From Maribellus sediminis (lineage in GTDB: Bacteria > Bacteroidota > Bacteroidia > Bacteroidales > Prolixibacteraceae), in contig NZ_WXUB01000003.1 of assembly GCF_011799805.1 (NCBI RefSeq), positions 1 to 64,000 on the forward strand: a DNA stretch of 64,000 bases, written 5' to 3'. Every line of letters begins with the position of its first letter. Position 1 is the stretch's first letter. The notes below the pieces were generated by a model. It was not told the origin of the DNA. It searched no databases and worked only from the letters and a program-made list of their open reading frames with translations. Positions 1 through 64,000 of the stretch are shown piece by piece. A program made the translations under genes and the position numbers.

Positions 1-960
1 TTGCCGGTGGCATCCAAATAAACCGTAATGTCTTTCGTTTGAACGACCGGTTTCACGGTGTCGATCACGGTAACTGTCGCCGGTGCGGCCTGTACGTTTC
101 CGTTTACATCAGTGACTGTTAGTACAACCGGCACGGCTCCAACATCACTGCAGTCAAAGTCAGTGATATCTGTTTCATAAGTTTGGATTCCGCAGGCATC
201 ACTTGAACCGTCATCGATCGAATCGGCTGCGATACTCATGTTGCCGGTGGCATCCAGGTAAAGTGTGATGTCTTTGGTTTGAACTACCGGTTTTACCGTG
301 TCAATTACTGTGACAGTAGCAGGAGCAGTTTGTATGTTTCCATTCACATCAGTGACAGTCAGTATTACCGGAACATCGCCAACATCGCTGCAATCAAAGT
401 CTGTGATATCGGTTTCATAAGTCAGGATTCCACAGGCATCATTTGAACCGTCATCGATCGAATCTGCTGCAATGCTCATGTTCCCACTGGCATCCAGGTA
501 AACTGTGATGTCTTTGGTGATTACTAACGGTTTCACTGTGTCGATCACGGTAACTGTCGCCGGTGCGGTCTGTACGTTTCCGTTTACATCAGTGACTGTT
601 AGTACAACCGGCACGGCTCCAACATCGCTACAGTCGAAGTCAGTGATGTCGGTTGCATAAGTTTGGATTCCGCAGGCATCACTTGAACCGTCATCAATCG
701 AATCGGCTGCGATACTCATATTGCCGGTGGCATCCAAATAAACCGTAATGTCTTTCGTTTGAACGACCGGTTTCACGGTGTCGATCACAGTAACTGTCGC
801 CGGTGCGGTCTGTACGTTTCCGTTTACATCAGTGACTGTTAGTACAACTGGCACGGCTCCAACATTACTGCAGTCGAAGTCCGTAATATCGGTTTCATAA
901 GTTTGGATTCCGCAGGCATCACTTGAACCGTCATCAATCGAATCGGCTGCGATACTCATG
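1..960 (-). repeat. Four 240-bp tandem repeats inside the giant surface gene
   Basis: Four in-frame copies (1-240, 241-480, 481-720, 721-960) encode 80-residue HYR-like modules. Copies 1, 3 and 4 are nearly identical in DNA. Copy 2 differs mainly by synonymous changes. A fifth, more diverged unit follows at about 961-1200. The near identity at DNA level suggests recent duplication or gene conversion. The array continues past the left edge. Confidence 0.95.
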
Positions 961-3900
961 TTGCCGCTGGCATCCAGGTAAACTGTGATGTCTTTGGTTA
1001 CCACGACCGGTTTTATTGTATCATTTACTGTCACTGTTGCCAATGCTGTATCCATGGATCCAAGTGTACTTTCCACTACCAAACTCACAATATTGGCTCC
1101 AATATTTTCACAAGCAAAAGCGCTCATATCCAAACTCTTATTGGCAATCCCAACCACTGAATTAGAACCATTGTCTACATCGTCGGGAGATATGACTACA
1201 TTTCCGCTGCCATCAAGATACACCGTAATGTCTTGTGCGATTGCTGTTGGTACCGGATCAAATACGGTAACTTGCACCGGAACGATTGTCGAATTTCCGT
1301 GTTCATCGGTTCCGGTCAGATCAACCGTCACCGGGCTGGCAAGAGCATCATTGACATCAAATACACTTTGACTCAACGAATAAGTAACCGGCGTACAATT
1401 ATCAGAACCGTTTACCAAAACATCTTCCGGAGCAATGCTGACTGTTCCACTTGCTGTTAAAGTTACGGTTATATCCTGTCCAATAATGTCCGGAGGAAGA
1501 TTGTCTTCAACCGTAATGATTGCATTGGCTGTGGATGAATTTCCGCTGGCATCGGTGACGGTTAAAACAGCCAGATGTTCGTTTGTTAAAAGCGGTGCGC
1601 CGGGTGAAACCCAGGCAGACGGATTAACTAATGTTCCATTATTACCGTTCGATGTTTTATCTACCGTGGTTAAACCAATACCTTCGTCGAAGCTCCAATA
1701 TCCCTGAAGGCCAGGTTCTGATCCAACTAATTTCTTATTGTATTGATCGTGGATTTTTGTTTCCGACAAAACTGTATTCCATACTCTTACTTCATCAATT
1801 CTTCCAATAAAAGGTTGTCCTCCAAGTTGACGATCCCCAATTCTAAAATCATTTTGTATTGGATGATAATCTCCAATTGGTCCGAATGTTCCATACGAGA
1901 ATGCCCAATTGCCATTTATATACAACTTAGCATCAAGACCGTTGTAAACAAAAGTTATGTGAGACCACTGATTCAGTGGTATCGTTTTAGTGGAGTTTAC
2001 CCATGCCCATCCAGGGTTCGAATTAGCAATTGCCCATCGAAATGTTCCGTCAGGATATATGGCCAGTTCATACTCTCCCTCTCTGCTTACAATGATTCCT
2101 CCATTTGGATGATATGCGGTTGGATAAACCCACGCTTCAACACTAAGCGCCGAAGAAACTTTCAAAACAGGAGAACTTCCAAACTGGACATATTCACCAT
2201 TTCCCGGGAATGATACTGCGGACGCTGAATTCTGAATTAGGTTTACATCCGAACAATCAAAACTGCTTTTACTTAAACTCAAACTCTCAATCTCGCAGTT
2301 ATCTGTCGAGCCATTATTGACCTGCTCAGGAGTAATCGTTGCCTGACCATTTGCATCCAGTTCAACGGTTAAGTTTTGTGCTATTGCAACAGGTGAGGTA
2401 TTGTCTTCAACAGTTATAGTAGATGTGCAGGTTGAAGAATTCCCTTTGACATCAGTGGCAGTCCAGACAACTTCGGTTTCACCAAGAGGATAAGTGCCCG
2501 ACGCATCGCTTGTTCCGGTAACGTTGTTTGTTAAGCTAAATGGTTTGATAAGAGAACCGGATGTTATCCAATCCGTATTCACATCCATATTTGTCAAGAC
2601 ACCACTATTCCCATTTGAAGAATGATCTGCCAAGGTATTACTACCAGTTCCATCATCGAAATTAAAATATGCTTCAAGACCTGGTTCTAATCCTGATAAG
2701 ATTTTATCATATGACGCTGCAATTTCTGTCTCAGATAAATTTCTGCTCCAAATTCTTATATCACTAATCTGTCCTGTAAATGGTTCATCTTGTCCATCAG
2801 TACTCGCGGGATATCCGATCCTTAAGGATTGACCTCCGTTTCCAGGGACAACAGTTAATTGAGAACTTCCAATAATTAACCCATTTTGATAAAGAACAAC
2901 TGTTTTTGAACTTTCGTCAAAGCTTGCGGCAACATGTGTCCATGTATTTGAGGAACTAACTATTTGGGCAGCATATCCTGAGATAGCACTTCCATTCTGA
3001 ACATATAAGTAAAGAGTATATTCTCCGTTTCTCCAATTATGTCTTAATCCAAACGAATAGTTAGTATTTGAATCAAACACAGCCCCTTTGCTAACAATTG
3101 CTCTATAACCTTCACTTGGAATATATATTGGATTTACCCACGCTTCCAGAGTGAAATCACTCAGAAAAGGAAAGTTCTGGATTTCCACGTAATCGTTGTT
3201 CCCGTCGAAATCAAGGGCACCTGAAATTGCCTCACAATTATCCGAAACAACAGGTGTCGGAACAGCAACTTCAGCTTCACAATTCTCATTGCCTGTGCTT
3301 ACCGTTACATCTGCACAAGTTATATCGGGAGGTGTTATATCGTCGATGATCACATTCTGCGTTTGCGTAGTCGTATTTCCATTGCCATCGTCGTAAGTCC
3401 AGATAATCGTTGTTGATGCCGCAATAGGTAAAACTGCATCTGTAGTTCCTATAACTTGCTCACCACAGTTGTTGGAAGCAATAGGAGGAATTAGAGAGCT
3501 AACCTCGCAGTCAGCGTTAATATCAGGAAGTGATGCTACATCAGGTTGGATATTTGATGGAAAACAATTGCTAACGATCAAGGTCGACTGTGGATTAATA
3601 CCAATTCCGCCTTCGAAATCGATTTTCTTTACAAACAAGTTATTTGCAGGATTGTAAGTAAATAAAACACCCTGATTATATTGCCCGCCATCACGGGTAA
3701 CGCCAATAAAAGTGCCATCTGGAGTTAAAGTCAAGTTTCTTATGGGATGAGAACCATTTCCTCCATAAAAGTCTATTCTTTTGGAAATTCCGTTACCAAC
3801 CGGATCATAAATAAAAATTGTTCCCATGTTGGCGGATCCTCCTTCAAAAGTCATCCCATACAAACTTCTACCATCTACCCATTCAACTAATCCACCGAAT

Positions 3901-4709
3901 GGTCTTCTTCCGAGATTGTTTGGATCAAAATCTCTTTTTTTTGAAAATCCACTGGATGGATCAAATTCAAAAACTACACCTGATCCGTAAACCCCGCCAT
4001 CTACAGTAAGCCCATAAAACTTGCCATTTGCAGCCTTTACCAAGTTGTAATATGGATGTGCGCCATTACTTCCATTAAAACTTGTTAAGGTATTTATCTG
4101 TCCATTATTAGAATCAAAACGAAATAATGAACCCGGTCCAACAACTGACTGAGTCGTTGTACCCAAAAAAATACCGTTATTCCATTCAACCAGCGTTCCA
4201 CCAGGATTAATACTTTGGTTTCCTGAGCCAAAATCTGCTCTTTTGGTTACAGTGTTCGTTGCAGGATCTACCTCTATTAATGCTCCTTGTCCAACTGCCC
4301 CTCCCCGATGTGTTGTACAATATAGCAACCCATTGGAGGCCTCAACTAAATAGCCGATAGGTTGGCTCCCAGCAGTACCATCAAAATCAAAAATCTTAGT
4401 AAATTGATTACTTGATGGTTCAAACATAAAGATGGTACCATTGTCGTGCAATCCCCCATAATTAGCAAGCCCATAGATTTTACCGTTTGAGGCTTGTGTA
4501 ATTCCAAGGACAAACCTTCCATCTGTCGAAGGATTAAATGAATGCATTACCTGCATGTTATCCCCATTTATATCCGTTTTAAACAGAGTTCCACCGCCAT
4601 AGTCACCTCCTCCTGCAGCTGTTCCCCATATTTCCTGAGCCAGAAGTTGATTTGTGGAGACAAATAATATCAAAATGAAAATTCCGGATGAGAGTAAAAA
4701 TTTTTTCAT
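1..4709 (-). CDS. Giant secreted GloVer/HYR/LamG repeat protein (3' end beyond window)
   Basis: The reverse strand is open from an ATG at 4709 to the left edge, 1569 codons without a stop. A signal peptide (MKKFLLSSG..., cleavage near LLAQ-E) starts it. Residues about 25-380 are repeats of the GloVer type (GGxxxGGTLFK-like units, ending in repeated xxIDF or xxRDF strands). HYR-like segments follow, with two LamG/concanavalin-like domains (about residues 495-717 and 825-1037) each nested inside an HYR-like unit. From about residue 1040 on there are 80-residue repeats with a VTVTDVNGN-like strand and a DACG motif. The family is known as large cell-surface or adhesin-like proteins. A type IX secretion tail would be expected, but the C-terminus is not in the window. 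It is divergent from a PAS-LuxR gene, with a palindromic site between them. All plus-strand frames here are shadows. Confidence 0.9.
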   Translation of the reverse strand, partial: MKKFLLSSGIFILILFVSTNQLLAQEIWGTAAGGGDYGGGTLFKTDINGDNMQVMHSFNPSTDGRFVLGITQASNGKIYGLANYGGLHDNGTIFMFEPSSNQFTKIFDFDGTAGSQPIGYLVEASNGLLYCTTHRGGAVGQGALIEVDPATNTVTKRADFGSGNQSINPGGTLVEWNNGIFLGTTTQSVVGPGSLFRFDSNNGQINTLTSFNGSNGAHPYYNLVKAANGKFYGLTVDGGVYGSGVVFEFDPSSGFSKKRDFDPNNLGRRPFGGLVEWVDGRSLYGMTFEGGSANMGTIFIYDPVGNGISKRIDFYGGNGSHPIRNLTLTPDGTFIGVTRDGGQYNQGVLFTYNPANNLFVKKIDFEGGIGINPQSTLIVSNCFPSNIQPDVASLPDINADCEVSSLIPPIASNNCGEQVIGTTDAVLPIAASTTIIWTYDDGNGNTTTQTQNVIIDDITPPDITCADVTVSTGNENCEAEVAVPTPVVSDNCEAISGALDFDGNNDYVEIQNFPFLSDFTLEAWVNPIYIPSEGYRAIVSKGAVFDSNTNYSFGLRHNWRNGEYTLYLYVQNGSAISGYAAQIVSSSNTWTHVAASFDESSKTVVLYQNGLIIGSSQLTVVPGNGGQSLRIGYPASTDGQDEPFTGQISDIRIWSRNLSETEIAASYDKILSGLEPGLEAYFNFDDGTGSNTLADHSSNGNSGVLTNMDVNTDWITSGSLIKPFSLTNNVTGTSDASGTYPLGETEVVWTATDVKGNSSTCTSTITVEDNTSPVAIAQNLTVELDANGQATITPEQVNNGSTDNCEIESLSLSKSSFDCSDVNLIQNSASAVSFPGNGEYVQFGSSPVLKVSSALSVEAWVYPTAYHPNGGIIVSREGEYELAIYPDGTFRWAIANSNPGWAWVNSTKTIPLNQWSHITFVYNGLDAKLYINGNWAFSYGTFGPIGDYHPIQNDFRIGDRQLGGQPFIGRIDEVRVWNTVLSETKIHDQYNKKLVGSEPGLQGYWSFDEGIGLTTVDKTSNGNNGTLVNPSAWVSPGAPLLTNEHLAVLTVTDASGNSSTANAIITVEDNLPPDIIGQDITVTLTASGTVSIAPEDVLVNGSDNCTPVTYSLSQSVFDVNDALASPVTVDLTGTDEHGNSTIVPVQVTVFDPVPTAIAQDITVYLDGSGNVVISPDDVDNGSNSVVGIANKSLDMSAFACENIGANIVSLVVESTLGSMDTALATVTVNDTIKPVVVTKDITVYLDASGNMSIAADSIDDGSSDACGIQTYETDITDFDCSNVGAVPVVLTVTDVNGNVQTAPATVTVIDTVKPVVQTKDITVYLDATGNMSIAADSIDDGSSDACGIQTYATDITDFDCSDVGAVPVVLTVTDVNGNVQTAPATVTVIDTVKPLVITKDITVYLDASGNMSIAADSIDDGSNDACGILTYETDITDFDCSDVGDVPVILTVTDVNGNIQTAPATVTVIDTVKPVVQTKDITLYLDATGNMSIAADSIDDGSSDACGIQTYETDITDFDCSDVGAVPVVLTVTDVNGNVQAAPATVTVIDTVKPVVQTKDITVYLDATG

Positions 4710-4777
4710 AACACGAGGATTTGAGATTAAACCTTATTTTTTATCCCCTTCAAGTTACTCCCTCAGTTCGTACAAGT

Positions 4778-4799
4778 AAATACTGAATTAGGGGTATTT
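4778..4799. promoter_or_regulatory. Palindromic operator-like site between giant gene and PAS-LuxR gene 1
   Basis: The site has the form AAATAC-N10-GTATTT. The same arrangement, with the same 10-base spacing, occurs as a perfect 22-bp palindrome at 7493-7514 before the third PAS-LuxR gene. Here the centre is imperfect. It lies 62 bases before the regulator start at 4861 and 69 bases before the divergent giant gene at 4709, so it could serve both. A -7-like TAAATTGCAT follows at 4810. Binding by the PAS-LuxR proteins themselves is inference. Confidence 0.5.
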
Positions 4800-4860
4800 T
4801 GAACCATTCTAAATTGCATTTGTTTACCATTCAGAAACTTGCTAGTGAAATCCAGACCTA

Positions 4861-5637
4861 ATGCGAAAGCAGCACATCGAAAATATTCTGAATGTTTGGG
4901 AAAAGCATAACTCCATTTTGAAGCCCAGCAAGGCAAAAATGGCCATGGAAATTGTCGATCAGATCGCTTCTACCTTTTCGGCAGGTTCATTTTATTATTA
5001 CATCCTGAATTTCGCCACACTTAAAATGGAATATGTTGATGAAAGCATCAGAGATGTTCTGGGAATTGAACCTCATGAATTCCAATTGGATAAACTCTTT
5101 GACTACATGCATCCCGAAGATCTGCAAATACTTCATAAAAAAGAACAGGAAGCATTAAACTTTCTTTTGAAAACAATACCTACAGATGAAATACCTTTAT
5201 ATAAAGTGGTGTACCTTATGCGCTTCAGACATCCAAAAGGCATATATAAAACAGTACTTCATCAGGCACAGGCAATTAATGTTTCTGAAGACGGGAAAGT
5301 ACAGCAGGTTATTGGAGTGCATACCGACATCAGTTACTTACCCATCCCGTTCGACCACAAAGTATCGTTTATCAGCAATGAGCGTCCCTGCTATTATTCT
5401 ATTGTCCCCGACATCCCGTTGCAGTTGCTCGACGAAAGTATTAGCCATTTGTTTACATCGAAAGAAACGCTGGTTTTGAAGCAGTTGGCCGAGGGAAAGG
5501 ATTACAAACAAATTGCCGACGCCCTTGGAATCTCGCCTCACACAGTTAACACCCACAAAAGAAATATTCTGGAAAAGTCACATTCGAAAACGGTTACCGA
5601 ATTAATTGCCAAATGCATTAGAGCAGGACTAATTTGA
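4861..5637 (+). CDS. PAS domain-LuxR family transcriptional regulator (paralogue 1)
   Basis: A 258-residue soluble regulator. Residues about 40-170 form a PAS_3-like sensor (GSFYYYILNF at the start, an MHPEDL motif, and an HTDISYL strand at the end). The last 65 residues are a LuxR/GerE helix-turn-helix with the recognition-helix motif SPHTVNTHKRN. There is no receiver or kinase domain, so it probably senses a small ligand or redox cue directly in the cytoplasm; the ligand cannot be read from sequence. It is one of three paralogues, followed one base after its stop by the second, and shares an upstream palindrome with the third. Start chosen at the first ATG of the frame. No clear Shine-Dalgarno is seen, which is usual in Bacteroidota. 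Confidence 0.85.
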   Translation: MRKQHIENILNVWEKHNSILKPSKAKMAMEIVDQIASTFSAGSFYYYILNFATLKMEYVDESIRDVLGIEPHEFQLDKLFDYMHPEDLQILHKKEQEALNFLLKTIPTDEIPLYKVVYLMRFRHPKGIYKTVLHQAQAINVSEDGKVQQVIGVHTDISYLPIPFDHKVSFISNERPCYYSIVPDIPLQLLDESISHLFTSKETLVLKQLAEGKDYKQIADALGISPHTVNTHKRNILEKSHSKTVTELIAKCIRAGLI

Positions 5638-5638
5638 C

Positions 5639-6421
5639 ATGAAAAAAATGAAACACCCTGCATCAAATAATAAGCTTCCCGAAAAAGGAGAAAATATATT
5701 TCGGTCGATCAATCAGCATCCGCAAATTGCCAGATTGATTGATTCACTTGCCCATCCGTTTGCTGCCGGTACATTTTTTTATTTCCTTCATCGTACTTCA
5801 CAGCCCGGATTTCATTTTGTCAGCGACTCGCTAAAAACTGTTTTGGGTTATGAAAAGGAAGATTTTACACCTGAATTTCTTTTTGATATTCTGCATCCCG
5901 AGGATCAGGAGAAGATAAGAGAAAAAGAATCGATGGCGCTTTGGTTCTTTGGGCAGCAAACATCGGTTGAAATAACAACTTCGTATAAAGCGGCCTTCTT
6001 AATCCGCCTGAGACACGCAAATGGGAATTATCGCACAATTTTGCACCAGGCACGCCCCATTAGTGTTTCGGAAAAAGGAGACGTACTTGAAACCATTTCA
6101 GTGCATACCGACCTCAGCTTTTTGAATCCTTCTGTCGATCATAAGTTGTCTTTTTTGAGCAAGAATAAGCCTTCGTACCTGGCTAACGATACCGAAAAGA
6201 AGTCACTTTTATCAACCAATTGCTGCTTCAAACAGATCACGCCGCGAGAACTTGACATAATTACTTGTGCGGGATTAGGAATGAATATCGACGAAACTGC
6301 CGATAAACTTTTCCTTTCGCCACATACGGTGAAAACCCATAAAAAGAAAATTTTACGCAAGTCGGGTTGCAGCAATTTCACCGAACTGGTTGCACGTTGT
6401 CTTAAAGAAGGTATAATTTAA
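5639..6421 (+). CDS. PAS domain-LuxR family transcriptional regulator (paralogue 2)
   Basis: A 260-residue paralogue of the neighbours at 4861 and 7559. The PAS core is at about residues 40-170 (GTFFYFLHR, LHPEDQ, HTDLSFL). The C-terminal LuxR HTH carries SPHTVKTHKKK and TELVARC. It is the most diverged of the three: the PAS strand lacks the YYYI pattern, and a polar stretch rich in K and S lies before the HTH. The start is one base after the stop of paralogue 1, so the two are almost certainly co-transcribed. It has no copy of the palindromic site of its own. It converges on the hydrolase at 6436 with only 14 bases between. Confidence 0.85.
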   Translation: MKKMKHPASNNKLPEKGENIFRSINQHPQIARLIDSLAHPFAAGTFFYFLHRTSQPGFHFVSDSLKTVLGYEKEDFTPEFLFDILHPEDQEKIREKESMALWFFGQQTSVEITTSYKAAFLIRLRHANGNYRTILHQARPISVSEKGDVLETISVHTDLSFLNPSVDHKLSFLSKNKPSYLANDTEKKSLLSTNCCFKQITPRELDIITCAGLGMNIDETADKLFLSPHTVKTHKKKILRKSGCSNFTELVARCLKEGII

Positions 6422-6435
6422 CATGGACTTTTCTT

Positions 6436-7170
6436 TTAAAAGGCCTCATCGCAGATTTTTACCAAAAGTTTTGTGAATTCTACCGGCTTTTCGATAGTCG
6501 GAACATGCCCGCAATTCTCCATTTCAATAAATTCAATGGGATTTAAAGCTTCTTTCACAAGTTTTTTCAAATAATCAGGATTGACGATTGTATCTTCTTT
6601 TCCGACAATAATATACTTTGAACATTGCAACTTGCTAAATATTTCTACCTGGTCCTGAAACACATTTGGCGCACTCAGCCAATCAAGAAGTTTGGTCCGT
6701 GCTTTTGTGTCTGTACTGTAAAAATCTTCTTTTAGCAATGGGATTACCGCTTTATTTTGGACGGCTTCTGAAGTTGCGTCATCTATCTCTTTTTCGGTGG
6801 GTCGAACTTTAAGAAATGCTTCCGTATGCGGATTAGGTAGAAAAGCTTCTTTAAAATTAACCGGTTTTTTTAGCGGCGACGAACCTATCAGAACGATACC
6901 CTTAAGCGAACGAATCATTGGAGCCAACTCTACAGCATATAATCCACCAAGAGAGTTTCCCATCAATATTACGTCTCCCTCAATATGATTGATTTTCTCT
7001 AAAAGAAAGTTCTTATTCGAATTCCAGGAATATTCCTCTTTTCTTGGAGAGTTTCCATGTCCCGGTAGATCAATTGCCTTTAACTGTATTGGCAGTTGCC
7101 AGGTTTGAATTATGGGTTCAAATACTCTTGAGGAACTTGCATTTCCGTGAATGAAGATGACAGTTTTCAT
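6436..7170 (-). CDS. Alpha/beta-fold hydrolase
   Basis: A serine hydrolase of about 244 residues. It shows an HGN oxyanion motif after the first strand (VIFIHGN), the nucleophile elbow GNSLGG with Ser73, a probable acid in GKEDTIV, and the catalytic His in NCGHVPTIEKP. No signal peptide, so cytoplasmic. Substrate unknown; the family includes esterases, haloperoxidase-like and MenH-like enzymes. The frame could start 14 codons earlier at 7212, but residues MKTVIFIHG at 7170 are the usual beginning of the fold, so that ATG is preferred. It stands alone, convergent with the second PAS-LuxR gene. Confidence 0.8.
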   Translation of the reverse strand: MKTVIFIHGNASSSRVFEPIIQTWQLPIQLKAIDLPGHGNSPRKEEYSWNSNKNFLLEKINHIEGDVILMGNSLGGLYAVELAPMIRSLKGIVLIGSSPLKKPVNFKEAFLPNPHTEAFLKVRPTEKEIDDATSEAVQNKAVIPLLKEDFYSTDTKARTKLLDWLSAPNVFQDQVEIFSKLQCSKYIIVGKEDTIVNPDYLKKLVKEALNPIEFIEMENCGHVPTIEKPVEFTKLLVKICDEAF

Positions 7171-7376
7171 TAGTCCTGGATTTTTTGCTTGAAGAATTAC
7201 ATTAAACAACACGTTTTGTTTTGTGAAAGTTCAAATTGAAACTTCATGCAAATAATAACTTTCCCTCATTACTGCGTTTTACCATAAATACATAATTTCT
7301 GTTTTTGAAGAAAACACCGGTCTGGCTGATTTTACGATTTGTGTGGATGAGGATATGACACGGACAAGATAAAAAA

Positions 7377-7397
7377 AGCAGGAACTTGGTTCCTGCT
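7377..7397. terminator. Hairpin without an obvious gene to terminate
   Basis: AGCAGGAAC, a three-base TTG loop, then GTTCCTGCT: a perfect 9-bp stem preceded by seven A and followed by a T-rich run. It has the shape of a bidirectional intrinsic terminator, but both flanking genes point away from it. It may end an unannotated small RNA or be a relic. Confidence 0.5.
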
Positions 7398-7492
7398 TAT
7401 ATTTTAATTTATATTGTGTGTGCGGAGAATATCTTCTCCTTTTTCAAGATCATTTTAAACGACTGCAAGTTAACTGAGGAAATTGGAATAGT

Positions 7493-7514
7493 AAATACCT
7501 AATATTAGGTATTT
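7493..7514. promoter_or_regulatory. Perfect 22-bp palindrome upstream of PAS-LuxR gene 3
   Basis: AAATACCTAAT followed by its exact reverse complement, 45 bases before the start at 7559. A -7-like box TATCTTGC lies four bases after it at 7519. The same AAATAC-N10-GTATTT frame occurs before paralogue 1 at 4778-4799. A dimeric regulator, perhaps one of the PAS-LuxR proteins, is the likely ligand (inference). Confidence 0.65.
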
Positions 7515-7558
7515 TATGTATCTTGCATTCTCTCAACAGAAAATAATTTTCAAGAAGG

Positions 7559-8332
7559 ATGGATGAGGATAGTGTGGCAAGAATAAAAGCGGCGTGGATA
7601 CCGAACAAGATTGAAAAGCCCGTTAAAACTGAACTTTACCTCAACATCATCGAGCAGGTGGCCAACCTGTTCTCGGCAGGAAGTTTCTACTATTACATCA
7701 TTAATTTCGATACGCTTCAGATGGAGCATGTCGATAAACGAATTGAATCAGTCCTTGGGGTTGACGCACAGAACTGGAGCCTCGATAAATTATTCGAACT
7801 GGTGCACCCGGAAGACCTGAAACACATGCACCAAAAAGAAGCTGCAGCCGTTGATTTTATCCTGAACCGCATCCCCACCGAAGATATTCTAAAGTATAAA
7901 GTGGTCTATGTCATTCGTTTGCGACATACCGATGGTAACTACCGAACCATTCTTCAGCAATCGAAAACACTAAGTGTATCGGAAGATGGAAAGGTGCAGC
8001 ATGTACTTGGTATTCACACCGATGTGAGTTACCTAAATATGCCGATTGACAATAAGATTTCATTTATTGGTGATGGCCGCCCTTCGTTTTATGCGATTCC
8101 TACAGAAGAGGAATTTATTACAGAACACTATGATTTCAGTACACTTTTTACTCCGCGCGAGAAGGAGATTCTATGCAACATTGCAAAAGGAAAAACTTTT
8201 GGGGAAATCGCCGGTATTCTAAACCTCTCGCCACATACAATAAATACACACAAAAAGAACATTCTTAAAAAGACGGATTGCAGAAATACAACTGAACTGA
8301 TCGCCCGTTGTGTGAGGGATGGAATCATTTAA
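7559..8332 (+). CDS. PAS domain-LuxR family transcriptional regulator (paralogue 3)
   Basis: A 257-residue protein with the same plan as the gene at 4861, and closer to that one than to the one at 5639. The PAS core at about residues 35-165 has GSFYYYIINF, VHPEDL and HTDVSYL. The LuxR HTH at about 193-257 has TPREKEIL, SPHTINTHKKN and TELIARC. No receiver or membrane domain. It is transcribed alone behind a perfect palindrome. It is followed by a long inverted repeat and then the convergent nadD gene. The ATG at 7559 has an AAGG sequence just upstream, which supports this start. Confidence 0.85.
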   Translation: MDEDSVARIKAAWIPNKIEKPVKTELYLNIIEQVANLFSAGSFYYYIINFDTLQMEHVDKRIESVLGVDAQNWSLDKLFELVHPEDLKHMHQKEAAAVDFILNRIPTEDILKYKVVYVIRLRHTDGNYRTILQQSKTLSVSEDGKVQHVLGIHTDVSYLNMPIDNKISFIGDGRPSFYAIPTEEEFITEHYDFSTLFTPREKEILCNIAKGKTFGEIAGILNLSPHTINTHKKNILKKTDCRNTTELIARCVRDGII

Positions 8333-8364
8333 TTGATTATTAAACAGATTAACTTTAATTTTTC

Positions 8365-8508
8365 TTGCGCCGTACTTCATGCGGCGATTAATGGATTTGG
8401 CTCATGAAACTTGATTTTTCAGAAATTTTGTAGTCTAAAAAGTACAAAATTTCTGAAAAATCATTGACAAGCTACTTCCCCATCAAACCGCACTAAAGTA
8501 CGGTGCAA
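8365..8508. repeat. 144-bp imperfect palindrome, MITE-like
   Basis: The two halves are diverged inverted copies of each other. The outer ends pair TTGCGCCGTACTT with AAGTACGGTGCAA with few mismatches, and the inner 21 bp pair perfectly. It fills most of the gap between two convergent genes. The size and shape fit a small non-autonomous palindromic element, or a long bidirectional terminator. Confidence 0.55.
8412..8463. terminator. Bidirectional terminator (core of the palindrome)
   Basis: Perfect 21-bp arms (8412-8432 and 8443-8463) around a 10-base loop, with A/T-rich flanks. It is placed between the ends of the PAS-LuxR gene and of nadD, so it can terminate both strands. Confidence 0.6.
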
Positions 8509-8532
8509 TACATAAAATAAATTACATGGAAA

Positions 8533-9108
8533 TCACTTGTAGAAATTCATTTCTTCCAGGTATTCCCATGATTTTGCCGGCAGAAAATGCCGGACATCTT
8601 TACCGGCCTTGATGGCATTTCGAATGAATGAGGCTGAAATTTCCATAAGCGGAGCCTGTTCAGCCAGTGTTATGTTCTTATGTACCTGCACTTTTTTACG
8701 ATCGAAACCGGGCCGTGGATAAACGATCACCCCATAATTCTCAAGGATGGTTTCATAGTTTTTCCATTTATGAAAATTTTCAAGATTGTCTGATCCCATC
8801 AGAATTACAAAGTCATAATTCGGGTGCTGATCTTTTAAATAAGCCAGGGTATCCACCGTGTAACTTGGTTTTGGCAGGTTGAATTCAATGTTGGAAGCCC
8901 GCATTCGGTCGTCACCATCAACAGCACGATGCACCATTTCGAGGCGTTGGTAGTCGTCGAGCAGGTTATTTTTGCTTTTGTGCGGATTATGCGGCGACAC
9001 CACAAACCAAAGCTGGTCGATGGCAGTGAATTCAACCATGTAATTGGCAATGGCCAAATGCCCGATGTGGATCGGATTATAGGTTCCAAAATAAAGACCA
9101 ATCTTCAT
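8533..9108 (-). CDS. nadD: Nicotinate-nucleotide adenylyltransferase
   Basis: A 191-residue cytoplasmic enzyme that joins nicotinate mononucleotide and ATP to deaminated NAD in NAD synthesis. The nucleotidyltransferase motif GTYNPIHIGH is at residues 7-16, and the second signature ISASFIRNAIKAG is near the C-terminus. The length matches the family. The open frame extends upstream to 9186, but the family begins with MKIGLYFG, so the ATG at 9108 is chosen. It is the last of the minus-strand group mnmA, yicC, gmk, nadD. Confidence 0.9.
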   Translation of the reverse strand: MKIGLYFGTYNPIHIGHLAIANYMVEFTAIDQLWFVVSPHNPHKSKNNLLDDYQRLEMVHRAVDGDDRMRASNIEFNLPKPSYTVDTLAYLKDQHPNYDFVILMGSDNLENFHKWKNYETILENYGVIVYPRPGFDRKKVQVHKNITLAEQAPLMEISASFIRNAIKAGKDVRHFLPAKSWEYLEEMNFYK

Positions 9109-9242
9109 TTTCAGATTGGTTTTTGGTGCCAGTATGTCCGTTACCAGGTTGTTCATTTTATTGAAGTCCCAATATTGAATGGTCAATAATCAATATTCAA
9201 AATTAGTGCATTATTTGGGAGTTGGAAATTGAATATTGGATA

Positions 9243-9809
9243 TTACTTATTCAGAAAATCAGAAATAATTTTTTCTGCCTCTACGAAAGCTCTTTCCAGA
9301 TCATCGTTTACGATCACCACATCAAATTTCGGGGCAAAACTTAATTCGTGTTCTGCCTTGGCAATGCGCATCGCAATTTTTTCTTCAGTCTCCGTAGAAC
9401 GTCCGGTTAAGCGGTTGCGTAATTCTTCAACCGATGGTGGCTGTACAAAAACAGCCAGTGCCTCGTCGCCGTAATATTTTTTAATGTTGAGTCCGCCAAC
9501 CACATCCACATCAAAAATTACATTTTTCCCTTTATTTCTGATCCTTTCCACTTCACTTTTCAGTGTTCCGTACCTCGTTCCTTTGTACACTTCTTCCCAT
9601 TCCAGGAACTCTTCGTTATCCACTTTTTTCGCAAACTCTTCAGCCGTCAAAAAATAATAATCCTTTCCATGAGTTTCGGTGTGACGTGGCTGTCTGCTGG
9701 TTGCCGAGATGGAGAATTCCAAATCGAAACCTTTCGCGAGTAAATGTCTTACAATAGTGGTTTTACCTGCACCCGACGGTGCTGAAAATATAATGAGCTT
9801 TCCTTTCAT
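9243..9809 (-). CDS. gmk: Guanylate kinase
   Basis: A 188-residue cytoplasmic kinase that phosphorylates GMP to GDP with ATP. The P-loop APSGAGKTT is at residues 10-18. The GMP-binding region follows (SATSRQPRHTETHGKDY, EFLEWEEVYKGTRYGT). The length is typical. It is preceded by yicC (46 bases), an arrangement common in bacteria. An AT-rich word-like repeat starts directly after its stop codon. Confidence 0.95.
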   Translation of the reverse strand: MKGKLIIFSAPSGAGKTTIVRHLLAKGFDLEFSISATSRQPRHTETHGKDYYFLTAEEFAKKVDNEEFLEWEEVYKGTRYGTLKSEVERIRNKGKNVIFDVDVVGGLNIKKYYGDEALAVFVQPPSVEELRNRLTGRSTETEEKIAMRIAKAEHELSFAPKFDVVIVNDDLERAFVEAEKIISDFLNK

Positions 9810-9855
9810 TATTAAGCTTTGAGCCTCGAGCCATGAGCTACGAGCTATAAGAATT

Positions 9856-10725
9856 TTATAAAACGTTCAACAATTGTTCTTTGACGCGTTCGAGGTGGTC
9901 TTTCATTTGTACGACCAGGCGCTGGATGTTGCTTTCGTTGGCTTTCGATCCGATGGTATTGATCTCCCGACCGATCTCCTGTGAAATAAAGCCCAGCTTT
10001 TTACCCGATGATACCGGCAGATCGGCGGTTTCGTAAAAATATTCGCAATGATTTTCCAACCGGACTTTTTCCTCGTTGATGTCCAGTTTTTCGAGATAAA
10101 AGATCAGTTCCTGTTCAAAACGGTTCTCATCCACATTCTGTTTCAGTGTTTCCAGGTTGTCGGTCAAACGACTTTTCAGGTTCTCAATCCGCTGTGCTTC
10201 AAAAGGCTCAACCTGCTTTAACAAATCGTGTATGCTTTTTACATTTCCAAGAATGTCGGCTTCAAGGGCTTTTCCTTCCGTAACTCTGAAATCATCGATC
10301 TCTTCAAGTGCCAGTATTATATTGCTGTAAATGGTTTCCCACTCTCGCTCGTCGAGTGTTTCGTATTGTGTTTTTACTACATCGGGCAAGCGCATAACTG
10401 CCTGCAGCGTGGTATGGTCGACCGGCAAATTAAGATCGGTGCTGATTTTGCTCAAATCGTTGTAATAAGCTTTCAGAATAGGCTCGTTGATCTTTGAATT
10501 CGATTCCTCTCCAAGATTCTCCATGTAGATATTCAGATCCACCTTGCCGCGGATCAACTTTTCAGAAAGTGCTTTTCTGATTTCAATATCTTTTTCACGA
10601 TAAAGTGCCGGGGTACGTGTATTAATATCGATCTGTTTGCTGTTCAACGATTTAATTTCGATGGTAATCTTTTTGTTGTTTACCTCAAATTCGGCCTTTC
10701 CGAAGCCGGTCATCGATTTTATCAT
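9856..10725 (-). CDS. yicC: YicC/YloC family endoribonuclease
   Basis: A 289-residue protein that begins with the family hallmark MIKSMTGFGKAE. It ends with the conserved C-terminal DUF1732 part (GKKLGFISQEIGREINT, then MKDHLERVKEQLLNV). The YicC family is now regarded as endoribonucleases acting on RNA in the cytoplasm. The gene sits directly upstream of gmk, as in many bacteria. No unusual features. Start at the canonical MIKSMTGF. Confidence 0.93.
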   Translation of the reverse strand: MIKSMTGFGKAEFEVNNKKITIEIKSLNSKQIDINTRTPALYREKDIEIRKALSEKLIRGKVDLNIYMENLGEESNSKINEPILKAYYNDLSKISTDLNLPVDHTTLQAVMRLPDVVKTQYETLDEREWETIYSNIILALEEIDDFRVTEGKALEADILGNVKSIHDLLKQVEPFEAQRIENLKSRLTDNLETLKQNVDENRFEQELIFYLEKLDINEEKVRLENHCEYFYETADLPVSSGKKLGFISQEIGREINTIGSKANESNIQRLVVQMKDHLERVKEQLLNVL

Positions 10726-10914
10726 ATTAAAATTTTTTATTCAAATTTAGTATAAAGAATGGAATAACAACCGGATGCTGGTTACTCGATTATGGATGCT
10801 GGATACTTGATGATTCTTGATTCTTGAAGCTGAATATTCACCAATCTCATTCAATCTCCCTCAATCTCGTTTTCAATCTATCATCCTTCAGCCCTTCAAT
10901 CCTTCAATCCATAC
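10726..10914. repeat. Word-like low-complexity repeats behind mnmA
   Basis: A stretch made of related short words (GATGCTGGATACTTGAT, CAATCTCATTCAATC, CCTTCAATCC) that starts immediately after the mnmA stop codon. Similar strings lie behind other genes at 9187-9242, 9812-9855, 29404-29459, 53021-53150, 54926-54990 and 54990-55034. No stable hairpin is evident. It is not coding. Confidence 0.6.
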
Positions 10915-12093
10915 TTAACTTATCACTCCCGAACCAATCAACTCCTCGCCAAGGTACCAGGCGGCAAACTGCCCCGAGGTTATTCCGCGTTGCTCGTTTT
11001 CGAACAGAAACCAGGCACCGTCATCCCGCAAATGAATCGTGCCTTTCTCCAGCGGCTGACGATAACGGATGCGGATTTCGAAATCACGTTTCTCTCCCAC
11101 TTTCATTATCATATCGGTTCTCAGCCAATGCATATTCTCGCTGGCTACAAACAAGCCTTTCCGGTGCAATCCGGGGTGATCCTGACCTTCTCCTACGTAA
11201 ACGATGTTCCGTTTCACATCGGTACCGATCACAAAAAGCGGTTCTTTTCTTCCGCCAATATTTAATCCTTTTCGTTGCCCGATGGTGTAAAAATGGGCGC
11301 CTTCGTGTTCTCCTATCACTTCTCCATTCCAGGGTTTATATGGAAAAGCAAAGCACAATTTCCGGTAATTATCTTCAGTTACTTCAACCTGCTTTTTCTT
11401 CGCCATAAACTCAGCAGGAATTTCGATCACATTACCGGTTTTGGGTTCCAGCTGTTGCTGAAGAAATGTCGGAAGATCGACTTTTCCAACAAAACAGATC
11501 CCCTGCGAATCTTTACGTTCGGCGGTCGGCAGGTTTTGTTCCTTGGCAATTTTGCGTACTTCGGGTTTTAGCAGGTGACCAATCGGGAACATCGATTTCG
11601 AAAGCTGATCCTGGTTCAGCTGGCACAAAAAATAGCTTTGATCTTTATTCGGATCCAAGCCGGCCAAAAGCTGATGAATAACTTCTCCATTTACTTCCAC
11701 CTCACTTTTCCGGCAGTAGTGCCCCGTTGCCACAAAATCGGCATCCAGTTTCAGGGCTTCCTCCATAAAGGTATCGAACTTGATTTCGCGGTTGCAAAGC
11801 ACATCGGGATTTGGCGTACGCCCGGCCTGGTACTCTGCAAACATGTAATCGATTACACGCTGTTTATAATCTTTGCTGAGGTCGACAATATGAAACGGAA
11901 TATCCAGTTTTTTGGCTACCATTTTGGCAATCAGCGAATCTTCTTCCCAGGTACACGAGCTGGTAAGCACACCTTCACGTTCATGATAATTGATCATAAA
12001 CAATGCGATTACTTCATGCCCCTGTTCCTTCAGCAAATAAGCTGCAACGCTTGAATCAACTCCGCCTGATAATCCTACTACTACTCTTGCCAT
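10915..12093 (-). CDS. mnmA: tRNA 2-thiouridine(34) synthase MnmA
   Basis: A 392-residue cytoplasmic enzyme that thiolates uridine 34 of Lys, Glu and Gln tRNAs. The PP-loop is SGGVDSS. Cysteine in NPDVLCNREIKF is the first catalytic Cys, and SQGICFVG carries the second. KDQSYFL is the tRNA-contact motif. Relative to the classical enzyme, an insertion of about 35 residues lies between TGNVIEIP and GEVIGEHEGAH. This is known in Bacteroidota. The frame could start at 12183, but MARVVVGLSGG at 12093 is the family start. A -7-like box (CAAAAGTA on the plus strand, 12098-12105) lies only four bases before it, so the transcript may be nearly leaderless. Confidence 0.93.
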   Translation of the reverse strand: MARVVVGLSGGVDSSVAAYLLKEQGHEVIALFMINYHEREGVLTSSCTWEEDSLIAKMVAKKLDIPFHIVDLSKDYKQRVIDYMFAEYQAGRTPNPDVLCNREIKFDTFMEEALKLDADFVATGHYCRKSEVEVNGEVIHQLLAGLDPNKDQSYFLCQLNQDQLSKSMFPIGHLLKPEVRKIAKEQNLPTAERKDSQGICFVGKVDLPTFLQQQLEPKTGNVIEIPAEFMAKKKQVEVTEDNYRKLCFAFPYKPWNGEVIGEHEGAHFYTIGQRKGLNIGGRKEPLFVIGTDVKRNIVYVGEGQDHPGLHRKGLFVASENMHWLRTDMIMKVGEKRDFEIRIRYRQPLEKGTIHLRDDGAWFLFENEQRGITSGQFAAWYLGEELIGSGVIS

Positions 12094-12097
12094 GGCG

Positions 12098-12105
12098 CAA
12101 AAGTA
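12098..12105 (-). promoter_or_regulatory. -7 promoter box for mnmA
   Basis: The reverse strand reads TACTTTTG, an exact match to the Bacteroidota TAnnTTTG box. No matching -33 TTTG at the usual distance was confirmed. Being four bases from the ATG, it predicts a start of transcription at or next to the start codon. Confidence 0.45.
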
Positions 12106-12273
12106 GAAAGATAAAAGCCAATTGTCAAAAACCACCCTGAAAAATGATGCATTTGTTAAGGCACACATTTGCTTCAAATTCAAAGTTTTATTAAAAGTTG
12201 AAACCTTTGTGACACTTCCGTGATACTTTCCCCGGACCTTTGAATCAGTTTATTCACTAAAAATTATACCGTT

Positions 12274-13554
12274 ATGAAATCACTTCGAATCTTATTAAGC
12301 TTAACACTTGTAGCTTTACTTTTTACCCAATGTGAAAAAGATGAAATAACAGAGCCTGAACTGAAAAGAGGTCCGCTTCCGGATGTCGTTCCGGCTAAAA
12401 TGTACACCGTAACTGTTGAAAACGTTTCAACTGCGTACAAGTATTTCGAGGCCGGCGCAGTTGCCATTCCTGAAGGCGAAAGCGAAGCCGGACCTGCATT
12501 CCCGGGACATTCCTTTAAATTTTCGTTCCACGCCGGACCAAGTCACATGCTTTCGTTTGCCACCATGTACGGCCTGTCGAACGACGGTTTTTACGCCCCT
12601 GCCGGCGATGGCATTGCACTTTTTGACAACGGCACTCCCGTTACCGGAGATATCACATCTGAAATAATGTTGTGGGATGCCGGTACTCAGATGAACCAGA
12701 TGCCCGGCCCGGGAAATCCACACAACGGAGCTGATACCGATGATCCGGTACAGTTAATGTCGGATGTTGGCGACGGATACGATTACGGCATGGTGGATAC
12801 CAACCTGAAAGTAATGCTCGACTACGATGGCGATCACATGTTTACTATAACGATTGATGTGCTCGACGGAGCCACAACTGCCATTTCTCCGGTTGCATGG
12901 GTGGTACACACGATGCCAAATCCAATTTTCGAGGCCGGTACACAGGATTGGGATAAGGGATTGGAAGATCTTGCTGAAACAGGAAATCCTGGTCGGCTGA
13001 CGCATTACCTCGCATGGAACAGTGGTTATGTTTCGCCGGTTGCACCTGTACTTTGGGCAGTTCACGAGAAAGACGAAATGCCGATTTTTACCAACCATAC
13101 TGCTGATCGCGGTGAAGGACTGGAATTACTGGCAGAAACCGGAAATCCCGGTGATCTGGCAAGCAGCTTGATCGGCATGGGATATAATGCCGGAGCATAT
13201 GCCATTCCTGACGGAGGTGTTGATCCTGGTCCGCTTTTCCCAGGAGATAAATACACTTTCACCATTGATGCGAAGCCCGGACAATATTTAAGTATTGCCA
13301 GCATGTTGGGCAACTCAAACGATATTTTCTTTGCCTTTGGCGACAGCGGAATCAAGCTTGCTTTTGGAAATGATGTGGAAGATATTACCGGCAAAGTTAT
13401 GCTGTTTGATGCAGGCACCGAGGTGAACGAATATCCGGGCACAAAATCGATGGATACCGATGAAGGTGGTGATGTTCGCCCGCTAAATGACGGATATACA
13501 TATCCGGCAGTTGATCAGATTATAAAAGTTACAATCCACAAAAATAAGAATTAG
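12274..13554 (+). CDS. Spondin-domain lipoprotein with internal duplication
   Basis: A 426-residue exported lipoprotein. The signal ends in LLFTQC with Cys20 as lipid anchor. Residues 45-170 and 300-425 carry the C-terminal half of the spondin_N fold (PGHSFKFSFHAGP or PGDKYTFTIDAKP, then a SND motif, ITxxIMLWDAGT or ITGKVMLFDAGT, and N-x-x-PG). Residues about 205-300 contain two copies of the N-terminal module (SPVAWVVHTMPNPIFEAG and SPVAPVLWAVHEKDEMP, each followed by LAETGNPG). Bacterial spondin proteins are surface proteins of unknown role. The gene stands alone and ends at a strong terminator shared with the convergent gene. Confidence 0.85.
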   Translation: MKSLRILLSLTLVALLFTQCEKDEITEPELKRGPLPDVVPAKMYTVTVENVSTAYKYFEAGAVAIPEGESEAGPAFPGHSFKFSFHAGPSHMLSFATMYGLSNDGFYAPAGDGIALFDNGTPVTGDITSEIMLWDAGTQMNQMPGPGNPHNGADTDDPVQLMSDVGDGYDYGMVDTNLKVMLDYDGDHMFTITIDVLDGATTAISPVAWVVHTMPNPIFEAGTQDWDKGLEDLAETGNPGRLTHYLAWNSGYVSPVAPVLWAVHEKDEMPIFTNHTADRGEGLELLAETGNPGDLASSLIGMGYNAGAYAIPDGGVDPGPLFPGDKYTFTIDAKPGQYLSIASMLGNSNDIFFAFGDSGIKLAFGNDVEDITGKVMLFDAGTEVNEYPGTKSMDTDEGGDVRPLNDGYTYPAVDQIIKVTIHKNKN

Positions 13555-13585
13555 GGACGTGTTCAGGAAAAGGCTTTCGAGGAAG

Positions 13586-13617
13586 AAATCCGCCGGTGTT
13601 TGCCGGTGGATTTTTTT
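13586..13617. terminator. Shared intrinsic terminator
   Basis: AATCCGCCGG, a six-base loop, then CCGGTGGATT followed by seven T. One mismatch in a 10-bp stem. It lies between the convergent spondin lipoprotein and the minus-strand gene ending at 13620. Confidence 0.75.
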
Positions 13618-13619
13618 AT

Positions 13620-14147
13620 TTATTCCACTTTTTGCAAATCATTTGTACCGAAACAGGCCATTTCTTTACCGGGAAATCCAACATCGAAAACAGTCTGGAT
13701 TTCGTCCTTGTTAATGATGTTTATGGTGAATTGTGCCCGTCCTCCCGGCACAAAATTTTCAATACGCTCGGTTTCAAAAATCAACTTCGTCGGTGTCGAA
13801 ATGGAATCGTTCAGTACATATTCATTAAAAAATCCCTCGTTATGATACTGACGAAAAACAATCACATTACGGCCTTTATCAAAACTGATTATCCCAAGGT
13901 CATCATGAATCTCTCCTTCGGAATTTTGTTCGGTGGGATCAAATTCAGAATGATGCTTTACCTCGATATACTGTTTATTCATCAGCCACGCGTAGCTGGC
14001 AGTTATCTTTGATTTCGAGTTACCAAAACCGGTTCCTGCTCCTTCCCAAACACCAATTATATTTTCAAATCTTTCGAGTGGATTCTGGGCCTGAACTGTA
14101 GTGACCACAATTACCAGGGCTACAAATAACACTAATTGTTTCAACAT
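13620..14147 (-). CDS. Small secreted beta-rich protein of unknown function
   Basis: 175 residues with a clear signal peptide (MLKQLVLFVALVIVVTTVQA-Q). The mature part begins GVWEGAGTGFG and shows alternating strands (FRQYHNEGFFNEYVL, KLIFETERIENF). This resembles the small lipocalin-like beta-barrel proteins grouped as DUF1579 or heme-binding-like barrels. The assignment is weak. The frame is open upstream to 14243, but that would overlap the helicase and bury the signal peptide, so the ATG at 14147 is used. It follows the helicase by about 40 bases and may be co-transcribed. Confidence 0.7.
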   Translation of the reverse strand: MLKQLVLFVALVIVVTTVQAQNPLERFENIIGVWEGAGTGFGNSKSKITASYAWLMNKQYIEVKHHSEFDPTEQNSEGEIHDDLGIISFDKGRNVIVFRQYHNEGFFNEYVLNDSISTPTKLIFETERIENFVPGGRAQFTINIINKDEIQTVFDVGFPGKEMACFGTNDLQKVE

Positions 14148-14187
14148 AAAATTCGAATTTGTTAGGATCGCAATACGCACAGTCGAA

Positions 14188-15447
14188 CTATTTTTTCTTT
14201 TTGTTCTGGTAGTTCTGCCGGTGTTTGGGTTGACCTCCGCCACCCTGCTTTTTGTATTTATGAAACTTGCCTTTCCGGTTTTTCATACCTTTTGAAGAAA
14301 CTCTCCATTCCGGTCCGCTTCCCAAGTGTTCCGGAATCGGGATCTTAAATACTTCGCGCTCGATCAATTGCTCAATCTGGTGAAATTTGTACATGTCGTC
14401 TTCGTTCACCAACGTTAAAGCCACACCGGTTGAATCAGCACGCGCTGTTCTTCCAACACGATGCACATAGTCTTCGGCATCATTCGGTACATCGAAATTG
14501 ATGACCAGGTTAATGTCTTTAATGTCGATACCCCGGCTCATTACATCGGTTGCCACCAAAATCCGAATTCTTTTCGACCGGAAACCGTTTAATACACTTT
14601 CCCGCTCCGACTGTTCAAGATCGGAAGAAATCGCTTCAGCGTCGAACTTTTGTCGCTTCAGTCTTCTGGCCAGTTCGGTGGTAGCCCGCTTTGTAGAACA
14701 GAAAATAAGCACACTACTGTATTCCGGGTTTTCAGAAATCAGGTGAGCAACAAGATCATTTTTCTGTGAATCGTAAATCAGGTAAGCAGCCTGTAATACA
14801 CCTTCTGCCGGTTTCGAGATAGAAATATTGATTTCTTTGGGCTCATACAGAATTTGCGAAGCCAGTTTCCTGATCTTTGGTGCCATTGTTGCACTGAACA
14901 TCAGGGTTTGACGGTCCTTCGGCAAAAAGGAAATGATCTTAACAATATCGTCGTAAAAACCAATATCCAGCATGCGGTCAGCTTCGTCGAGTATCAAAAA
15001 CTGGATGGTATCGAATTTTACATATCCCAGATTAAGGTGAGAAATGAGTTTCCCGGGTGTTGCAATAATAATATCGGCTCCTTTTGTGAGTGCCTTTTTT
15101 TGCTGGCCCCACTCATCACCATCGCCACCACCGTAAAGCGCAATAGAATGAATACCCATGGTATAACCAATTCCCTGAACCTGCTGGTCGATCTGAACAG
15201 CGAGTTCGCGGGTTGGGACAATAATCAGTGTTGAGGTTTCGCCTCCGGGTAGATCAGCAATTAAATCGAGTATGGGCAGTAAAAATGCCGCCGTCTTTCC
15301 GGTACCGGTCTGGGCACAGGCAATTAAATCATTGCCTTCCAGAATTATAGGTATTGCTTGTTCCTGAATGGGAGTCGCATCTTTAAATCCCATATATTCT
15401 ATAGCGTCCAGCAGGTCGTCGTGTATTCCGAGTTCAGAAAATTTCAT
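14188..15447 (-). CDS. DEAD-box ATP-dependent RNA helicase (RhlE-like)
   Basis: 419 residues with all helicase motifs: Q motif near residues 20-27, AQTGTGKT (Walker A), PTRELA, DEAD in LILDEADRM, SAT in MFSATMAP, and HRVGRTAR in the second RecA domain. A basic, glycine- and lysine-rich tail follows (last 35 residues), typical of RhlE-type proteins of Bacteroidota involved in ribosome assembly or RNA decay. Cytoplasmic. An exact TAnnTTTG -7 box lies on the minus strand at 15470-15477, 22 bases before the ATG. Confidence 0.92.
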   Translation of the reverse strand: MKFSELGIHDDLLDAIEYMGFKDATPIQEQAIPIILEGNDLIACAQTGTGKTAAFLLPILDLIADLPGGETSTLIIVPTRELAVQIDQQVQGIGYTMGIHSIALYGGGDGDEWGQQKKALTKGADIIIATPGKLISHLNLGYVKFDTIQFLILDEADRMLDIGFYDDIVKIISFLPKDRQTLMFSATMAPKIRKLASQILYEPKEINISISKPAEGVLQAAYLIYDSQKNDLVAHLISENPEYSSVLIFCSTKRATTELARRLKRQKFDAEAISSDLEQSERESVLNGFRSKRIRILVATDVMSRGIDIKDINLVINFDVPNDAEDYVHRVGRTARADSTGVALTLVNEDDMYKFHQIEQLIEREVFKIPIPEHLGSGPEWRVSSKGMKNRKGKFHKYKKQGGGGQPKHRQNYQNKKKK

Positions 15448-15469
15448 AAAAATTAATATTGAGCCACCG

Positions 15470-15477
15470 CAAAGTTA
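15470..15477 (-). promoter_or_regulatory. -7 promoter box for the helicase gene
   Basis: The reverse strand reads TAACTTTG, matching TAnnTTTG exactly, 22 bases before the start codon. No clear -33 TTTG was found at standard spacing. Confidence 0.5.
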
Positions 15478-15510
15478 AGCAAATATGTGGCACTAAAGCC
15501 GTTCAGGCAA

Positions 15511-16371
15511 TCAAGAGTTAACTAAACTATCGACAATCAAAAAAATCATCATAAAAAGGTAGAGGAAATTGAGCTTGTAGAATGAAGCCCGAACCTTAAA
15601 TTCCTTTTGTGCAAATACTGAGATGGTGATGGAAGATAGCAGGTAAAATATATAGAACAGCAGTACAAACATGATCAGCTGGTTACCGATAACAAAAAAG
15701 ATAACCAGAAATGCAGAAGCGATGGTTGTCAATACCCAGGCGTAGGTTACACGTTTTATTTGGGTATCATCAAAAAGTTGGTTAAGGCTCGGCATTTTTG
15801 CTTCCTTGTACTGTTCGCCAAACATAAGCAACAGCAACCAGAAATGCGGAATCTGACCGATAAAGAAGAATGAGGCAACCAGTAAAATAATCTCAGCTGT
15901 TGGACTACCACCGGCACCGGCCCACCCAATAATTGGTGGCAAAGCACCTACCATGGATCCGGGAATTACGGCAAATGCCGTAAGTTTTTTTAGCGGCGTG
16001 TAAACGGCATTGTAAAAAAACAAGGTTGCCCAACTCAGAATAAGTGCCATCACCGGATTGGATACCAGCAGTATTCCTGAACCCAAAACCGCCAGAATTA
16101 TTGCCAGCATTAAGGCATTGTTTGCACTGATCCTACCCGACGGGATCGGCCGGCTTTTCGTGCGGATCATTTGTGCATCGGTTTTTCGCTCCTGCCAGTG
16201 GTTAATTACACTCGAACTACACGACATAAGAAATACACCAAAGCCGAGCAACCACCCCTGAGCATCCATGTGGCGGGTAAACAATACGTAACCGGTTACT
16301 GCCGATAAAGCAATGGGCAGCGAAATTCGAACCTTCGCGAGTTCGTATACTATTTTGAGTTGTGCTTTCAA
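15511..16371 (-). CDS. ctaB: Protoheme IX farnesyltransferase (heme O synthase)
   Basis: A 286-residue UbiA-superfamily membrane enzyme that adds a farnesyl group to heme b, giving heme O for the oxidase. The signature NHWQERKTD with the following RTKSRPIPSG is at about residues 57-80, and a second polar loop is YTPLKKLT. About nine hydrophobic segments. It is the last gene of the caa3 oxidase operon, nine bases after subunit II. No heme A synthase (ctaA) is present in the window. Confidence 0.92.
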   Translation of the reverse strand: MKAQLKIVYELAKVRISLPIALSAVTGYVLFTRHMDAQGWLLGFGVFLMSCSSSVINHWQERKTDAQMIRTKSRPIPSGRISANNALMLAIILAVLGSGILLVSNPVMALILSWATLFFYNAVYTPLKKLTAFAVIPGSMVGALPPIIGWAGAGGSPTAEIILLVASFFFIGQIPHFWLLLLMFGEQYKEAKMPSLNQLFDDTQIKRVTYAWVLTTIASAFLVIFFVIGNQLIMFVLLFYIFYLLSSITISVFAQKEFKVRASFYKLNFLYLFMMIFLIVDSLVNS

Positions 16372-16380
16372 ATTGTCTTT

Positions 16381-17343
16381 TTAATCTTTATGATCGCTTA
16401 AGGTTTTCAGGTATTCGATGATGTTGTCAACATCGGCGTCGGTCAACTGTCCTTCGTAAGTCACCATTAAACCTTTGGCAAATCCGTCAACGATATCAGC
16501 ATTCGGGTCGAAGATCGATTTGCGAATGTAATCTTCATCTACAGTAACCTGGCGTTTTTCGCCTCCTGTTGTTACGGTTTGCGTTTCACCCCAAATTCCT
16601 TTGAAACTTGGCCCTACCAGTTTGGTTCCGTCGATGGTATGACAGGCAAAACAACCAATGTTCTGCATGATCTTTCTTCCGGTTGCCGTTGGCGACGCCG
16701 CTGCAGCAATCGACGAAGAAACACTGGTGGTATCGGTTTTCCAGGCCTGAAAATCTGCCGGATCCATAACCTCAACAAATGTGTACATATACGAGTGCTG
16801 CAATCCGCAATACTCGGCACAAAACAGTTCGAATGTTCCTTCTTTCTGCGGTTCGAACCACATAAAGTTGTCTTTCTTTCCGGGAACCATATCCTGCTTT
16901 ACCCGGAAAGCAGGAATGTATAGACTGTGCAAAACATCGAGGGCAACCAGATTCAATTTTACCGCCTGGTCTTTTGGCAGAAACAAAGTATCGCTTCTCC
17001 TGCCATTATCATATTCAAAACTAAAATTCCACATGCGGCCGTAAACCGTAACTTCCATTGCATCTTTTGGTGGGTTGTGCATCGGTTTCCAGCCTGCCCA
17101 ACCGTAATAAAACATAAACATGGTAAGAATAAACGGAACAACTGTCCAGATGATCTCCAGCTTCACGCTTCCTTCAATCTGAGTAGGTTTCGGATGACGT
17201 TTCCGGTTGTATTTGTAAACAAAATACAGCATCACGGCGGTCAATCCGATCAGGAATATGAATGATATTCCAAGAATTACCATGAATGCTGTGTCAACAC
17301 CCTGGACAAAATTAGAGGCTTTGGTTATTTCTGAGTTATACAT
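16381..17343 (-). CDS. coxB: Cytochrome c oxidase subunit II fused to cytochrome c (caa3 type)
   Basis: 320 residues. Two N-terminal membrane helices (about 20-45 and 68-90), then the periplasmic cupredoxin domain with the CuA site CAEYCGLQHSYM. A fused C-terminal cytochrome c domain follows, with CFACH as heme site and the LMVTYEG region carrying the likely Met ligand. The fusion defines caa3-type oxidases. Electrons pass from the heme c to CuA and on to subunit I. Three bases separate it from the subunit IV gene upstream. Confidence 0.95.
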   Translation of the reverse strand: MYNSEITKASNFVQGVDTAFMVILGISFIFLIGLTAVMLYFVYKYNRKRHPKPTQIEGSVKLEIIWTVVPFILTMFMFYYGWAGWKPMHNPPKDAMEVTVYGRMWNFSFEYDNGRRSDTLFLPKDQAVKLNLVALDVLHSLYIPAFRVKQDMVPGKKDNFMWFEPQKEGTFELFCAEYCGLQHSYMYTFVEVMDPADFQAWKTDTTSVSSSIAAAASPTATGRKIMQNIGCFACHTIDGTKLVGPSFKGIWGETQTVTTGGEKRQVTVDEDYIRKSIFDPNADIVDGFAKGLMVTYEGQLTDADVDNIIEYLKTLSDHKD

Positions 17344-17345
17344 AG

Positions 17346-17633
17346 CTAGGCTCTAAATAGGTAATCTAAAAAGGTAATGATGATCACAACTAAAAAGATG
17401 GCGAATACAAATCCGACCATGGCTTTTATATATCGCTTGTCGTATTTCAGGTGCATGAAATAAGTTAGGACGAGATAAGATTTAACTACAGCAAAAAGTA
17501 GGGCCGCTGCTACTGTGTATTCGGCCATTTCGATGCTGGTAATCCAAATCGATCCTAAAGTTAAGGCAATAAGCGCCACCAAGATTATCAAATACACGCG
17601 ATACGGTACAATATGTGGTTTATCTCCTGACAT
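17346..17633 (-). CDS. Cytochrome c oxidase subunit IV (bacterial type)
   Basis: A 95-residue membrane protein with three hydrophobic segments (VYLIILVALIALTLGSIWI, AEYTVAAALLFAVVKSYLVL, and the C-terminal FVFAIFLVVIIITF). It resembles the small COX4/CtaF-like subunit that stabilises caa3 oxidases. It is embedded between subunits III and II with spacings of 11 and 2 bases, so it is co-translated with them. Confidence 0.88.
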   Translation of the reverse strand: MSGDKPHIVPYRVYLIILVALIALTLGSIWITSIEMAEYTVAAALLFAVVKSYLVLTYFMHLKYDKRYIKAMVGFVFAIFLVVIIITFLDYLFRA

Positions 17634-17644
17634 AAGCTCGGTTT

Positions 17645-18268
17645 TTAATGAATTAAATAAAACAGTGGGAAAAGGAAGATCCAGATCAAGTCGACAAGGT
17701 GCCAGTAAAGACCACAGTTATCGAGCAAGGACGGACGGTCGATTTGAACTTTTCCGTTTATCAATCCTCTGATGGCAAATACCATGATGGCCATTCCAAT
17801 AATAATGTGCAGCGCGTGCAAACCTGTCATTACGAAATAGAGGCCGAAGAACAGGATCTCTCCCTGGCTCATTTCGTTGAGCATGTGCTCTGAGCCCGGC
17901 CAGATTCCATGCGAGAATTTTACGCCCCACTCGAAATATTTATTGACAAGGAATGCTAACCCAATAAGGAATGTTATGCTTACCAGTGCGATTGCCAGTT
18001 TCCGATGTCCTTTCCGCAATGCCGTTGTCGACATGGCAATCGTCATACTACTTATCAAAAGAATGATGGTATTTATTGCACCTATCATCCGGTTTAATTC
18101 TTCGGCTGCCAGGTGAAAAGCATCGGGATTCATGTAGCGGTAAACTGCGTAAACCACAAACAAGGCCCCAAACAGCAGAAGTTCTGTAAAAATGAATAAC
18201 CACATTCCAATCTTCGACGATTCCTCGTCGTACATATCGGGATGCTCTACATGATGCGCATGTTCCAT
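17645..18268 (-). CDS. coxC: Cytochrome c oxidase subunit III
   Basis: 207 residues with five hydrophobic segments, the length of the short bacterial subunit III. Recognisable parts are WLFIFTELLLFGALF, GLYFVMTGLHALHIIIG and the C-terminal YWHLVDLIWIFLFPLFY, which is strongly conserved in the family. A His-rich N-terminus (MEHAHHVEHPD) may be cytoplasmic. It lies 17 bases after subunit I. Confidence 0.93.
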   Translation of the reverse strand: MEHAHHVEHPDMYDEESSKIGMWLFIFTELLLFGALFVVYAVYRYMNPDAFHLAAEELNRMIGAINTIILLISSMTIAMSTTALRKGHRKLAIALVSITFLIGLAFLVNKYFEWGVKFSHGIWPGSEHMLNEMSQGEILFFGLYFVMTGLHALHIIIGMAIMVFAIRGLINGKVQIDRPSLLDNCGLYWHLVDLIWIFLFPLFYLIH

Positions 18269-18285
18269 AATCCGTTCAGTTAAGT

Positions 18286-19899
18286 TTATTTGTAATTGTA
18301 AGGTCCGTCGTTCTCGCCAATTACAGGCTCTTCATCAAAATTGAGTACCGGAGGCGGTGATGAAACAGTCCACTCCAGCGTTTTACTGTGCCATGGATTT
18401 TTTTCAGCCGGTTCACCTTTACGTGCCGACCTGATCAGGTTAACAACAATGATGACAAAACCGGTTGCCAATACCCACGAGCCAAAGGTGCTCAGAATAT
18501 TTCCACCATGAAATTCTTCGAGGTAGTCGTAATAACGACGCGGCATTCCCATTATTCCGAGGTAGAACATCGGGGTATAAAGCGCCAGAAAACCGATGGT
18601 AAAAACCAGCCAGCCAATATTGGCCCACGATTTATCATACATTCTTCCGAATATTTTGGGGAACCAATAGTGCATGGCAGCAAAAAAGGCAAAGCCTGTT
18701 CCGCCAAACACAATATAATGAAAGTGGCCAACAACAAAGGCAGTATCGTGCACATGAACGTCGGTTGCCAGTGCGCCTAAAACGAGTCCACTTAATCCAC
18801 CGACCATGAAAACAAAAATAAACGATATTGCCCAGTAAAAAGGTGTTTGTACATTGATTGCACCTTTATACAAGGTTGAAATCCAGTTAAATACTTTTAT
18901 AGCACTTGGAATGGCCACAATAAATGTAAGCAGCGAGAAATAGTATTGTGCTGTTCCGCTCATTCCGGCAGTAAACATATGGTGGCCCCAAACGAGGTAA
19001 CCCACAAAAGCAATTGCCATGGTTGATGCAATAATGGCTTTGTAACCAAAAATGTGTTTTTGCGCAAATGTTGGAATGATCTCAGAAATGGCACCCATGG
19101 CCGGCAAAATCATTATGTAAACGGCCGGATGTGAATAGATCCAGAACAGGTGCTGATACAGAATCGGGTCGCCACCCAGTGCCGGATCAAAAATTCCAAC
19201 GCCAAATACACGTTCGAGTGCTACCAGAACCAGGGTGATTCCCACCACCGGAGTGGCCAGTAGCTGAATCCAGGCCGTACCGTAAAGTGTCCAAACAAAA
19301 AGCGGTAGTTTGGTCCATTTCAAGCCCGGGCAACGTAAGCGGTGAATGGTCACCAAAAAGTTCAAGCCTGTTAAAATAGATGAAAAACCAAGCACGAAAG
19401 CCCCAAAAACAGCGGGTAACAGATTGGTACCGGTTTTAAAACTGTAGGGTGCATAAAATGTCCAGCCGGTGTCAGGTGCACCAGGGCCAAAAAGCAAGGC
19501 AGCAAGTACCAGAAATACACCGGTAACATACAACCACCACGACAACAGATTCAATTTTGGGAAAGCTACATCTTTCGCGCCAATCATCAATGGAAGCATC
19601 AGGTTACCAAATACCGCCGGTAAACCCGGAACCACCACCATAAATATCATTATTACACCATGCACCGTAAAAGTGGCATTGTAGGTTTGTGCCTCCATAA
19701 TGGTTTTACCCGGTGCCAGCAATTCAAATTTCATGGCCAGCCCCAGCAAAAGTCCGGTGGCAAACATGGTGGCAATAGAATACATGTAAAGCAACCCGAT
19801 CCGTTTGTGATCGGTCGAAAAAATCCATCCGAGCAAACCCTTATATTTCCCTTGATAGGTCAGATAATTTGCTCCGTTAACAGCGCTACTCGTTTGCAT
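18286..19899 (-). CDS. ctaD: Cytochrome c oxidase subunit I (A2-class heme-copper oxidase)
   Basis: 537 residues with twelve predicted helices. The CuB/cross-linked site reads YSHPAVY instead of the GHPEVY of mitochondrial-type enzymes. YS in place of the Glu marks the A2 class, as in the Rhodothermus and Thermus caa3 enzymes. WGHHMFTAG gives the other two CuB His, and VGHFHYIV the heme a and a3 ligands. It reduces O2 to water and pumps protons. The gene comes after SCO and before subunits III, IV and II, an order different from the common II-I-III-IV. Confidence 0.95.
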   Translation of the reverse strand: MQTSSAVNGANYLTYQGKYKGLLGWIFSTDHKRIGLLYMYSIATMFATGLLLGLAMKFELLAPGKTIMEAQTYNATFTVHGVIMIFMVVVPGLPAVFGNLMLPLMIGAKDVAFPKLNLLSWWLYVTGVFLVLAALLFGPGAPDTGWTFYAPYSFKTGTNLLPAVFGAFVLGFSSILTGLNFLVTIHRLRCPGLKWTKLPLFVWTLYGTAWIQLLATPVVGITLVLVALERVFGVGIFDPALGGDPILYQHLFWIYSHPAVYIMILPAMGAISEIIPTFAQKHIFGYKAIIASTMAIAFVGYLVWGHHMFTAGMSGTAQYYFSLLTFIVAIPSAIKVFNWISTLYKGAINVQTPFYWAISFIFVFMVGGLSGLVLGALATDVHVHDTAFVVGHFHYIVFGGTGFAFFAAMHYWFPKIFGRMYDKSWANIGWLVFTIGFLALYTPMFYLGIMGMPRRYYDYLEEFHGGNILSTFGSWVLATGFVIIVVNLIRSARKGEPAEKNPWHSKTLEWTVSSPPPVLNFDEEPVIGENDGPYNYK

Positions 19900-19909
19900 A
19901 AAGTTTTGT

Positions 19910-20728
19910 TTAAATTGATTTTTTTCTTTTTGGTTTTAGTACCATGACCAGTAACAGAACTACGGCAAAGAACAAAATCAGCGTGCCACTGATTTTGGTT
20001 ACATTCAGCACATAGCTTTGCCCTTCCGGGTCGTATGAATAACAAAATCGTAATACTCTGTTGATTGTTGGTCCCGATTCTCCTTTTGAAGCTTCAACAA
20101 TTGCCATTTTCCATTCGAAAGGAAGAAAATACAAACCGTTCAGGTAACGGGTGATTTTTCCGTCGGGGCTCAAAACAATTAATGAAGCAGCATGCGTATA
20201 ATCGTTACCAGTCTTAATATACTTAAATCCTGTGGCCTGGGTAGCTTTCGCAATACTGGCACTGTCCGACACAAAAAATCGCCAGCCTGTTTGTGCGGCT
20301 TCAATTTTGTCGGCGTTGTTCATCAGGTTCAGGTAATTCTTTTTCTTTCGAATACCCAAATCGATGGTTTCACCCGGATCGAAACTAATGGTCAGTACCT
20401 GGTAGTCCTTTCCGGGAACCACATCAGCTTTGTCCATCACACCGGCAACAGCTTCCATCAGCGGGCTGCAAATACCGGGACAACGGTAGTACACAAAATT
20501 CAAAACGGTTGGTTTGTCTAACAGATCTGCCAGCCAAACTTGTTCTCCCTGTTCATTGATCAGGCGAATACTGTCAGGGACGTATTCATCGAGGTGTTCA
20601 ACAATACCTATTTCCACATCATCGTCGGTAGCAGCAGGATTGATAATGCTTTGAGCCGATCCTGAAACCATACTTCCAATAACGAGTAATAAGCTTAATG
20701 TTAAATTGTAGAAAAGTTGATTTCTCAT
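19910..20728 (-). CDS. SCO family copper chaperone
   Basis: 272 residues from the ATG at 20728. Signal peptide (LTLSLLLVIGSMVSGSAQS), thioredoxin-like domain with the copper motif CPGIC, and the distal His in NDYTHAAS. A C-terminal membrane helix (ISGTLILFFAVVLLLVMVL) is followed by KPKRKK, so it is anchored at both ends or after cleavage at the C-terminus only. SCO proteins deliver copper to CuA, which fits the first place in the caa3 operon. The frame could start at 20764, but the later ATG gives a standard signal peptide. Confidence 0.9.
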   Translation of the reverse strand: MRNQLFYNLTLSLLLVIGSMVSGSAQSIINPAATDDDVEIGIVEHLDEYVPDSIRLINEQGEQVWLADLLDKPTVLNFVYYRCPGICSPLMEAVAGVMDKADVVPGKDYQVLTISFDPGETIDLGIRKKKNYLNLMNNADKIEAAQTGWRFFVSDSASIAKATQATGFKYIKTGNDYTHAASLIVLSPDGKITRYLNGLYFLPFEWKMAIVEASKGESGPTINRVLRFCYSYDPEGQSYVLNVTKISGTLILFFAVVLLLVMVLKPKRKKSI

Positions 20729-21382
20729 TTTTTCTAATCGTTTCACGGGAATTGAGCAGACCAACTACATCTATCAACACAAGATATTAATGACTGCTGT
20801 TTTCCCGCCGGTTTAATTTTTATCAGTTTATTAAACCCAAAAAGCCCTTTAATGTTTATTGAAAAGCCCTGTTTCTTACATATTTACCCAAATATCGTTA
20901 TTTCACCAAGCAATATTCAATCATATGTTCAATATTTGCCTTACATCAAATTTTTAAACTATTTGAAAACTAATGCTAAAATCGGCCTCATTCACTTATT
21001 TTATGCAACAGCGCGCCTTGCGATCGTTATTTAGAATATGTTTTACAACACATAGGATTAAAGATTATATTCAGTTGAAATCGGGGGCCAGAATACAGAA
21101 AAACCAAGTAAAACACACGAGTTTTTGAATTGTTCATGCAAGGAATAAAAAAAAATTATCCGGTTTTCGGCATTTCTATTCACTATCAATCAATTATTGC
21201 TTCAAAAAAAATTGCAAGGTCTCGATAACACCTAACTTACTCATTATTAGTTATTTTGGACTTTTTTGTCTTTTATTCTTGTTATTCCATAAATTAAGTT
21301 TGTTGCTTAGGGCTTATTTTATAATTTCGTAAAGAATAGAACTATTTCAGGCTTAATTTCCACGTACGAAAATTGTCAGTTT
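20729..21382. other. Divergent control region of the two oxidase operons
   Basis: 654 bases of AT-rich sequence with no credible gene. It must contain the promoters of the minus-strand caa3 operon and the plus-strand cbb3 super-operon. The plus-strand promoter is listed separately. At about 20915-20937 there is a direct repeat of TTCAAT separated by about one helical turn, a possible protein site. No exact FNR box (TTGAT-N4-ATCAA) was seen. Confidence 0.6.
21299..21329 (+). promoter_or_regulatory. Promoter of the FeS-NrfD-cbb3 operon
   Basis: TTTG at 21299-21302, a 19-base spacer, then TAATTTCG at 21322-21329, one mismatch from TAnnTTTG. This matches the -33/-7 arrangement of the Bacteroidota housekeeping sigma factor. 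The leader would be about 45-50 bases. Confidence 0.6.
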
Positions 21383-22300
21383 ATGGAAAAGAAATCGCGC
21401 AGAAGCTTTGTAAAAGCTCTTGGAGCATCTATCGGTGCTGCAGGAGTTGTTGGAGGATCCACACTTTTAAATTCATGTACTCAGGTTGAAACAACAGACG
21501 GCAACACGATTACGCTGTTAACATCTAGCGGTGAGCTGGTTAAAGTTGACAAATCGCAACTGAAACCGGCCGACATGCCAAGCCTGGAGGAAAATCAAAA
21601 ACGGGGACGAAAAGGGTTGCCGAACCGTAAGTTTGTAATGGTTATCGACCTGTCGAAATGCCGGAATGCACGAAAGTGTATGCAAGCCTGTCAGAACCAC
21701 CACCAACTCCGTCCGGAACAGCACCACATTAACGTGCTACAAATGCAGGATGCCGAAAATACGGCACCTTACTACATGCCAAAACCTTGTCAGCATTGCG
21801 ACAATCCGCCATGTACAAAGGTGTGTCCGGTTAATGCCACATTCAAGCGTGAAGACGGTATTGTGCTGATCGACAACGAGCGTTGCATTGGCTGCCGTTT
21901 CTGTATTGCAGCCTGCCCCTATTCAGCAAGGGTATTCAACTGGTTCGAACCGCGCGATGCCGATAAATACAAAGGCGTTACCTATAATATTGAGGCCAAT
22001 GTTCCGCAGAAAAAAGGAACCATTTCAAAATGTTTGTTCAGTGCCGACCGTTTACGCGATGGAAAACTTCCGTCGTGTGTTTCAGCTTGCCCGAACGGTG
22101 TTTACTGGTTTGGCGACCAAAACGAAGATGCAGTTACAAATGGTACCACGCACGAAACAACCAAATTCAGTGATTTGATAAAAGATAATGCCGGTTATAC
22201 GCTCATGGAAGAACTGGGAACAAAACCACGCGTATATTACCTGCCGCCCAAAGACAGGGCTTTCCCTTTCCAGGGTGAAATCGAAGAGCATCATTCTTAA
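21383..22300 (+). CDS. Tat-exported 4Fe-4S dicluster electron-transfer protein (NrfC/DmsB-like)
   Basis: 305 residues. A twin-arginine signal (SRRSFVKALG) is followed by a lipobox-like LLNSC, so it may be a Tat lipoprotein facing the periplasm. Four Cys groups would hold four [4Fe-4S] clusters: CRNARKCMQAC, CQHCDNPPCTKVC, CIGCRFCIAAC, and a last group split between CLFSAD and CVSAC. The first group has C-x5-C-x3-C rather than the usual C-x2-C-x2-C. The next gene encodes an NrfD membrane partner. No molybdopterin subunit is present. Probable role: passing quinol electrons from NrfD to a cytochrome c (inference). Confidence 0.88.
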   Translation: MEKKSRRSFVKALGASIGAAGVVGGSTLLNSCTQVETTDGNTITLLTSSGELVKVDKSQLKPADMPSLEENQKRGRKGLPNRKFVMVIDLSKCRNARKCMQACQNHHQLRPEQHHINVLQMQDAENTAPYYMPKPCQHCDNPPCTKVCPVNATFKREDGIVLIDNERCIGCRFCIAACPYSARVFNWFEPRDADKYKGVTYNIEANVPQKKGTISKCLFSADRLRDGKLPSCVSACPNGVYWFGDQNEDAVTNGTTHETTKFSDLIKDNAGYTLMEELGTKPRVYYLPPKDRAFPFQGEIEEHHS

Positions 22301-22321
22301 AATCTGACTAATCTTTAAACG

Positions 22322-23680
22322 ATGGAAAAAATAAAATCTCCGGAAGAATCCCGGAAACTATTGGATAAAATTACCTACGACCTCACACGATCGATCGTGA
22401 AGCGGGATGAGCTGACCAATTTCTGGTACTTCATCCTCATCATGTTTGCCGCAGTTGGATTGTGGGGATGGGGCATCCAAATCCGCGACGGACTGGGCGT
22501 TACAGGAATGCGCGACTACGTTTCGTGGGGAATGTACATTGCTAACTTTGTGTTTTTTGTTGCCATTAGTCTGATTGGATTTCTGATCTCGTCGGCGCTG
22601 CACCTGCTAAAAATACAATGGTCGAAACCCATTTCAAGGGTAGCCGAGCAAGTTGCCATTGCAGGAGTAGCTTTGGCCGGTATCATTATTATTAACGACA
22701 TGGGACGTCCCGACCGTTTTCTGAATGTGTTTCTGCATGGTCGTTTTGCATCGCCAATTATCTGGGACGTTACCGTTGTAACCACCTACCTTACCATTTC
22801 AGTGTTGTTATTCTACATTCCGCTAATACCCGACCTGGCTTTGTTGCGCGACAAAGGAACAGACGATATTCCGAAGTGGAAAATGAAAATATACACCATT
22901 CTTGCATTAGGATGGAAAGGAAATGCCGAGCAGTATAAACTGGTTTATCATGCCATGCGCATTTTAATGCTGCTGATCATCCCTGTTGGGCTTTCCATCC
23001 ACACCGTTACTTCGTGGCTGTTCGCTGCCACACTGCGTTCGGGATGGGATACTACCATTTTTGGCCCTTATTTCGTGGCCGGAGCCTTTGTTGCCGGTTC
23101 AGCAGCCGTTGTTATTGTAATGTATGCTTACCGAAACCGTTACGGGCTGAAAGAATATTTTGGCGAACTTCAGTTCGATTACATGGGTAAACTGCTTGTA
23201 TTTGTGAGTTTGGTTTACCTCTATTTTAATATCAACGAATTCCTGGTTCCGGGTTATAAAATGAAAACTGCAGAAGGTATTCACCTGGCCAACCTGTTTA
23301 CCGGAAGATATGCTTTGATGTTTTGGTCGACTCAGCTTTTAGGATTGATCTTCCCTATTTTGCTGATGCTGATGAAATTCTTCCGAAGACCTCTGCCGCT
23401 GACCATCATTTCAGGTTTCGTGTTGGTGGCCTCATGGTTCAAACGTTACATTATTGTAATTCCAACGCTGGAACACCCCTTTCTGCCAGTGCAGAATGTT
23501 CCTGAACACTTCAAACATTATTCACCTACGAGTATCGAAATCATGATCACCTTATTCTCGTTTATGGCTGCTTTACTGATCATTACAGTGCTGGCTAAAA
23601 TGTTCCCGGTGATAACCATTTGGGAATACGCTGAAGAAAAAGGCATCCCAAGGGAAATCATTTCTGAACCTAAAAAGTAA
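22322..23680 (+). CDS. NrfD/PsrC-family membrane quinol-interacting subunit
   Basis: 452 residues with about nine to ten hydrophobic segments. It shows the NrfD-like conserved stretches WGMYIANFVFFVAIS, NDMGRPDRFLNVF and VTSWLFAATLRSGWDTTIFGPYFV. NrfD proteins exchange electrons between the quinone pool and an FeS partner, here the protein just upstream (21 bases). Similar subunits (ActC/ActF) occur in alternative complex III, but the large ActB and the pentaheme ActA are missing here. The short C-terminal tail is cytoplasmic. Confidence 0.9.
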   Translation: MEKIKSPEESRKLLDKITYDLTRSIVKRDELTNFWYFILIMFAAVGLWGWGIQIRDGLGVTGMRDYVSWGMYIANFVFFVAISLIGFLISSALHLLKIQWSKPISRVAEQVAIAGVALAGIIIINDMGRPDRFLNVFLHGRFASPIIWDVTVVTTYLTISVLLFYIPLIPDLALLRDKGTDDIPKWKMKIYTILALGWKGNAEQYKLVYHAMRILMLLIIPVGLSIHTVTSWLFAATLRSGWDTTIFGPYFVAGAFVAGSAAVVIVMYAYRNRYGLKEYFGELQFDYMGKLLVFVSLVYLYFNINEFLVPGYKMKTAEGIHLANLFTGRYALMFWSTQLLGLIFPILLMLMKFFRRPLPLTIISGFVLVASWFKRYIIVIPTLEHPFLPVQNVPEHFKHYSPTSIEIMITLFSFMAALLIITVLAKMFPVITIWEYAEEKGIPREIISEPKK

Positions 23681-23685
23681 GCAAG

Positions 23686-24564
23686 ATGACAAAAAAGATA
23701 TACCTACTATTCGTTTTAGTACTGGTTCTTGCAGTACAAGGCATGGCTCAGGAATGGATTGTTCCTGATGAATATAAAAGTGTTGAAAATCCGCTGCCCT
23801 ATAATCTGACCAATGTACAGAAAGGGAAAGACCTTTACATGAAAAACTGTAAATCGTGTCACGGCGATGTGGGTAAACACAACGGATTGCCCCTGGTACC
23901 TCCTCCACCTGATGTTACTTCAGATATTATGCAAGCCAATACTCCGGGTGAGTTGTTCTACCGAATTACGCATGGTCGCGGGGGAATGCCTCAGTTCGAA
24001 ACAACAATTTCGGAAGACGACCGCTGGCGCCTGGTAAATTTCATCAGAAACTACAATCCTGACGTTGAGCCGGTTTTGGTGGAAGCTCCCCCGAAAAAAG
24101 CCAAACTCTTAGCTTCAGTTAACGAGGCCGACAAAAAAGTGGAGATTTTTGCTGAAGTAGAAAATACCGACAAACAATTTGTTGAACTTCCCGAAGCTAC
24201 TGTGAAAATTTCAGCAAAAAAAGCCTTTGGGAACCTGCCCATCGGCGAAGTACTTACCAATAAAGATGGCCGTGCTGAGTTTGTCGTTCCGGAAACCTTG
24301 ATTGGCGACGAAAACGGATTGGTAAATATTGTGGTTGAATTGGAAGACAACTTCATTACCGACCAGGTTGTGCTGGATGCGGCAAAAGTTGGTCAGCCGA
24401 AACCGCTTCCAAAGCTGATCAGAAAAGAAATTCTTTGGTCGACGAATGAAAATGTTCAATCGTGGTTATTGCTTTCATATCTCGGTGCGGTTGGAGCAGC
24501 CTGGTTGTCGATCGCTTATGTGGTATTTCAGATTTTCAAAATCTGGAAAGCGGGTAAAAAATAA
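23686..24564 (+). CDS. Membrane-anchored mono-heme cytochrome c with Ig-like domain
   Basis: 292 residues. Signal peptide (LLFVLVLVLAVQGMA-Q), then a class I cytochrome c domain at about residues 40-130 with the heme site CKSCH and a Met ligand in GRGGMPQF. A beta-rich domain with SVNEADKKVEIFAEV and VVELEDNF strands follows (140-240), then a C-terminal membrane helix (LLLSYLGAVGAAWLSIAYVV). It is the third gene of the FeS-NrfD module, five bases after NrfD, and directly before the cbb3 genes. It likely carries electrons towards the cbb3 oxidase (inference). Confidence 0.88.
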   Translation: MTKKIYLLFVLVLVLAVQGMAQEWIVPDEYKSVENPLPYNLTNVQKGKDLYMKNCKSCHGDVGKHNGLPLVPPPPDVTSDIMQANTPGELFYRITHGRGGMPQFETTISEDDRWRLVNFIRNYNPDVEPVLVEAPPKKAKLLASVNEADKKVEIFAEVENTDKQFVELPEATVKISAKKAFGNLPIGEVLTNKDGRAEFVVPETLIGDENGLVNIVVELEDNFITDQVVLDAAKVGQPKPLPKLIRKEILWSTNENVQSWLLLSYLGAVGAAWLSIAYVVFQIFKIWKAGKK

Positions 24565-24570
24565 CGCACG

Positions 24571-24750
24571 ATGAATATCTTTTACTTATTGATAGGAGTA
24601 AGTTTACTGGCCGCCCTCATCTTTTTGGGAGCCTTTATCTGGGCTGTGCGTTCGGGGCAGTACGATGATAATGAAACTCCATCGATAAGGATGTTATTCG
24701 ACGATGACGAAACAGAAGATTCAAACAACGAAGAAAAACAAACGACATAA
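24571..24750 (+). CDS. ccoS: cbb3-type oxidase assembly protein CcoS
   Basis: A small frame of 59 residues between the cytochrome and ccoNO. It has one N-terminal membrane helix (IFYLLIGVSLLAALIFLGAF) then WAVRSGQYDD, the CcoS hallmark, and an acidic tail (LFDDDETED). CcoS is needed for cofactor insertion in cbb3 oxidases. It starts six bases after the previous stop and ends ten bases before the ccoNO start. Confidence 0.88.
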   Translation: MNIFYLLIGVSLLAALIFLGAFIWAVRSGQYDDNETPSIRMLFDDDETEDSNNEEKQTT

Positions 24751-24760
24751 GATCCAAGAT

Positions 24761-27223
24761 ATGGAAAATCAAAAATTTTATTACGACAACAAAATAGTCA
24801 AGCTGTTTATCCTGGCTACCCTGGTTTGGGGAGTTGTCGGTATCCTGGTTGGTGTGATTGCTGCCCTGCAATTGGCCTTTCCGATTTTTAACTTCGGATT
24901 AGAGTACACCACTTTCGGCCGTCTTCGACCGGTACACACCAATGCCATTATTTTTGCGTTTGTGGGTAATGCTATTTTTGCCGGGGTGTACTACTCCATG
25001 CAAAAATTGCTGAAAACACGCATGTTCAGCGATGCGCTGAGTAAGTTCCACTTTTGGGGCTGGCAAACGATCATTGTGCTGGCAGCAGTAACCTTGCTGG
25101 CCGGTTTCACAACCGGAAAAGAATATGCCGAGTTGGAATGGCCGATCGATATTCTTATTACACTGGTGTGGGTGGCCTTTGGCTGGAACATGATCGGGAC
25201 AATAATTGTACGTCGTGTGCAGCACATTTACGCCGCCATTTGGTGGTACCTGGCAACCTTCCTCGGTGTTGCTATTTTGCATGTGGTTAACTCCTTTGAG
25301 TTGCCCATTTCGCTGTTCAAAAGTTATTCGATTTACGCCGGGGCACAGGATGCAGTGGTGCAGTGGTGGTACGGTCACAATGCCGTTGCATTTTTCCTTA
25401 CTACACCATTTCTTGGATTGATGTACTACTACCTTCCCAAAGCTGCAAACCGGCCCATCTATTCGTATAAATTATCCATCATTCACTTCTGGTCGCTCAT
25501 TTTCCTTTACATGTGGGCAGGCCCGCACCACCTGTTGTACCAGGCTTTACCTGAATGGGCACAGGCACTTGGAGTTACCTTCTCGATCATGCTGATTGCA
25601 CCAAGTTGGGGTGGAATGATAAACGGATTACTGACCCTGCGTGGAGCCTGGGACAGGGTTCGCGACAGTGCCGCATTAAAGTTCCTTGTGGTTGGTGTTA
25701 CCGCTTACGGTATGTCGACTTTTGAAGGGCCAATGATGTCGCTTAAAACCGTGAACCAGATCACACACTTTACCGACTGGACCATTGCCCACGTTCATAT
25801 TGGCGGTATGGGCTGGAACGGCGGTATCATATTTGGAATGCTGTACTGGCTGGTTCCAAAACTGTTTAAATCAAAACTCTTCTCCGAAAAACTGGCCAAT
25901 ATCCATTTCTGGATTTCAACTTTAGCAATTCTGGTTTATGCCATCCCGCTTTACTGGGCAGCAGTTACCCAGTGGCTGATGTGGCGCGAATACACTCCCG
26001 AAGGATTTTTGGCTTATCCGAACTTCCTGGAAACACTTACGCAGATCGTTCCGATGTATGCAGTGAGAGTAGTAGCCGGAGTATTGTTCCTTGCCGGATT
26101 CCTGATCATGGTATTCAACCTGGCAAAGACTATGGCAGCCGGCAGCTTTGTTAATAACGAAGCATCGGAAGCACCTGCTCTGGTGCCGGCCGGAAGTCGT
26201 AATCCGGTTCGCGAAACCATTCACCGCTGGCTGGAAAGAAAAGCCGTTCGATTCTCCATACTTACATTTATTGCCCTGTCGATAGGTGGTGCGGTGGAGA
26301 TCATCCCGATGATTTTTATTAAATCGAACGTACCAACGCTCGATTCAGTAACACCATATACGCCTCTCGAACTCGAAGGCCGCGATCTGTATGTAAAAGA
26401 AGGCTGCTATGTCTGTCACTCGCAAATGGTTCGTCCGTTCCGTTGGGAAACCGACCGCTACGGAGAATACTCAAAAATAGGCGAGTTCGTTTACGATCAC
26501 CCTTATCAGTGGGGATCGCGCCGAACCGGCCCGGACCTTGCTCGTGCTGGTGTTGTTGGCGGCCCGATGTACAAAAATGCGGCATGGCACTACAACCACT
26601 TTATGGATCCGCAAAAAATGAATGAGGCTTCCATCATGCCGAATTATGCATGGTTGGCCGTTAAAAATATCGATCTGAGCCAAACGCCCAAAAAGATCAG
26701 GGCAATGCAGAAACTCGGAGTACCTTACGAAGAAGGTTACGACAAAAAAGCAGTAGATGATTTGCTGGCGCAGGCACAGGGCATTTCAGACGACTTGAAA
26801 GCATCGGGAATTGAAATCGATCCTAAAAAACAAATGGTGGCAATGATCGCCTACATGCACAAACTGGGTCGCGATATTTCAACCGGTACAGAAGTTCCGG
26901 CCGATACAATACAAACTGCTTCTACTGAATTTAAAGAAGTTCAGCTACTGAATAATCCGGAAGACCTGGCGGCTGGCAAACAGCTTTTCCAGAATACCTG
27001 CGTGGCATGTCACGGTGCAGATGGCAAGGGAATCGCAACTTTCCCGAACCTCACCGATGAGGAGTGGATTCACGGGAATACTCCCGGTGCTGTCTTCCAT
27101 CAAATTTCGGAAGGAAATGTGGCTAAAGGAATGGTTCCTTACAAAACCATGTTTACCGAGAAACAGATAACACAACTGACAAGTTATGTCTTAATTACTT
27201 TGCAAGATGAAAATAGTAAGTGA
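24761..27223 (+). CDS. ccoNO: Fused cbb3 oxidase subunits CcoN-CcoO with an extra cytochrome c domain
   Basis: 820 residues from the ATG at 24761; an upstream in-frame ATG at 24704 lies inside ccoS. Residues 1-480 are CcoN: heme and CuB histidines appear in WWYGHNAV, AGPHHLLY and HVHIGGMGWNGG. A linker helix (about 505-525) leads to CcoO with its heme site CYVCHSQMVRPF near residue 548 and DPQKMNEASIMPNYAW carrying the Met ligand. A third part at about residues 725-820 is another cytochrome c domain (CVACHGADGKG, Met in GMVPYKTMF) that resembles the domain in CcoP. A CcoNO fusion is known in Bacteroidota. The third domain is discussed under findings. It overlaps ccoQ by 17 bases. Confidence 0.93.
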   Translation: MENQKFYYDNKIVKLFILATLVWGVVGILVGVIAALQLAFPIFNFGLEYTTFGRLRPVHTNAIIFAFVGNAIFAGVYYSMQKLLKTRMFSDALSKFHFWGWQTIIVLAAVTLLAGFTTGKEYAELEWPIDILITLVWVAFGWNMIGTIIVRRVQHIYAAIWWYLATFLGVAILHVVNSFELPISLFKSYSIYAGAQDAVVQWWYGHNAVAFFLTTPFLGLMYYYLPKAANRPIYSYKLSIIHFWSLIFLYMWAGPHHLLYQALPEWAQALGVTFSIMLIAPSWGGMINGLLTLRGAWDRVRDSAALKFLVVGVTAYGMSTFEGPMMSLKTVNQITHFTDWTIAHVHIGGMGWNGGIIFGMLYWLVPKLFKSKLFSEKLANIHFWISTLAILVYAIPLYWAAVTQWLMWREYTPEGFLAYPNFLETLTQIVPMYAVRVVAGVLFLAGFLIMVFNLAKTMAAGSFVNNEASEAPALVPAGSRNPVRETIHRWLERKAVRFSILTFIALSIGGAVEIIPMIFIKSNVPTLDSVTPYTPLELEGRDLYVKEGCYVCHSQMVRPFRWETDRYGEYSKIGEFVYDHPYQWGSRRTGPDLARAGVVGGPMYKNAAWHYNHFMDPQKMNEASIMPNYAWLAVKNIDLSQTPKKIRAMQKLGVPYEEGYDKKAVDDLLAQAQGISDDLKASGIEIDPKKQMVAMIAYMHKLGRDISTGTEVPADTIQTASTEFKEVQLLNNPEDLAAGKQLFQNTCVACHGADGKGIATFPNLTDEEWIHGNTPGAVFHQISEGNVAKGMVPYKTMFTEKQITQLTSYVLITLQDENSK

Positions 27224-27401
27224 AGTATTAACGAGCATTGAGGGCATCCGGATTTTTTACATCATTGGATTGCTGATTTTTGTAGCACTTTTCATTGTCA
27301 TTTTTATTCGTACCATGCGAATGAAAAATAGCGACATGGAAGAGATAAAGAATTCAATTTTGATGGATGGAGAATCCGAAGAGGTCACAACTTCAAACTA
27401 A
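27207..27401 (+). CDS. ccoQ: Small cbb3 subunit CcoQ-like
   Basis: 64 residues with one membrane helix (IFYIIGLLIFVALFIVIFI) then RTMRMKNSDMEE and an acidic tail. Size, topology and position between ccoNO and ccoP match CcoQ, a stabilising subunit of cbb3 oxidases. The start overlaps the end of ccoNO by 17 bases, indicating translational coupling. Identity rests more on position than on sequence. Confidence 0.75.
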   Translation: MKIVSEVLTSIEGIRIFYIIGLLIFVALFIVIFIRTMRMKNSDMEEIKNSILMDGESEEVTTSN

Positions 27402-27412
27402 ATTTTAAAGCT

Positions 27413-28000
27413 ATGTCGGAAGAAAAAAAGAACGTAACAGAACACGAAGATCATATTACCGATCACGATTACGATGGAATTAAGGAGTTGGACAACCCGC
27501 CTCCACGGTGGATCATGCTGCTTTTTTACGTTACAATTGGATGGTCGATCATTTACGCTGCCTACTTTTTTTGGTTGAAACAAGGAAAGCATCAGGATGA
27601 GGAATACGCGTATAAATCGGCACAACACGATGAAAAATACCAGATCGCGTCACTTTCTGCCGACGATCTTGTTGCCTTCACCGATGAAGTGTCGCTGGCA
27701 GAAGGCAAACAAATTTATACCGAAATGGCCTGTATGGCATGTCACGGAATGAATGGTGAAGGAAATGCCGTCGGTCCAAACCTGACTGACGACCACTGGA
27801 TTCACGGCTGCAGCATTTCTGATGTTTTCAACGTTATTAAAAACGGTGAACCGTCGAAAGGGATGACACCGTTTAAGAGCCAGTTGAGTGACGAAAAGAT
27901 TCAGAAAGTAGCTAGTTATGTAATTAGTCTTGTTGGGTCCAATCCGGCCAATGCGAAAGCACCTCAGGGAGAAGTTTGTAATACCGGAGATAATTCATAA
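27413..28000 (+). CDS. ccoP: cbb3 oxidase subunit CcoP, mono-heme form
   Basis: 195 residues. The CcoP N-terminus has DGIKELDNPPPRWI followed by one membrane helix (MLLFYVTIGWSIIYAAYFFW). A single cytochrome c domain follows, with heme site CMACH near residue 106 and Met in GMTPFKSQL. Classical CcoP carries two hemes. Here the other domain appears to be fused to CcoO. The domain shares the DDHWIHG and SKGM motifs with the extra domain of ccoNO. It ends at a terminator-like hairpin before ccoG. Confidence 0.92.
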   Translation: MSEEKKNVTEHEDHITDHDYDGIKELDNPPPRWIMLLFYVTIGWSIIYAAYFFWLKQGKHQDEEYAYKSAQHDEKYQIASLSADDLVAFTDEVSLAEGKQIYTEMACMACHGMNGEGNAVGPNLTDDHWIHGCSISDVFNVIKNGEPSKGMTPFKSQLSDEKIQKVASYVISLVGSNPANAKAPQGEVCNTGDNS

Positions 28001-28003
28001 AAG

Positions 28004-28024
28004 AAAGGGGGCCTCCCCTTTTTT
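28004..28024 (+). terminator. Intrinsic terminator after ccoP
   Basis: AAAGGGG, a four-base loop GCCT, then CCCCTTT followed by more T. It lies between ccoP and ccoG and probably reduces readthrough into the assembly genes, giving more of the structural subunits. Confidence 0.65.
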
Positions 28025-28041
28025 CTGATTAAATTGAACAT

Positions 28042-29403
28042 ATGTCGATCGAGGAGTTGACATTCAGAGACCGCCCCATCAACATGAACGAACGCGGTGG
28101 ACGGAAATGGGTGTACGCCAAAAAACCTTCGGGAAAATGGTGGACCCGCCGAACCATCGTTGCCTGGATCCTGCTGGCATTCTGGATTGGTGTTCCTTTC
28201 ATAAAAATAAATGGAAATCCGCTGGTTCTCCTCGATATTGCCAATCGCAAATTCATAATTTTTGGCGCCATCTTCTGGGCACAGGATACTTTCATTTTGG
28301 CCTTATTGATGTTGTCATTTGTGCTGTTCATCGTTCTGTTCACGGTTACTTACGGCCGCTTATGGTGTGGCTGGACCTGCCCGCAAACCATTTTCCTGGA
28401 AATGGTTTTTCGCCGGATTGAATACCTGATTGAAGGGGATTACCGCGAACGCCTTCACCTCGATAACAGTCCGTGGACCGTTAAAAAGATCTTCAAAAAA
28501 ACACTCAAACACGGCATATTCATTCTCATTTCAGTAGCCATGACCAACGTTTTTCTGATGTGGTTTATCGGCAGCGAACACTGGCTGGAAATGATTCGCG
28601 AACCGATCAGTAAAAACCTCGGAGGTTTTGCCATTATGCTGCTGATTTCAGGAGTATTCTACTGGATTTACTCCTTTTTCAGGGAACAGATTTGTACCAT
28701 GGTTTGCCCCTATGGAAGGATGCAGGGTGTTCTGCTCGATTCGAAATCGATTATGGTGGCTTACGATTACAAGCGTGGCGAACCACGCGGGCCAAGAAGT
28801 ACAGGCGATTGCATCGATTGTAAACAATGTGTTTCGGTATGCCCTACCGGAATCGACATCAGAAACGGCACCCAGTTGGAATGTGTCAATTGCTCGGCCT
28901 GTATCGATCAGTGCAACAAAGTAATGAAGATAACCGGCAAAGCTCCGGGACTCATTCGTTATGCTTCGGAAGCGTCGATAAAGGGAGGACATACAAAAAT
29001 ATGGAATGCACGAAACCGTGCTTACTCGGTTGTTTTGCTTATCATCTTCTCGTTTTTTGTTTACACGCTTGCCAGTCGTCCTGAGATTGAAACGACTATT
29101 TTGCGTACTCCGGGATTGCTATACCAGGAACAGGACAGCACTTATTCGAACGTGTACAATATAAAAGTGGTGAACAAAACGCATGAAGAAATGCCGCTTG
29201 AACTTAAGATTTTGTCGCACAAGGGAAGAATACAACTGGCAGGAAATAAAATGACTATTAAAGACCAGTCGATGTACGAATCTACCTTCATTTTATACAT
29301 TCCGAAGGCAGAAATTACAGGCGATAAAACCGAAGTGAAGTTCGGGATTTACAGCAATGGAAAACTAATGGAAACGTATCAAACCACTTTTGTAGGACCG
29401 TAG
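28042..29403 (+). CDS. ccoG: Cytochrome c oxidase accessory protein CcoG (FixG/RdxA)
   Basis: 453 residues. Five or so membrane helices surround GRLWCGWTCPQ, followed by a polyferredoxin part with CIDCKQCVSVCP and CVNCSACIDQC. The C-terminal Ig-like FixG_C domain lies at about residues 345-453. CcoG reduces Cu(II) in the periplasm or membrane during assembly of the CuB centre of cbb3 oxidases. A word-like repeat (CAGTTTACAGTCGCAG...) starts directly behind its stop. Confidence 0.93.
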   Translation: MSIEELTFRDRPINMNERGGRKWVYAKKPSGKWWTRRTIVAWILLAFWIGVPFIKINGNPLVLLDIANRKFIIFGAIFWAQDTFILALLMLSFVLFIVLFTVTYGRLWCGWTCPQTIFLEMVFRRIEYLIEGDYRERLHLDNSPWTVKKIFKKTLKHGIFILISVAMTNVFLMWFIGSEHWLEMIREPISKNLGGFAIMLLISGVFYWIYSFFREQICTMVCPYGRMQGVLLDSKSIMVAYDYKRGEPRGPRSTGDCIDCKQCVSVCPTGIDIRNGTQLECVNCSACIDQCNKVMKITGKAPGLIRYASEASIKGGHTKIWNARNRAYSVVLLIIFSFFVYTLASRPEIETTILRTPGLLYQEQDSTYSNVYNIKVVNKTHEEMPLELKILSHKGRIQLAGNKMTIKDQSMYESTFILYIPKAEITGDKTEVKFGIYSNGKLMETYQTTFVGP

Positions 29404-29461
29404 TACAGTTTACAGTCGCAGTGTTCAGTATTCAGTTTAAAGAAAATTAGAAACAGTTGAT

Positions 29462-29905
29462 ATGAAGAAGTTTACGTGGGGAACAGGGATTTTTCTTTTT
29501 TTGGTGTTGTTTCTGGCAGCATCGGCAGTGTTTATCGTTTTTGCCTCGAAGCAGCAGGTGAATCTGGTACACAAGGATTATTACGAAAAAGGAGTTGATT
29601 ACTCGGAACAAATGCGGGTGATCGAACGCTCAAAACCATATAATCACTCGATTACCATTAACACCGATAACGACTTTTTAAACGTTGCAATTGCCTCTGA
29701 ATTAGCAGCAAAAATTGATTCGGGCAGCATGTACCTGTACCGTCCATCCGACAAAGAACAGGACATTACCGCGTCGGTTTCAGCACACAGTTCTTCTGTT
29801 CAGTTCAAAAAAGCCGATTTAATTAACGGGCGTTATATCCTCAAGTTTTCGTGGTATACTGATGGTACAAAATACGAAGTCAGCCGCCCTGTAAATGTGC
29901 AATAG
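29462..29905 (+). CDS. ccoH: FixH family protein (CcoH)
   Basis: 147 residues: an N-terminal anchor helix (GIFLFLVLFLAASAVFIVFA), the typical NLVHKDYYEKGVDY segment, and a periplasmic beta-rich domain. CcoH is a small assembly factor of cbb3 oxidases. Position between ccoG and ccoI matches the standard ccoGHIS cluster, here with a SafE-like gene inserted. Confidence 0.88.
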   Translation: MKKFTWGTGIFLFLVLFLAASAVFIVFASKQQVNLVHKDYYEKGVDYSEQMRVIERSKPYNHSITINTDNDFLNVAIASELAAKIDSGSMYLYRPSDKEQDITASVSAHSSSVQFKKADLINGRYILKFSWYTDGTKYEVSRPVNVQ

Positions 29906-29955
29906 TTTCGTTATCTTTAGAATCCAATTACTAACTTAAGTTCATTTCATCAGCC

Positions 29956-30717
29956 ATGACCATTTTATTCTCAGCCCTGCTTCTTGGCCTTATGGGAAGT
30001 TTTCATTGTGCCGGAATGTGCGGGCCAATTGCCATAGCACTTCCACTTCACGGAAACACCGTTCCACAGAAAATATTTGGAGGCACCCTGTACAACTTCG
30101 GCCGAACGATTACCTACGGAATTATGGGAGCCATTTTTGGCTTGCTGGGACAAGGTCTTCAACTCATAGGATTTCAGCAGAAAGTATCGGTGATTATGGG
30201 CGCTATCATGATCATTTCGGTGCTCTTCCCTGCCCTGTTTAAAAATCAGTACCGGATGGACAAAAGCTGGTTATCACTTGTTGGCAAACTAAAAAGCACC
30301 ATCGCGAAAATGTTTGCCATCCGTTCGTTCCAAAGCTTGTTTTTTATTGGCATGCTGAATGGGCTATTGCCTTGCGGCCTGGTTTATATGGCCATTGCCG
30401 GAGCAATCGGAACCGGGGGTGTTGTTGAAGGTTCGCTGTATATGATTTTGTTTGGATTTGGTACGATCCCGATGCTGCTGGCCATTTCGCTGGCCGGAAA
30501 CATATTGAGCCTGACAGTGAGAAAACGCATCAACAAACTTATTCCGGTGCTGGTGGTAATCGTTGGAGTTCTGTTTATACTTCGCGGTCTTAGCCTTGGA
30601 ATTCCTTATCTTAGCCCGCCAAAAAAAAAGATTGAGCAGAAATTTGAGAAAAGTCTTCAGTCAGAATCAGCTGAATTGCATGAAGAGTCGAAGGGAGATT
30701 GTTGCAAGGTAGACTAG
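29956..30717 (+). CDS. Sulfite exporter TauE/SafE-family membrane protein
   Basis: 253 residues with six or so hydrophobic segments. It has the motif GSFHCAGMCGP near residue 15 and GLLPCGLVYMA in the middle, characteristic of the SafE/UreH-2 branch. The C-terminus is charged and ends with GDCCKVD. This branch is frequent in cbb3 clusters between ccoH and ccoI, where a role in metal transport for oxidase assembly is suspected. The transported substrate is not known. The stop runs into a dispersed repeat. Confidence 0.85.
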   Translation: MTILFSALLLGLMGSFHCAGMCGPIAIALPLHGNTVPQKIFGGTLYNFGRTITYGIMGAIFGLLGQGLQLIGFQQKVSVIMGAIMIISVLFPALFKNQYRMDKSWLSLVGKLKSTIAKMFAIRSFQSLFFIGMLNGLLPCGLVYMAIAGAIGTGGVVEGSLYMILFGFGTIPMLLAISLAGNILSLTVRKRINKLIPVLVVIVGVLFILRGLSLGIPYLSPPKKKIEQKFEKSLQSESAELHEESKGDCCKVD

Positions 30718-30850
30718 ATTGCTTCGTCGTTCCTCCTCGCAATGACGAAATCAGGTTAGGACGAGGAGTTAGGCAGGCGGCAGAGCCGCCTGCCTAACTC
30801 CCCTTTTTTAAATGTATTGTCATTGCGAGCCGCAGGCGAAGCAATCTCCA
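30718..30850. repeat. Dispersed palindromic repeat around a strong hairpin
   Basis: The left part (GATTGCTTCGTCGTTCC..., CTCGCAATGACGA) and the right part (TGTCATTGCGAGCCGCAGG..., CGAAGCAATCTCC) are inverted copies. This is the well-known ATTGCTTCG / CGCAATGAC type of dispersed intergenic repeat. It encloses the hairpin at 30765-30801. The element fakes an N-terminal extension of the ccoI frame. Confidence 0.7.
30765..30808 (+). terminator. Strong intrinsic terminator before ccoI
   Basis: A perfect 17-bp stem (GGAGTTAGGCAGGCGGC and its complement) with a three-base AGA loop, followed by CCTTTTTT. It separates the SafE-like gene from ccoI, so ccoI probably depends on readthrough or on its own promoter. 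Confidence 0.8.
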
Positions 30851-30877
30851 GAACTACCTTTAGACATTAAAAGGAGA

Positions 30878-33265
30878 ATGAAACAACAACAAAACAATAC
30901 ATGTGTCCACTGCGGAGCCGATTGCGGAAAAGAGCCCGTGGAATGGAAAAACCTGAACTTTTGTTGCAATGGTTGTCTTACGGTTTATCAGCTCCTGAAC
31001 GAGAACAAGCTTTACAATTATTACCAGCTTGAAGAAACGCCTGGGATTAAAGTTGAGACCACTGAGTTTGGCAACAAATATGCTTTTCTCGACAACGACG
31101 AGGTAAAACAAAAACTCATCTCTTTTACCGAGGGGACCATTTCCAAAGTTCGTTTTTACATCCCCGTAATTCATTGTGCCTCCTGTATCTGGCTGCTTGA
31201 GCATTTGCAGAAGCTGCATTCCGGCGTCCGGCATTCCTTTGTCAATTTTACAAAAAAGGAGGTGGATGTAACTTTTGATGAAAGCCAGATTACCTTGCGG
31301 CAACTGGTAGAACTGCTTTCTTCCATTCACTATATTCCGGACCTTTCGCAAAGCCTATCAGACAAAAAAGACGACAAGTCGTATAAAACCCTCCTGTACA
31401 AGATCGGAGTGGCCGGTTTTGTTTTTGTGAATGTAATGACCTACAGTTTACCGGCATACTTTAATGGCGAACCGCTCAGCGATAAACTGCAGTCACTCTT
31501 CAACATTCTTAGTTATGTTCTCGTGATTCCGGTGGCGCTGTACAGTGGAAGCGATTATTATATTTCAGCTTTCAAAAACCTGCTGAAGAAAAACATCAGC
31601 ATCGATCTGCCGATCGCACTCGGAATCATCGTTTTGTTTGCGGTTACCTCTTACGAAGTGATGTCGGGAATCGGTCCCGGTTACAGCGACAGCCTTTCGG
31701 GGTTGATATTTTTTCTGCTGGTTGGAAAGTGGTTTCAAAGCAAAACCTACGAAGCGCTATCGTTTGAACGCAATTACAAATCGTATTTCCCGATTGCCGT
31801 TACCAAAATCAATAAGCAAATTGAAGAAAGTATTCTGCTTGAAAAAATTGAAGTGGATGATGTGCTGATCATTCGCAACAAAGAACTGATACCTGCCGAT
31901 TCGGAACTGATTGAAGGAGATGCCCGGATCGACTACAGTTTTGTTACCGGCGAGTCGACGCCCGTGGTAAAAAACCTTGGCGACTTTATTTACGCCGGTG
32001 GCCGGCAAATGGGTGGTATCATAAAAATCAGGGTGAAAAAAGAAGTGAACCAGAGTCATCTCACCAAACTCTGGAACCAGGACACGGTTTACCACAAACC
32101 AAGCGATTCGCTAAAAAACCTGTCCGACCGAATCAGCAAATATTTTACACTGATCGTTATTGCCATTGCCATTGGTGGATTTACATACTGGGCATTGAAA
32201 GGCGAAACACACACCGCTGTTTTTGTATTTACTGCAGTGCTGATTGTGGCGTGCCCCTGTGCACTGGCGCTTTCCATTCCGTTTACGTTTGGAAACACCA
32301 TGCGCATTTTTGGCAGAAAAGGTTTGTACATCAAAAACACCGACGTTATCGAAAAGCTGTCGCACATCAATACCATTGTGTTCGACAAAACCGGAACATT
32401 AACACAACCCAACCAGAACCAAGTTGATTATATTGGAGAGAAGCTCAGCGACATTGAGAAGGAAGTGGTTTTTTCCCTGGCTAAACAATCCACACATCCG
32501 CTTAGTACGGCATTGGCACAAAACTTTAACGGCAGTACCTACCACGCTCCCGAACATGTTGTGGAGGTTGCCGGACGCGGTATTTTCGGGAAAGTAAACA
32601 AGCTGGAAGTTCGTATCGGTTCGGAAGAATATGTTTCCAATCAATCATCGGGAAGCAGCCGGCCGTCTTCAACGGTATTTGTGGCCTTCAACGACCAGGT
32701 TAAAGGGCATTTTACCATTAGCAACCAGTACCGCAGCGGTCTCGACAAGGTATTGAAATCGTTAAACGGGAACTTTAATCTGTACCTGATTTCGGGCGAC
32801 AACAGTGCCGAAGCCGATAATCTGAAATCATATTTCGATGCTGAGAACATGCACTTTAACCAAAAGCCGGGCGACAAAGCTGAATTCATAAAAAAACTTC
32901 AAAACGAAGGAAAAACAGTGCTGATGACTGGCGACGGATTGAATGATGCCGGCGCGCTGATGCAAAGTGACGTGGCTTTAACAATTGCAGACAAAGCTTA
33001 CCACTTCTCGCCTGCCAGCGATGCAGTGCTCGAGGCGCAACAATTCAGTAAAATGGCAGGATTTATCCGTTTTACCAGAACATCGCTAAGCATTGTAAAA
33101 GTGGCTTTCATTATCTCCTTCTTCTACAACATTATCGGAATTAGTTTTGCCATCACCGGAAACCTTTCGCCGGTGGTCGCGGCCATTTTAATGCCAATAT
33201 CTTCGGTTTCGGTAGTTGCGTTTGCAACCTTTGTTACACGCTTGGCCGGAAAGGTAAAATTGTAG
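30878..33265 (+). CDS. ccoI: Copper-translocating P-type ATPase of cbb3 assembly (CcoI/FixI-like)
   Basis: 795 residues from the ATG at 30878, which has AAGGAG just upstream. The earlier in-frame start at 30812 lies inside a dispersed repeat. An N-terminal zinc-ribbon-like metal site (CVHCGADCG...CCNGC) precedes an HMA domain with IHCASC. Then come the P-type ATPase core: CPC in VACPCALALS (metal path), DKTGTLT (phosphorylated Asp), and TGDGLNDAGAL. It exports copper to the periplasmic side for the CuB site of cbb3 oxidase. Last gene of the cluster, convergent with the methyltransferase-glycosyltransferase gene. Confidence 0.93.
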   Translation: MKQQQNNTCVHCGADCGKEPVEWKNLNFCCNGCLTVYQLLNENKLYNYYQLEETPGIKVETTEFGNKYAFLDNDEVKQKLISFTEGTISKVRFYIPVIHCASCIWLLEHLQKLHSGVRHSFVNFTKKEVDVTFDESQITLRQLVELLSSIHYIPDLSQSLSDKKDDKSYKTLLYKIGVAGFVFVNVMTYSLPAYFNGEPLSDKLQSLFNILSYVLVIPVALYSGSDYYISAFKNLLKKNISIDLPIALGIIVLFAVTSYEVMSGIGPGYSDSLSGLIFFLLVGKWFQSKTYEALSFERNYKSYFPIAVTKINKQIEESILLEKIEVDDVLIIRNKELIPADSELIEGDARIDYSFVTGESTPVVKNLGDFIYAGGRQMGGIIKIRVKKEVNQSHLTKLWNQDTVYHKPSDSLKNLSDRISKYFTLIVIAIAIGGFTYWALKGETHTAVFVFTAVLIVACPCALALSIPFTFGNTMRIFGRKGLYIKNTDVIEKLSHINTIVFDKTGTLTQPNQNQVDYIGEKLSDIEKEVVFSLAKQSTHPLSTALAQNFNGSTYHAPEHVVEVAGRGIFGKVNKLEVRIGSEEYVSNQSSGSSRPSSTVFVAFNDQVKGHFTISNQYRSGLDKVLKSLNGNFNLYLISGDNSAEADNLKSYFDAENMHFNQKPGDKAEFIKKLQNEGKTVLMTGDGLNDAGALMQSDVALTIADKAYHFSPASDAVLEAQQFSKMAGFIRFTRTSLSIVKVAFIISFFYNIIGISFAITGNLSPVVAAILMPISSVSVVAFATFVTRLAGKVKL

Positions 33266-33275
33266 AAAAGATGTC

Positions 33276-34712
33276 TTATTTAAACTTGATTTTGAATAAG
33301 GCAAACCACCACATTTTCAACAAAAGCAAACCGTGTTTAAACCTTGAAATATTGGTGTCGCCATAAATTCTTTCCTGGTACCTGATTGGCATATCTATAA
33401 TTTTCAGGTTGAGCTTAAAGGCTCCAAAAAGTAAATCAAAATCGCCAAACGGATCAAAGTCGCCAAAATACGAACGGTTAGCTGCTAACCTCAGGTAATC
33501 TTTTCGAAACATCACTTTCGTTCCACATAAAGTATCTTTAATCGGCTGTTCGAGTAACCAGCTAAAAGCTATGCTAAAGAATTTATTCCCAAGCGTATTC
33601 AGAAAACGCATGGCATTTTTTTCCATCGGATAAATTAAACGTGTCCCGTTTATAAATCCACCCTGGTTTTGTGCCAGTGCGTAATAGAATTTTGGCAACT
33701 GCTCGGGCGGAACAGTCAAATCGGCATCCAGGATCATTAAAATATCGCAGGTAGCAATGTCATATCCGGCCCTTACTGCATCTCCTTTTCCTTTTCCGGG
33801 TTGCTGAATCGCTTTTATATCGTGAGTTGTTTCATATTTCTTTTGCATCTCCTGAATCTTTTCCCAGGTATCGTCGGTTGAGTTTCCTTCAACAAAGATG
33901 ATCTCGATGTGTTTTCCAAATTTTGGTAGACGCAAAATAGCATTTTCAATATTGCCACTTTCATTTCTTGCCGGAATCAATACGGTAATTGAATATTCCT
34001 CTTCTATTTTTTCTTTTGACTGTTTAGAAATGGGTTGAGCAAAGGTATATTGATTTAAAGCCAGCAAATTAAACAAGGGCAACCGCGATAAAAACTTATT
34101 CAAGAAACCGGATATTAACGGAATGTAATATGGGAAGAGCATGGATGAGTTTTGCTTGTAAACTTCAAAACCTGACAGATAAAGTAGGTTGGCCATGTCT
34201 TTTTTCGAGATCCAGCTTTGTTTTGGTCCCTTCTTTTTAATTCCGATGAATTCGGCAAATTTTATGAAGGGTTCCCAACTTGAATTGTAGTAAGTGACAA
34301 TAATTTTAGTTTCGGCGTGGCAAACCTTATGCAGTTCTTCAAAAACCGACTGAATATCGAGAAGGTAACCCGTCAGGTTTGAAAGGATAATCACATCATA
34401 TTTTCTGTCGATTTGAATCTGCTCGGCTTCCATACAAATGAATTCGATATCGGGAAACTGAGCCTTTGCCTCCTCAACCATGTTCGCACTAAAATCGATC
34501 CCGGTTTTATATTGGCCACTTATCTTATTTAACAATTCTCCCGTGCCACAACCAATCTCCAAAACAGAGGATTCCGGATGAATAAAAAAATCACAATATT
34601 CCGTGATGCTATCCCAGTAATAGCTTTTCTTCTTTCGGTACTTAACACGAGTCTTTGCCGCTAAATCGAAGTATGATTTTAGCTGTTCCTTCTTCTTATT
34701 GTAAATATCCAT
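33276..34712 (-). CDS. Fusion of SAM methyltransferase and family 2 glycosyltransferase
   Basis: 478 residues. The N-terminal half is a class I methyltransferase (SAM motif VLEIGCGTGE at about residues 49-58, then DVIILSNLTGYL). The C-terminal half, from about residue 242, is a GT2 glycosyltransferase: VLIPARNESGN, the metal-binding DAD in LMILDADLTVPP, and CGTKVMFRKDYL. The DPMS-like GT2 part suggests a polyprenyl-phosphate sugar donor. No membrane helix. Substrates unknown; the setting points to surface glycan synthesis. Confidence 0.88.
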   Translation of the reverse strand: MDIYNKKKEQLKSYFDLAAKTRVKYRKKKSYYWDSITEYCDFFIHPESSVLEIGCGTGELLNKISGQYKTGIDFSANMVEEAKAQFPDIEFICMEAEQIQIDRKYDVIILSNLTGYLLDIQSVFEELHKVCHAETKIIVTYYNSSWEPFIKFAEFIGIKKKGPKQSWISKKDMANLLYLSGFEVYKQNSSMLFPYYIPLISGFLNKFLSRLPLFNLLALNQYTFAQPISKQSKEKIEEEYSITVLIPARNESGNIENAILRLPKFGKHIEIIFVEGNSTDDTWEKIQEMQKKYETTHDIKAIQQPGKGKGDAVRAGYDIATCDILMILDADLTVPPEQLPKFYYALAQNQGGFINGTRLIYPMEKNAMRFLNTLGNKFFSIAFSWLLEQPIKDTLCGTKVMFRKDYLRLAANRSYFGDFDPFGDFDLLFGAFKLNLKIIDMPIRYQERIYGDTNISRFKHGLLLLKMWWFALFKIKFK

Positions 34713-34987
34713 AAGTAATTTTGGCTAGTTGTTGCAAAAATTTGAGCCGTAAATGTACAATTTCATATGCATTAATAAAACTATCCACCATAGTTAAACG
34801 GCATTACACAATGGGTTGAATAATCATTGTAGCAAATGTGCTAATCCATTTAGAAATCTATTGTTGAAACTTATGCCAAGAAGCATTGGTGAATTATTAC
34901 AAATTGGCATCAACAAATTTCTAACGGCTAATATAAAAGTTACAATTTATTCTATTTTTGCTGTTCTTAAAGAAACCAGCACAGAAT
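34713..34987. other. Intergenic region before MBOAT gene
   Basis: 275 bases, AT-rich, between divergent genes. A 60-codon frame (34816-34998) overlaps the MBOAT start, resembles nothing recognised, and is not annotated. No clear promoter box was seen. Confidence 0.5.
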
Positions 34988-36433
34988 ATGCTTTTTAATT
35001 CGATCGAATTTGCCATTTTTTTACCGGTGGTTTTTGTGCTATACTGGTTTGTCACCAACAAATCGACAGGCCGGCAAAATGTGTTGTTATTAATTGCCAG
35101 CTACTTCTTTTACGGTTGGTGGGATTGGCGCTTCCTATCGCTTATTGCATTTAGTACACTTGTCGATTACCTGGTAGGCATTCAATTGGGTGAATCCGAT
35201 AACCCCAAAAAAAGAAGGATTTTACTACTGGTCAGCATATTCGTGAACATCGGATTTCTGGCCTATTTCAAATATTTCAACTTCTTCATCGACAGTTTTG
35301 CCGAGGCTTTTACTTTAATGGGAAAAAACTTTGCGCCCAACCGACTTAATATTGTTTTACCCGTAGGAATTAGTTTCTATACCTTTCAAACTTTAAGTTA
35401 CTCCATCGATGTGTACCGAAGAAAAATAGAACCAACCAAAAAACTGATTGATTTTGCCGCTTTTGTCAGCTTCTTCCCACAGTTGGTTGCGGGGCCAATA
35501 GAACGGGCATCAAACCTGCTCCCTCAGTTTAGCAAAGAGCGAATTTTCGATCAGGCCAAAGCAACTGATGGAATGAGGCAGATTCTGTGGGGCCTGTTTA
35601 AAAAGATCGTAATCGCCGACAATTGTGCCTATTACGTCAATGAAATTTTTTCCAACCCTGACCAGTACTCTGGCAGTACGCTTTTACTGGGTGCCGTTTT
35701 ATTTGCATTTCAGATTTATGGCGATTTCTCGGGATATTCCGATATTGCAATTGGCACCGCTCGCCTGTTTGGATTTGACCTAATGCGGAATTTTGCTCTT
35801 CCCTATTTTTCGAGAGACATTGCAGAATTTTGGAGGCGCTGGCACATTTCGCTGTCTACCTGGTTTCGCGACTACGTGTACATTCCGCTGGGTGGAAGCC
35901 GGGGCTCTTTGTGGCAGAAAGTGAGAAATGTATTTATTATATTTCTTGTAAGTGGATTCTGGCATGGCGCCAACTGGACATTCATAGCCTGGGGATTTAT
36001 CAATGCCTTGTTCTTTATTCCCTTATTATTGGGAAAGCAAAACCGAAAAAATATCGACCAGGTTGCGGCCAACACGATCTTTCCATCACTCAAGGAGCTG
36101 CTTCAAATGTTGTTCACTTTTTTTATAACCACTTTAGCCTGGGTATTCTTCAGGGCCGAAAGCATTAAGGATGCGTTCATTTATCTGAAAGGCATTTTCA
36201 GCACATCCTTATTTAAACGTCCCGAAATATTCCCTTCCGAAATATTGATCCTCATTACGATTCTTGTCATCATCGAGTGGATTGAGCGTAAAAAGCAACA
36301 TGCCCTGGAAGTTCAGGTAAAATACCGTTTTACACGACCGGTGCGGTGGTCGCTCTACACTTTAATTATTTTGGTGATCTTTCTTTTTGGAGATTTCGAC
36401 TCTGGTTACGAATTCATTTACTTTCAATTTTAA
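34988..36433 (+). CDS. MBOAT family O-acyltransferase (AlgI/DltB-like)
   Basis: 481 residues from the ATG at 34988 (MLFNSIEFAIFLPVVF, the usual family start; the frame is open to 34958). About ten membrane helices. It has SYFFYGWWDWRF near the N-terminus, the conserved LPVGISFYTFQTLSY, and the catalytic His in SGFWHGANWTF. These enzymes move an acyl group across the membrane onto a surface polysaccharide, often with an SGNH partner, which is the next gene three bases downstream. Acceptor polymer unknown. Confidence 0.92.
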   Translation: MLFNSIEFAIFLPVVFVLYWFVTNKSTGRQNVLLLIASYFFYGWWDWRFLSLIAFSTLVDYLVGIQLGESDNPKKRRILLLVSIFVNIGFLAYFKYFNFFIDSFAEAFTLMGKNFAPNRLNIVLPVGISFYTFQTLSYSIDVYRRKIEPTKKLIDFAAFVSFFPQLVAGPIERASNLLPQFSKERIFDQAKATDGMRQILWGLFKKIVIADNCAYYVNEIFSNPDQYSGSTLLLGAVLFAFQIYGDFSGYSDIAIGTARLFGFDLMRNFALPYFSRDIAEFWRRWHISLSTWFRDYVYIPLGGSRGSLWQKVRNVFIIFLVSGFWHGANWTFIAWGFINALFFIPLLLGKQNRKNIDQVAANTIFPSLKELLQMLFTFFITTLAWVFFRAESIKDAFIYLKGIFSTSLFKRPEIFPSEILILITILVIIEWIERKKQHALEVQVKYRFTRPVRWSLYTLIILVIFLFGDFDSGYEFIYFQF

Positions 36434-36436
36434 ACC

Positions 36437-37336
36437 ATGAAAGTATTTATACGGAGATTACTGTATTTTTCAATTTTATTTTTGCTGGTCAACCTGCTGG
36501 CCTACCGGTTTATAGCCGAACCACTTTTGTACAAAGGCTATTTTATTCCAAAACGTGAAATGCAAAATTACCGTAGCTTTTTACTTGGCGATTCGCATGC
36601 CAAAGCCATCCGGCAAACCGACCTCGATCGATTAAAAATCTTCAACCTGGCTTACGATACTGATTCTTATTTCGATTCGGCCTTAAAACTGAAATACCTG
36701 CTGCGGAATCACCTTGCCGACACCGTATACATTTGTGTCGATAACCACACTCTGTCGCAATACCGCGAGGACTGGACAAACAGAAGCCGATCGTTGTACT
36801 ATTCAACCTACAAGGACTACAACAAGTATTACCCAATCAAACATTTCGATTTTTGGGTGAAAAAAAATATTCTTCCATATTTTCCCCTCTTACAAACCAA
36901 AAACTCAAAATTATTCAAAAAGTATCTTATCAGCCGTATACAAAGTGAAGTACCGCGCAACTTCGACAATTTTGATATTTCTACAATTCCCGATGAACAG
37001 CTGAAAGCAAGAAGTGTTAAGCGGGTTAAAACACAATTCCCGGATGAGAAACAATCGGAAAAGTTAAACAATACGCTGGAAGAAATGATCGTTATTTGTG
37101 CAAAAAATGATGTTGCCGTTTACGGCATAAAATTTCCCTTACCTGCTGAGTTTATCTATGCGATGGGCGATAAATCGTATAAAGCTGATTCGGTGTTTGT
37201 GAAACATGATCTGCCTGTGCTCGACTTTACAGATGCATTCCCCGACAGTACACACTTTTTCAGAGATCAGGATCATGTGAATTATAAGGGATCGGAAGTA
37301 TTAGCGCGAATGTTAAAAGACGAAATTTCAAATTGA
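36437..37336 (+). CDS. SGNH-hydrolase-like partner of the MBOAT acyltransferase
   Basis: 299 residues. One N-terminal membrane helix (LLYFSILFLLVNLLAYRFI), then an extracytoplasmic domain with block I FLLGDSHAKA (Ser in GDSH) and the C-terminal DQDHVNYKG (Asp-x-x-His dyad). This is the SGNH/AlgJ-like plan of proteins that complete acyl transfer outside the membrane. It follows the MBOAT gene by three bases. It converges on the VTC-type polymerase gene with 16 bases between. Confidence 0.8.
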   Translation: MKVFIRRLLYFSILFLLVNLLAYRFIAEPLLYKGYFIPKREMQNYRSFLLGDSHAKAIRQTDLDRLKIFNLAYDTDSYFDSALKLKYLLRNHLADTVYICVDNHTLSQYREDWTNRSRSLYYSTYKDYNKYYPIKHFDFWVKKNILPYFPLLQTKNSKLFKKYLISRIQSEVPRNFDNFDISTIPDEQLKARSVKRVKTQFPDEKQSEKLNNTLEEMIVICAKNDVAVYGIKFPLPAEFIYAMGDKSYKADSVFVKHDLPVLDFTDAFPDSTHFFRDQDHVNYKGSEVLARMLKDEISN

Positions 37337-37352
37337 TAGCTTAAAGATATAG

Positions 37353-38063
37353 CTACTCGGGAACTTCACTTCTGAAATGGATCATTCCGGCCAGGAATTT
37401 CGAGTTTTTATCTAAACGAAACGGAAATTGAGTTGTAATCAGATCAACCTCGTTGTTCCATTCCTCATCGTATTTCAGTTCAACCACGGTTTTAAAGTCC
37501 TCGGTAAAAGGCCGGCCAAAATGGTTCCATCCACGCCGCAGGTTATAGAACTCCAGTTTATCGTCGATGGTTACGCGGTACTTTTTATTCCTCGATTCAA
37601 AGTAGCTTCGTTCATACGAGTTAAGTAAAACAGGCTGAAGTTTTGCCACCCGCTCACGCACATCATCAGGAAGGTTTCCGTTCGAAAAAAGGTAGTCGAT
37701 ATCCTGAACGGTAAAATTGTTTTTATCAAAATGAAAAGCCGGCATTTTATACGAGCGTTTTGTGCCTACCAATCCCTTTTTTATTTTGAATTCCAATATC
37801 GGCGATTCAATAGTTCCGAATACATCGCCATACCATCGCAGGCGACATTTCCAGCGGGTTCCGTGACCAAAAAGATTATCGAAAAAACAATCCAGTCCCG
37901 GGGTATCGAAATAAATGTTATTCACGCGCCGGGGTTGGTATACGGAAGAAAAAAATGCCTGGTTTTGCTTAATGACCAACTCGGTGGCCAGGCGCGACAT
38001 ATTGGGCGCAATAAATTTACGCTCGAAACGATAGGTATTTAACTCTGTATAGCCGTTTACCAT
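37353..38063 (-). CDS. VTC-domain polyphosphate polymerase-like protein
   Basis: 236 residues resembling the catalytic tunnel domain of VTC4. Visible are YRFERKFI at the start, NNIYFDT, the basic pair in WKCRLRWYG, EFKIKKG, a central SYERSYF, and the acidic/basic VVELKYDEE near the end. VTC domains polymerise ATP gamma-phosphate into polyphosphate. No membrane part of its own. It is the third gene of the CotH-DUF4956-VTC operon, two bases after DUF4956, which would supply the membrane component. Confidence 0.88.
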   Translation of the reverse strand: MVNGYTELNTYRFERKFIAPNMSRLATELVIKQNQAFFSSVYQPRRVNNIYFDTPGLDCFFDNLFGHGTRWKCRLRWYGDVFGTIESPILEFKIKKGLVGTKRSYKMPAFHFDKNNFTVQDIDYLFSNGNLPDDVRERVAKLQPVLLNSYERSYFESRNKKYRVTIDDKLEFYNLRRGWNHFGRPFTEDFKTVVELKYDEEWNNEVDLITTQFPFRLDKNSKFLAGMIHFRSEVPE

Positions 38064-38065
38064 TC

Positions 38066-38746
38066 TTAAAATGAGTTGTTATCGACAAATGAAACACGTA
38101 CTTCACTACTAACTGCTGTCAGCTTGTTTTTAAAATTCTGAAGATCATCCGGATTTTTTATTTCAATCCAAAATGCTGTTTCAATATTATCAGAAGTTTC
38201 GTCGTAACGCACCAATTTAGAGGCTTTAAAACTGTTTTTCACTACTTCGTCAACACTTTCAAGAGTGGGTTTTCCTTCACCTGCTCCGCTAACAGTAAGG
38301 TAAAGATTTTGCCTGCTTCTTTTCGGAGTACTAAAGTGCCTGATCCAAATAATTCCAAGCAAAACAAAAGCACCAACAATAGTCACCAGTCGCTGATTGG
38401 CTCCCATACCCAAACCAATTGAAATTGTAAGAAACAAATAAGCCAGTTCCTCCGGTTCTTTAATGGCCGAACGAAAACGAACAATGGACAGTGCTCCAAC
38501 CAAACCAAGCGAAAGTGCGAGCGACGATTTTACAATGGAGATGATGAGCATGGTAGTAAATGCCACCAAAAAGAAATTGGCCGCAAAAGTTTTTCGGCCC
38601 GATAGGCTTTTTGCACACCGGGTATAGGTAAATTCAAGTACCAGCGAAAGTATTAAAACAATTCCTGTATTGATTAAAAAATCCACGATCGAGATTTGTG
38701 AACTCTCGGTGATCAAAAACCGTTGAAACAGATTCCATTTATCCAT
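38066..38746 (-). CDS. DUF4956 membrane protein
   Basis: 226 residues with three or four membrane helices in the first half, the hallmark LGLVGALSIVRFRSAIKEPEE, then a further helix pair (TISIGLGMGANQ, IVGAFVLLGIIWI) and a cytoplasmic alpha/beta tail. DUF4956 is repeatedly encoded next to VTC-type polymerases and CotH proteins. Its function is unknown; a channel or anchor for the polymerase is plausible. Spacing to its neighbours is 12 and 2 bases. Confidence 0.9.
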   Translation of the reverse strand: MDKWNLFQRFLITESSQISIVDFLINTGIVLILSLVLEFTYTRCAKSLSGRKTFAANFFLVAFTTMLIISIVKSSLALSLGLVGALSIVRFRSAIKEPEELAYLFLTISIGLGMGANQRLVTIVGAFVLLGIIWIRHFSTPKRSRQNLYLTVSGAGEGKPTLESVDEVVKNSFKASKLVRYDETSDNIETAFWIEIKNPDDLQNFKNKLTAVSSEVRVSFVDNNSF

Positions 38747-38758
38747 TTTTATCTTTTT

Positions 38759-41737
38759 TTATTGATATAATTTAACTGCTAAATTCTCTTCTCTTCCCTC
38801 TATTTTCCTGTCATTGAGTTCCAACACCGAACCGAGTTCAATTTGATGGAACACGACCTTGTTTTTAAGTTTGAGATTATCTATTTTGATGCTAGCCGGA
38901 CCATATTCCGGTTTTTTAACAAAGGCGACAAGACCGTATTTCACACCGTCAATTTCAATTCTGTCGAGCGTTAAACGGCTTAAATCTTTCGATGCAATAC
39001 CAATGTTTGCATTTTCAATTTTAACATCGCTCACATTCAGTTCCGATTTTTCACCTCCCGAAATGGCCTTATCTCCAATTTCAAACATTTGGCAATCATT
39101 GATCGCCACTTGGCTCCCGGAAAAATCAATAGCATCGTTGCCAATATTTTCAAAGGTACAATTCCGCACTGTTCCGGTACAAAAATCCGAATCAAAAGCG
39201 TCGGCAAATGTATGCTTAAATTCGCAATTGTTCACACGGAAGTCCGACCGGACGACATTCAAGGCATCGTCGCAATTCTTATTTCGTTCAAACCTGCAGT
39301 ACTCCAACTCAACATCTGATTCGTAGATATTTACTGCAGCCGGCGAAAACCAACCACTGTGGTTCATATTGCTCAACTGGGAGAAGTAAGTGTAAGAAAA
39401 CCGCGATTTGCCGGCAGCCTGAAGAATATTAAATCCATTGGCTGAACTATCGCTTGAATGAATATATACCGGCTGCGAAGCATTTCCCATAGAAACCACC
39501 GGTGCGAAACAAAAGAAACCGGCACCATGTGTAAAATCAATAGTCGTTCCTGCTTTTATAAAAACTTTAAATGAGTTAGGAATTACTACATCTTCCGAAA
39601 AATTATAGTTCCCTTCAAAAAGTACAGAGTCACCTGAAAATGTTAAGTCGGGATGCAGAGGCTGAGCCAGCAAAACCTGCCGTGCCGATTTTTCTTTGGG
39701 TGCCGCCCATTGGCTGATCATCGCTTCAAACATTTCGGTGCCCACTGCAAACAACAGCTTTTCAGGAACGCCTTCCTTAATCTTAAAATCAAGACTCTTA
39801 GCCACAATTCCTTTGGAGGGTTCGATTACCGGTTTATCATCAAAACTAAGCGGCAGTGACTTCTTCATAAAAGCACCCAGAATTTTTACATCTGTATTGG
39901 CATGATTAAAAACCGATAGTTTCTTTTCAGATTTATCGAAATAAGCATGAACCTGTTGAACTATTAAATTCGCATTGGCTCCCTGTAATGTTCCCGGATG
40001 ATAGCGTTCTATCTTTTTGCTCTGTAGTTTTGCACCCAGTTCTCTTAGGTTTTTCCGAATGTTTTCAAGGTTATTATCAATAAACGCAGCCTGTTCCTGT
40101 ATATACGAAAAGTCGGCATTGTAATACGGAAATTCCACCTGAAGCAAGGTGGTTAGCGAATCGATCTCACTTTTATTTTCTGCGATAATGCCCGCAACAA
40201 ACTCTTTGGCGCTATACTTTTTGAGGCACGTAAGGTATTCTTCACAAAACACCGGATTTTCGAAAGGTTTGTAAAGCATCAAATCCATGCGCGACAACTG
40301 GTCGACTTTATCGGCCGGAAACAATCCGTTAATGCGTTCATCAATCCGCTTATAGATTCCGTCTTCGATATAGCCGTCAAAAGCAATAGGTTCGAGCAAA
40401 CAGGTAACCGGGTTATAGTAAAACCTGAGGTTATGCCAGGCAAAACCATGATAAGCCTGTGTGAGATCGAGCAGTGCATAATAAGCTGCCAGTTTTTTCA
40501 CGTCAAAAACATCGGTAACCGGTGCGCTTGAAAACTTAAACTGCGTAAGCAAAGTCTCAGCCTCCTCAAATTGTTTCACCTTTAATGAATCTTTTATCAC
40601 GCCACCGATTCCAAATGGGATGATCTGAGCTGCGCCGTAGTAATCCACGTCCCAGTTCTGCCCGCTGAGCCTTGTTTCTCGTATCTGGTCCCAGAAAAGC
40701 GTTTCATCAAAACGGATAATCGGCCCTTCCCGCCTGTTCTTATTTTCAACCAGTTGCTTTTCAAAATGCTCTTCCCAGGCATAAACCCCCCTCGATTCGC
40801 TGTTTATTTCGATGGGAATAAAACCATAACGGGTAGTTAAAACATCTTCATGTAAATAAATCTTGTGTGCGAACCATTCATTTAAAAAATGGCGTGTTGA
40901 GGGATTCTGGACGGAAAAAGTCAGCATCCCGTCCCAGGCAAAACCCTTTTTAAATTTTAGACGGTATGACCATTTGTCACCGTAAAGATGATCGATCAGA
41001 TCGCCCTTCAAGCGAAGCTCACCATTTAAAAAATTATGGCCATCGTAAAGCATCATCGGCACGAAATCGTCGCCCGAGTTCACCAAAACACCCGTTTCAA
41101 AAGCATCAAAACGCTTATTACCAAATGCCTGAAAAAACTGCTCATCCACATACAACCTTAACTTTGGATAACTTTCAAATGAAGCATATTCTTTTTTGTT
41201 CCGATGAATAATCTGCAAGTCATCGAAATAAATCGTATCGGCCGTATTGTTCCATGCATAGATCTTTACCTTTCCGCTGAAATAATTCGGAGGCACGTAA
41301 TATTCCAGTTCAATCTTTTCCCATCCGTCTTTTCCTTTTTCAACCACATTGTCCGAGGCCTCGTAACCGCCTACTTCTCCTCCGTCGGCAACAATAAGAC
41401 CGCTTTCGGCAGGGCTTTTTCGCCAGACTGTAATTTCAAGGTAATCGTCGGGTTTAACATCATTCAATTCGGTGGTCATTCCAAAACGATTCCCCGGATA
41501 AAGTTTGCTCGAATAAGTTCCGGATAATGCTGCTTCATCCGATCGTGTATTGGTGTTCGAAAACAGGATATCACTTCCATTCTTTTCCAGAAATCTTTTA
41601 CCATCCACGGCTATTTGTTCTGCATCGCACATGTACACAACTTGCTTTCCTAACTGCGCAGTATTTGTTTTGTTTGTGCAGGCAGCAACCCCGAAAACCA
41701 AAAGAATTGTTAGTATGAATGAAGAATGAAAATTCAT
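38759..41737 (-). CDS. CotH-kinase lipoprotein with beta-helix domain
   Basis: 992 residues. Lipoprotein signal ending in GVAAC (Cys20). Residues about 35-175 are a jelly-roll-like module. Residues about 185-560 are a CotH domain (GELRLKGDLIDHL, KWSYRLKFKK, FSVQNPSTRHFLNEWF, RYGFIPIEINSESRGVYAW, RREGPIIRFDE, and LLEPIAFDGY with the likely metal Asp). The last third (about 690-950) is a right-handed beta-helix with CRFERN, CEFKHT and CTFENIG coils. CotH is an atypical protein kinase in Bacillus spores and in fungal spore coats. First gene of the operon; a -7 box lies 18 bases before the ATG. Confidence 0.88.
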   Translation of the reverse strand: MNFHSSFILTILLVFGVAACTNKTNTAQLGKQVVYMCDAEQIAVDGKRFLEKNGSDILFSNTNTRSDEAALSGTYSSKLYPGNRFGMTTELNDVKPDDYLEITVWRKSPAESGLIVADGGEVGGYEASDNVVEKGKDGWEKIELEYYVPPNYFSGKVKIYAWNNTADTIYFDDLQIIHRNKKEYASFESYPKLRLYVDEQFFQAFGNKRFDAFETGVLVNSGDDFVPMMLYDGHNFLNGELRLKGDLIDHLYGDKWSYRLKFKKGFAWDGMLTFSVQNPSTRHFLNEWFAHKIYLHEDVLTTRYGFIPIEINSESRGVYAWEEHFEKQLVENKNRREGPIIRFDETLFWDQIRETRLSGQNWDVDYYGAAQIIPFGIGGVIKDSLKVKQFEEAETLLTQFKFSSAPVTDVFDVKKLAAYYALLDLTQAYHGFAWHNLRFYYNPVTCLLEPIAFDGYIEDGIYKRIDERINGLFPADKVDQLSRMDLMLYKPFENPVFCEEYLTCLKKYSAKEFVAGIIAENKSEIDSLTTLLQVEFPYYNADFSYIQEQAAFIDNNLENIRKNLRELGAKLQSKKIERYHPGTLQGANANLIVQQVHAYFDKSEKKLSVFNHANTDVKILGAFMKKSLPLSFDDKPVIEPSKGIVAKSLDFKIKEGVPEKLLFAVGTEMFEAMISQWAAPKEKSARQVLLAQPLHPDLTFSGDSVLFEGNYNFSEDVVIPNSFKVFIKAGTTIDFTHGAGFFCFAPVVSMGNASQPVYIHSSDSSANGFNILQAAGKSRFSYTYFSQLSNMNHSGWFSPAAVNIYESDVELEYCRFERNKNCDDALNVVRSDFRVNNCEFKHTFADAFDSDFCTGTVRNCTFENIGNDAIDFSGSQVAINDCQMFEIGDKAISGGEKSELNVSDVKIENANIGIASKDLSRLTLDRIEIDGVKYGLVAFVKKPEYGPASIKIDNLKLKNKVVFHQIELGSVLELNDRKIEGREENLAVKLYQ

Positions 41738-41754
41738 TTATTTTTTTGAAACTG

Positions 41755-41762
41755 CAAAAATA
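41755..41762 (-). promoter_or_regulatory. -7 box for the CotH-DUF4956-VTC operon
   Basis: The reverse strand reads TATTTTTG, an exact TAnnTTTG match, 18 bases before the CotH start codon at 41737. It lies next to the oppositely oriented box at 41782-41789. Confidence 0.55.
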
Positions 41763-41781
41763 GTAATTCAGATACAATTTA

Positions 41782-41789
41782 TAACTTTG
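41782..41789 (+). promoter_or_regulatory. -7 box for the propeller-like secreted protein
   Basis: TAACTTTG, an exact TAnnTTTG match, 16 bases before the ATG at 41806. Only 19 bases separate it from the divergent box at 41755-41762, so the two promoters overlap. Confidence 0.55.
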
Positions 41790-41805
41790 ACAGACTTTTT
41801 TTATT

Positions 41806-43275
41806 ATGTCAAAAATTATCAATATTCTGGCCACTTTACTATTTATTCTACCTGCGGCTTGGGTTTCAGGTCAGGATAAAATTGGAATTGGAAGCAACGA
41901 AGAAGACATTGCATACTCGATGTGCGAGTACAACAACAATTACTTTATTGTTGGTACTACTTGTGAAAGCAAAACAAGCCCGGCAAATTACTATGTGCTT
42001 CAGTTGTACAAAAATGGCAGCATAAAGAATGAGTTCGTTTTTGGCGAAAGTCACCGCGATGTAGGTAAAGATATTATTGTGAATAACAATGGTATTTATG
42101 TGCTGGGAAAAACATGGGATGGCGGTTACCCAAATAACGACATGCTGTTGAGCAAGCTAAATTTTGATGGCGACAGGCAATGGAAAAGTTATTTCGGGGG
42201 ACACCATAACGATCTTGGCCATAGCATGATCCAATTATCAGACGGAAATTTTGCATTGGTTGGATTTAACCGAAGTGTTGATGATTTTGGCAATGTTTAT
42301 CTGGTTAAGGCTGATGAAAACGGAACTTTGATCTGGGAGAATAATTTTGGCGACAACTTTGTTGATCATGGATTTGATGTTGTAGAAGATGCTCATGGTA
42401 ATTTATACGTAGCAGGAACTTATGGCGGATTTTATAATCCAACCAGCACGCATTATAAAAACCCGGATGCCGACATTTTCATTGTAAAAACAAATGCCGA
42501 TGGTGAAGAAATCTGGAGCAAACGATTTGGCGGTGCCGGTCACGATTGGGCAAAAAGTATTATTGCTTCGCCCGACGGAGGTTTTTTTGTTTGTGGATCA
42601 AGCCAAAGTGACGGTGCCGGAAGTTTTGACGTTTTTTTAATGAAAATTGATGATGACGGAAATGAATTGTGGTTTAAAACTTATGGCGGAGTTGAATTCG
42701 AATATGGCGAACAAGTACAACTCAGTAATGATAATCATTTGTACCTGATTGGCACCAGTGCCAGCTTTTCAAACGATTATACTACCGATCATTACCTGGT
42801 AAAGACAGATCTTAACGGCAATATCATCTGGTCTAAAAATTATGGCAGTACCGAGTCGGATTACAGCAGTTCATTGATTTGCACCGAAGACTCTGGTTGT
42901 GTTTTCGCGGGATGGACCAGAAAAGGACAGATAGGAAAAGAAGACATTGTTTTTTATAAAATTTCGAAAAACGGTGAGCAGGATCTTCTGTCAATTATAC
43001 CGCAAATTAATGATAGCGTTGAGCAAATTTTAATTTACCCCAATCCGGTAAATGATCGTTTCTTTGTTGAAGTTAAATCAGACAGCCAGTCATCGTTTAA
43101 AATACAACTCTATAATTTGAATGGGGCAAAAGTATATAGCGGAGATGTACTTCCAAATTCAAAAACGGTACATAAACCCATCATTTCGAGTGGGACTTAT
43201 ATCTATACCATATCACAAAATTCACAGATCGTTTACAAGGGAAAACTTACTGTTGCTGCTGGTTTTCAACCATAA
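41806..43275 (+). CDS. Type IX-secreted propeller-like surface protein
   Basis: 489 residues. Signal peptide (MSKIINILATLLFILPAAWVSG-Q). Residues about 30-395 consist of repeats with the pattern VxADxDGxxIWxxxFGG (ENGTLIWENNFG, DGEEIWSKRFGG, NGNIIWSKNYGS), as in beta-propeller-like proteins of Bacteroidota. The C-terminal 75 residues form a Por secretion tail: IYPNPVNDRFFVE, LYNLNGAKVYSG, SGTYIYTI. It is thus exported by the type IX system and attached or released at the surface. Ligand unknown. It is divergent from the CotH operon and overlaps the convergent gene at 43247 by 29 bases. Confidence 0.88.
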   Translation: MSKIINILATLLFILPAAWVSGQDKIGIGSNEEDIAYSMCEYNNNYFIVGTTCESKTSPANYYVLQLYKNGSIKNEFVFGESHRDVGKDIIVNNNGIYVLGKTWDGGYPNNDMLLSKLNFDGDRQWKSYFGGHHNDLGHSMIQLSDGNFALVGFNRSVDDFGNVYLVKADENGTLIWENNFGDNFVDHGFDVVEDAHGNLYVAGTYGGFYNPTSTHYKNPDADIFIVKTNADGEEIWSKRFGGAGHDWAKSIIASPDGGFFVCGSSQSDGAGSFDVFLMKIDDDGNELWFKTYGGVEFEYGEQVQLSNDNHLYLIGTSASFSNDYTTDHYLVKTDLNGNIIWSKNYGSTESDYSSSLICTEDSGCVFAGWTRKGQIGKEDIVFYKISKNGEQDLLSIIPQINDSVEQILIYPNPVNDRFFVEVKSDSQSSFKIQLYNLNGAKVYSGDVLPNSKTVHKPIISSGTYIYTISQNSQIVYKGKLTVAAGFQP

Positions 43276-44131
43276 CATCAATGTTAAGAAATTCCCATTC
43301 CAGTTCCCTTTTCACAGGAACATGTCGGAACTCAATCAACCAGTCGGGACCTGCTTTTTCAAGTTCTTCAGGAGTCTGAAATTTACTATGTGTTAAACCG
43401 GCTCCCAAAAATCGGATTCCATCATCGGAGAGCACATCAATTTTTTTGGCCCCCATATCCCCCATAATCAGAATAACCTCAACTCCGCGTTTTTGAACTT
43501 CAATCAATCGCGGGTAAATTTCATCCAGGAAAGTAGCATCAGGGCGATAACAGTTAAAACTGAAGTACCGCAAATTACTTTGCGCGTATCTAGAAGGCTC
43601 CGGCAACCCGGGAACACCTTCCCAAAGGCAATGGTGCATGATCAGGATCAAATGAGAGGATTCAGAAATGGTATCACACAAATTAACTAGAATACGGTAC
43701 TGATCGTCGAGTTGTTCACAATCATATGGGGTTAAGGTTGTATTCAAAACCATATAGCTGATACCCTTATAATGGCTAGTATAGTAAGTTTTTTTACCCG
43801 TCCACTCTTCCAACCATTTCCAGTTTGCATTTCGCGCGTCGTGATTTCCTAAAGTCCAATGCGAATTCGGATGCTTCAGGTTAAATAATCCATCAATGTA
43901 TTCCAATGTTGTGTATTCCAATAATGCTTCCGAGCAAACATCGCCCCCTAACCATATGCTCTCGTAGGCTGACAAGTCAAGTCCTTCAAGACGTGTATCT
44001 ACTTTGTCACCATGCGTATAAAACTGGTAAGTATGTCCGGCAAATAAATATTTAATAGTATCATTCTGAGCCTTACTTTGAATGCAAGCCATGACACCCA
44101 TTAATAACAAACCTAAGAAACTTAGTCGCAT
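43247..44131 (-). CDS. Secreted metallophosphoesterase-like protein (divergent active site)
   Basis: 294 residues with a signal peptide (MRLSFLGLLLMGVMACIQSKA). Conserved motifs seen are GGDVCSE, TLGNHDARN and MHHCLWEG. The first motif, usually DxH, reads AGHTY, and the last, usually GHxH, reads GDMGAKK, so at least two metal-binding positions differ from the classical fold. It could still be active with a changed site, or be a binding protein. Substrate unknown. The 3' end overlaps the propeller gene on the other strand. Confidence 0.75.
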   Translation of the reverse strand: MRLSFLGLLLMGVMACIQSKAQNDTIKYLFAGHTYQFYTHGDKVDTRLEGLDLSAYESIWLGGDVCSEALLEYTTLEYIDGLFNLKHPNSHWTLGNHDARNANWKWLEEWTGKKTYYTSHYKGISYMVLNTTLTPYDCEQLDDQYRILVNLCDTISESSHLILIMHHCLWEGVPGLPEPSRYAQSNLRYFSFNCYRPDATFLDEIYPRLIEVQKRGVEVILIMGDMGAKKIDVLSDDGIRFLGAGLTHSKFQTPEELEKAGPDWLIEFRHVPVKRELEWEFLNIDVMVENQQQQ

Positions 44132-44350
44132 AGCATAGTTTTATAAAATAATTACTTCCCGAAATTATAAAAAACAATATAATCCCGGCACATTACTGCC
44201 ATTAAGCATGAGATACGTAGCTTGCACGATTAGCCATAAATATTGCTTAGGCATCGTCTGTCTCGTTTTATAGGAAGCAGATGGTTGTGCGTTATCAATT
44301 TTCATCATTTATTTATATTTTTACCCCCTACACAGCACATTCTTTTACGT

Positions 44351-46459
44351 ATGAGAAGTCAAAAAGGCTGGTTTAAAAACAAACGAATCAACATATTATC
44401 GCTTGTTCTTCCGTTAATTACTGTAAGCTCAATCTATTTTATTAGTGCACCGGACTTCCCGGCTTCAATTACCCGAATTGATCCGGAGTTTGTTTGCCTG
44501 CTAAATGGACTAAATGTCTCGTTATTAAAGATTCACAACATTGGATTTACCGATTCTCCGGGAACCCCTTTTCTGGTTCTTTCAGGAATTTTGCTGCGTA
44601 TCGTTCATTTTCTGTTTGGCTCAGATTCAATAATCGATGATGTATTGTCTAGGCCCGATTACTACATTGAGTCTGCATCGTATGTATTACTTGTAATTAC
44701 CTTGATTTTAATGGTTTGGGGAGGGAATAAAGTACACCGTTCTACCCAAAGCACGGCTGCCATGTTACTTATCCAAAGTACGATAATCATTTCCCCCATT
44801 TGCTTCTATTTGCAGGTTCGGTTTAACATGGACCGCATCAGTCCGCTTTTGGTATTTGTTTTTGCAGTTTACACTATATCGTACCTGTACAACTCTATTA
44901 GCAGCAACCGTTTTGCAATTCTTTCAGGCATAATTTTAGGAATTGGATTTATTACAAAATTTAATTTCGTTGTTCTAACAATTATACCGGTTTTAATGCT
45001 TCCACCCTTTAAATACTGGTTAAAATATGCTGCTGCTTTTATCGTATCCGCCTTCATATCTTTCCTACCTATCATCGATAAGTTCCAGGATGTGAAACGG
45101 TTTTTAAGCAGTTTGTTTTTTAATAAAGGTTCATATGGAACAGGCGAGGAAGGGATTGCCAGTTTCGATCTGATTATTAAATCGTTTAAAAATGCGAGTC
45201 AACTCAACCTTAGTTTTGTGCTTATTTCCTGTTTGGCCTTTGTTGTGTTGGTAATTTATCTGATTAAAAAGAAAAAAGATAACAAAAAGAGAATTGGATT
45301 CCTGATGGGGTATTTTATTGCCATTGCATTGATCATTGTACTGGCTTCAAAAAATTACAAGAATTACTACCTCGCACCGGTTCTGGGCTTGTCCGGAACT
45401 TCACTTTTCCTGGTTTGGGAATACTTCAAACGTTTCATCGAACAAAAAAAGTGTTTGAAGATGGTGATCTTATTTGTATTGATTTCAGTGTTGAGTTTGC
45501 CAACTCTCTTTAAAATGAACCAACAAATCGCCTTAAAGAAGAAGAACAATGCATATAGAAACGAAACCGTAAACTACATCAAGAATCACATTGACGCTAC
45601 AGATTATTTGTTTCTGGAACCTACCTGGAAAACCGGGGCAATGGTAGAAGATGCTTTGCTTTACGGAGTTAGTTATGTAGCCGGTCGAAATGATTTTACA
45701 CCTTATTACCTCAAGCATTATCCCAGGGTTTTATCGTTCGAAGGAACAGACCGTCCCATTAAACACTTTAGAACAAAAGATGCTAAGATTTACGAGATCT
45801 TAAACGAAAGTAACACCATGTATCTCTTTTCAGGCTCCGGAAGAAATACAAAAAAACTGATGCAAGAACTCGAAAAGAATGCAAAACTGGTGGGAATGTC
45901 AACAGATTTTGATACCACTTTTGTAAATACCAACAACGATGAACGTTTAATCAAGGCCACTTTTAACCCGGCACTGGATCAAAACAAACAAATAATTCAG
46001 AAAACTTATTTCAACAACATGGAAGCAAGTCCTGAAGCATGGAAGCAACAAGGCCTATCTTCTGAAAAATCTTTCTCCGGAACCATGTCCGATGTCATAA
46101 AAAAAGGAGATAAATATGGATCGACCTTTCATTTGAAAGCAGATACCGTGATGGAAAATCCGATCACGGCATTGGAGTTTTCCTGTAAATACCTGCAAGA
46201 GTCGGAACAAAACGGTGCCCGTTTGATCATTGAAATTACCAATAAAGATGGCAATGTTTTGCGCCAGGCGGTTTTCTGTTCAGATTATTCTCTAAAATCA
46301 AACACCTGGAATGACTTCCAATATAAACTATATCTTACACCCAAATTTCAGCAGGTAAATGAACTGAAAGTTTATTTTTACAATTCTAAAAAGGTAGCAG
46401 TTTATATCGATGACATTACAGTTTCATTATCGATACAATTGCCAAATTCAAGTATTTAA
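44351..46459 (+). CDS. Large membrane protein, GT-C-like, with C-terminal jelly-roll domain (1)
   Basis: 702 residues from the ATG at 44351 (MRSQKGWFKNKRIN); the frame is open to 44243, but the earlier residues are not protein-like. The first 395 residues hold about ten or eleven membrane helices, with an N-terminal loop containing ITRIDPEFVCLL and DSPGTPFLVL that resembles the catalytic loop of GT-C glycosyltransferases. Residues about 395-560 form a soluble domain. The last 150 (YFNNMEASPEAW..., then VAVYIDDITVSL) look like a carbohydrate-binding jelly roll. Seven bases before the next, similarly built gene. Confidence 0.75.
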   Translation: MRSQKGWFKNKRINILSLVLPLITVSSIYFISAPDFPASITRIDPEFVCLLNGLNVSLLKIHNIGFTDSPGTPFLVLSGILLRIVHFLFGSDSIIDDVLSRPDYYIESASYVLLVITLILMVWGGNKVHRSTQSTAAMLLIQSTIIISPICFYLQVRFNMDRISPLLVFVFAVYTISYLYNSISSNRFAILSGIILGIGFITKFNFVVLTIIPVLMLPPFKYWLKYAAAFIVSAFISFLPIIDKFQDVKRFLSSLFFNKGSYGTGEEGIASFDLIIKSFKNASQLNLSFVLISCLAFVVLVIYLIKKKKDNKKRIGFLMGYFIAIALIIVLASKNYKNYYLAPVLGLSGTSLFLVWEYFKRFIEQKKCLKMVILFVLISVLSLPTLFKMNQQIALKKKNNAYRNETVNYIKNHIDATDYLFLEPTWKTGAMVEDALLYGVSYVAGRNDFTPYYLKHYPRVLSFEGTDRPIKHFRTKDAKIYEILNESNTMYLFSGSGRNTKKLMQELEKNAKLVGMSTDFDTTFVNTNNDERLIKATFNPALDQNKQIIQKTYFNNMEASPEAWKQQGLSSEKSFSGTMSDVIKKGDKYGSTFHLKADTVMENPITALEFSCKYLQESEQNGARLIIEITNKDGNVLRQAVFCSDYSLKSNTWNDFQYKLYLTPKFQQVNELKVYFYNSKKVAVYIDDITVSLSIQLPNSSI

Positions 46460-46465
46460 ATTCGT

Positions 46466-48733
46466 ATGAAGAAAAACGGAATAGTAATAGTTTTTTTAAT
46501 GTTTGTCGCAACACTGGTGTTGTTTATGCAGTTAAAACCGGTGTTTCAATATCCCAATTCTATTTTATATTCGAAAGGAGGCGATGCACAAAAAAGCTAT
46601 TTCAATTTCGCGTATTATTTAAAGTACGATGATGGCATTCGGCACGATGGCATCAACTATCCTTACGGCGACCATCTGCAGTACATTAACTCGCACCCGC
46701 TTTTTGTGCAGCTCGTTAAGTTTGTCGACAAGCGCATTTATCCGGTGTCCGATCATGGAGTTGCCATATTAAACCTAACGATGCTGGCACTTTTTCTTCT
46801 TGCTCTTCCGTTTATCTTTCTTATTCTCCGTTATTATTCATTACCGCGGTGGTATGCAGGAATCATATCGCTGTTATTATTATTTCTCAGCCCGCAATTC
46901 GACCGTATACATGGTCATTTCGAGATGGTTTACGCCGTCTTTCTGCCCATGTATTGGTACTTCCTCATCTGTTGGCGTCGGGCCAAAAAACGAACGCTAT
47001 GGTCGGCATTATTAATTATAGCCGCACTAATAGGTGGTTTTACAAGCGCCTATTTTGTAGCCTTTTTCACCATCATGCTGCTTGGTGTTTTATTTGTTGA
47101 ACTGTGGAACCACAGAAAAAATCTTTCGGAATACTGGAAAACAGGCCTCTATTTATTTTTGGTCGCCATAATTCCGCTAGTTGTTGTAAAAGGACTGGTT
47201 TCAGCCACCGACTGGGTTTCAGACCGGCCCAATAATCCTTATGGATTTTACGTCTACCATGCCAATTTCTTAAGCATTTTCCTACCTCCCGGATCGCTCC
47301 TTAAAAGTATTCTGGGCAACACCATCAACATGGATTATCAGTGGGAAGGACGTGCTTATGTCGGACTGCCGGCTACCATTTTGGCAACATCGATGTTTAT
47401 TGCCGGATTTTATAACCTGATCAGCAAAAAGAAAAGCAGCTGGAAATTTTTTAAACCAACGAAAAAGATCGAAGTATTTTTCTACGCGTCCATTCTCATT
47501 CTTTTATTTTCCATGTGCATTCCGTTTAAATACGGATTCCACTGGTTGCTGGATGTATTGCCTCCGGTAAAACAGTTTCGGGCACTGGGCCGTTTTACCT
47601 GGATCTTTTACTGTGTGTTTACGGCTTATACCGCCTGGTTTATTTACCGCCTTTTTCGTTTATTGAAAATCAGGAAATTACCTGTTGCGGCAACTGTTTT
47701 ACTGGTTTTTACAATCGGTTACTGGGCAATTGATGCCGGGATAAATATTAAACGAAGCACGCGTGGATTGCTCAATAAAAACGATAAATTCGAAGCAAAC
47801 GACAGCGAATACCTGGCACGTTTCCAGGAAGCGAATGTCAATCCCCATGAATTTCAGGCCATATTCTTTTTACCATTCGCCAGCACCTGTGGCGACAAAC
47901 TGTTGTTCGAGCATACGCTAAACGGTTTCTCAGAAGCCATGAAATGCTCGTACCACACCGGCATTCCATTGGTACAGAGTTTCTCGCCACGACTATCGTA
48001 CGCCAATGCCTTGAGCAGTATTCAGATGCTGGGAAATCCGGCCCTCGAAAAAGTACGTTTGCATGACATGAATGAAAAACCGCTGCTATTGGTTTGTACC
48101 AAAGAAAAATTAAACAGCGAAGAAGCCTGGCTCAAATCGCAGGCCGAAGTTTTCTGGGAGGACAAATATATTACACTTTCAAGGTTACCGCTGAGTGTTT
48201 TTACCGAAAGCCACAAAAAATGGAAAGATAAAGTTGCAAATACACTTCCAGGCCTGATAAAAAACGGCGAATTTTTGACGGACTCAACACAACCTGCATT
48301 CATCTATAAGGATTTTGAAGATCAGAAAGGAGAATTTGTTTTTAGCGGAAACGGTGCTTTCTTCACTAAAAAAGGTGAAAACGAATTGCTGAATCAAACG
48401 CTGGACAATTCATTCATACAGGGAAAATACGAACTCTCGTTTTGGCTGTATGTAGATGCACGGCACTACGATATGCCACAGGCTTTTGTTACAGTCACTA
48501 CAGCCGATAATAACAGCAAAACCACAAAGCTAAATACCCGCGAGGTGCACGATGTTTACGGAAAATGGATCAGGGTTTCATCGGATTTCGATTTGAAACC
48601 TGGTGATCGTATTCAGCTAAAGCTTAAAGGTGATTATGTTTCTGTTGACGATTTACTGGTGAAACCCAACGACGCAACTGTGGTGATCGAAAAATCTGAA
48701 GACTTCGGGCTGTATAACAATTTCCCGCTCTAA
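46466..48733 (+). CDS. Large membrane protein, GT-C-like, with C-terminal jelly-roll domain (2)
   Basis: 755 residues. The N-terminal helix is followed by the loop YSKGGDAQKSYFNFAYY, with a GGD motif in the position of the GT-C catalytic Asp. About twelve helices reach to residue 435 (FRALGRFTWIFYCVF). A soluble part follows, and the last 150 residues (FEDQKGEFVFSGNGAFF, YELSFWLYVDA, LKLKGDYVSVDDLLV) are a jelly-roll-like module. It has the same plan as the gene just upstream, though sequence similarity is low. A role in glycosylating surface proteins or polymers is likely but not proven. Confidence 0.75.
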   Translation: MKKNGIVIVFLMFVATLVLFMQLKPVFQYPNSILYSKGGDAQKSYFNFAYYLKYDDGIRHDGINYPYGDHLQYINSHPLFVQLVKFVDKRIYPVSDHGVAILNLTMLALFLLALPFIFLILRYYSLPRWYAGIISLLLLFLSPQFDRIHGHFEMVYAVFLPMYWYFLICWRRAKKRTLWSALLIIAALIGGFTSAYFVAFFTIMLLGVLFVELWNHRKNLSEYWKTGLYLFLVAIIPLVVVKGLVSATDWVSDRPNNPYGFYVYHANFLSIFLPPGSLLKSILGNTINMDYQWEGRAYVGLPATILATSMFIAGFYNLISKKKSSWKFFKPTKKIEVFFYASILILLFSMCIPFKYGFHWLLDVLPPVKQFRALGRFTWIFYCVFTAYTAWFIYRLFRLLKIRKLPVAATVLLVFTIGYWAIDAGINIKRSTRGLLNKNDKFEANDSEYLARFQEANVNPHEFQAIFFLPFASTCGDKLLFEHTLNGFSEAMKCSYHTGIPLVQSFSPRLSYANALSSIQMLGNPALEKVRLHDMNEKPLLLVCTKEKLNSEEAWLKSQAEVFWEDKYITLSRLPLSVFTESHKKWKDKVANTLPGLIKNGEFLTDSTQPAFIYKDFEDQKGEFVFSGNGAFFTKKGENELLNQTLDNSFIQGKYELSFWLYVDARHYDMPQAFVTVTTADNNSKTTKLNTREVHDVYGKWIRVSSDFDLKPGDRIQLKLKGDYVSVDDLLVKPNDATVVIEKSEDFGLYNNFPL

Positions 48734-48830
48734 ATCAAGCTAAACGCAGTATCAGGCTCTCTATTTTTATTTAAAAAGATTTGAATTTTCAGAAATCCTT
48801 TTCACCTTTAAAACCGCAAACGCTTTACTT

Positions 48831-51047
48831 ATGGCTAAATCGCTGGTTAACACAAATGCAAAATTTGGAACGCTGCCGGTATTTCTAACCGCTTTATCCA
48901 CCATTCTTGGTGCTATACTTTTTCTTCGTTTTGGATGGGCCGTTGGCCAAGTTGGTTTTATTGGTGTGATCGGGATCATCATTCTCGGGCATGTTGTAAC
49001 CATTCCAACCGCTTTTGCCGTAGCCGAAATTGCCACCAACCAGCGTGTTCAGGGTGGCGGTGCTTATTACATCATCAGTCGTTCTTTTGGCCTAAACATC
49101 GGCGGAGCCATTGGAATTGCGCTTTTCCTTTCGCAGGCCATTAGCGTTGCCTTTTATGTGATTGCTTTTGGTGAAGCTTTTGAACCTTTGATCGACTGGA
49201 TTTATAAAACCTACGATTTTTATATTCCTGATCGCCGCTGGATCTCCATTCCAACCATGGGATTACTTTCCTTATTGATTCTCACAAAAGGCGCCAATGT
49301 TGGCATGAAAGCATTGTATGTGGTAGTGGCCGTTTTATTGACTTCTCTTGTTATGTTTTTTATGGGTGACTCGCCCATAAAACCCGGCGAAATTAATTTC
49401 CACAGCACAGTTGAAGGTAATGTCAATTTCTTTTTTGTTTTTACCATCATCTTCCCGGCTTTTACCGGACTGGCTGCCGGGCTGGGTTTGTCGGGCGATT
49501 TAAAAGATCCGAAAAAATCTATCCCGCGAGGCACCATTTGGGCAACTATTGTGGGCATGTTTGTTTATGTGGCCGTAGCCTATAAATTTACCATTTCGGC
49601 GTCGCCGGAAGACCTGGTAAGCGACCAGCTAATTATGCGCAAAATTGCCATTTGGGGGCCAATTATTCCAATCGGGTTGGCAGCGGCTTCGTTAAGTTCG
49701 GCTTTGGGATCGATTATGGTGGCACCGCGAACTTTGCAGGCCATTGGCTTCGACGATATTTTTCCGCAAAGTGCAGCCAACCGCTGGTTTGCAAAAGGAC
49801 GAAAGAAAGATAATGAACCAATCAACGGCTCCTTAATTACCATATTTATCGCCTTTATTTTTGTGATTATTGGCGACGTGGACTTTGTGGCACAGATCAT
49901 CTCCATGTTTTTCATGGTAACCTATGGTGCCATCTGCCTGATTTCATTTCTCGAACATTTTGCCGCCGATCCTGCCTACCGACCAACTTTCCGCTCGTAT
50001 TGGCAAATCTCACTGGTGGGTACCCTGTTTTCATTCTGGCTGATGTTTAAAATGAACGCCACTTATGCCGCTATTTCAGTAATTATTATGGCGCTCATTT
50101 ACTACGTCATAATGCTGAACAACGAGGAGAACCAGGGCCTCAATAAACTTTTCCGCGGTGTAATTTTCCAGTTGAGCAGACAGATGCAGATCATGCTGCA
50201 GCGTGCCGACAGTGAAAAAGATAAAAGCTGGCGACCATTTGGAGTATGCATTTCACACGACACGTTTAAACGGCGGTCGGCTTTCGACATTATGCGCTGG
50301 ATTTCCTATAAATACGGTTTCGGAACCTATATTCATTTTATAAAAGGACTGCTGAACGAAAAAAATACCGAAGAATCGAAAAGAGTGCTCGAACGTCTGA
50401 TCCAGCTCTCGTCGGGAAGTAACAACCGCGTTTACCTCGACACCATCATTTCACCATCGTACACGTCGGCCATTGCACAGGTGGTGCAACTTTCGGGCAT
50501 TTCGGGCAAGGGAAATAACCTTATTCTGTTTGAATTTTCGAGAACTGACCCCGGTAATCTGAAGGAAATTACCGGAAATTACCAGATCGTTGAATCTGCC
50601 GGTTTCGACATTTGTATTCTGAATACATCGTATAAAAGTTTTGGATATAAAAAGGAGATCCACATCTGGATCAGCCCAGAGGACTATGTAAATGCTAACC
50701 TGATGATTCTGTTGGGTTACATCATTTTAGGCCACCCCGACTGGAAAAAAGGTAAAATTAAAATTTACGCACTTTACCCCGAAGAAGACATTGAAGACAA
50801 ACGCAAACAATTGCTCGATCTGATAAAAACAGGGCGACTTCCTATCAGTCCGTCCAACATTTCGATGGTGCCTTTTGAATCGGGCAACCGAAAAAATGTG
50901 ATCATGAAATACTCCGCCGATGCCGACCTTACGATCATTGGATTTACTACCGATGCTTTACGAAATATCGAAGAATTCAGCCAGGGATATAACGATTTGG
51001 GTAACATCCTGTTCGTGAGTTCCAACCGCGCCAAAGCAATAAACTAA
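48831..51047 (+). CDS. SLC12-like cation-chloride or amino acid permease
   Basis: 738 residues of the APC superfamily. Twelve or so helices lie in residues 15-430 (GAILFLRFGWAVGQVGFIG, the QGGGAYYIISRSFG motif, FPAFTGLAAGLGLSGDLKDPKKSIPRGT as helix 6 and its loop). A cytoplasmic C-terminal domain of about 300 residues follows, as in eukaryotic cation:chloride cotransporters (NKCC/KCC). Bacteroidota homologues are annotated as Na-K-Cl cotransporters; the ions carried are not shown by the sequence. It stands alone. Confidence 0.85.
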   Translation: MAKSLVNTNAKFGTLPVFLTALSTILGAILFLRFGWAVGQVGFIGVIGIIILGHVVTIPTAFAVAEIATNQRVQGGGAYYIISRSFGLNIGGAIGIALFLSQAISVAFYVIAFGEAFEPLIDWIYKTYDFYIPDRRWISIPTMGLLSLLILTKGANVGMKALYVVVAVLLTSLVMFFMGDSPIKPGEINFHSTVEGNVNFFFVFTIIFPAFTGLAAGLGLSGDLKDPKKSIPRGTIWATIVGMFVYVAVAYKFTISASPEDLVSDQLIMRKIAIWGPIIPIGLAAASLSSALGSIMVAPRTLQAIGFDDIFPQSAANRWFAKGRKKDNEPINGSLITIFIAFIFVIIGDVDFVAQIISMFFMVTYGAICLISFLEHFAADPAYRPTFRSYWQISLVGTLFSFWLMFKMNATYAAISVIIMALIYYVIMLNNEENQGLNKLFRGVIFQLSRQMQIMLQRADSEKDKSWRPFGVCISHDTFKRRSAFDIMRWISYKYGFGTYIHFIKGLLNEKNTEESKRVLERLIQLSSGSNNRVYLDTIISPSYTSAIAQVVQLSGISGKGNNLILFEFSRTDPGNLKEITGNYQIVESAGFDICILNTSYKSFGYKKEIHIWISPEDYVNANLMILLGYIILGHPDWKKGKIKIYALYPEEDIEDKRKQLLDLIKTGRLPISPSNISMVPFESGNRKNVIMKYSADADLTIIGFTTDALRNIEEFSQGYNDLGNILFVSSNRAKAIN

Positions 51048-51081
51048 ATGCGCTATTCGTTTTTGACTTGGCTTTTTTCGT

Positions 51082-51089
51082 TACTTTTG
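51082..51089 (+). promoter_or_regulatory. -7 promoter box for coaD
   Basis: TACTTTTG, an exact TAnnTTTG match, 21 bases before the coaD ATG. A TTTG at 51062-51065 lies 16 bases upstream, slightly shorter than the usual spacer. Confidence 0.55.
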
Positions 51090-51110
51090 AACGACTGATA
51101 TACATAAAAA

Positions 51111-51587
51111 ATGGAAAGAATAGCCATATTTCCCGGATCATTCGATCCCTTCACCATCGGACATGAATCAATTGTAAGGCGTGCCGTACCTATGTTTGAT
51201 AAAATCTACATCATGATAGGGAACAACGCCAACAAGCAATCGTATTTCCCGGTAGAAAAGCGGATGAGATGGATCAATCAGGTGTTTCAAGGCGAGGAAA
51301 AAGTAGAAGTAAGAGTTCATGAAGGATTAACGGTTGACTTTTGTAAAGAGGTAAACGCCCGATATATTTTACGAGGCATCCGAACATCCTCCGACTTTGA
51401 GTACGAACGGGCTATCGCGCAGGTAAACAAAAAGATGCATCCCGAAATTGAATCGGTGTTTCTACTGACACTGCCTGAACACACGCCAATTAACGCCAGC
51501 ATTATCCGCGACATTGTTTCGCACGGAGGCGACGCCAGTATGTTTTTACCCAAAGGACTGGACATGAACGAGTTTAAAACAAAATAA
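51111..51587 (+). CDS. coaD: Pantetheine-phosphate adenylyltransferase
   Basis: 158 residues. It transfers AMP from ATP to 4'-phosphopantetheine, the fourth step of coenzyme A synthesis. The nucleotidyltransferase motif GSFDPFTIGH is at residues 8-17. RGIRTSSDFEYE and the C-terminal INASIIRDIVSHGGD follow (the family usually has ISSTxVR). The length is typical. Cytoplasmic. An exact -7 box lies 21 bases upstream. Confidence 0.95.
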   Translation: MERIAIFPGSFDPFTIGHESIVRRAVPMFDKIYIMIGNNANKQSYFPVEKRMRWINQVFQGEEKVEVRVHEGLTVDFCKEVNARYILRGIRTSSDFEYERAIAQVNKKMHPEIESVFLLTLPEHTPINASIIRDIVSHGGDASMFLPKGLDMNEFKTK

Positions 51588-51598
51588 ACAGTTCGCAA

Positions 51599-53020
51599 GT
51601 GGTTCAGAAAATAGCAGTTTTCTTCTTTTTCATTTCTTTTATTGCAGGCACACTTCAGGGTGCCACTACCAAAATAAATTGTTCGAACAAGGAATATGCC
51701 GGCAAATCGCTGGTGTTTTACCAGCTTGAAGATCCGGTAACCAACTACAAATCGGAAGCATTTACCCTTGAAATTGACAACAATGGTAATTGCACTATTA
51801 CTGTTGACATCAAAAACGACAGCTATTATTTTTCTGATTTTGGAGTATTTCGCGGTATGTTGCTGGTTAAACCCGGCGAAACCGTGACATTGAAACTTCC
51901 TCCATTCCGGGCAAAGACATTTGCCGAAGAAAAGAATCCCTATTTTCAACCTGTTTCCTTTTGGTTTATCAGCGAAAGTGGGGCGAATTTAACCGATAAG
52001 ATTTCTGAATTTGAACAGCAGCTGAATTACCTCACCGACAAATATTTCAACAAACTTTACCTGAAACAATCCAAAGCTGTTTTCGATTCGGTTCAAACGC
52101 AGCTCGATATTTTGGTGCCAAATACAGCTCCAAAATCCATGGTTAATCATAAAGTACTGCGGGTAAAACTCACTGAAGCCGATATTTTTCAACTTCGCCC
52201 CGAAGCTTACTCCGCCATCTTCAACAATATTGAACCGAAATTTTGGTTGCACCCTGCTTTTGTGGAAGCGATGAACAAAACCTTCGACCGACAGCTTAGC
52301 TTTTCAGCCCAGGCAATTCATGGCGATAAAGTGAGGGCGGCGGTAGGGACTAAAAACTTGCAGGCCTTAATCGATTTTGTGGAAAGCAAATACAAGACCT
52401 CAGGATTAACAACCGACATTGTGCTCCTGAAATTATTACACGACGGTTTTTACTCCAAAGAATTTTCTCAGCAAGCCATAAGAAATTTGGTGGAATCTCC
52501 GCGATTCACAAAAAGCACCAATGCTCTGGTGAAAACCACGGCTGAAAACATTCTCGATAAATTCTCCTTTTTGGTGAAAGGGAGTGTTGCTCCTGCCATC
52601 TGTTTAAATAACCTCGAAGGAACGAAAGTGTGTACCAGTGCGGGCACCGACAAGTTTAAATACCTTGTTTTTGCCGACGTTGAAACCATGGTGAGTAAGG
52701 AACATTTAAAATACCTCAGTCGTCTTGATGAGCTTTTTAACAAGCATCTCGAAATAGTTGTGATTTTGCGTAACGCACCACCAGAAACAGTAAAAAGCTT
52801 TTTTAATGAATACAAAGTACCTGCTCAGATTTTAATCGATAAAAACGGAATGTTTATAGAAGAATACCGCATAAAATCTTTCCCGCAGTGTGTGCTGCTT
52901 GATGAACAACATCGGGTGGTTTTCGACTTTGCAAAAGCTCCGCTCGACGGATTCGAACAGCAATTTGGCGCCTATCTGCAGAATGAATTATTTATGCGAC
53001 AGCGAAATCAGAACAGGTAG
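51599..53020 (+). CDS. Secreted thioredoxin-fold protein without cysteine motif
   Basis: 473 residues beginning at a GTG (51599); no in-frame ATG gives a signal peptide. The signal is KIAVFFFFISFIAGTLQG-A. The first 110 residues are a beta-rich domain like the DUF4369 part of TlpA-type proteins (SLVFYQLEDP, PGETVTLKLPP). A helical middle follows. The last 150 residues resemble a thioredoxin fold (KYLVFADVETMVSKEHLKYL, PAQILIDKNGMFIEEYRI, SFPQCVLLDEQ), but the CxxC pair is missing. Likely periplasmic and not a disulfide reductase. It starts 11 bases after coaD. Confidence 0.72.
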   Translation: MVQKIAVFFFFISFIAGTLQGATTKINCSNKEYAGKSLVFYQLEDPVTNYKSEAFTLEIDNNGNCTITVDIKNDSYYFSDFGVFRGMLLVKPGETVTLKLPPFRAKTFAEEKNPYFQPVSFWFISESGANLTDKISEFEQQLNYLTDKYFNKLYLKQSKAVFDSVQTQLDILVPNTAPKSMVNHKVLRVKLTEADIFQLRPEAYSAIFNNIEPKFWLHPAFVEAMNKTFDRQLSFSAQAIHGDKVRAAVGTKNLQALIDFVESKYKTSGLTTDIVLLKLLHDGFYSKEFSQQAIRNLVESPRFTKSTNALVKTTAENILDKFSFLVKGSVAPAICLNNLEGTKVCTSAGTDKFKYLVFADVETMVSKEHLKYLSRLDELFNKHLEIVVILRNAPPETVKSFFNEYKVPAQILIDKNGMFIEEYRIKSFPQCVLLDEQHRVVFDFAKAPLDGFEQQFGAYLQNELFMRQRNQNR

Positions 53021-53127
53021 CCGCGAGCCTTGAGCTGCGAGTTTCGAGTTAAAAGTTTTCAGTCGCAATTATCAGTCACAGGTTATTCTCAAGGATCAAG
53101 AATCCCGTATCTGGTATCAACCATCCT
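53021..53127. repeat. Word-like repeats between convergent genes
   Basis: Directly after the stop at 53020 come GCGAGCCTTGAGCTGCGAG, TTCAGTCGCAATTATCAG and ATCCTTCAATCCCTCAG. They match the strings behind mnmA, birA and ccoG. They run on into the last codons of the NUDIX gene on the other strand (53128-53150). Confidence 0.6.
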
Positions 53128-53754
53128 TCAATCCCTCAGTCCTTCAATCAATACTTTCAAATTCTCGTAAGTATTTTCCAAAACCTCATCAAGGTCTGAA
53201 GGCTTGAACCACTTTAACTGCGTGATTCCCTCTTCTGTTTGTGGCTCGCCGTGGAAAGAACCCGAATATTCCATTTCGTACCAGTAAGTGGGTTTAAAAA
53301 TCCATTCGCCTTTTGTTTTTTTATAGGGCGACTGATAGATGTGATAGGTGGTTGGTAATTCCTTCACAATCTGGTGATCACTGATCCCGCATTCTTCTTC
53401 CACCTCACGCAAGGCAGCTTCCTGTTTTTCTTCTCCCGCATCGATTTTTCCTTTAGGCAGATCCCATTTCCCATTCCGCAAAATGAAAAGCAGTTCACCA
53501 TTTCTGCGAACCACACCTCCCGCTGCCTCTATATTTAACAGCGCCGAACGAAAGAAACGAAATGCATCTTCGGGATTATCATGTTCTATAACAGCCTCGG
53601 TAAATCCTGATTGCAGTAGCTGATCAAGGTATACTTTAACTTCTGAAGTACTGGTAAAAGCGGGCGAAACGAGTGTTGTTTTCGCCAATGTTATCTTAGC
53701 AGGTAAGGAAAACCGAATCCTCTTTTCATTCAAAAAAACTTTATACTTTTGCAT
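53128..53754 (-). CDS. NUDIX hydrolase
   Basis: About 208 residues from the ATG at 53754; an in-frame ATG at 53772 would leave only two bases to pyrE. The NUDIX box is intact: GKIDAGEEKQEAALREVEEE followed by CGI. The preceding WDLPKG is typical. Substrate probably a nucleoside diphosphate derivative; it cannot be named. A helical N-terminal part of about 85 residues precedes the core. The last seven codons (ending LIEGLRD) are written in the word-like repeat that lies behind several genes here, so the C-terminus may have been replaced by it. Confidence 0.82.
   Translation of the reverse strand: MQKYKVFLNEKRIRFSLPAKITLAKTTLVSPAFTSTSEVKVYLDQLLQSGFTEAVIEHDNPEDAFRFFRSALLNIEAAGGVVRRNGELLFILRNGKWDLPKGKIDAGEEKQEAALREVEEECGISDHQIVKELPTTYHIYQSPYKKTKGEWIFKPTYWYEMEYSGSFHGEPQTEEGITQLKWFKPSDLDEVLENTYENLKVLIEGLRD
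53744..53751 (+). promoter_or_regulatory. -7 promoter box for pyrE
   Basis: TACTTTTG, an exact TAnnTTTG match, 23 bases before the pyrE ATG. It lies just inside the 5' end of the NUDIX gene if that gene starts at 53772, which favours the 53754 start. Confidence 0.55.
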
Positions 53755-53774
53755 CGAATAAAAATTGCACAATT

Positions 53775-54407
53775 ATGGAATCTTCTCAAATTGAGGTAAC
53801 TAAAAAGTTACTTGAAATTAACACTATAAAGATACAACTGAACAACCCATTTACATGGGCCTCAGGATGGAAATCGCCTATATATTGCGATAACCGTAAG
53901 ATTTTGTCGTATCCGGAAACACGTACCTACATCCGCGACCAGTTTGTGGAAGTAATTAAAGAAAAATATCCGGAAGCCGAGGTTATTGCCGGAGTTGCAA
54001 CAGGAGCAATTGCAATGGGAGTGCTTGTTGCCGAGCAACTTGGCCTGCCGTTCATCTACGTGCGTTCGAAACCAAAAGGACACGGTTTGGAAAACCTGAT
54101 TGAAGGGGACCTGAAACCTTATCAAAAAGTGGTTGTTATTGAAGACCTGGTTTCGACAGGAGTAAGCAGTTTAAAAGCTGCCGAGGCTGTAAATAACTTT
54201 GGTGGCGATGTAATTGGCATGGTTTCAATTTTTACCTACAATTTCCCTCACGCTAAAGAAAACTTCAAAAAAGCAGGTATCGAACTTACATCTTTGAGCC
54301 GCTACCAGATCCTAATCGAACTTTCACTTCAGGAAGGTGAGATAACAAAAGATCAGGTAGAATCGCTGATGGAGTGGAGAGAAGATCCGGCCAACTGGGG
54401 AAAATAA
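53775..54407 (+). CDS. pyrE: Orotate phosphoribosyltransferase
   Basis: 210 residues. It joins orotate and PRPP to OMP in pyrimidine synthesis. The PRPP-binding motif is VVVIEDLVSTGVSS at about residues 116-129. Other family signatures are FTWASGWKSPIYCDNRK and ATGAIAMGVLVAE with RSKPKGHG. The length matches the family. Followed by a terminator. Confidence 0.95.
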   Translation: MESSQIEVTKKLLEINTIKIQLNNPFTWASGWKSPIYCDNRKILSYPETRTYIRDQFVEVIKEKYPEAEVIAGVATGAIAMGVLVAEQLGLPFIYVRSKPKGHGLENLIEGDLKPYQKVVVIEDLVSTGVSSLKAAEAVNNFGGDVIGMVSIFTYNFPHAKENFKKAGIELTSLSRYQILIELSLQEGEITKDQVESLMEWREDPANWGK

Positions 54408-54429
54408 GTAAATCAAGAACATTCAATAC

Positions 54430-54465
54430 ATCCCGTTTCCGGTACCATCGGGACGGGATTTTTTT
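54430..54465 (+). terminator. Intrinsic terminator after pyrE
   Basis: ATCCCGT pairs with ACGGGAT, with an inner CCG/CGG pair in the loop, followed by seven T. It lies between pyrE and the SRPBCC gene. Confidence 0.75.
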
Positions 54466-54475
54466 CGATAAAGCA

Positions 54476-54925
54476 ATGGGAATTAACAAATATGTCAGCG
54501 AGGTAAAAACCATCGATCACAATCAGCAAATTGTGTTCAACTATTTGTCGAATTTCGAAAACCTGGCTACGTACCTGAATTCGGGCCTCATTGAAAAGAT
54601 CACAGAAAAGGTACCTCAGATTAAAATCACAGATTTTGAGTCGGACCGCGATTCGTGTAAATTCAACATTACCGGGCTGGGATTGGCCGAGATCAAAATC
54701 GTAAACCGCGATCCCTTTAAATCCATTAAAGTTGAAAGTTCGGGAGGATTACCGCTAAGTTTTACTTTTTGGATCCAACTGGTTCCGATCGATGAGTACA
54801 AAACAAAAATGCGACTGACCCTGCATGCCGAAATGAGCATGATGATAAAAATGATGGCCGGAAATAAACTGGAGGAAGGAATCAACCAACTGGCTGATAC
54901 GTTATCGAAATTACCTTACCAGTAG
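54476..54925 (+). CDS. SRPBCC/START-like protein
   Basis: 149 residues from the ATG at 54476; the frame is open to 54374, but that part lies in pyrE and its terminator. It begins with a beta-strand and helix (VSEVKTIDHNQQIVFNYLSNFENLATYL). Strands follow (CKFNITGLGLAEIKIVNRD, FTFWIQLVPID), and it closes with a long C-terminal helix (LEEGINQLADTLSKL). This is the helix-grip plan of SRPBCC proteins, which bind lipids or other hydrophobic ligands. Ligand unknown. A word-like repeat starts directly behind the stop. Confidence 0.75.
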   Translation: MGINKYVSEVKTIDHNQQIVFNYLSNFENLATYLNSGLIEKITEKVPQIKITDFESDRDSCKFNITGLGLAEIKIVNRDPFKSIKVESSGGLPLSFTFWIQLVPIDEYKTKMRLTLHAEMSMMIKMMAGNKLEEGINQLADTLSKLPYQ

Positions 54926-55034
54926 ATTGAGGGATCGAAGGACTGAGGGATTGAAGGTCAAATGCGTGAATGCTAAAATGCTTAAATCCTGAAGACAGAA
55001 AAACTCGAGGCTCGTAGCTCTACGCTCACAGCAC
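54926..55034. repeat. Word-like repeats between convergent genes
   Basis: GAGGGATCGAAGGACTGAGG directly behind the SRPBCC stop, and, on the other strand, GTGAGCGTAGAGCTACGAGC directly behind the birA stop. Both strings also occur behind other genes of this window. Confidence 0.6.
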
Positions 55035-55784
55035 TCAAAAAACAAACTCCACCTCTTTAAACATAAATTCCAGGATCTGCCCTTTCCGGTCTTCCAGTTG
55101 AAGCTTGCCATATTCACCTGTTCCAACAATTCGTGCTTCGAATTCATTGTCCCCTGATCGGTATTTCCGCCATTCATTTTTTCCCAACAAGCGACCAAAG
55201 TACGCAGCATCTACTTCACTGAGTTTTCCTTCTTTCAACGCCTGATACCAGTTTCGAAACACCTCCCGAAAACGTTTAGCAATGTCCAGATTACCGTAGT
55301 CTTTTTGAGTTAACTGTCTCAAAGAAACCGGATTAGGCGCATCCGATAAAAACGTTTCCTGGTTGAGGTTCAACCCAATACCAACAATCGAATGATCGAG
55401 GTGAAATCCTTTAATGGCGTTTTCGATTAGTATTCCTGCTACCTTTTTTGTTCCGATGTACATGTCGTTGGGCCATTTTATGGCCACCTGCCCTACTTCA
55501 GCATCTAAAACCTCAGCAAGAGCGAGGCTAACAATCTTTGAAATGTAGAATTGCTTGTCGGCAGGAAGAAATCCCGGATAAAGAATCATACTCATCAGCA
55601 AATTTTTGCCGGGCTCGCTTTCCCAGTAATTTCCCTGCTGACCACGCCCTTTGTGTTGAAATTGTGCCAAAACGACAGTACATTCTTCCGGCTTGTCCGA
55701 AACCAATTGGCTGGCATAATTGTTGGTACTTTCTATCGCGTTCAGTACAACTATGTTTTTATCCCCTGAATCCATGGGAATCAA
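55035..55784 (-). CDS. birA: Biotin--[acetyl-CoA-carboxylase] ligase
   Basis: 249 residues, catalytic part only; the N-terminal repressor HTH found in some BirA proteins is missing. Conserved motifs: ESTNNYA, the biotinyl-AMP loop in KGRGQQGNYWES, KWPNDMYIGTKKVAGIL, and VGIGLNLN. It activates biotin with ATP and attaches it to carboxylases. A second possible start is the ATG three codons later. Divergent from rsfS with 70 bases between. Confidence 0.92.
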   Translation of the reverse strand: MIPMDSGDKNIVVLNAIESTNNYASQLVSDKPEECTVVLAQFQHKGRGQQGNYWESEPGKNLLMSMILYPGFLPADKQFYISKIVSLALAEVLDAEVGQVAIKWPNDMYIGTKKVAGILIENAIKGFHLDHSIVGIGLNLNQETFLSDAPNPVSLRQLTQKDYGNLDIAKRFREVFRNWYQALKEGKLSEVDAAYFGRLLGKNEWRKYRSGDNEFEARIVGTGEYGKLQLEDRKGQILEFMFKEVEFVF

Positions 55785-55827
55785 AAGTAAACCAATCTTT
55801 TAAAAAATGGTTAATGCACAAAAAGAT

Positions 55828-55835
55828 TATCTTTG
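55828..55835 (+). promoter_or_regulatory. -7 promoter box for rsfS-ftsH
   Basis: TATCTTTG, an exact TAnnTTTG match, 19 bases before the rsfS ATG. No exact -33 TTTG was found at standard spacing. Confidence 0.55.
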
Positions 55836-55854
55836 TACGGAACAATAAGAATAT

Positions 55855-56226
55855 ATGAAGAAAGTTAAAGAAGAAACAGAAATACTATTAGAAACAATTC
55901 TTGAAGGAATTCAAAATTTAAAAGGAAAAAACATCTCGCTCATTGACTTAGAAAGCATACACCATACCGAATGCAGCTACTTTGTAATTTGCCACGGAAC
56001 ATCGTCAACTCACGTTGATTCTGTTGCCCGGTCGGTTGAAACAACGGTGAAGGAACAACTGAAAACCGATGTTTGGCACCGCGACGGCTACAAAAATGCC
56101 TACTGGATATTACTGGATTACGGCGACATTATGGTGCATGTATTTCAAAAGGAAGCAAGGGATTTTTACAATCTCGAAGGTCTGTGGGCCGACGCAAAAA
56201 TTAAAACAATAGAGGAGACAGAATAG
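55855..56226 (+). CDS. rsfS: Ribosome silencing factor RsfS
   Basis: 123 residues with the family pattern SYFVICHGTSSTHVDSVA and WILLDYGDIMVHVFQKEARDF. RsfS binds ribosomal protein uL14 and blocks subunit joining when nutrients are low. The length is typical. It comes directly before ftsH (7 bases), a common order in Bacteroidota. Confidence 0.93.
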   Translation: MKKVKEETEILLETILEGIQNLKGKNISLIDLESIHHTECSYFVICHGTSSTHVDSVARSVETTVKEQLKTDVWHRDGYKNAYWILLDYGDIMVHVFQKEARDFYNLEGLWADAKIKTIEETE

Positions 56227-56233
56227 GGACATC

Positions 56234-58330
56234 ATGGCAGAAGAAAAACAAAATAAAAACCAAAACGACAACAATAACCTGAACAACCCGTTCGGGAAAT
56301 TTTCTCCAAATAAAAAAGGTGACGGTAAACCACCAAAATTTAATTCGTACTGGATTTACGCAATTATTGCGGTGGTATTTTTGATCGTGCAATTCTATTT
56401 AAGTAACAGCCGCGGACCGGTTGAAACCACCTGGAGCGAAGTAAAATCGACCATGCTGGCCAACAACGACGTTTCGCGAATAGTGGTGGTAAACGATGAA
56501 GTAGCCAAAATCTACATAAAAAAAGACCGGCTCGAGAATTACAAAAGCGAATTCGAAAACAGTTTTACCAAACCTGCTGATGCAGGCCCGCATTTCAGCT
56601 TTAACATTGGATCGGTTGAAACTTTCGAGGCCAATTTAAAGGATGCACAGGAAGGTTCTGCGGATGAAATTCTGCCCGAATATAAAAAGGAAACCAACTG
56701 GGTGCGCGACGTGCTGATCAGCATTGGTCCGTTCATCATTATCATATTGATCTGGTGGTGGATATTCCGCCGTATGAGCCGTGGTGGCGCAGGTGGCGGA
56801 GCCGGTGGTATTTTCAACGTTGGAAAATCTCAGGCCAAAGTATTCGATAAAGACCAGAAAGTATCTACCAATTTCAAAGACGTTGCCGGATTGGCGGAGG
56901 CTAAACAGGAAGTTGAGGAGATTGTGGAATTTCTGAAAAACCCGGCTAAGTTTACCAAACTGGGTGGAAAAATACCAAAAGGAGCATTGCTGGTAGGTCC
57001 TCCGGGAACCGGTAAAACATTGCTTGCAAAGGCAGTTGCGGGCGAAGCAAATGTGCCTTTCTTCTCAATGTCGGGTTCCGACTTTGTGGAAATGTTTGTG
57101 GGCGTTGGAGCTTCGCGTGTGCGCGACTTGTTTAAACAAGCCAAGGAAAAAGCACCATGTATTGTATTTATCGACGAGATTGATGCCATTGGTCGTGCAC
57201 GTGGACGAAACCCCAACATGGGTTCGAACGACGAGCGCGAAAACACGCTTAACCAGCTGCTTACTGAAATGGATGGATTCGACACCAATAGTGGAGTTAT
57301 CATTCTCGCAGCTACCAACCGTGCCGATATCCTCGACAGGGCGCTGATGCGTGCCGGCCGTTTCGACCGACAAATTCATGTTGAATTACCTGACCTTAAC
57401 GAGCGTAGTGAGATCTTTAAAGTTCACCTTCGCCCGTTGAAATTGGGAGAAGACGTAAAAGTTGAATTTCTGGCCAAACAAACTCCCGGTTTTTCGGGTG
57501 CCGATATTGCGAATGTTTGTAACGAATCGGCTTTGATTGCCGCGCGTAGAAACCGCGAGGCAGTTACCAAACAGGATTTCCTTGATGCGGTTGACCGTAT
57601 CATTGGTGGTCTGGAGAAAAAGAATAAAATCATTTCTCAGGAAGAGAAAAAGACCATTGCTTTCCACGAAGCAGGTCACGCTACAATAAGCTGGTTGCTC
57701 GAACATGCACACCCGCTGGTTAAAGTTACCATCGTTCCGCGCGGAAAAGCACTGGGTGCTGCCTGGTATTTACCCGAAGAACGTTCGATCACTACAAAAG
57801 ACCAGTTGCTCGACGAAATGGCATCGGCACTGGGTGGTCGTGCTGCTGAAGAACTGATCTTTGGTAAAATCTCTTCAGGAGCTCAGAACGACCTTGAAAA
57901 AGTAACCAAGCAGGCGTATGCCATGGTCAGCATTTTTGGAATGAGCGAAAAGGTTGGAAATGTAAGTTACTACGATTCAACCGGCCAGTCGGATTATTCT
58001 TTCACGAAACCATACAGTGAAAAAACTGCTGAACTGATCGATGAAGAGGTGAAAGTACTGATCGACAGCCAATACGTTCGCGCTAAAGAAGTACTGAGAG
58101 ACAACGCAGAAGGCCATGCCGAACTGGCTAACCTCTTGCTTGAACGCGAGGTGATTTTTAGTGAAGACCTGGAGGAGATCTTTGGCAAACGTCCGTGGGA
58201 AAAGAAACACGTGATATCGGAAAACGGCAATAAAGAAGCCGAAGTACTGAAAGAGGCCAAAGAAAAACTCGAGGAGGCTAAGAAAAAAAACGAAGATAAA
58301 AACACCGAAGAAGGTGTTACCAACGCATAA
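56234..58330 (+). CDS. ftsH: ATP-dependent zinc metalloprotease FtsH
   Basis: 698 residues. Two membrane helices (about 36-54 and 155-175) flank a periplasmic domain of about 100 residues. The AAA domain has GPPGTGKT (Walker A), IVFIDEID (Walker B) and [20 protein letters not shown] (second region of homology). The zinc site is HEAGH, with the third ligand in the GAQNDLEK region. It degrades damaged membrane proteins and short-lived regulators. The N-terminus is rich in Asn and Lys, and the C-terminal tail is charged and coiled-coil-like. The stop is followed immediately by the next start. Confidence 0.97.
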
Positions 58331-58960
58331 ATGGCAAGCGCCCGGGAAGACATATTGAATAAGCTGAAAAGCGCCATTCATCCCGAGCCGGAAAAGCCCG
58401 ATTTTGATGCTCCCGTTTATTTTCCCATTGAACAGCCTTTGGAGCTTGCCTTCAAAGAAAGTTTGGAGAAAGTGAACGGGAGCGTTCATTTATGCACGTC
58501 GGAAACCGAATTATACGCTGAGCTGATATCATTTCTTGATGGTATTCAAAAAGAACTGATCGTTTGTAACGAAAGTGATCTGAAGGCAAAACTGGATCAA
58601 CACAAAATCCCGTTCACGTCAACCGACCAGCTGCCTCACGATTTATCTGTAGGAATCACTTCCTGCGAATACCTGGTCGCCCACACAGGTTCCGTGATGG
58701 TAAGTTCAGCACTTGGCAGCGGGCGCCGCTTATTTGTTTTCCCCGAAATCCATGTGGTTATTGCCGATAAAAACCAGGTAGTACCTTATCTTGAAGAGGC
58801 TTATTCTGCCATCCGCAAGAAATATCCTGAGCAGCTACCTTCTCAGATTTCCTTACTGACCGGCCCGAGCCGCACCGCTGATATTGAAAAAACACTGGTA
58901 ATGGGAGCACACGGACCGCGCGAATTTCATGTGTTTATCAATCAGAATTTCAACAAATAA
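58331..58960 (+). CDS. LUD (LutC/YkgG-like) domain protein
   Basis: 209 residues with the LUD-domain core: LIVCNESDLKAKL, GITSCEYLVAHTGSVMVSS, and the Asp/Glu-rich FPEIHVVIADKNQVV. LutC is part of the lactate oxidation complex LutABC, but lutA and lutB are not here. In Bacteroidota a solitary LUD gene between ftsH and cdsA is a frequent arrangement, and the function is unknown. The start codon abuts the ftsH stop, so the two are translationally coupled. Confidence 0.88.
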   Translation: MASAREDILNKLKSAIHPEPEKPDFDAPVYFPIEQPLELAFKESLEKVNGSVHLCTSETELYAELISFLDGIQKELIVCNESDLKAKLDQHKIPFTSTDQLPHDLSVGITSCEYLVAHTGSVMVSSALGSGRRLFVFPEIHVVIADKNQVVPYLEEAYSAIRKKYPEQLPSQISLLTGPSRTADIEKTLVMGAHGPREFHVFINQNFNK

Positions 58961-58981
58961 GCACGCCTTTGCAGATTTTAC

Positions 58982-58989
58982 TAAATTTG
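58982..58989 (+). promoter_or_regulatory. -7 promoter box next to the DUF2007 gene
   Basis: TAAATTTG, an exact TAnnTTTG match, only four bases before the ATG at 58994. A transcript from it would be almost leaderless. Confidence 0.4.
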
Positions 58990-58993
58990 TATT

Positions 58994-59203
58994 ATGGAGA
59001 AAGGATGGAAAGAAGTTTATATGACTGATTCAGAAGTGAAAGCTGAAATGGCTAAGGACATTCTGGAAAATGCAGGAATTAAATGCGTAATTATGAACCA
59101 GCACGACTCAGCTTATCAAAGTTTTGGGGAGTTTTTGATCTACACCGCCGAACAGGATGTGGTGAGATCAGTTGAGTTGCTCAAAAACCTGAAAGGTGAG
59201 TAA
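58994..59203 (+). CDS. DUF2007 small protein
   Basis: 69 residues of the ferredoxin-like DUF2007 family, also called putative signal-transducing proteins: KEVYMTDSEVKAEMAKDILE, then IKCVIMNQHDSAY, and an EQDVVRSVELL helix. Role unknown. Its end overlaps the GTG start of cdsA by eight bases. Confidence 0.85.
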   Translation: MEKGWKEVYMTDSEVKAEMAKDILENAGIKCVIMNQHDSAYQSFGEFLIYTAEQDVVRSVELLKNLKGE

Positions 59204-60026
59204 TCTTTTAAAACGTTCGATCTGGGGCATTCTCTACGTCGTAATTATGATGGGTGGAATATTAATCCATCCCATTGCTTTTGCGGTGGTTTTTGCCACC
59301 CTGCTCTTTTTTACGCAATACGAGTTCTATGCCATGGTTGAGGAAGCCGGGCACAAAATATACCGCTTACCCGGCACCTTGCTCGGACTGCTGTTCTTTT
59401 TTACCAGTTTCGGATTATCCGGCGGCTACCTGCCCCGCCCATTTGCGTTTATATTTATCCCGATTTTGATGACGCTCTTTATTATCGAGTTGTTCCGTTC
59501 GAATAAACTTACCCTGCAAAACAGCGGCATAACAGTTTTAGGATTTGTATACATTGCCATTCCTTTCGGACTGATGAATTTTGTCGTTCACTCGTCGGCT
59601 ACAGGCCAAAGTACAGTGTATTATCCATGGATTCTGGCTGGCATTTTCTTTATTCTTTGGGTGAACGATTCGTTTGCATACATGATAGGTTCTGCACTTG
59701 GGAAACACAAGCTTTGTCCGAAAATATCACCGGCCAAATCGTGGGAAGGATTAATTGGCGGAGCTGTTTTCGCCGTGATAATGGGTATCGTTAATGCGGT
59801 ACTTTTCCAGGAAATAAGCATGCTGAGTTGGATCGTAATCGCTCTGCTTACCGTTGGTTTTGGCACCTTGGGTGATTTATTCGAATCGAAAATAAAACGC
59901 GAGATCGGAGCAAAGGATTCAGGAAATATCCTGCCCGGTCACGGAGGATTTCTCGACAGGCTGGATAGTCTGCTGTTTGCCATTCCTGCTGTTTTTCTTT
60001 GGTTGATCATCTCCGGAAACCTGTAA
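59196..60026 (+). CDS. cdsA: Phosphatidate cytidylyltransferase
   Basis: 276 residues starting at GTG 59196, inside the end of the DUF2007 gene and preceded by GAAAG. About eight membrane helices. The family signature is at the C-terminus: SPAKSWEGLIGG, then KIKREIGAKDSGNILPGHGG and FLDRLDS. It makes CDP-diacylglycerol from phosphatidate and CTP, which is the substrate of the next gene. Spacing to pssA is 3 bases. Confidence 0.95.
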   Translation: MSNLLKRSIWGILYVVIMMGGILIHPIAFAVVFATLLFFTQYEFYAMVEEAGHKIYRLPGTLLGLLFFFTSFGLSGGYLPRPFAFIFIPILMTLFIIELFRSNKLTLQNSGITVLGFVYIAIPFGLMNFVVHSSATGQSTVYYPWILAGIFFILWVNDSFAYMIGSALGKHKLCPKISPAKSWEGLIGGAVFAVIMGIVNAVLFQEISMLSWIVIALLTVGFGTLGDLFESKIKREIGAKDSGNILPGHGGFLDRLDSLLFAIPAVFLWLIISGNL

Positions 60027-60029
60027 TTT

Positions 60030-60776
60030 ATGAGAGCTATTATTAAACAAATACCAAATTTCATTACAACACTGAACTTGCTTTCAGGAGTACTCGCTAC
60101 GTTTTTTGCCATCGACGGGCACCTGATCTGGGCAGGTATTTTTATTTGTGCCGCTTCGGTTTTCGACTTCCTCGACGGTATGGCTGCAAGAGTACTGCAT
60201 GCCTACTCTGATACCGGCAAGGAACTCGATTCCTTATCCGACCTGGTTTCATTCGGAGTTGCACCGGGTGCCATTCTTTTTACGCTGCTCGAATTCTCAT
60301 TATTTGATGCCAATCAACGCATTTACGAAATCAATGCCCACTGGTATGAGTGGCTAATTCTGTTTTCGGCTTTCCTTGTTCCCGTATTTGGAGCTATTCG
60401 CCTGGCAAAGTTCAATGTAAATACCAGCAACGAACCATTTTTCCGCGGCTTGCCAATTCCGTCGAACGGAATTTTCTGGGCTTCGATGGGGCTAATGCTG
60501 GAATTTCCAAGATACTACCAATATTTTGAAGTGATCTACTCCACCAAAAACCTGGTGATACTTGGTGTTTTTATGTCGGGAATGATGGTGATAAATATGC
60601 CGATGTTCTCTTTAAAAGTTCATAACCTTAAATTCGGTGAAAACTGGTACCGTTACTTGTTTTTAGGGCTGGCTCTTGCTTTGCTGATCACATTGAATGT
60701 TTACGGACTGGCACTTACCATTCTGCTGTACATCGTTTTAAACATCATTTTCTACCTGTTTAAGGTAAGGTTCTGA
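60030..60776 (+). CDS. pssA: CDP-diacylglycerol--serine O-phosphatidyltransferase
   Basis: 248 residues with about seven membrane helices. The CDP-alcohol phosphatidyltransferase motif is complete: DFLDGMAARVLHAYSDTGKE followed by LDSLSD. It makes phosphatidylserine, the precursor of phosphatidylethanolamine. It directly follows cdsA, its supplier, and ends the gene group. A 913-base gene-free stretch follows. Confidence 0.95.
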   Translation: MRAIIKQIPNFITTLNLLSGVLATFFAIDGHLIWAGIFICAASVFDFLDGMAARVLHAYSDTGKELDSLSDLVSFGVAPGAILFTLLEFSLFDANQRIYEINAHWYEWLILFSAFLVPVFGAIRLAKFNVNTSNEPFFRGLPIPSNGIFWASMGLMLEFPRYYQYFEVIYSTKNLVILGVFMSGMMVINMPMFSLKVHNLKFGENWYRYLFLGLALALLITLNVYGLALTILLYIVLNIIFYLFKVRF

Positions 60777-60792
60777 TCTTGGTGAGAAATTC

Positions 60793-61285
60793 CAACCCGT
60801 ACCGGGTTGTACGTTTCCTTATGACATTCCCTATTATAATCGAACTCCTTCGGAGTTTTAAGAAGTGAATGTTGCAATTACAATGCTTTCCTGTAATTAG
60901 CCCTGTACGGGCTTTATTATACTAATAAACTTAATCCATAAAAGAATAGGAATCCTGTAGGGATTCGATAAGTGCTGAATGAAAAAGTATCGGATCTGAA
61001 ATATTCAATAACCAATTTCCTATGTTGAATATCCAAGCAGTATCTATTAATACCGACAGCAAACCACTGCAATTAATTCCTACAATCAGCCAATTACTAT
61101 CTCATTCATGTCCATAAAAAACAACAGCAAAGCCCGGTACGGGCTTGATTATAGTAAAAAGCGAAATCAATCACAGGACCGGAATCCTGTAGGGATTCGA
61201 TAAATCCATGTGAGAAAATCATGAACTGAGAATCATCCAATAATCAATTTCCAATTTTGATATCTAATCAAAGTCGTTAAAAAAG
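60793..61285. repeat. REP-like palindrome cluster
   Basis: Six short perfect hairpins: CAACCCG/CGGGTTG (60793-60809), AACTCC/GGAGTT (60843-60857), AGCCC/GGGCT (60899-60913 and 61131-61145) and AATCC/GGATT (60951-60965 and 61183-61197). The last two types form a pair that occurs twice, 232 bases apart, within diverged copies of a longer unit (GGGCTT...GGAATCCTGTAGGGATTCGATAA). The pattern resembles REP/BIME elements of other bacteria. Confidence 0.6.
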
Positions 61286-61294
61286 GGCATAAAA

Positions 61295-61390
61295 AAAGCC
61301 CCTGAGAACGGAAGAAAGTATTTTTCCCGAGGGAAAGATTAATAATACGCCATGACAAATTGACTTCCGAAACCAGAGGCTAATATTTTT
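61295..61390. ncRNA. Possible structured RNA or long terminator
   Basis: AGCC-C/T-CTG...CGGAAG (about 61301-61318) pairs with CTTCCG...CAG-A/G-GGCT (about 61365-61382), and an inner hairpin TTTCCC/GGGAAA lies between at about 61331-61347. Runs of A and T flank both sides, so it could act as a terminator for either strand, including the sigma-54 regulator gene. The bulged, long-armed shape is also compatible with a small RNA. Not assigned to any known family. Confidence 0.3.
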
Positions 61391-61535
61391 ATTGAGCTTA
61401 TAGCAAGCCCCACTTTTGGCACTTGTTTATTAGTTAACAACAAAGGCGCGAAGTTGTTTTTAAAACCGGAAATAAAAAGTTTTATTCTATTCCGAACCTA
61501 CTTAAAAACCGAAATCCATAAAGGCTCATCTAAAA

Positions 61536-61578
61536 GATTGTGATTGATTGTGATTGATTGTGATTGATTGTGATTGAT
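61536..61578. repeat. 10-bp tandem repeat (TGATTGATTG)
   Basis: Four consecutive copies of TGATTGATTG, the last imperfect. Simple repeat in non-coding DNA about 110 bases behind the sigma-54 regulator stop. Confidence 0.9.
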
Positions 61579-61689
61579 AGAAACTAAAAAACAAACACTC
61601 ACTACTAAGTACCACAAATCACAAGCAATCTCTTTTCCACTTAAAGAGAAAGCGCCATGCGATCTATCCTGAAAATGTTGTTCAGATCC

Positions 61690-62853
61690 CTAATTCAGTG
61701 GTGCCGCAAACTTCAGCACATCTGCTTCATTGATCTCGTTATCACAAAGAATGATCAGCCTTTCTATCACATTTCTGAATTCCCTGATATTACCGGTCCA
61801 GTTTAGTTTCTGAAGCTCTGCGATGGCAGTATCGGTAATGGTTTTTTGCGACATTCCGTATTCGCTGCAGATCTGCTCAATAAAATGATTGGCCAGCAGC
61901 GGGATATCTTCGATTCGTTCATTTAGCGTTGGCACTTTTATCAGAATTACACTAAGCCTGTGGTATAAGTCCTCACGAAACTTGTTCGCCTCAATTTCTT
62001 CTGAAAGGTTTTTATTTGTGGCGGCCACCACGCGCACGTCAACCTTAATTTGTTTGTCGCCACCAACACGGCTAATCTCACTTTCCTGGAGCGCGCGCAA
62101 AACTTTTGCTTGTGCCGAAAGACTCATGTCGCCGATCTCATCCAGGAACAAAGTACCGCCATTGGCTTGTTCAAACTTTCCTTTACGTTGTTTCACTGCC
62201 GAGGTAAAAGCCCCCTTTTCGTGCCCGAACAGTTCACTTTCGATCAACTCGGTTGGAATTGCAGCACAGTTCACCTCAACAAAAGGACCCGACGCCCGGT
62301 TACTTTGGTCATGAATACGGCGGGCAACCAACTCTTTCCCGGTTCCGTTTGATCCGGTGATTAAAACGCGGGCATCGGTTGGAGCAACACGATCGGCCAT
62401 GCTGATCACTTCAGTTATGGCTTTTGATTCACCAACAATGTCGTATTTTTTGTTGACTTTCCTTTTAAGGATCTTGGTTTCGGTAACCAGGTTCGATTTG
62501 TCCATGGCATTTCTGATCGTGATTAGCAATCGATTCAAATCGAGTGGTTTCTCAATGTAATCGAAAGCTCCTTTTTTTATCGAATCTACTGCGGTATCAA
62601 TGTTTCCGTGGCCAGAGATCATCACAATAGGTGTATCCGGTGCCAGAACCACTGCACGCTCCAGAACTTCAATGCCATCGAGTCCGGGCATTTTAATGTC
62701 GCACAAAACAACATCGTACTCTGCCGATCGGATCATTTCAACTCCTTTATTTCCGTCCTCTGCCAGGTCAACCTCATATTTCTCGTATTCCAGAATGTCT
62801 TTGAGCGTATTTCGAATGCTTCTTTCGTCGTCTATAACCAGGATCTTTGACAT
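61690..62853 (-). CDS. Sigma-54-dependent response regulator without DNA-binding domain
   Basis: 387 residues. The receiver domain (1-120) has the acidic pocket DDE, the phospho-acceptor Asp in CDIKMPGLDG, and the Lys in IEKPLD. The AAA+ activator domain (about 140-365) has GSNGTGKE (Walker A), GAFTSA (sigma-54 contact loop), LFLDEIGDM (Walker B) and WTGNIREFRN. The protein ends at NEADVLKFAAPLN, where NtrC-type proteins would continue with about 60-80 residues of Fis-type HTH. No histidine kinase is next to it. It must activate RpoN promoters from solution or through a partner. Start at the first ATG. Confidence 0.9.
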   Translation of the reverse strand: MSKILVIDDERSIRNTLKDILEYEKYEVDLAEDGNKGVEMIRSAEYDVVLCDIKMPGLDGIEVLERAVVLAPDTPIVMISGHGNIDTAVDSIKKGAFDYIEKPLDLNRLLITIRNAMDKSNLVTETKILKRKVNKKYDIVGESKAITEVISMADRVAPTDARVLITGSNGTGKELVARRIHDQSNRASGPFVEVNCAAIPTELIESELFGHEKGAFTSAVKQRKGKFEQANGGTLFLDEIGDMSLSAQAKVLRALQESEISRVGGDKQIKVDVRVVAATNKNLSEEIEANKFREDLYHRLSVILIKVPTLNERIEDIPLLANHFIEQICSEYGMSQKTITDTAIAELQKLNWTGNIREFRNVIERLIILCDNEINEADVLKFAAPLN

Positions 62854-62924
62854 GTAATTTGATTTTTAATGCAAGGTAAAAATAACTATTAGCCGATGCT
62901 CTTGCAAAAATGATTCCAAATAAA

Positions 62925-62951
62925 AAATCCCGATGAAATACTCACCGGGAC
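62925..62951 (-). terminator. Terminator of the rhodanese operon
   Basis: On the minus strand TCCCG pairs with CGGGA around a 13-base loop with inner TGA/TCA pairing, followed by six T. It lies 28 bases behind the stop at 62979. Confidence 0.65.
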
Positions 62952-62978
62952 TTATCGAAAATATAGTAATATGGTTTT

Positions 62979-63617
62979 TTAGCAACCTCCTGCGGCAACA
63001 TTACTTTTCTGTCGGCGTTGCACCTGAACCGGCTTGCTCATGTCGTCAGAATTGAGTGCTGCACCGTCTTTAGGAGCAGCCATTTCAGCATAATCGAAAC
63101 GGGCAATGCCTTTAAAATAAGCGTCATCGTCGATGGTTGAATAGAGATCATCTTTGTGCTCGAAATAATAATTATAACCTCCCAGCAAGAGCTTCACGTT
63201 ATTAAATCCAACCTGGCGATAGAACATCCACGGGCCATTGGCGTGTAATTCGTCTTCACCAACCAACACAACGGTAACTCCCATATCCCGCAGCTTTTTC
63301 ATGCGATCGATGTTTTCTTCGCGGCTAAGTACCGATGCGGCAAGGTTTTCCGATCCCGGGATATGTCCCTGACCAAAAACGAAGTTATTCCGAATGTCGA
63401 ATAGTACGATACTATCCGGTTTATTGGCAATAATATCTTCCAGTTCCCAGGGATAGACATAATCCTCGGACAAGGATAGCGCACTCACACTTTCGGCTAT
63501 GGTTTTTTCGTAAGTAAACAATGGCTTTGGCTTTGTGATAAAGCCAATAATCAACACAACTACAAAAATCGACAAAGCGATCAGAGTTCTCCACGGATTG
63601 AGTTCATGTATATGCAT
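62979..63617 (-). CDS. Membrane-anchored rhodanese-like protein with C-terminal cysteine tail
   Basis: 212 residues. One N-terminal helix (LIALSIFVVVLIIGFI) then a rhodanese domain at about residues 50-160 (FDIRNNFVFGQGHIPGSENL, then the site loop VVLVGEDELHANG, and FNNVKLLLGGYNYY). The active-site Cys expected in the loop is missing. The protein ends RRQKSNVAAGGC, with its only late cysteine as the last residue. The upstream neighbour ends the same way. The periplasmic location is inferred from the anchor. Co-transcribed with it (24 bases). Confidence 0.85.
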   Translation of the reverse strand: MHIHELNPWRTLIALSIFVVVLIIGFITKPKPLFTYEKTIAESVSALSLSEDYVYPWELEDIIANKPDSIVLFDIRNNFVFGQGHIPGSENLAASVLSREENIDRMKKLRDMGVTVVLVGEDELHANGPWMFYRQVGFNNVKLLLGGYNYYFEHKDDLYSTIDDDAYFKGIARFDYAEMAAPKDGAALNSDDMSKPVQVQRRQKSNVAAGGC

Positions 63618-63641
63618 GCTACTAATTTTTACAAGTTAAGT

Positions 63642-64000
63642 TTAACATCCTCCGGCTGCAACGTTGCTCTTTTCACGACGACGTACTTCGACGTCAACTT
63701 TTGTTGCTTCCGATTCTCCTGATCCCGCTCCGGTGAAATACATCTGGGCTCCTTTTCTGAAAGTGTATGTTTCAAAATCGACAGCAGGTGCATCATCACT
63801 TGGTCGCTGCGGTTCTATAATGGTTTGCATCCAGCAATTAATTCCACCTTTCAGAACATAAGTACTGTTGTAACCCAAGCGTTTGGTGAGTACCCACATT
63901 TGATCGGCTTTAATATCGTCGTTGGAAACAAAAACAACTTTAGTCCCGGGCATTCCCAGGTACGAAAGATTGCCGTTAACCAGCAAGCTATCGAGTGGAA
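63642..64000 (-). CDS. Rhodanese-like protein with C-terminal cysteine tail (5' end beyond window)
   Basis: The C-terminal 119 codons; the frame is open to the right edge, so the start is not seen. The rhodanese-like part shows PGTKVVFVSNDDIKADQM, where the CxxxxR loop would be, without the Cys, then LGYNSTYVLKGGINCWMQ. The tail ends RRREKSNVAAGGC, identical in its last nine residues to the downstream gene. The GGIN-C cysteine lies in a strand, not in the catalytic loop. Function unknown. Confidence 0.8.
   Translation of the reverse strand, partial: PLDSLLVNGNLSYLGMPGTKVVFVSNDDIKADQMWVLTKRLGYNSTYVLKGGINCWMQTIIEPQRPSDDAPAVDFETYTFRKGAQMYFTGAGSGESEATKVDVEVRRREKSNVAAGGC

Follow-up and report, generated by a model that had tools for sequence, protein, structure and literature searches.

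Cysteine-tailed rhodanese-like proteins of Maribellus sediminis as candidate sulfur carriers of a split YeeE/YedE transporter

In this work we have analysed a 64,000-nucleotide stretch of the Maribellus sediminis genome (contig NZ_WXUB01000003.1, positions 1 to 64,000; hereafter the window), at whose right edge two adjacent genes encode rhodanese-like proteins, here called A and B. Neither protein has a cysteine in the catalytic loop and both carry one at the very end of the chain. In relatives the genes are linked to the two halves of a YeeE/YedE transporter and are sometimes fused to its N-terminal half, the terminal Cys is conserved and the loop Cys has been lost. We propose, with a probability of roughly 0.6, that A and B are periplasmic sulfur carriers of a split, PmpAB-like YeeE/YedE transporter, whose terminal Cys arm would relay sulfane sulfur to YeeE.

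Protein A, of 212 residues, is encoded on the minus strand at 62979..63617. The window holds the C-terminal part of B (63642..64000, minus strand), a protein of 204 residues whose start codon lies outside it, at contig position 64256. Both matched PF00581 (Rhodanese) in Pfam-A scans (A 3.7e-11, B 3e-14), and neither matched a SoxY, TusA or DsrC (PF04358) domain in these scans. The catalytic position was located by alignment with an ordinary Cys-bearing rhodanese from the same genome. In B it is occupied by Ser, in the former catalytic loop VSNDDIK (63909..63929, minus strand) within VVFVSNDDIKAD; in A, judged by eye from alignments, by Gly, in the loop VGEDELH (63243..63263, minus strand) within VVLVGEDELHA. 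The active-site-loop Cys by which PF00581 marks active sulfurtransferases is absent from both, as the initial annotation had recognised for this adjacent pair. It had also pointed out that both end in KSNVAAGGC, and this can be read directly at 62982..63008 in A and 63645..63671 in B (both minus strand). Each protein has a hydrophobic segment at its N-terminus; that of A, TLIALSIFVVVLIIGFIT (63534..63587, minus strand), was assigned as a membrane anchor from its sequence and from the hydrophobicity seen family-wide. No lipobox Cys follows the signal segment, since the last residue of A is its sole Cys and B has only C141, which is internal and outside the loop, and C204. Directly 3' of A on the same strand lies a gene (61690-62853) for what we take to be a response regulator, labelled as such with a sigma-54-activator-like sequence; it could regulate the sulfur operon.

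Overall, A and B are 26% identical. Could their common tail be an accident, or a recent copy of one gene's end in the other? Chance identity is ruled out by the conservation among relatives described below. A recent copying of the tail, by duplication or by gene conversion, is ruled out as well, because seven of the nine tail codons differ synonymously between A and B and 20 of the 27 bases are identical. Among 46 adjacent pairs, 227 of 404 identical tail residues are encoded by different codons. When the whole 5.6-Mb host genome was searched for AAGGC followed by a stop codon, three places were found, namely A, B and one antisense to another open frame, which was rejected as a further tail gene. 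The tails of adjacent paralogues have 5.8 of nine residues in common against 3.2 after shuffling (46 pairs; 0 of 10,000 shuffles), a comparison that is confounded by genome relatedness; it is possible that this resemblance reflects co-evolution with one docking site. The tails are also basic: the 12 residues that precede the final three contain on average 4.6 Lys/Arg and 0.42 Asp/Glu.

The initial annotation had suggested looking for a partner enzyme beyond the right edge. There both YeeE/YedE (PmpAB-type) halves adjoin B, and a Phs/Psr-like reductase follows. On the minus strand the order is molybdopterin oxidoreductase, FeS subunit, NrfD/PsrC-like membrane subunit, YeeE1, YeeE2, B and A. The molybdopterin oxidoreductase has a Tat-like N-terminus; its best NCBIfam match is PhsA, to which it is related and whose function it may or may not share, at 454 bits against an equivalog cut-off of 694. 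YeeE1 (178 residues) corresponds to the C-terminal half of the YeeE family and YeeE2 (200 residues) to the N-terminal half, and the two match Sulf_transp (PF04143) at 9.6e-14 and 9e-17. An alignment of the first 40 sequences for either half showed one column with Cys throughout (40/40 for YeeE1 and 40/40 for YeeE2). Farther upstream lie DsrE2-like, DsrC/TusE-like and DUF1641 genes, together with one for a type III sulfide:quinone reductase, which scores 660 bits where the cut-off is 525. The stretch that separates the reductase operon from DsrE2 contains a Rieske-like gene and then a gene for a 902-residue cytochrome b/multiheme protein (L004:9958-13045, plus strand); the multiheme part of this protein resembles ExtM, at 244 bits where the cut-off is 800. 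On another contig the host has a second cluster (C5; L187:7591-9808, minus strand) of YeeE1, YeeE2 and a rhodanese with the tail DGGCE, followed by a 145-residue rhodanese-like protein without the Cys tail.

A match to A was present in 58 of 100 genomes of a family-level sample, and among the matches listed for the fetched loci all ended in GGC except two in L003, one an ordinary rhodanese and the other ending in GGCE. Relatives were then sought in named genomes with patterns independent of the tail. This gave 172 confirmed relatives; among the best 80 of the 172, which come from Draconibacterium, Maribellus, Marinifilum, Labilibaculum, Carboxylicivirga, Sunxiuqinia, Mangrovibacterium and uncultured relatives, all B-type proteins have Cys as the last or second-last residue, apart from those truncated by the end of a contig. 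The pooled loci held 244 matched stretches representing 192 distinct proteins, 178 with a terminal (G/E/D)GC and 14 without. In the former, Cys is the last residue in 171 and is followed by one more in seven. The loop Cys is missing from 177 of these 178 proteins, the residue in its place being Ser (105), Gly (53), Ala (16) or, once each, Tyr, Val and Asp, with Cys in the one exception. Four of the 14 tail-less matches are cut by contig ends; the ten complete rhodaneses have Cys at the loop column in five cases and, by eye, in two more, Asp in two and Ser in one. The loop Cys and the tail Cys are therefore nearly mutually exclusive, and this comparison strongly supports the claim, made at the outset, that a functional tail has taken over the cysteine of the loop. 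The case named as contrary to it, in which orthologues would keep the catalytic Cys and lack the tail, or the tails would vary freely, was looked for among these relatives and was not found. In two genomes of one genus (L065 and L200) the tail protein has a further Cys in the loop region, at a position common to both (in L065 within YCEDN), and these proteins may possibly be intermediates. At another locus (L097:678-9136) we observed three rhodanese-like genes whose products end in GGGCD, SGGCN and GGGGCG, with one residue past the Cys and few basic residues.

We also used a YeeE2 profile to survey 296 genomes from across the phylum, so that the tail played no part in selection. Fifty genomes matched, with 54 strong loci (E <= 1.1e-59) and three weak ones (about 2e-21 to 1e-20). 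YeeE1 lies beside YeeE2 in all 54 strong loci, and in all 54 a rhodanese of the tail kind is adjacent to, or fused with, the N-terminal half of YeeE. Its frame is open, with Cys last or penultimate, in 53; in the remaining one (L204:7948-8560) there is a frame break, and the later frame ends in KKKREGC. At the three weak loci no rhodanese ending in Cys was found, and L208 has an ordinary-looking rhodanese. Outside the phylum at least one case occurs in plasmid records: plasmid 1 of Gemmatirosa kalamazoonensis (Gemmatimonadota) has YeeE1, YeeE2 and a rhodanese ending in RRRGC. When this protein was aligned with those of the 53 strong loci, leaving aside the locus with the frame break and preferring the Cys-ending frame at loci with several rhodaneses, the terminal Cys was the sole column conserved in 100% of the 54 sequences, whereas the Asp of the rhodanese domain reached 98%, and its Arg and the Gly just ahead of the Cys 96% each. 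Some other Cys falls within the aligned stretch in ten of the 54. The chains end in GGC (30), EGC (16), MGC (4) and once each in DGC, FQC, GLC and RGC, six of them with one further residue; as one end (FQC) has no Gly, four are MGC and one is GGLCS, a Gly-Gly tail is not a requirement. L188 has a rhodanese domain so degenerate that no Pfam rhodanese match was obtained at 0.01, and the terminal Cys is kept. What relatives conserve is thus the terminal Cys, usually after Gly. The weight that was first put on nine conserved residues is misplaced: the Cys is conserved widely, while the identity over nine residues is local to this pair.

The AlphaFold2 model of B, built from a 25-sequence alignment, has a mean pLDDT of 84.3 and resembles solved rhodaneses (best Foldseek E 1.7e-6). 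Within the tail, pLDDT falls below 50 at residues 179-196 and 201-204, and the model suggests that the tail is probably disordered. Of the 178 tail-bearing relatives, 174 have a hydrophobic segment ahead of the domain. Across it, net charge is greater on the preceding side in 125 of the 178, equal in 20 and reversed in 33; from the segment and this charge bias, the rhodanese domain may lie on the periplasmic side. The host YeeE2 ends, by eye, in a strongly basic stretch, which would fit a cytoplasmic terminus, and the fusions would then need one more helix to bring the rhodanese out into the periplasm. We tried to locate the tail on YeeE by folding a fused protein, an approach that was given up: the rhodanese part is confident, the YeeE part is poor and unreliable, and the mean pLDDT of the whole is 56.7. 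The 50 Foldseek matches listed for the fused model are mainly rhodanese-domain entries, with no YeeE among them.

From these observations we infer how the arm might be loaded with sulfur, where it might dock, and in which direction and on which side of the membrane sulfur might pass. The rhodanese domain would be a non-catalytic scaffold, tethered to the membrane through a single N-terminal helix, and the last 20-25 residues a disordered basic arm tipped by the invariant Cys. Basic residues near this Cys could attract thiosulfate, polysulfide or tetrathionate anions, from which the tail thiol would take a sulfane group as a persulfide or S-thiosulfonate. The donor might be the neighbouring reductase, of the Phs/Psr type or the octaheme OTR type, or a catalytic rhodanese. 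The arm would then swing to the outer mouth of YeeE and hand the sulfur to the Cys of YeeE1, which should match the outermost Cys of TsuA, and the relay would continue to YeeE2 and into the cytoplasm. In the available part of PMC11073785, the TsuA/YeeE relay is described as running from outside to inside through C293, C91 and C22, and as continuing on the inner face with the Cys of YeeD, which receives thiosulfate there. The tail Cys would be an outward extension of this relay and the outer counterpart of YeeD. The movement may be import for assimilation or oxidation, or an exchange with the reductase. The original interpretation of the pair is partly supported overall; the persulfide carriage it contained is putative.

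Does the arm serve YeeE or the reductase? In an alternative that we regard as unlikely, the delivery would resemble that by Sud: the tail thiol would offer polysulfide or thiosulfate to the active site of the Phs/Psr or OTR enzyme, and YeeE would handle the product or by-product. A reductase gene accompanies the module in 109 of 120 loci (L067-L186), as this alternative would lead one to expect. In these loci we counted a molybdopterin/NrfD reductase with separate tail proteins in 84, an octaheme cytochrome with the fused form in 19, octaheme with separate proteins in three, molybdopterin with the fused form in one, both in one and neither in ten; in two more, of the molybdopterin kind, the contig ends before the tail. 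Under stricter limits the numbers became 86 molybdopterin, 22 octaheme, one both and 11 neither, the last mostly on short contigs. One of the three octaheme loci with separate proteins (L160; G104:C1:2697813-2698328) is so classed owing to a single in-frame stop in the YeeE2 part of a fused gene, whose rhodanese part and GGC tail are open. The available text of PMC12142623 also describes a Psr operon of Desulfurivibrio with a periplasmic triple-rhodanese sulfurtransferase.

The fusions, however, speak for YeeE: 13 of the 178 tail-bearing relatives have the rhodanese joined on at the C-terminal end of YeeE2, and none of the 178 was seen fused to a reductase. Nor is the reductase always there. 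The 54 YeeE2-anchored loci have an octaheme OTR-family gene in 24 cases, a molybdopterin reductase gene in 15 and neither in 15, nine of these last being stretches of less than 4 kb. The host C5 cluster, within the 18 kb read, and L198, L199, L201, L205 and L206 have YeeE and a tail protein and no match to the reductase profiles. In this third setting a rhodanese with a YCHIG loop precedes YeeE1 in L198, L199, L201 and L205, by eye with an apparent signal sequence in three of them, and in L206 a three-domain rhodanese does so. The OTR-family genes, of which the five scanned scored 571-590 bits against a TIGR04315 cut-off of 375, are followed by cytochrome b; TIGR04315 matched in 42 of the 296 genomes, 40 of them above the cut-off, and in none of 14 controls. 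We read the context of ten of the 45 TIGR04315 matches, picked to include genomes without a strong rhodanese match: the four loci with YeeE have a tail rhodanese, and the six without YeeE have none. Since there are three enzyme settings, and OTR loci lacking YeeE also lack the tail rhodanese, YeeE and not the reductase is the constant partner, in keeping with a carrier for the split transporter. Among the OTR loci, L192, L193 and L197 have the octaheme tetrathionate-reductase-family gene and cytochrome b with no YeeE module, and belong to small genomes of one family.

It could also be asked whether the terminal Cys carries sulfur at all. It may instead have a structural or redox role: a disulfide that links A to B or either of them to YeeE, or a ligated metal or heme, might hold or gate the complex. 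A single invariant Cys at the end of a chain would suit a disulfide, and the resemblance of adjacent tails is what a common docking site would give, with genome relatedness as a confounder. We nevertheless consider this role improbable. In 80 loci (L067-L146) the number of tail rhodaneses is one in 50, two in 26, three in two and none in two (contig ends), and some of the single cases may likewise be cut by contig ends; with one tail rhodanese in 50 of the 80, an A-B disulfide cannot be general. Moreover, the sulfur gene context and the basic tail fit the capture of anions better, and a flexible arm would be a poor fixed ligand. It is very doubtful that the tail Cys is a sensor reporting external sulfane sulfur, gating YeeE or signalling as SoxT1B does for SoxR. 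A YeeE-like protein with a signalling role is described in the available part of PMC11582611, and the presumed sigma-54 activator-type response regulator lies 3' of A, but a protein that can be fused to one half of the transporter and is linked to sulfur enzymes of three kinds looks more like a working component.

The proposed transporter carrier can be compared with several known systems. The Sud protein of Wolinella is a polysulfide-sulfur transferase associated with polysulfide reduction and carries polysulfide sulfur on its loop Cys. It shares the rhodanese fold with the tail proteins (PDB 1qxn, profile match 6.1e-4), but these have no loop Cys and bear their thiol at the C-terminus. DsrC/TusE proteins have the working Cys on a mobile C-terminal arm and are cytoplasmic and soluble; a DsrC-like gene lies in the same host region, but the fold is unrelated to that of the tail proteins. 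SoxY bears the motif GGCGG. The A/B family appears, from its sequences and the model of B, to share with SoxY a single conserved Cys on a flexible C-terminal arm, whereas the tail proteins have a rhodanese fold, are membrane-anchored or fused to the transporter and normally have Cys as the very last residue. SoxY is periplasmic, with its thiol near the C-terminus on a flexible arm. According to the available text of PMC11582611, SoxYZ is a proposed periplasmic sulfur donor to the YeeE-like transporter SoxT1A. The same source describes PmpA and PmpB as two half-size proteins with one conserved Cys each, PmpB and PmpA retaining the equivalents of Cys91 and Cys293; here, in contrast, the halves have about 170-200 residues, and the N-terminal half is followed by, or fused to, the tail rhodanese. 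YeeD/TsuB, too, is a small partner that YeeE cannot do without; its Cys prolongs the relay, and in some species it forms one polypeptide with YeeE (PMC11073785, in part). It differs in having a TusA fold and working on the cytoplasmic face, while the tail proteins have a rhodanese fold and are probably on the outer face; its fusion is with a whole transporter, that of the tail rhodanese with the N-terminal half. From the portions available of three other papers, lucinid symbionts have SoxY and octaheme reductase genes side by side (PMC11237559), type III SQR, YeeE and DsrC, genes for which also occur in the host region, are connected in a scheme drawn up for cable bacteria (PMC13293266), and rhodanese-like selenoproteins are on record (PMC13188914).

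Thiol arms, rhodaneses and YeeE partners are thus already known. In literature searches that covered mostly openly available papers, no title or opening of an abstract named a Cys-less rhodanese with a terminal Cys, and a rhodanese fold in which an invariant terminal Cys replaces the catalytic one and which is a standing partner of split YeeE did not come up. It is an even bet, in our estimation, that these proteins form a new class of periplasmic carrier, in which a rhodanese fold without catalytic Cys would be the anchored scaffold for a C-terminal thiol arm, a 'zeroth cysteine' at the outer mouth of split YeeE. As obligate partners they would extend through Bacteroidota and into at least one further phylum, would plug several unrelated sulfur enzymes into one channel and would have invented the arm of SoxY independently. 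The tail proteins offer a specific, conserved candidate, centred on a single residue, for the delivery of sulfur to the outer side of YeeE/PmpAB-type channels in bacteria that lack SoxYZ. They would be a further case of an enzyme fold being retained with its catalytic residue relocated to a mobile tail, and would tie Phs/Psr-type enzymes and the octaheme 'tetrathionate reductases' to sulfur transport. Elsewhere in the window, at 61536-61578, we observed a tandem repeat of a 10-base unit, GATTGTGATT, in 4.3 copies with 100% matches.
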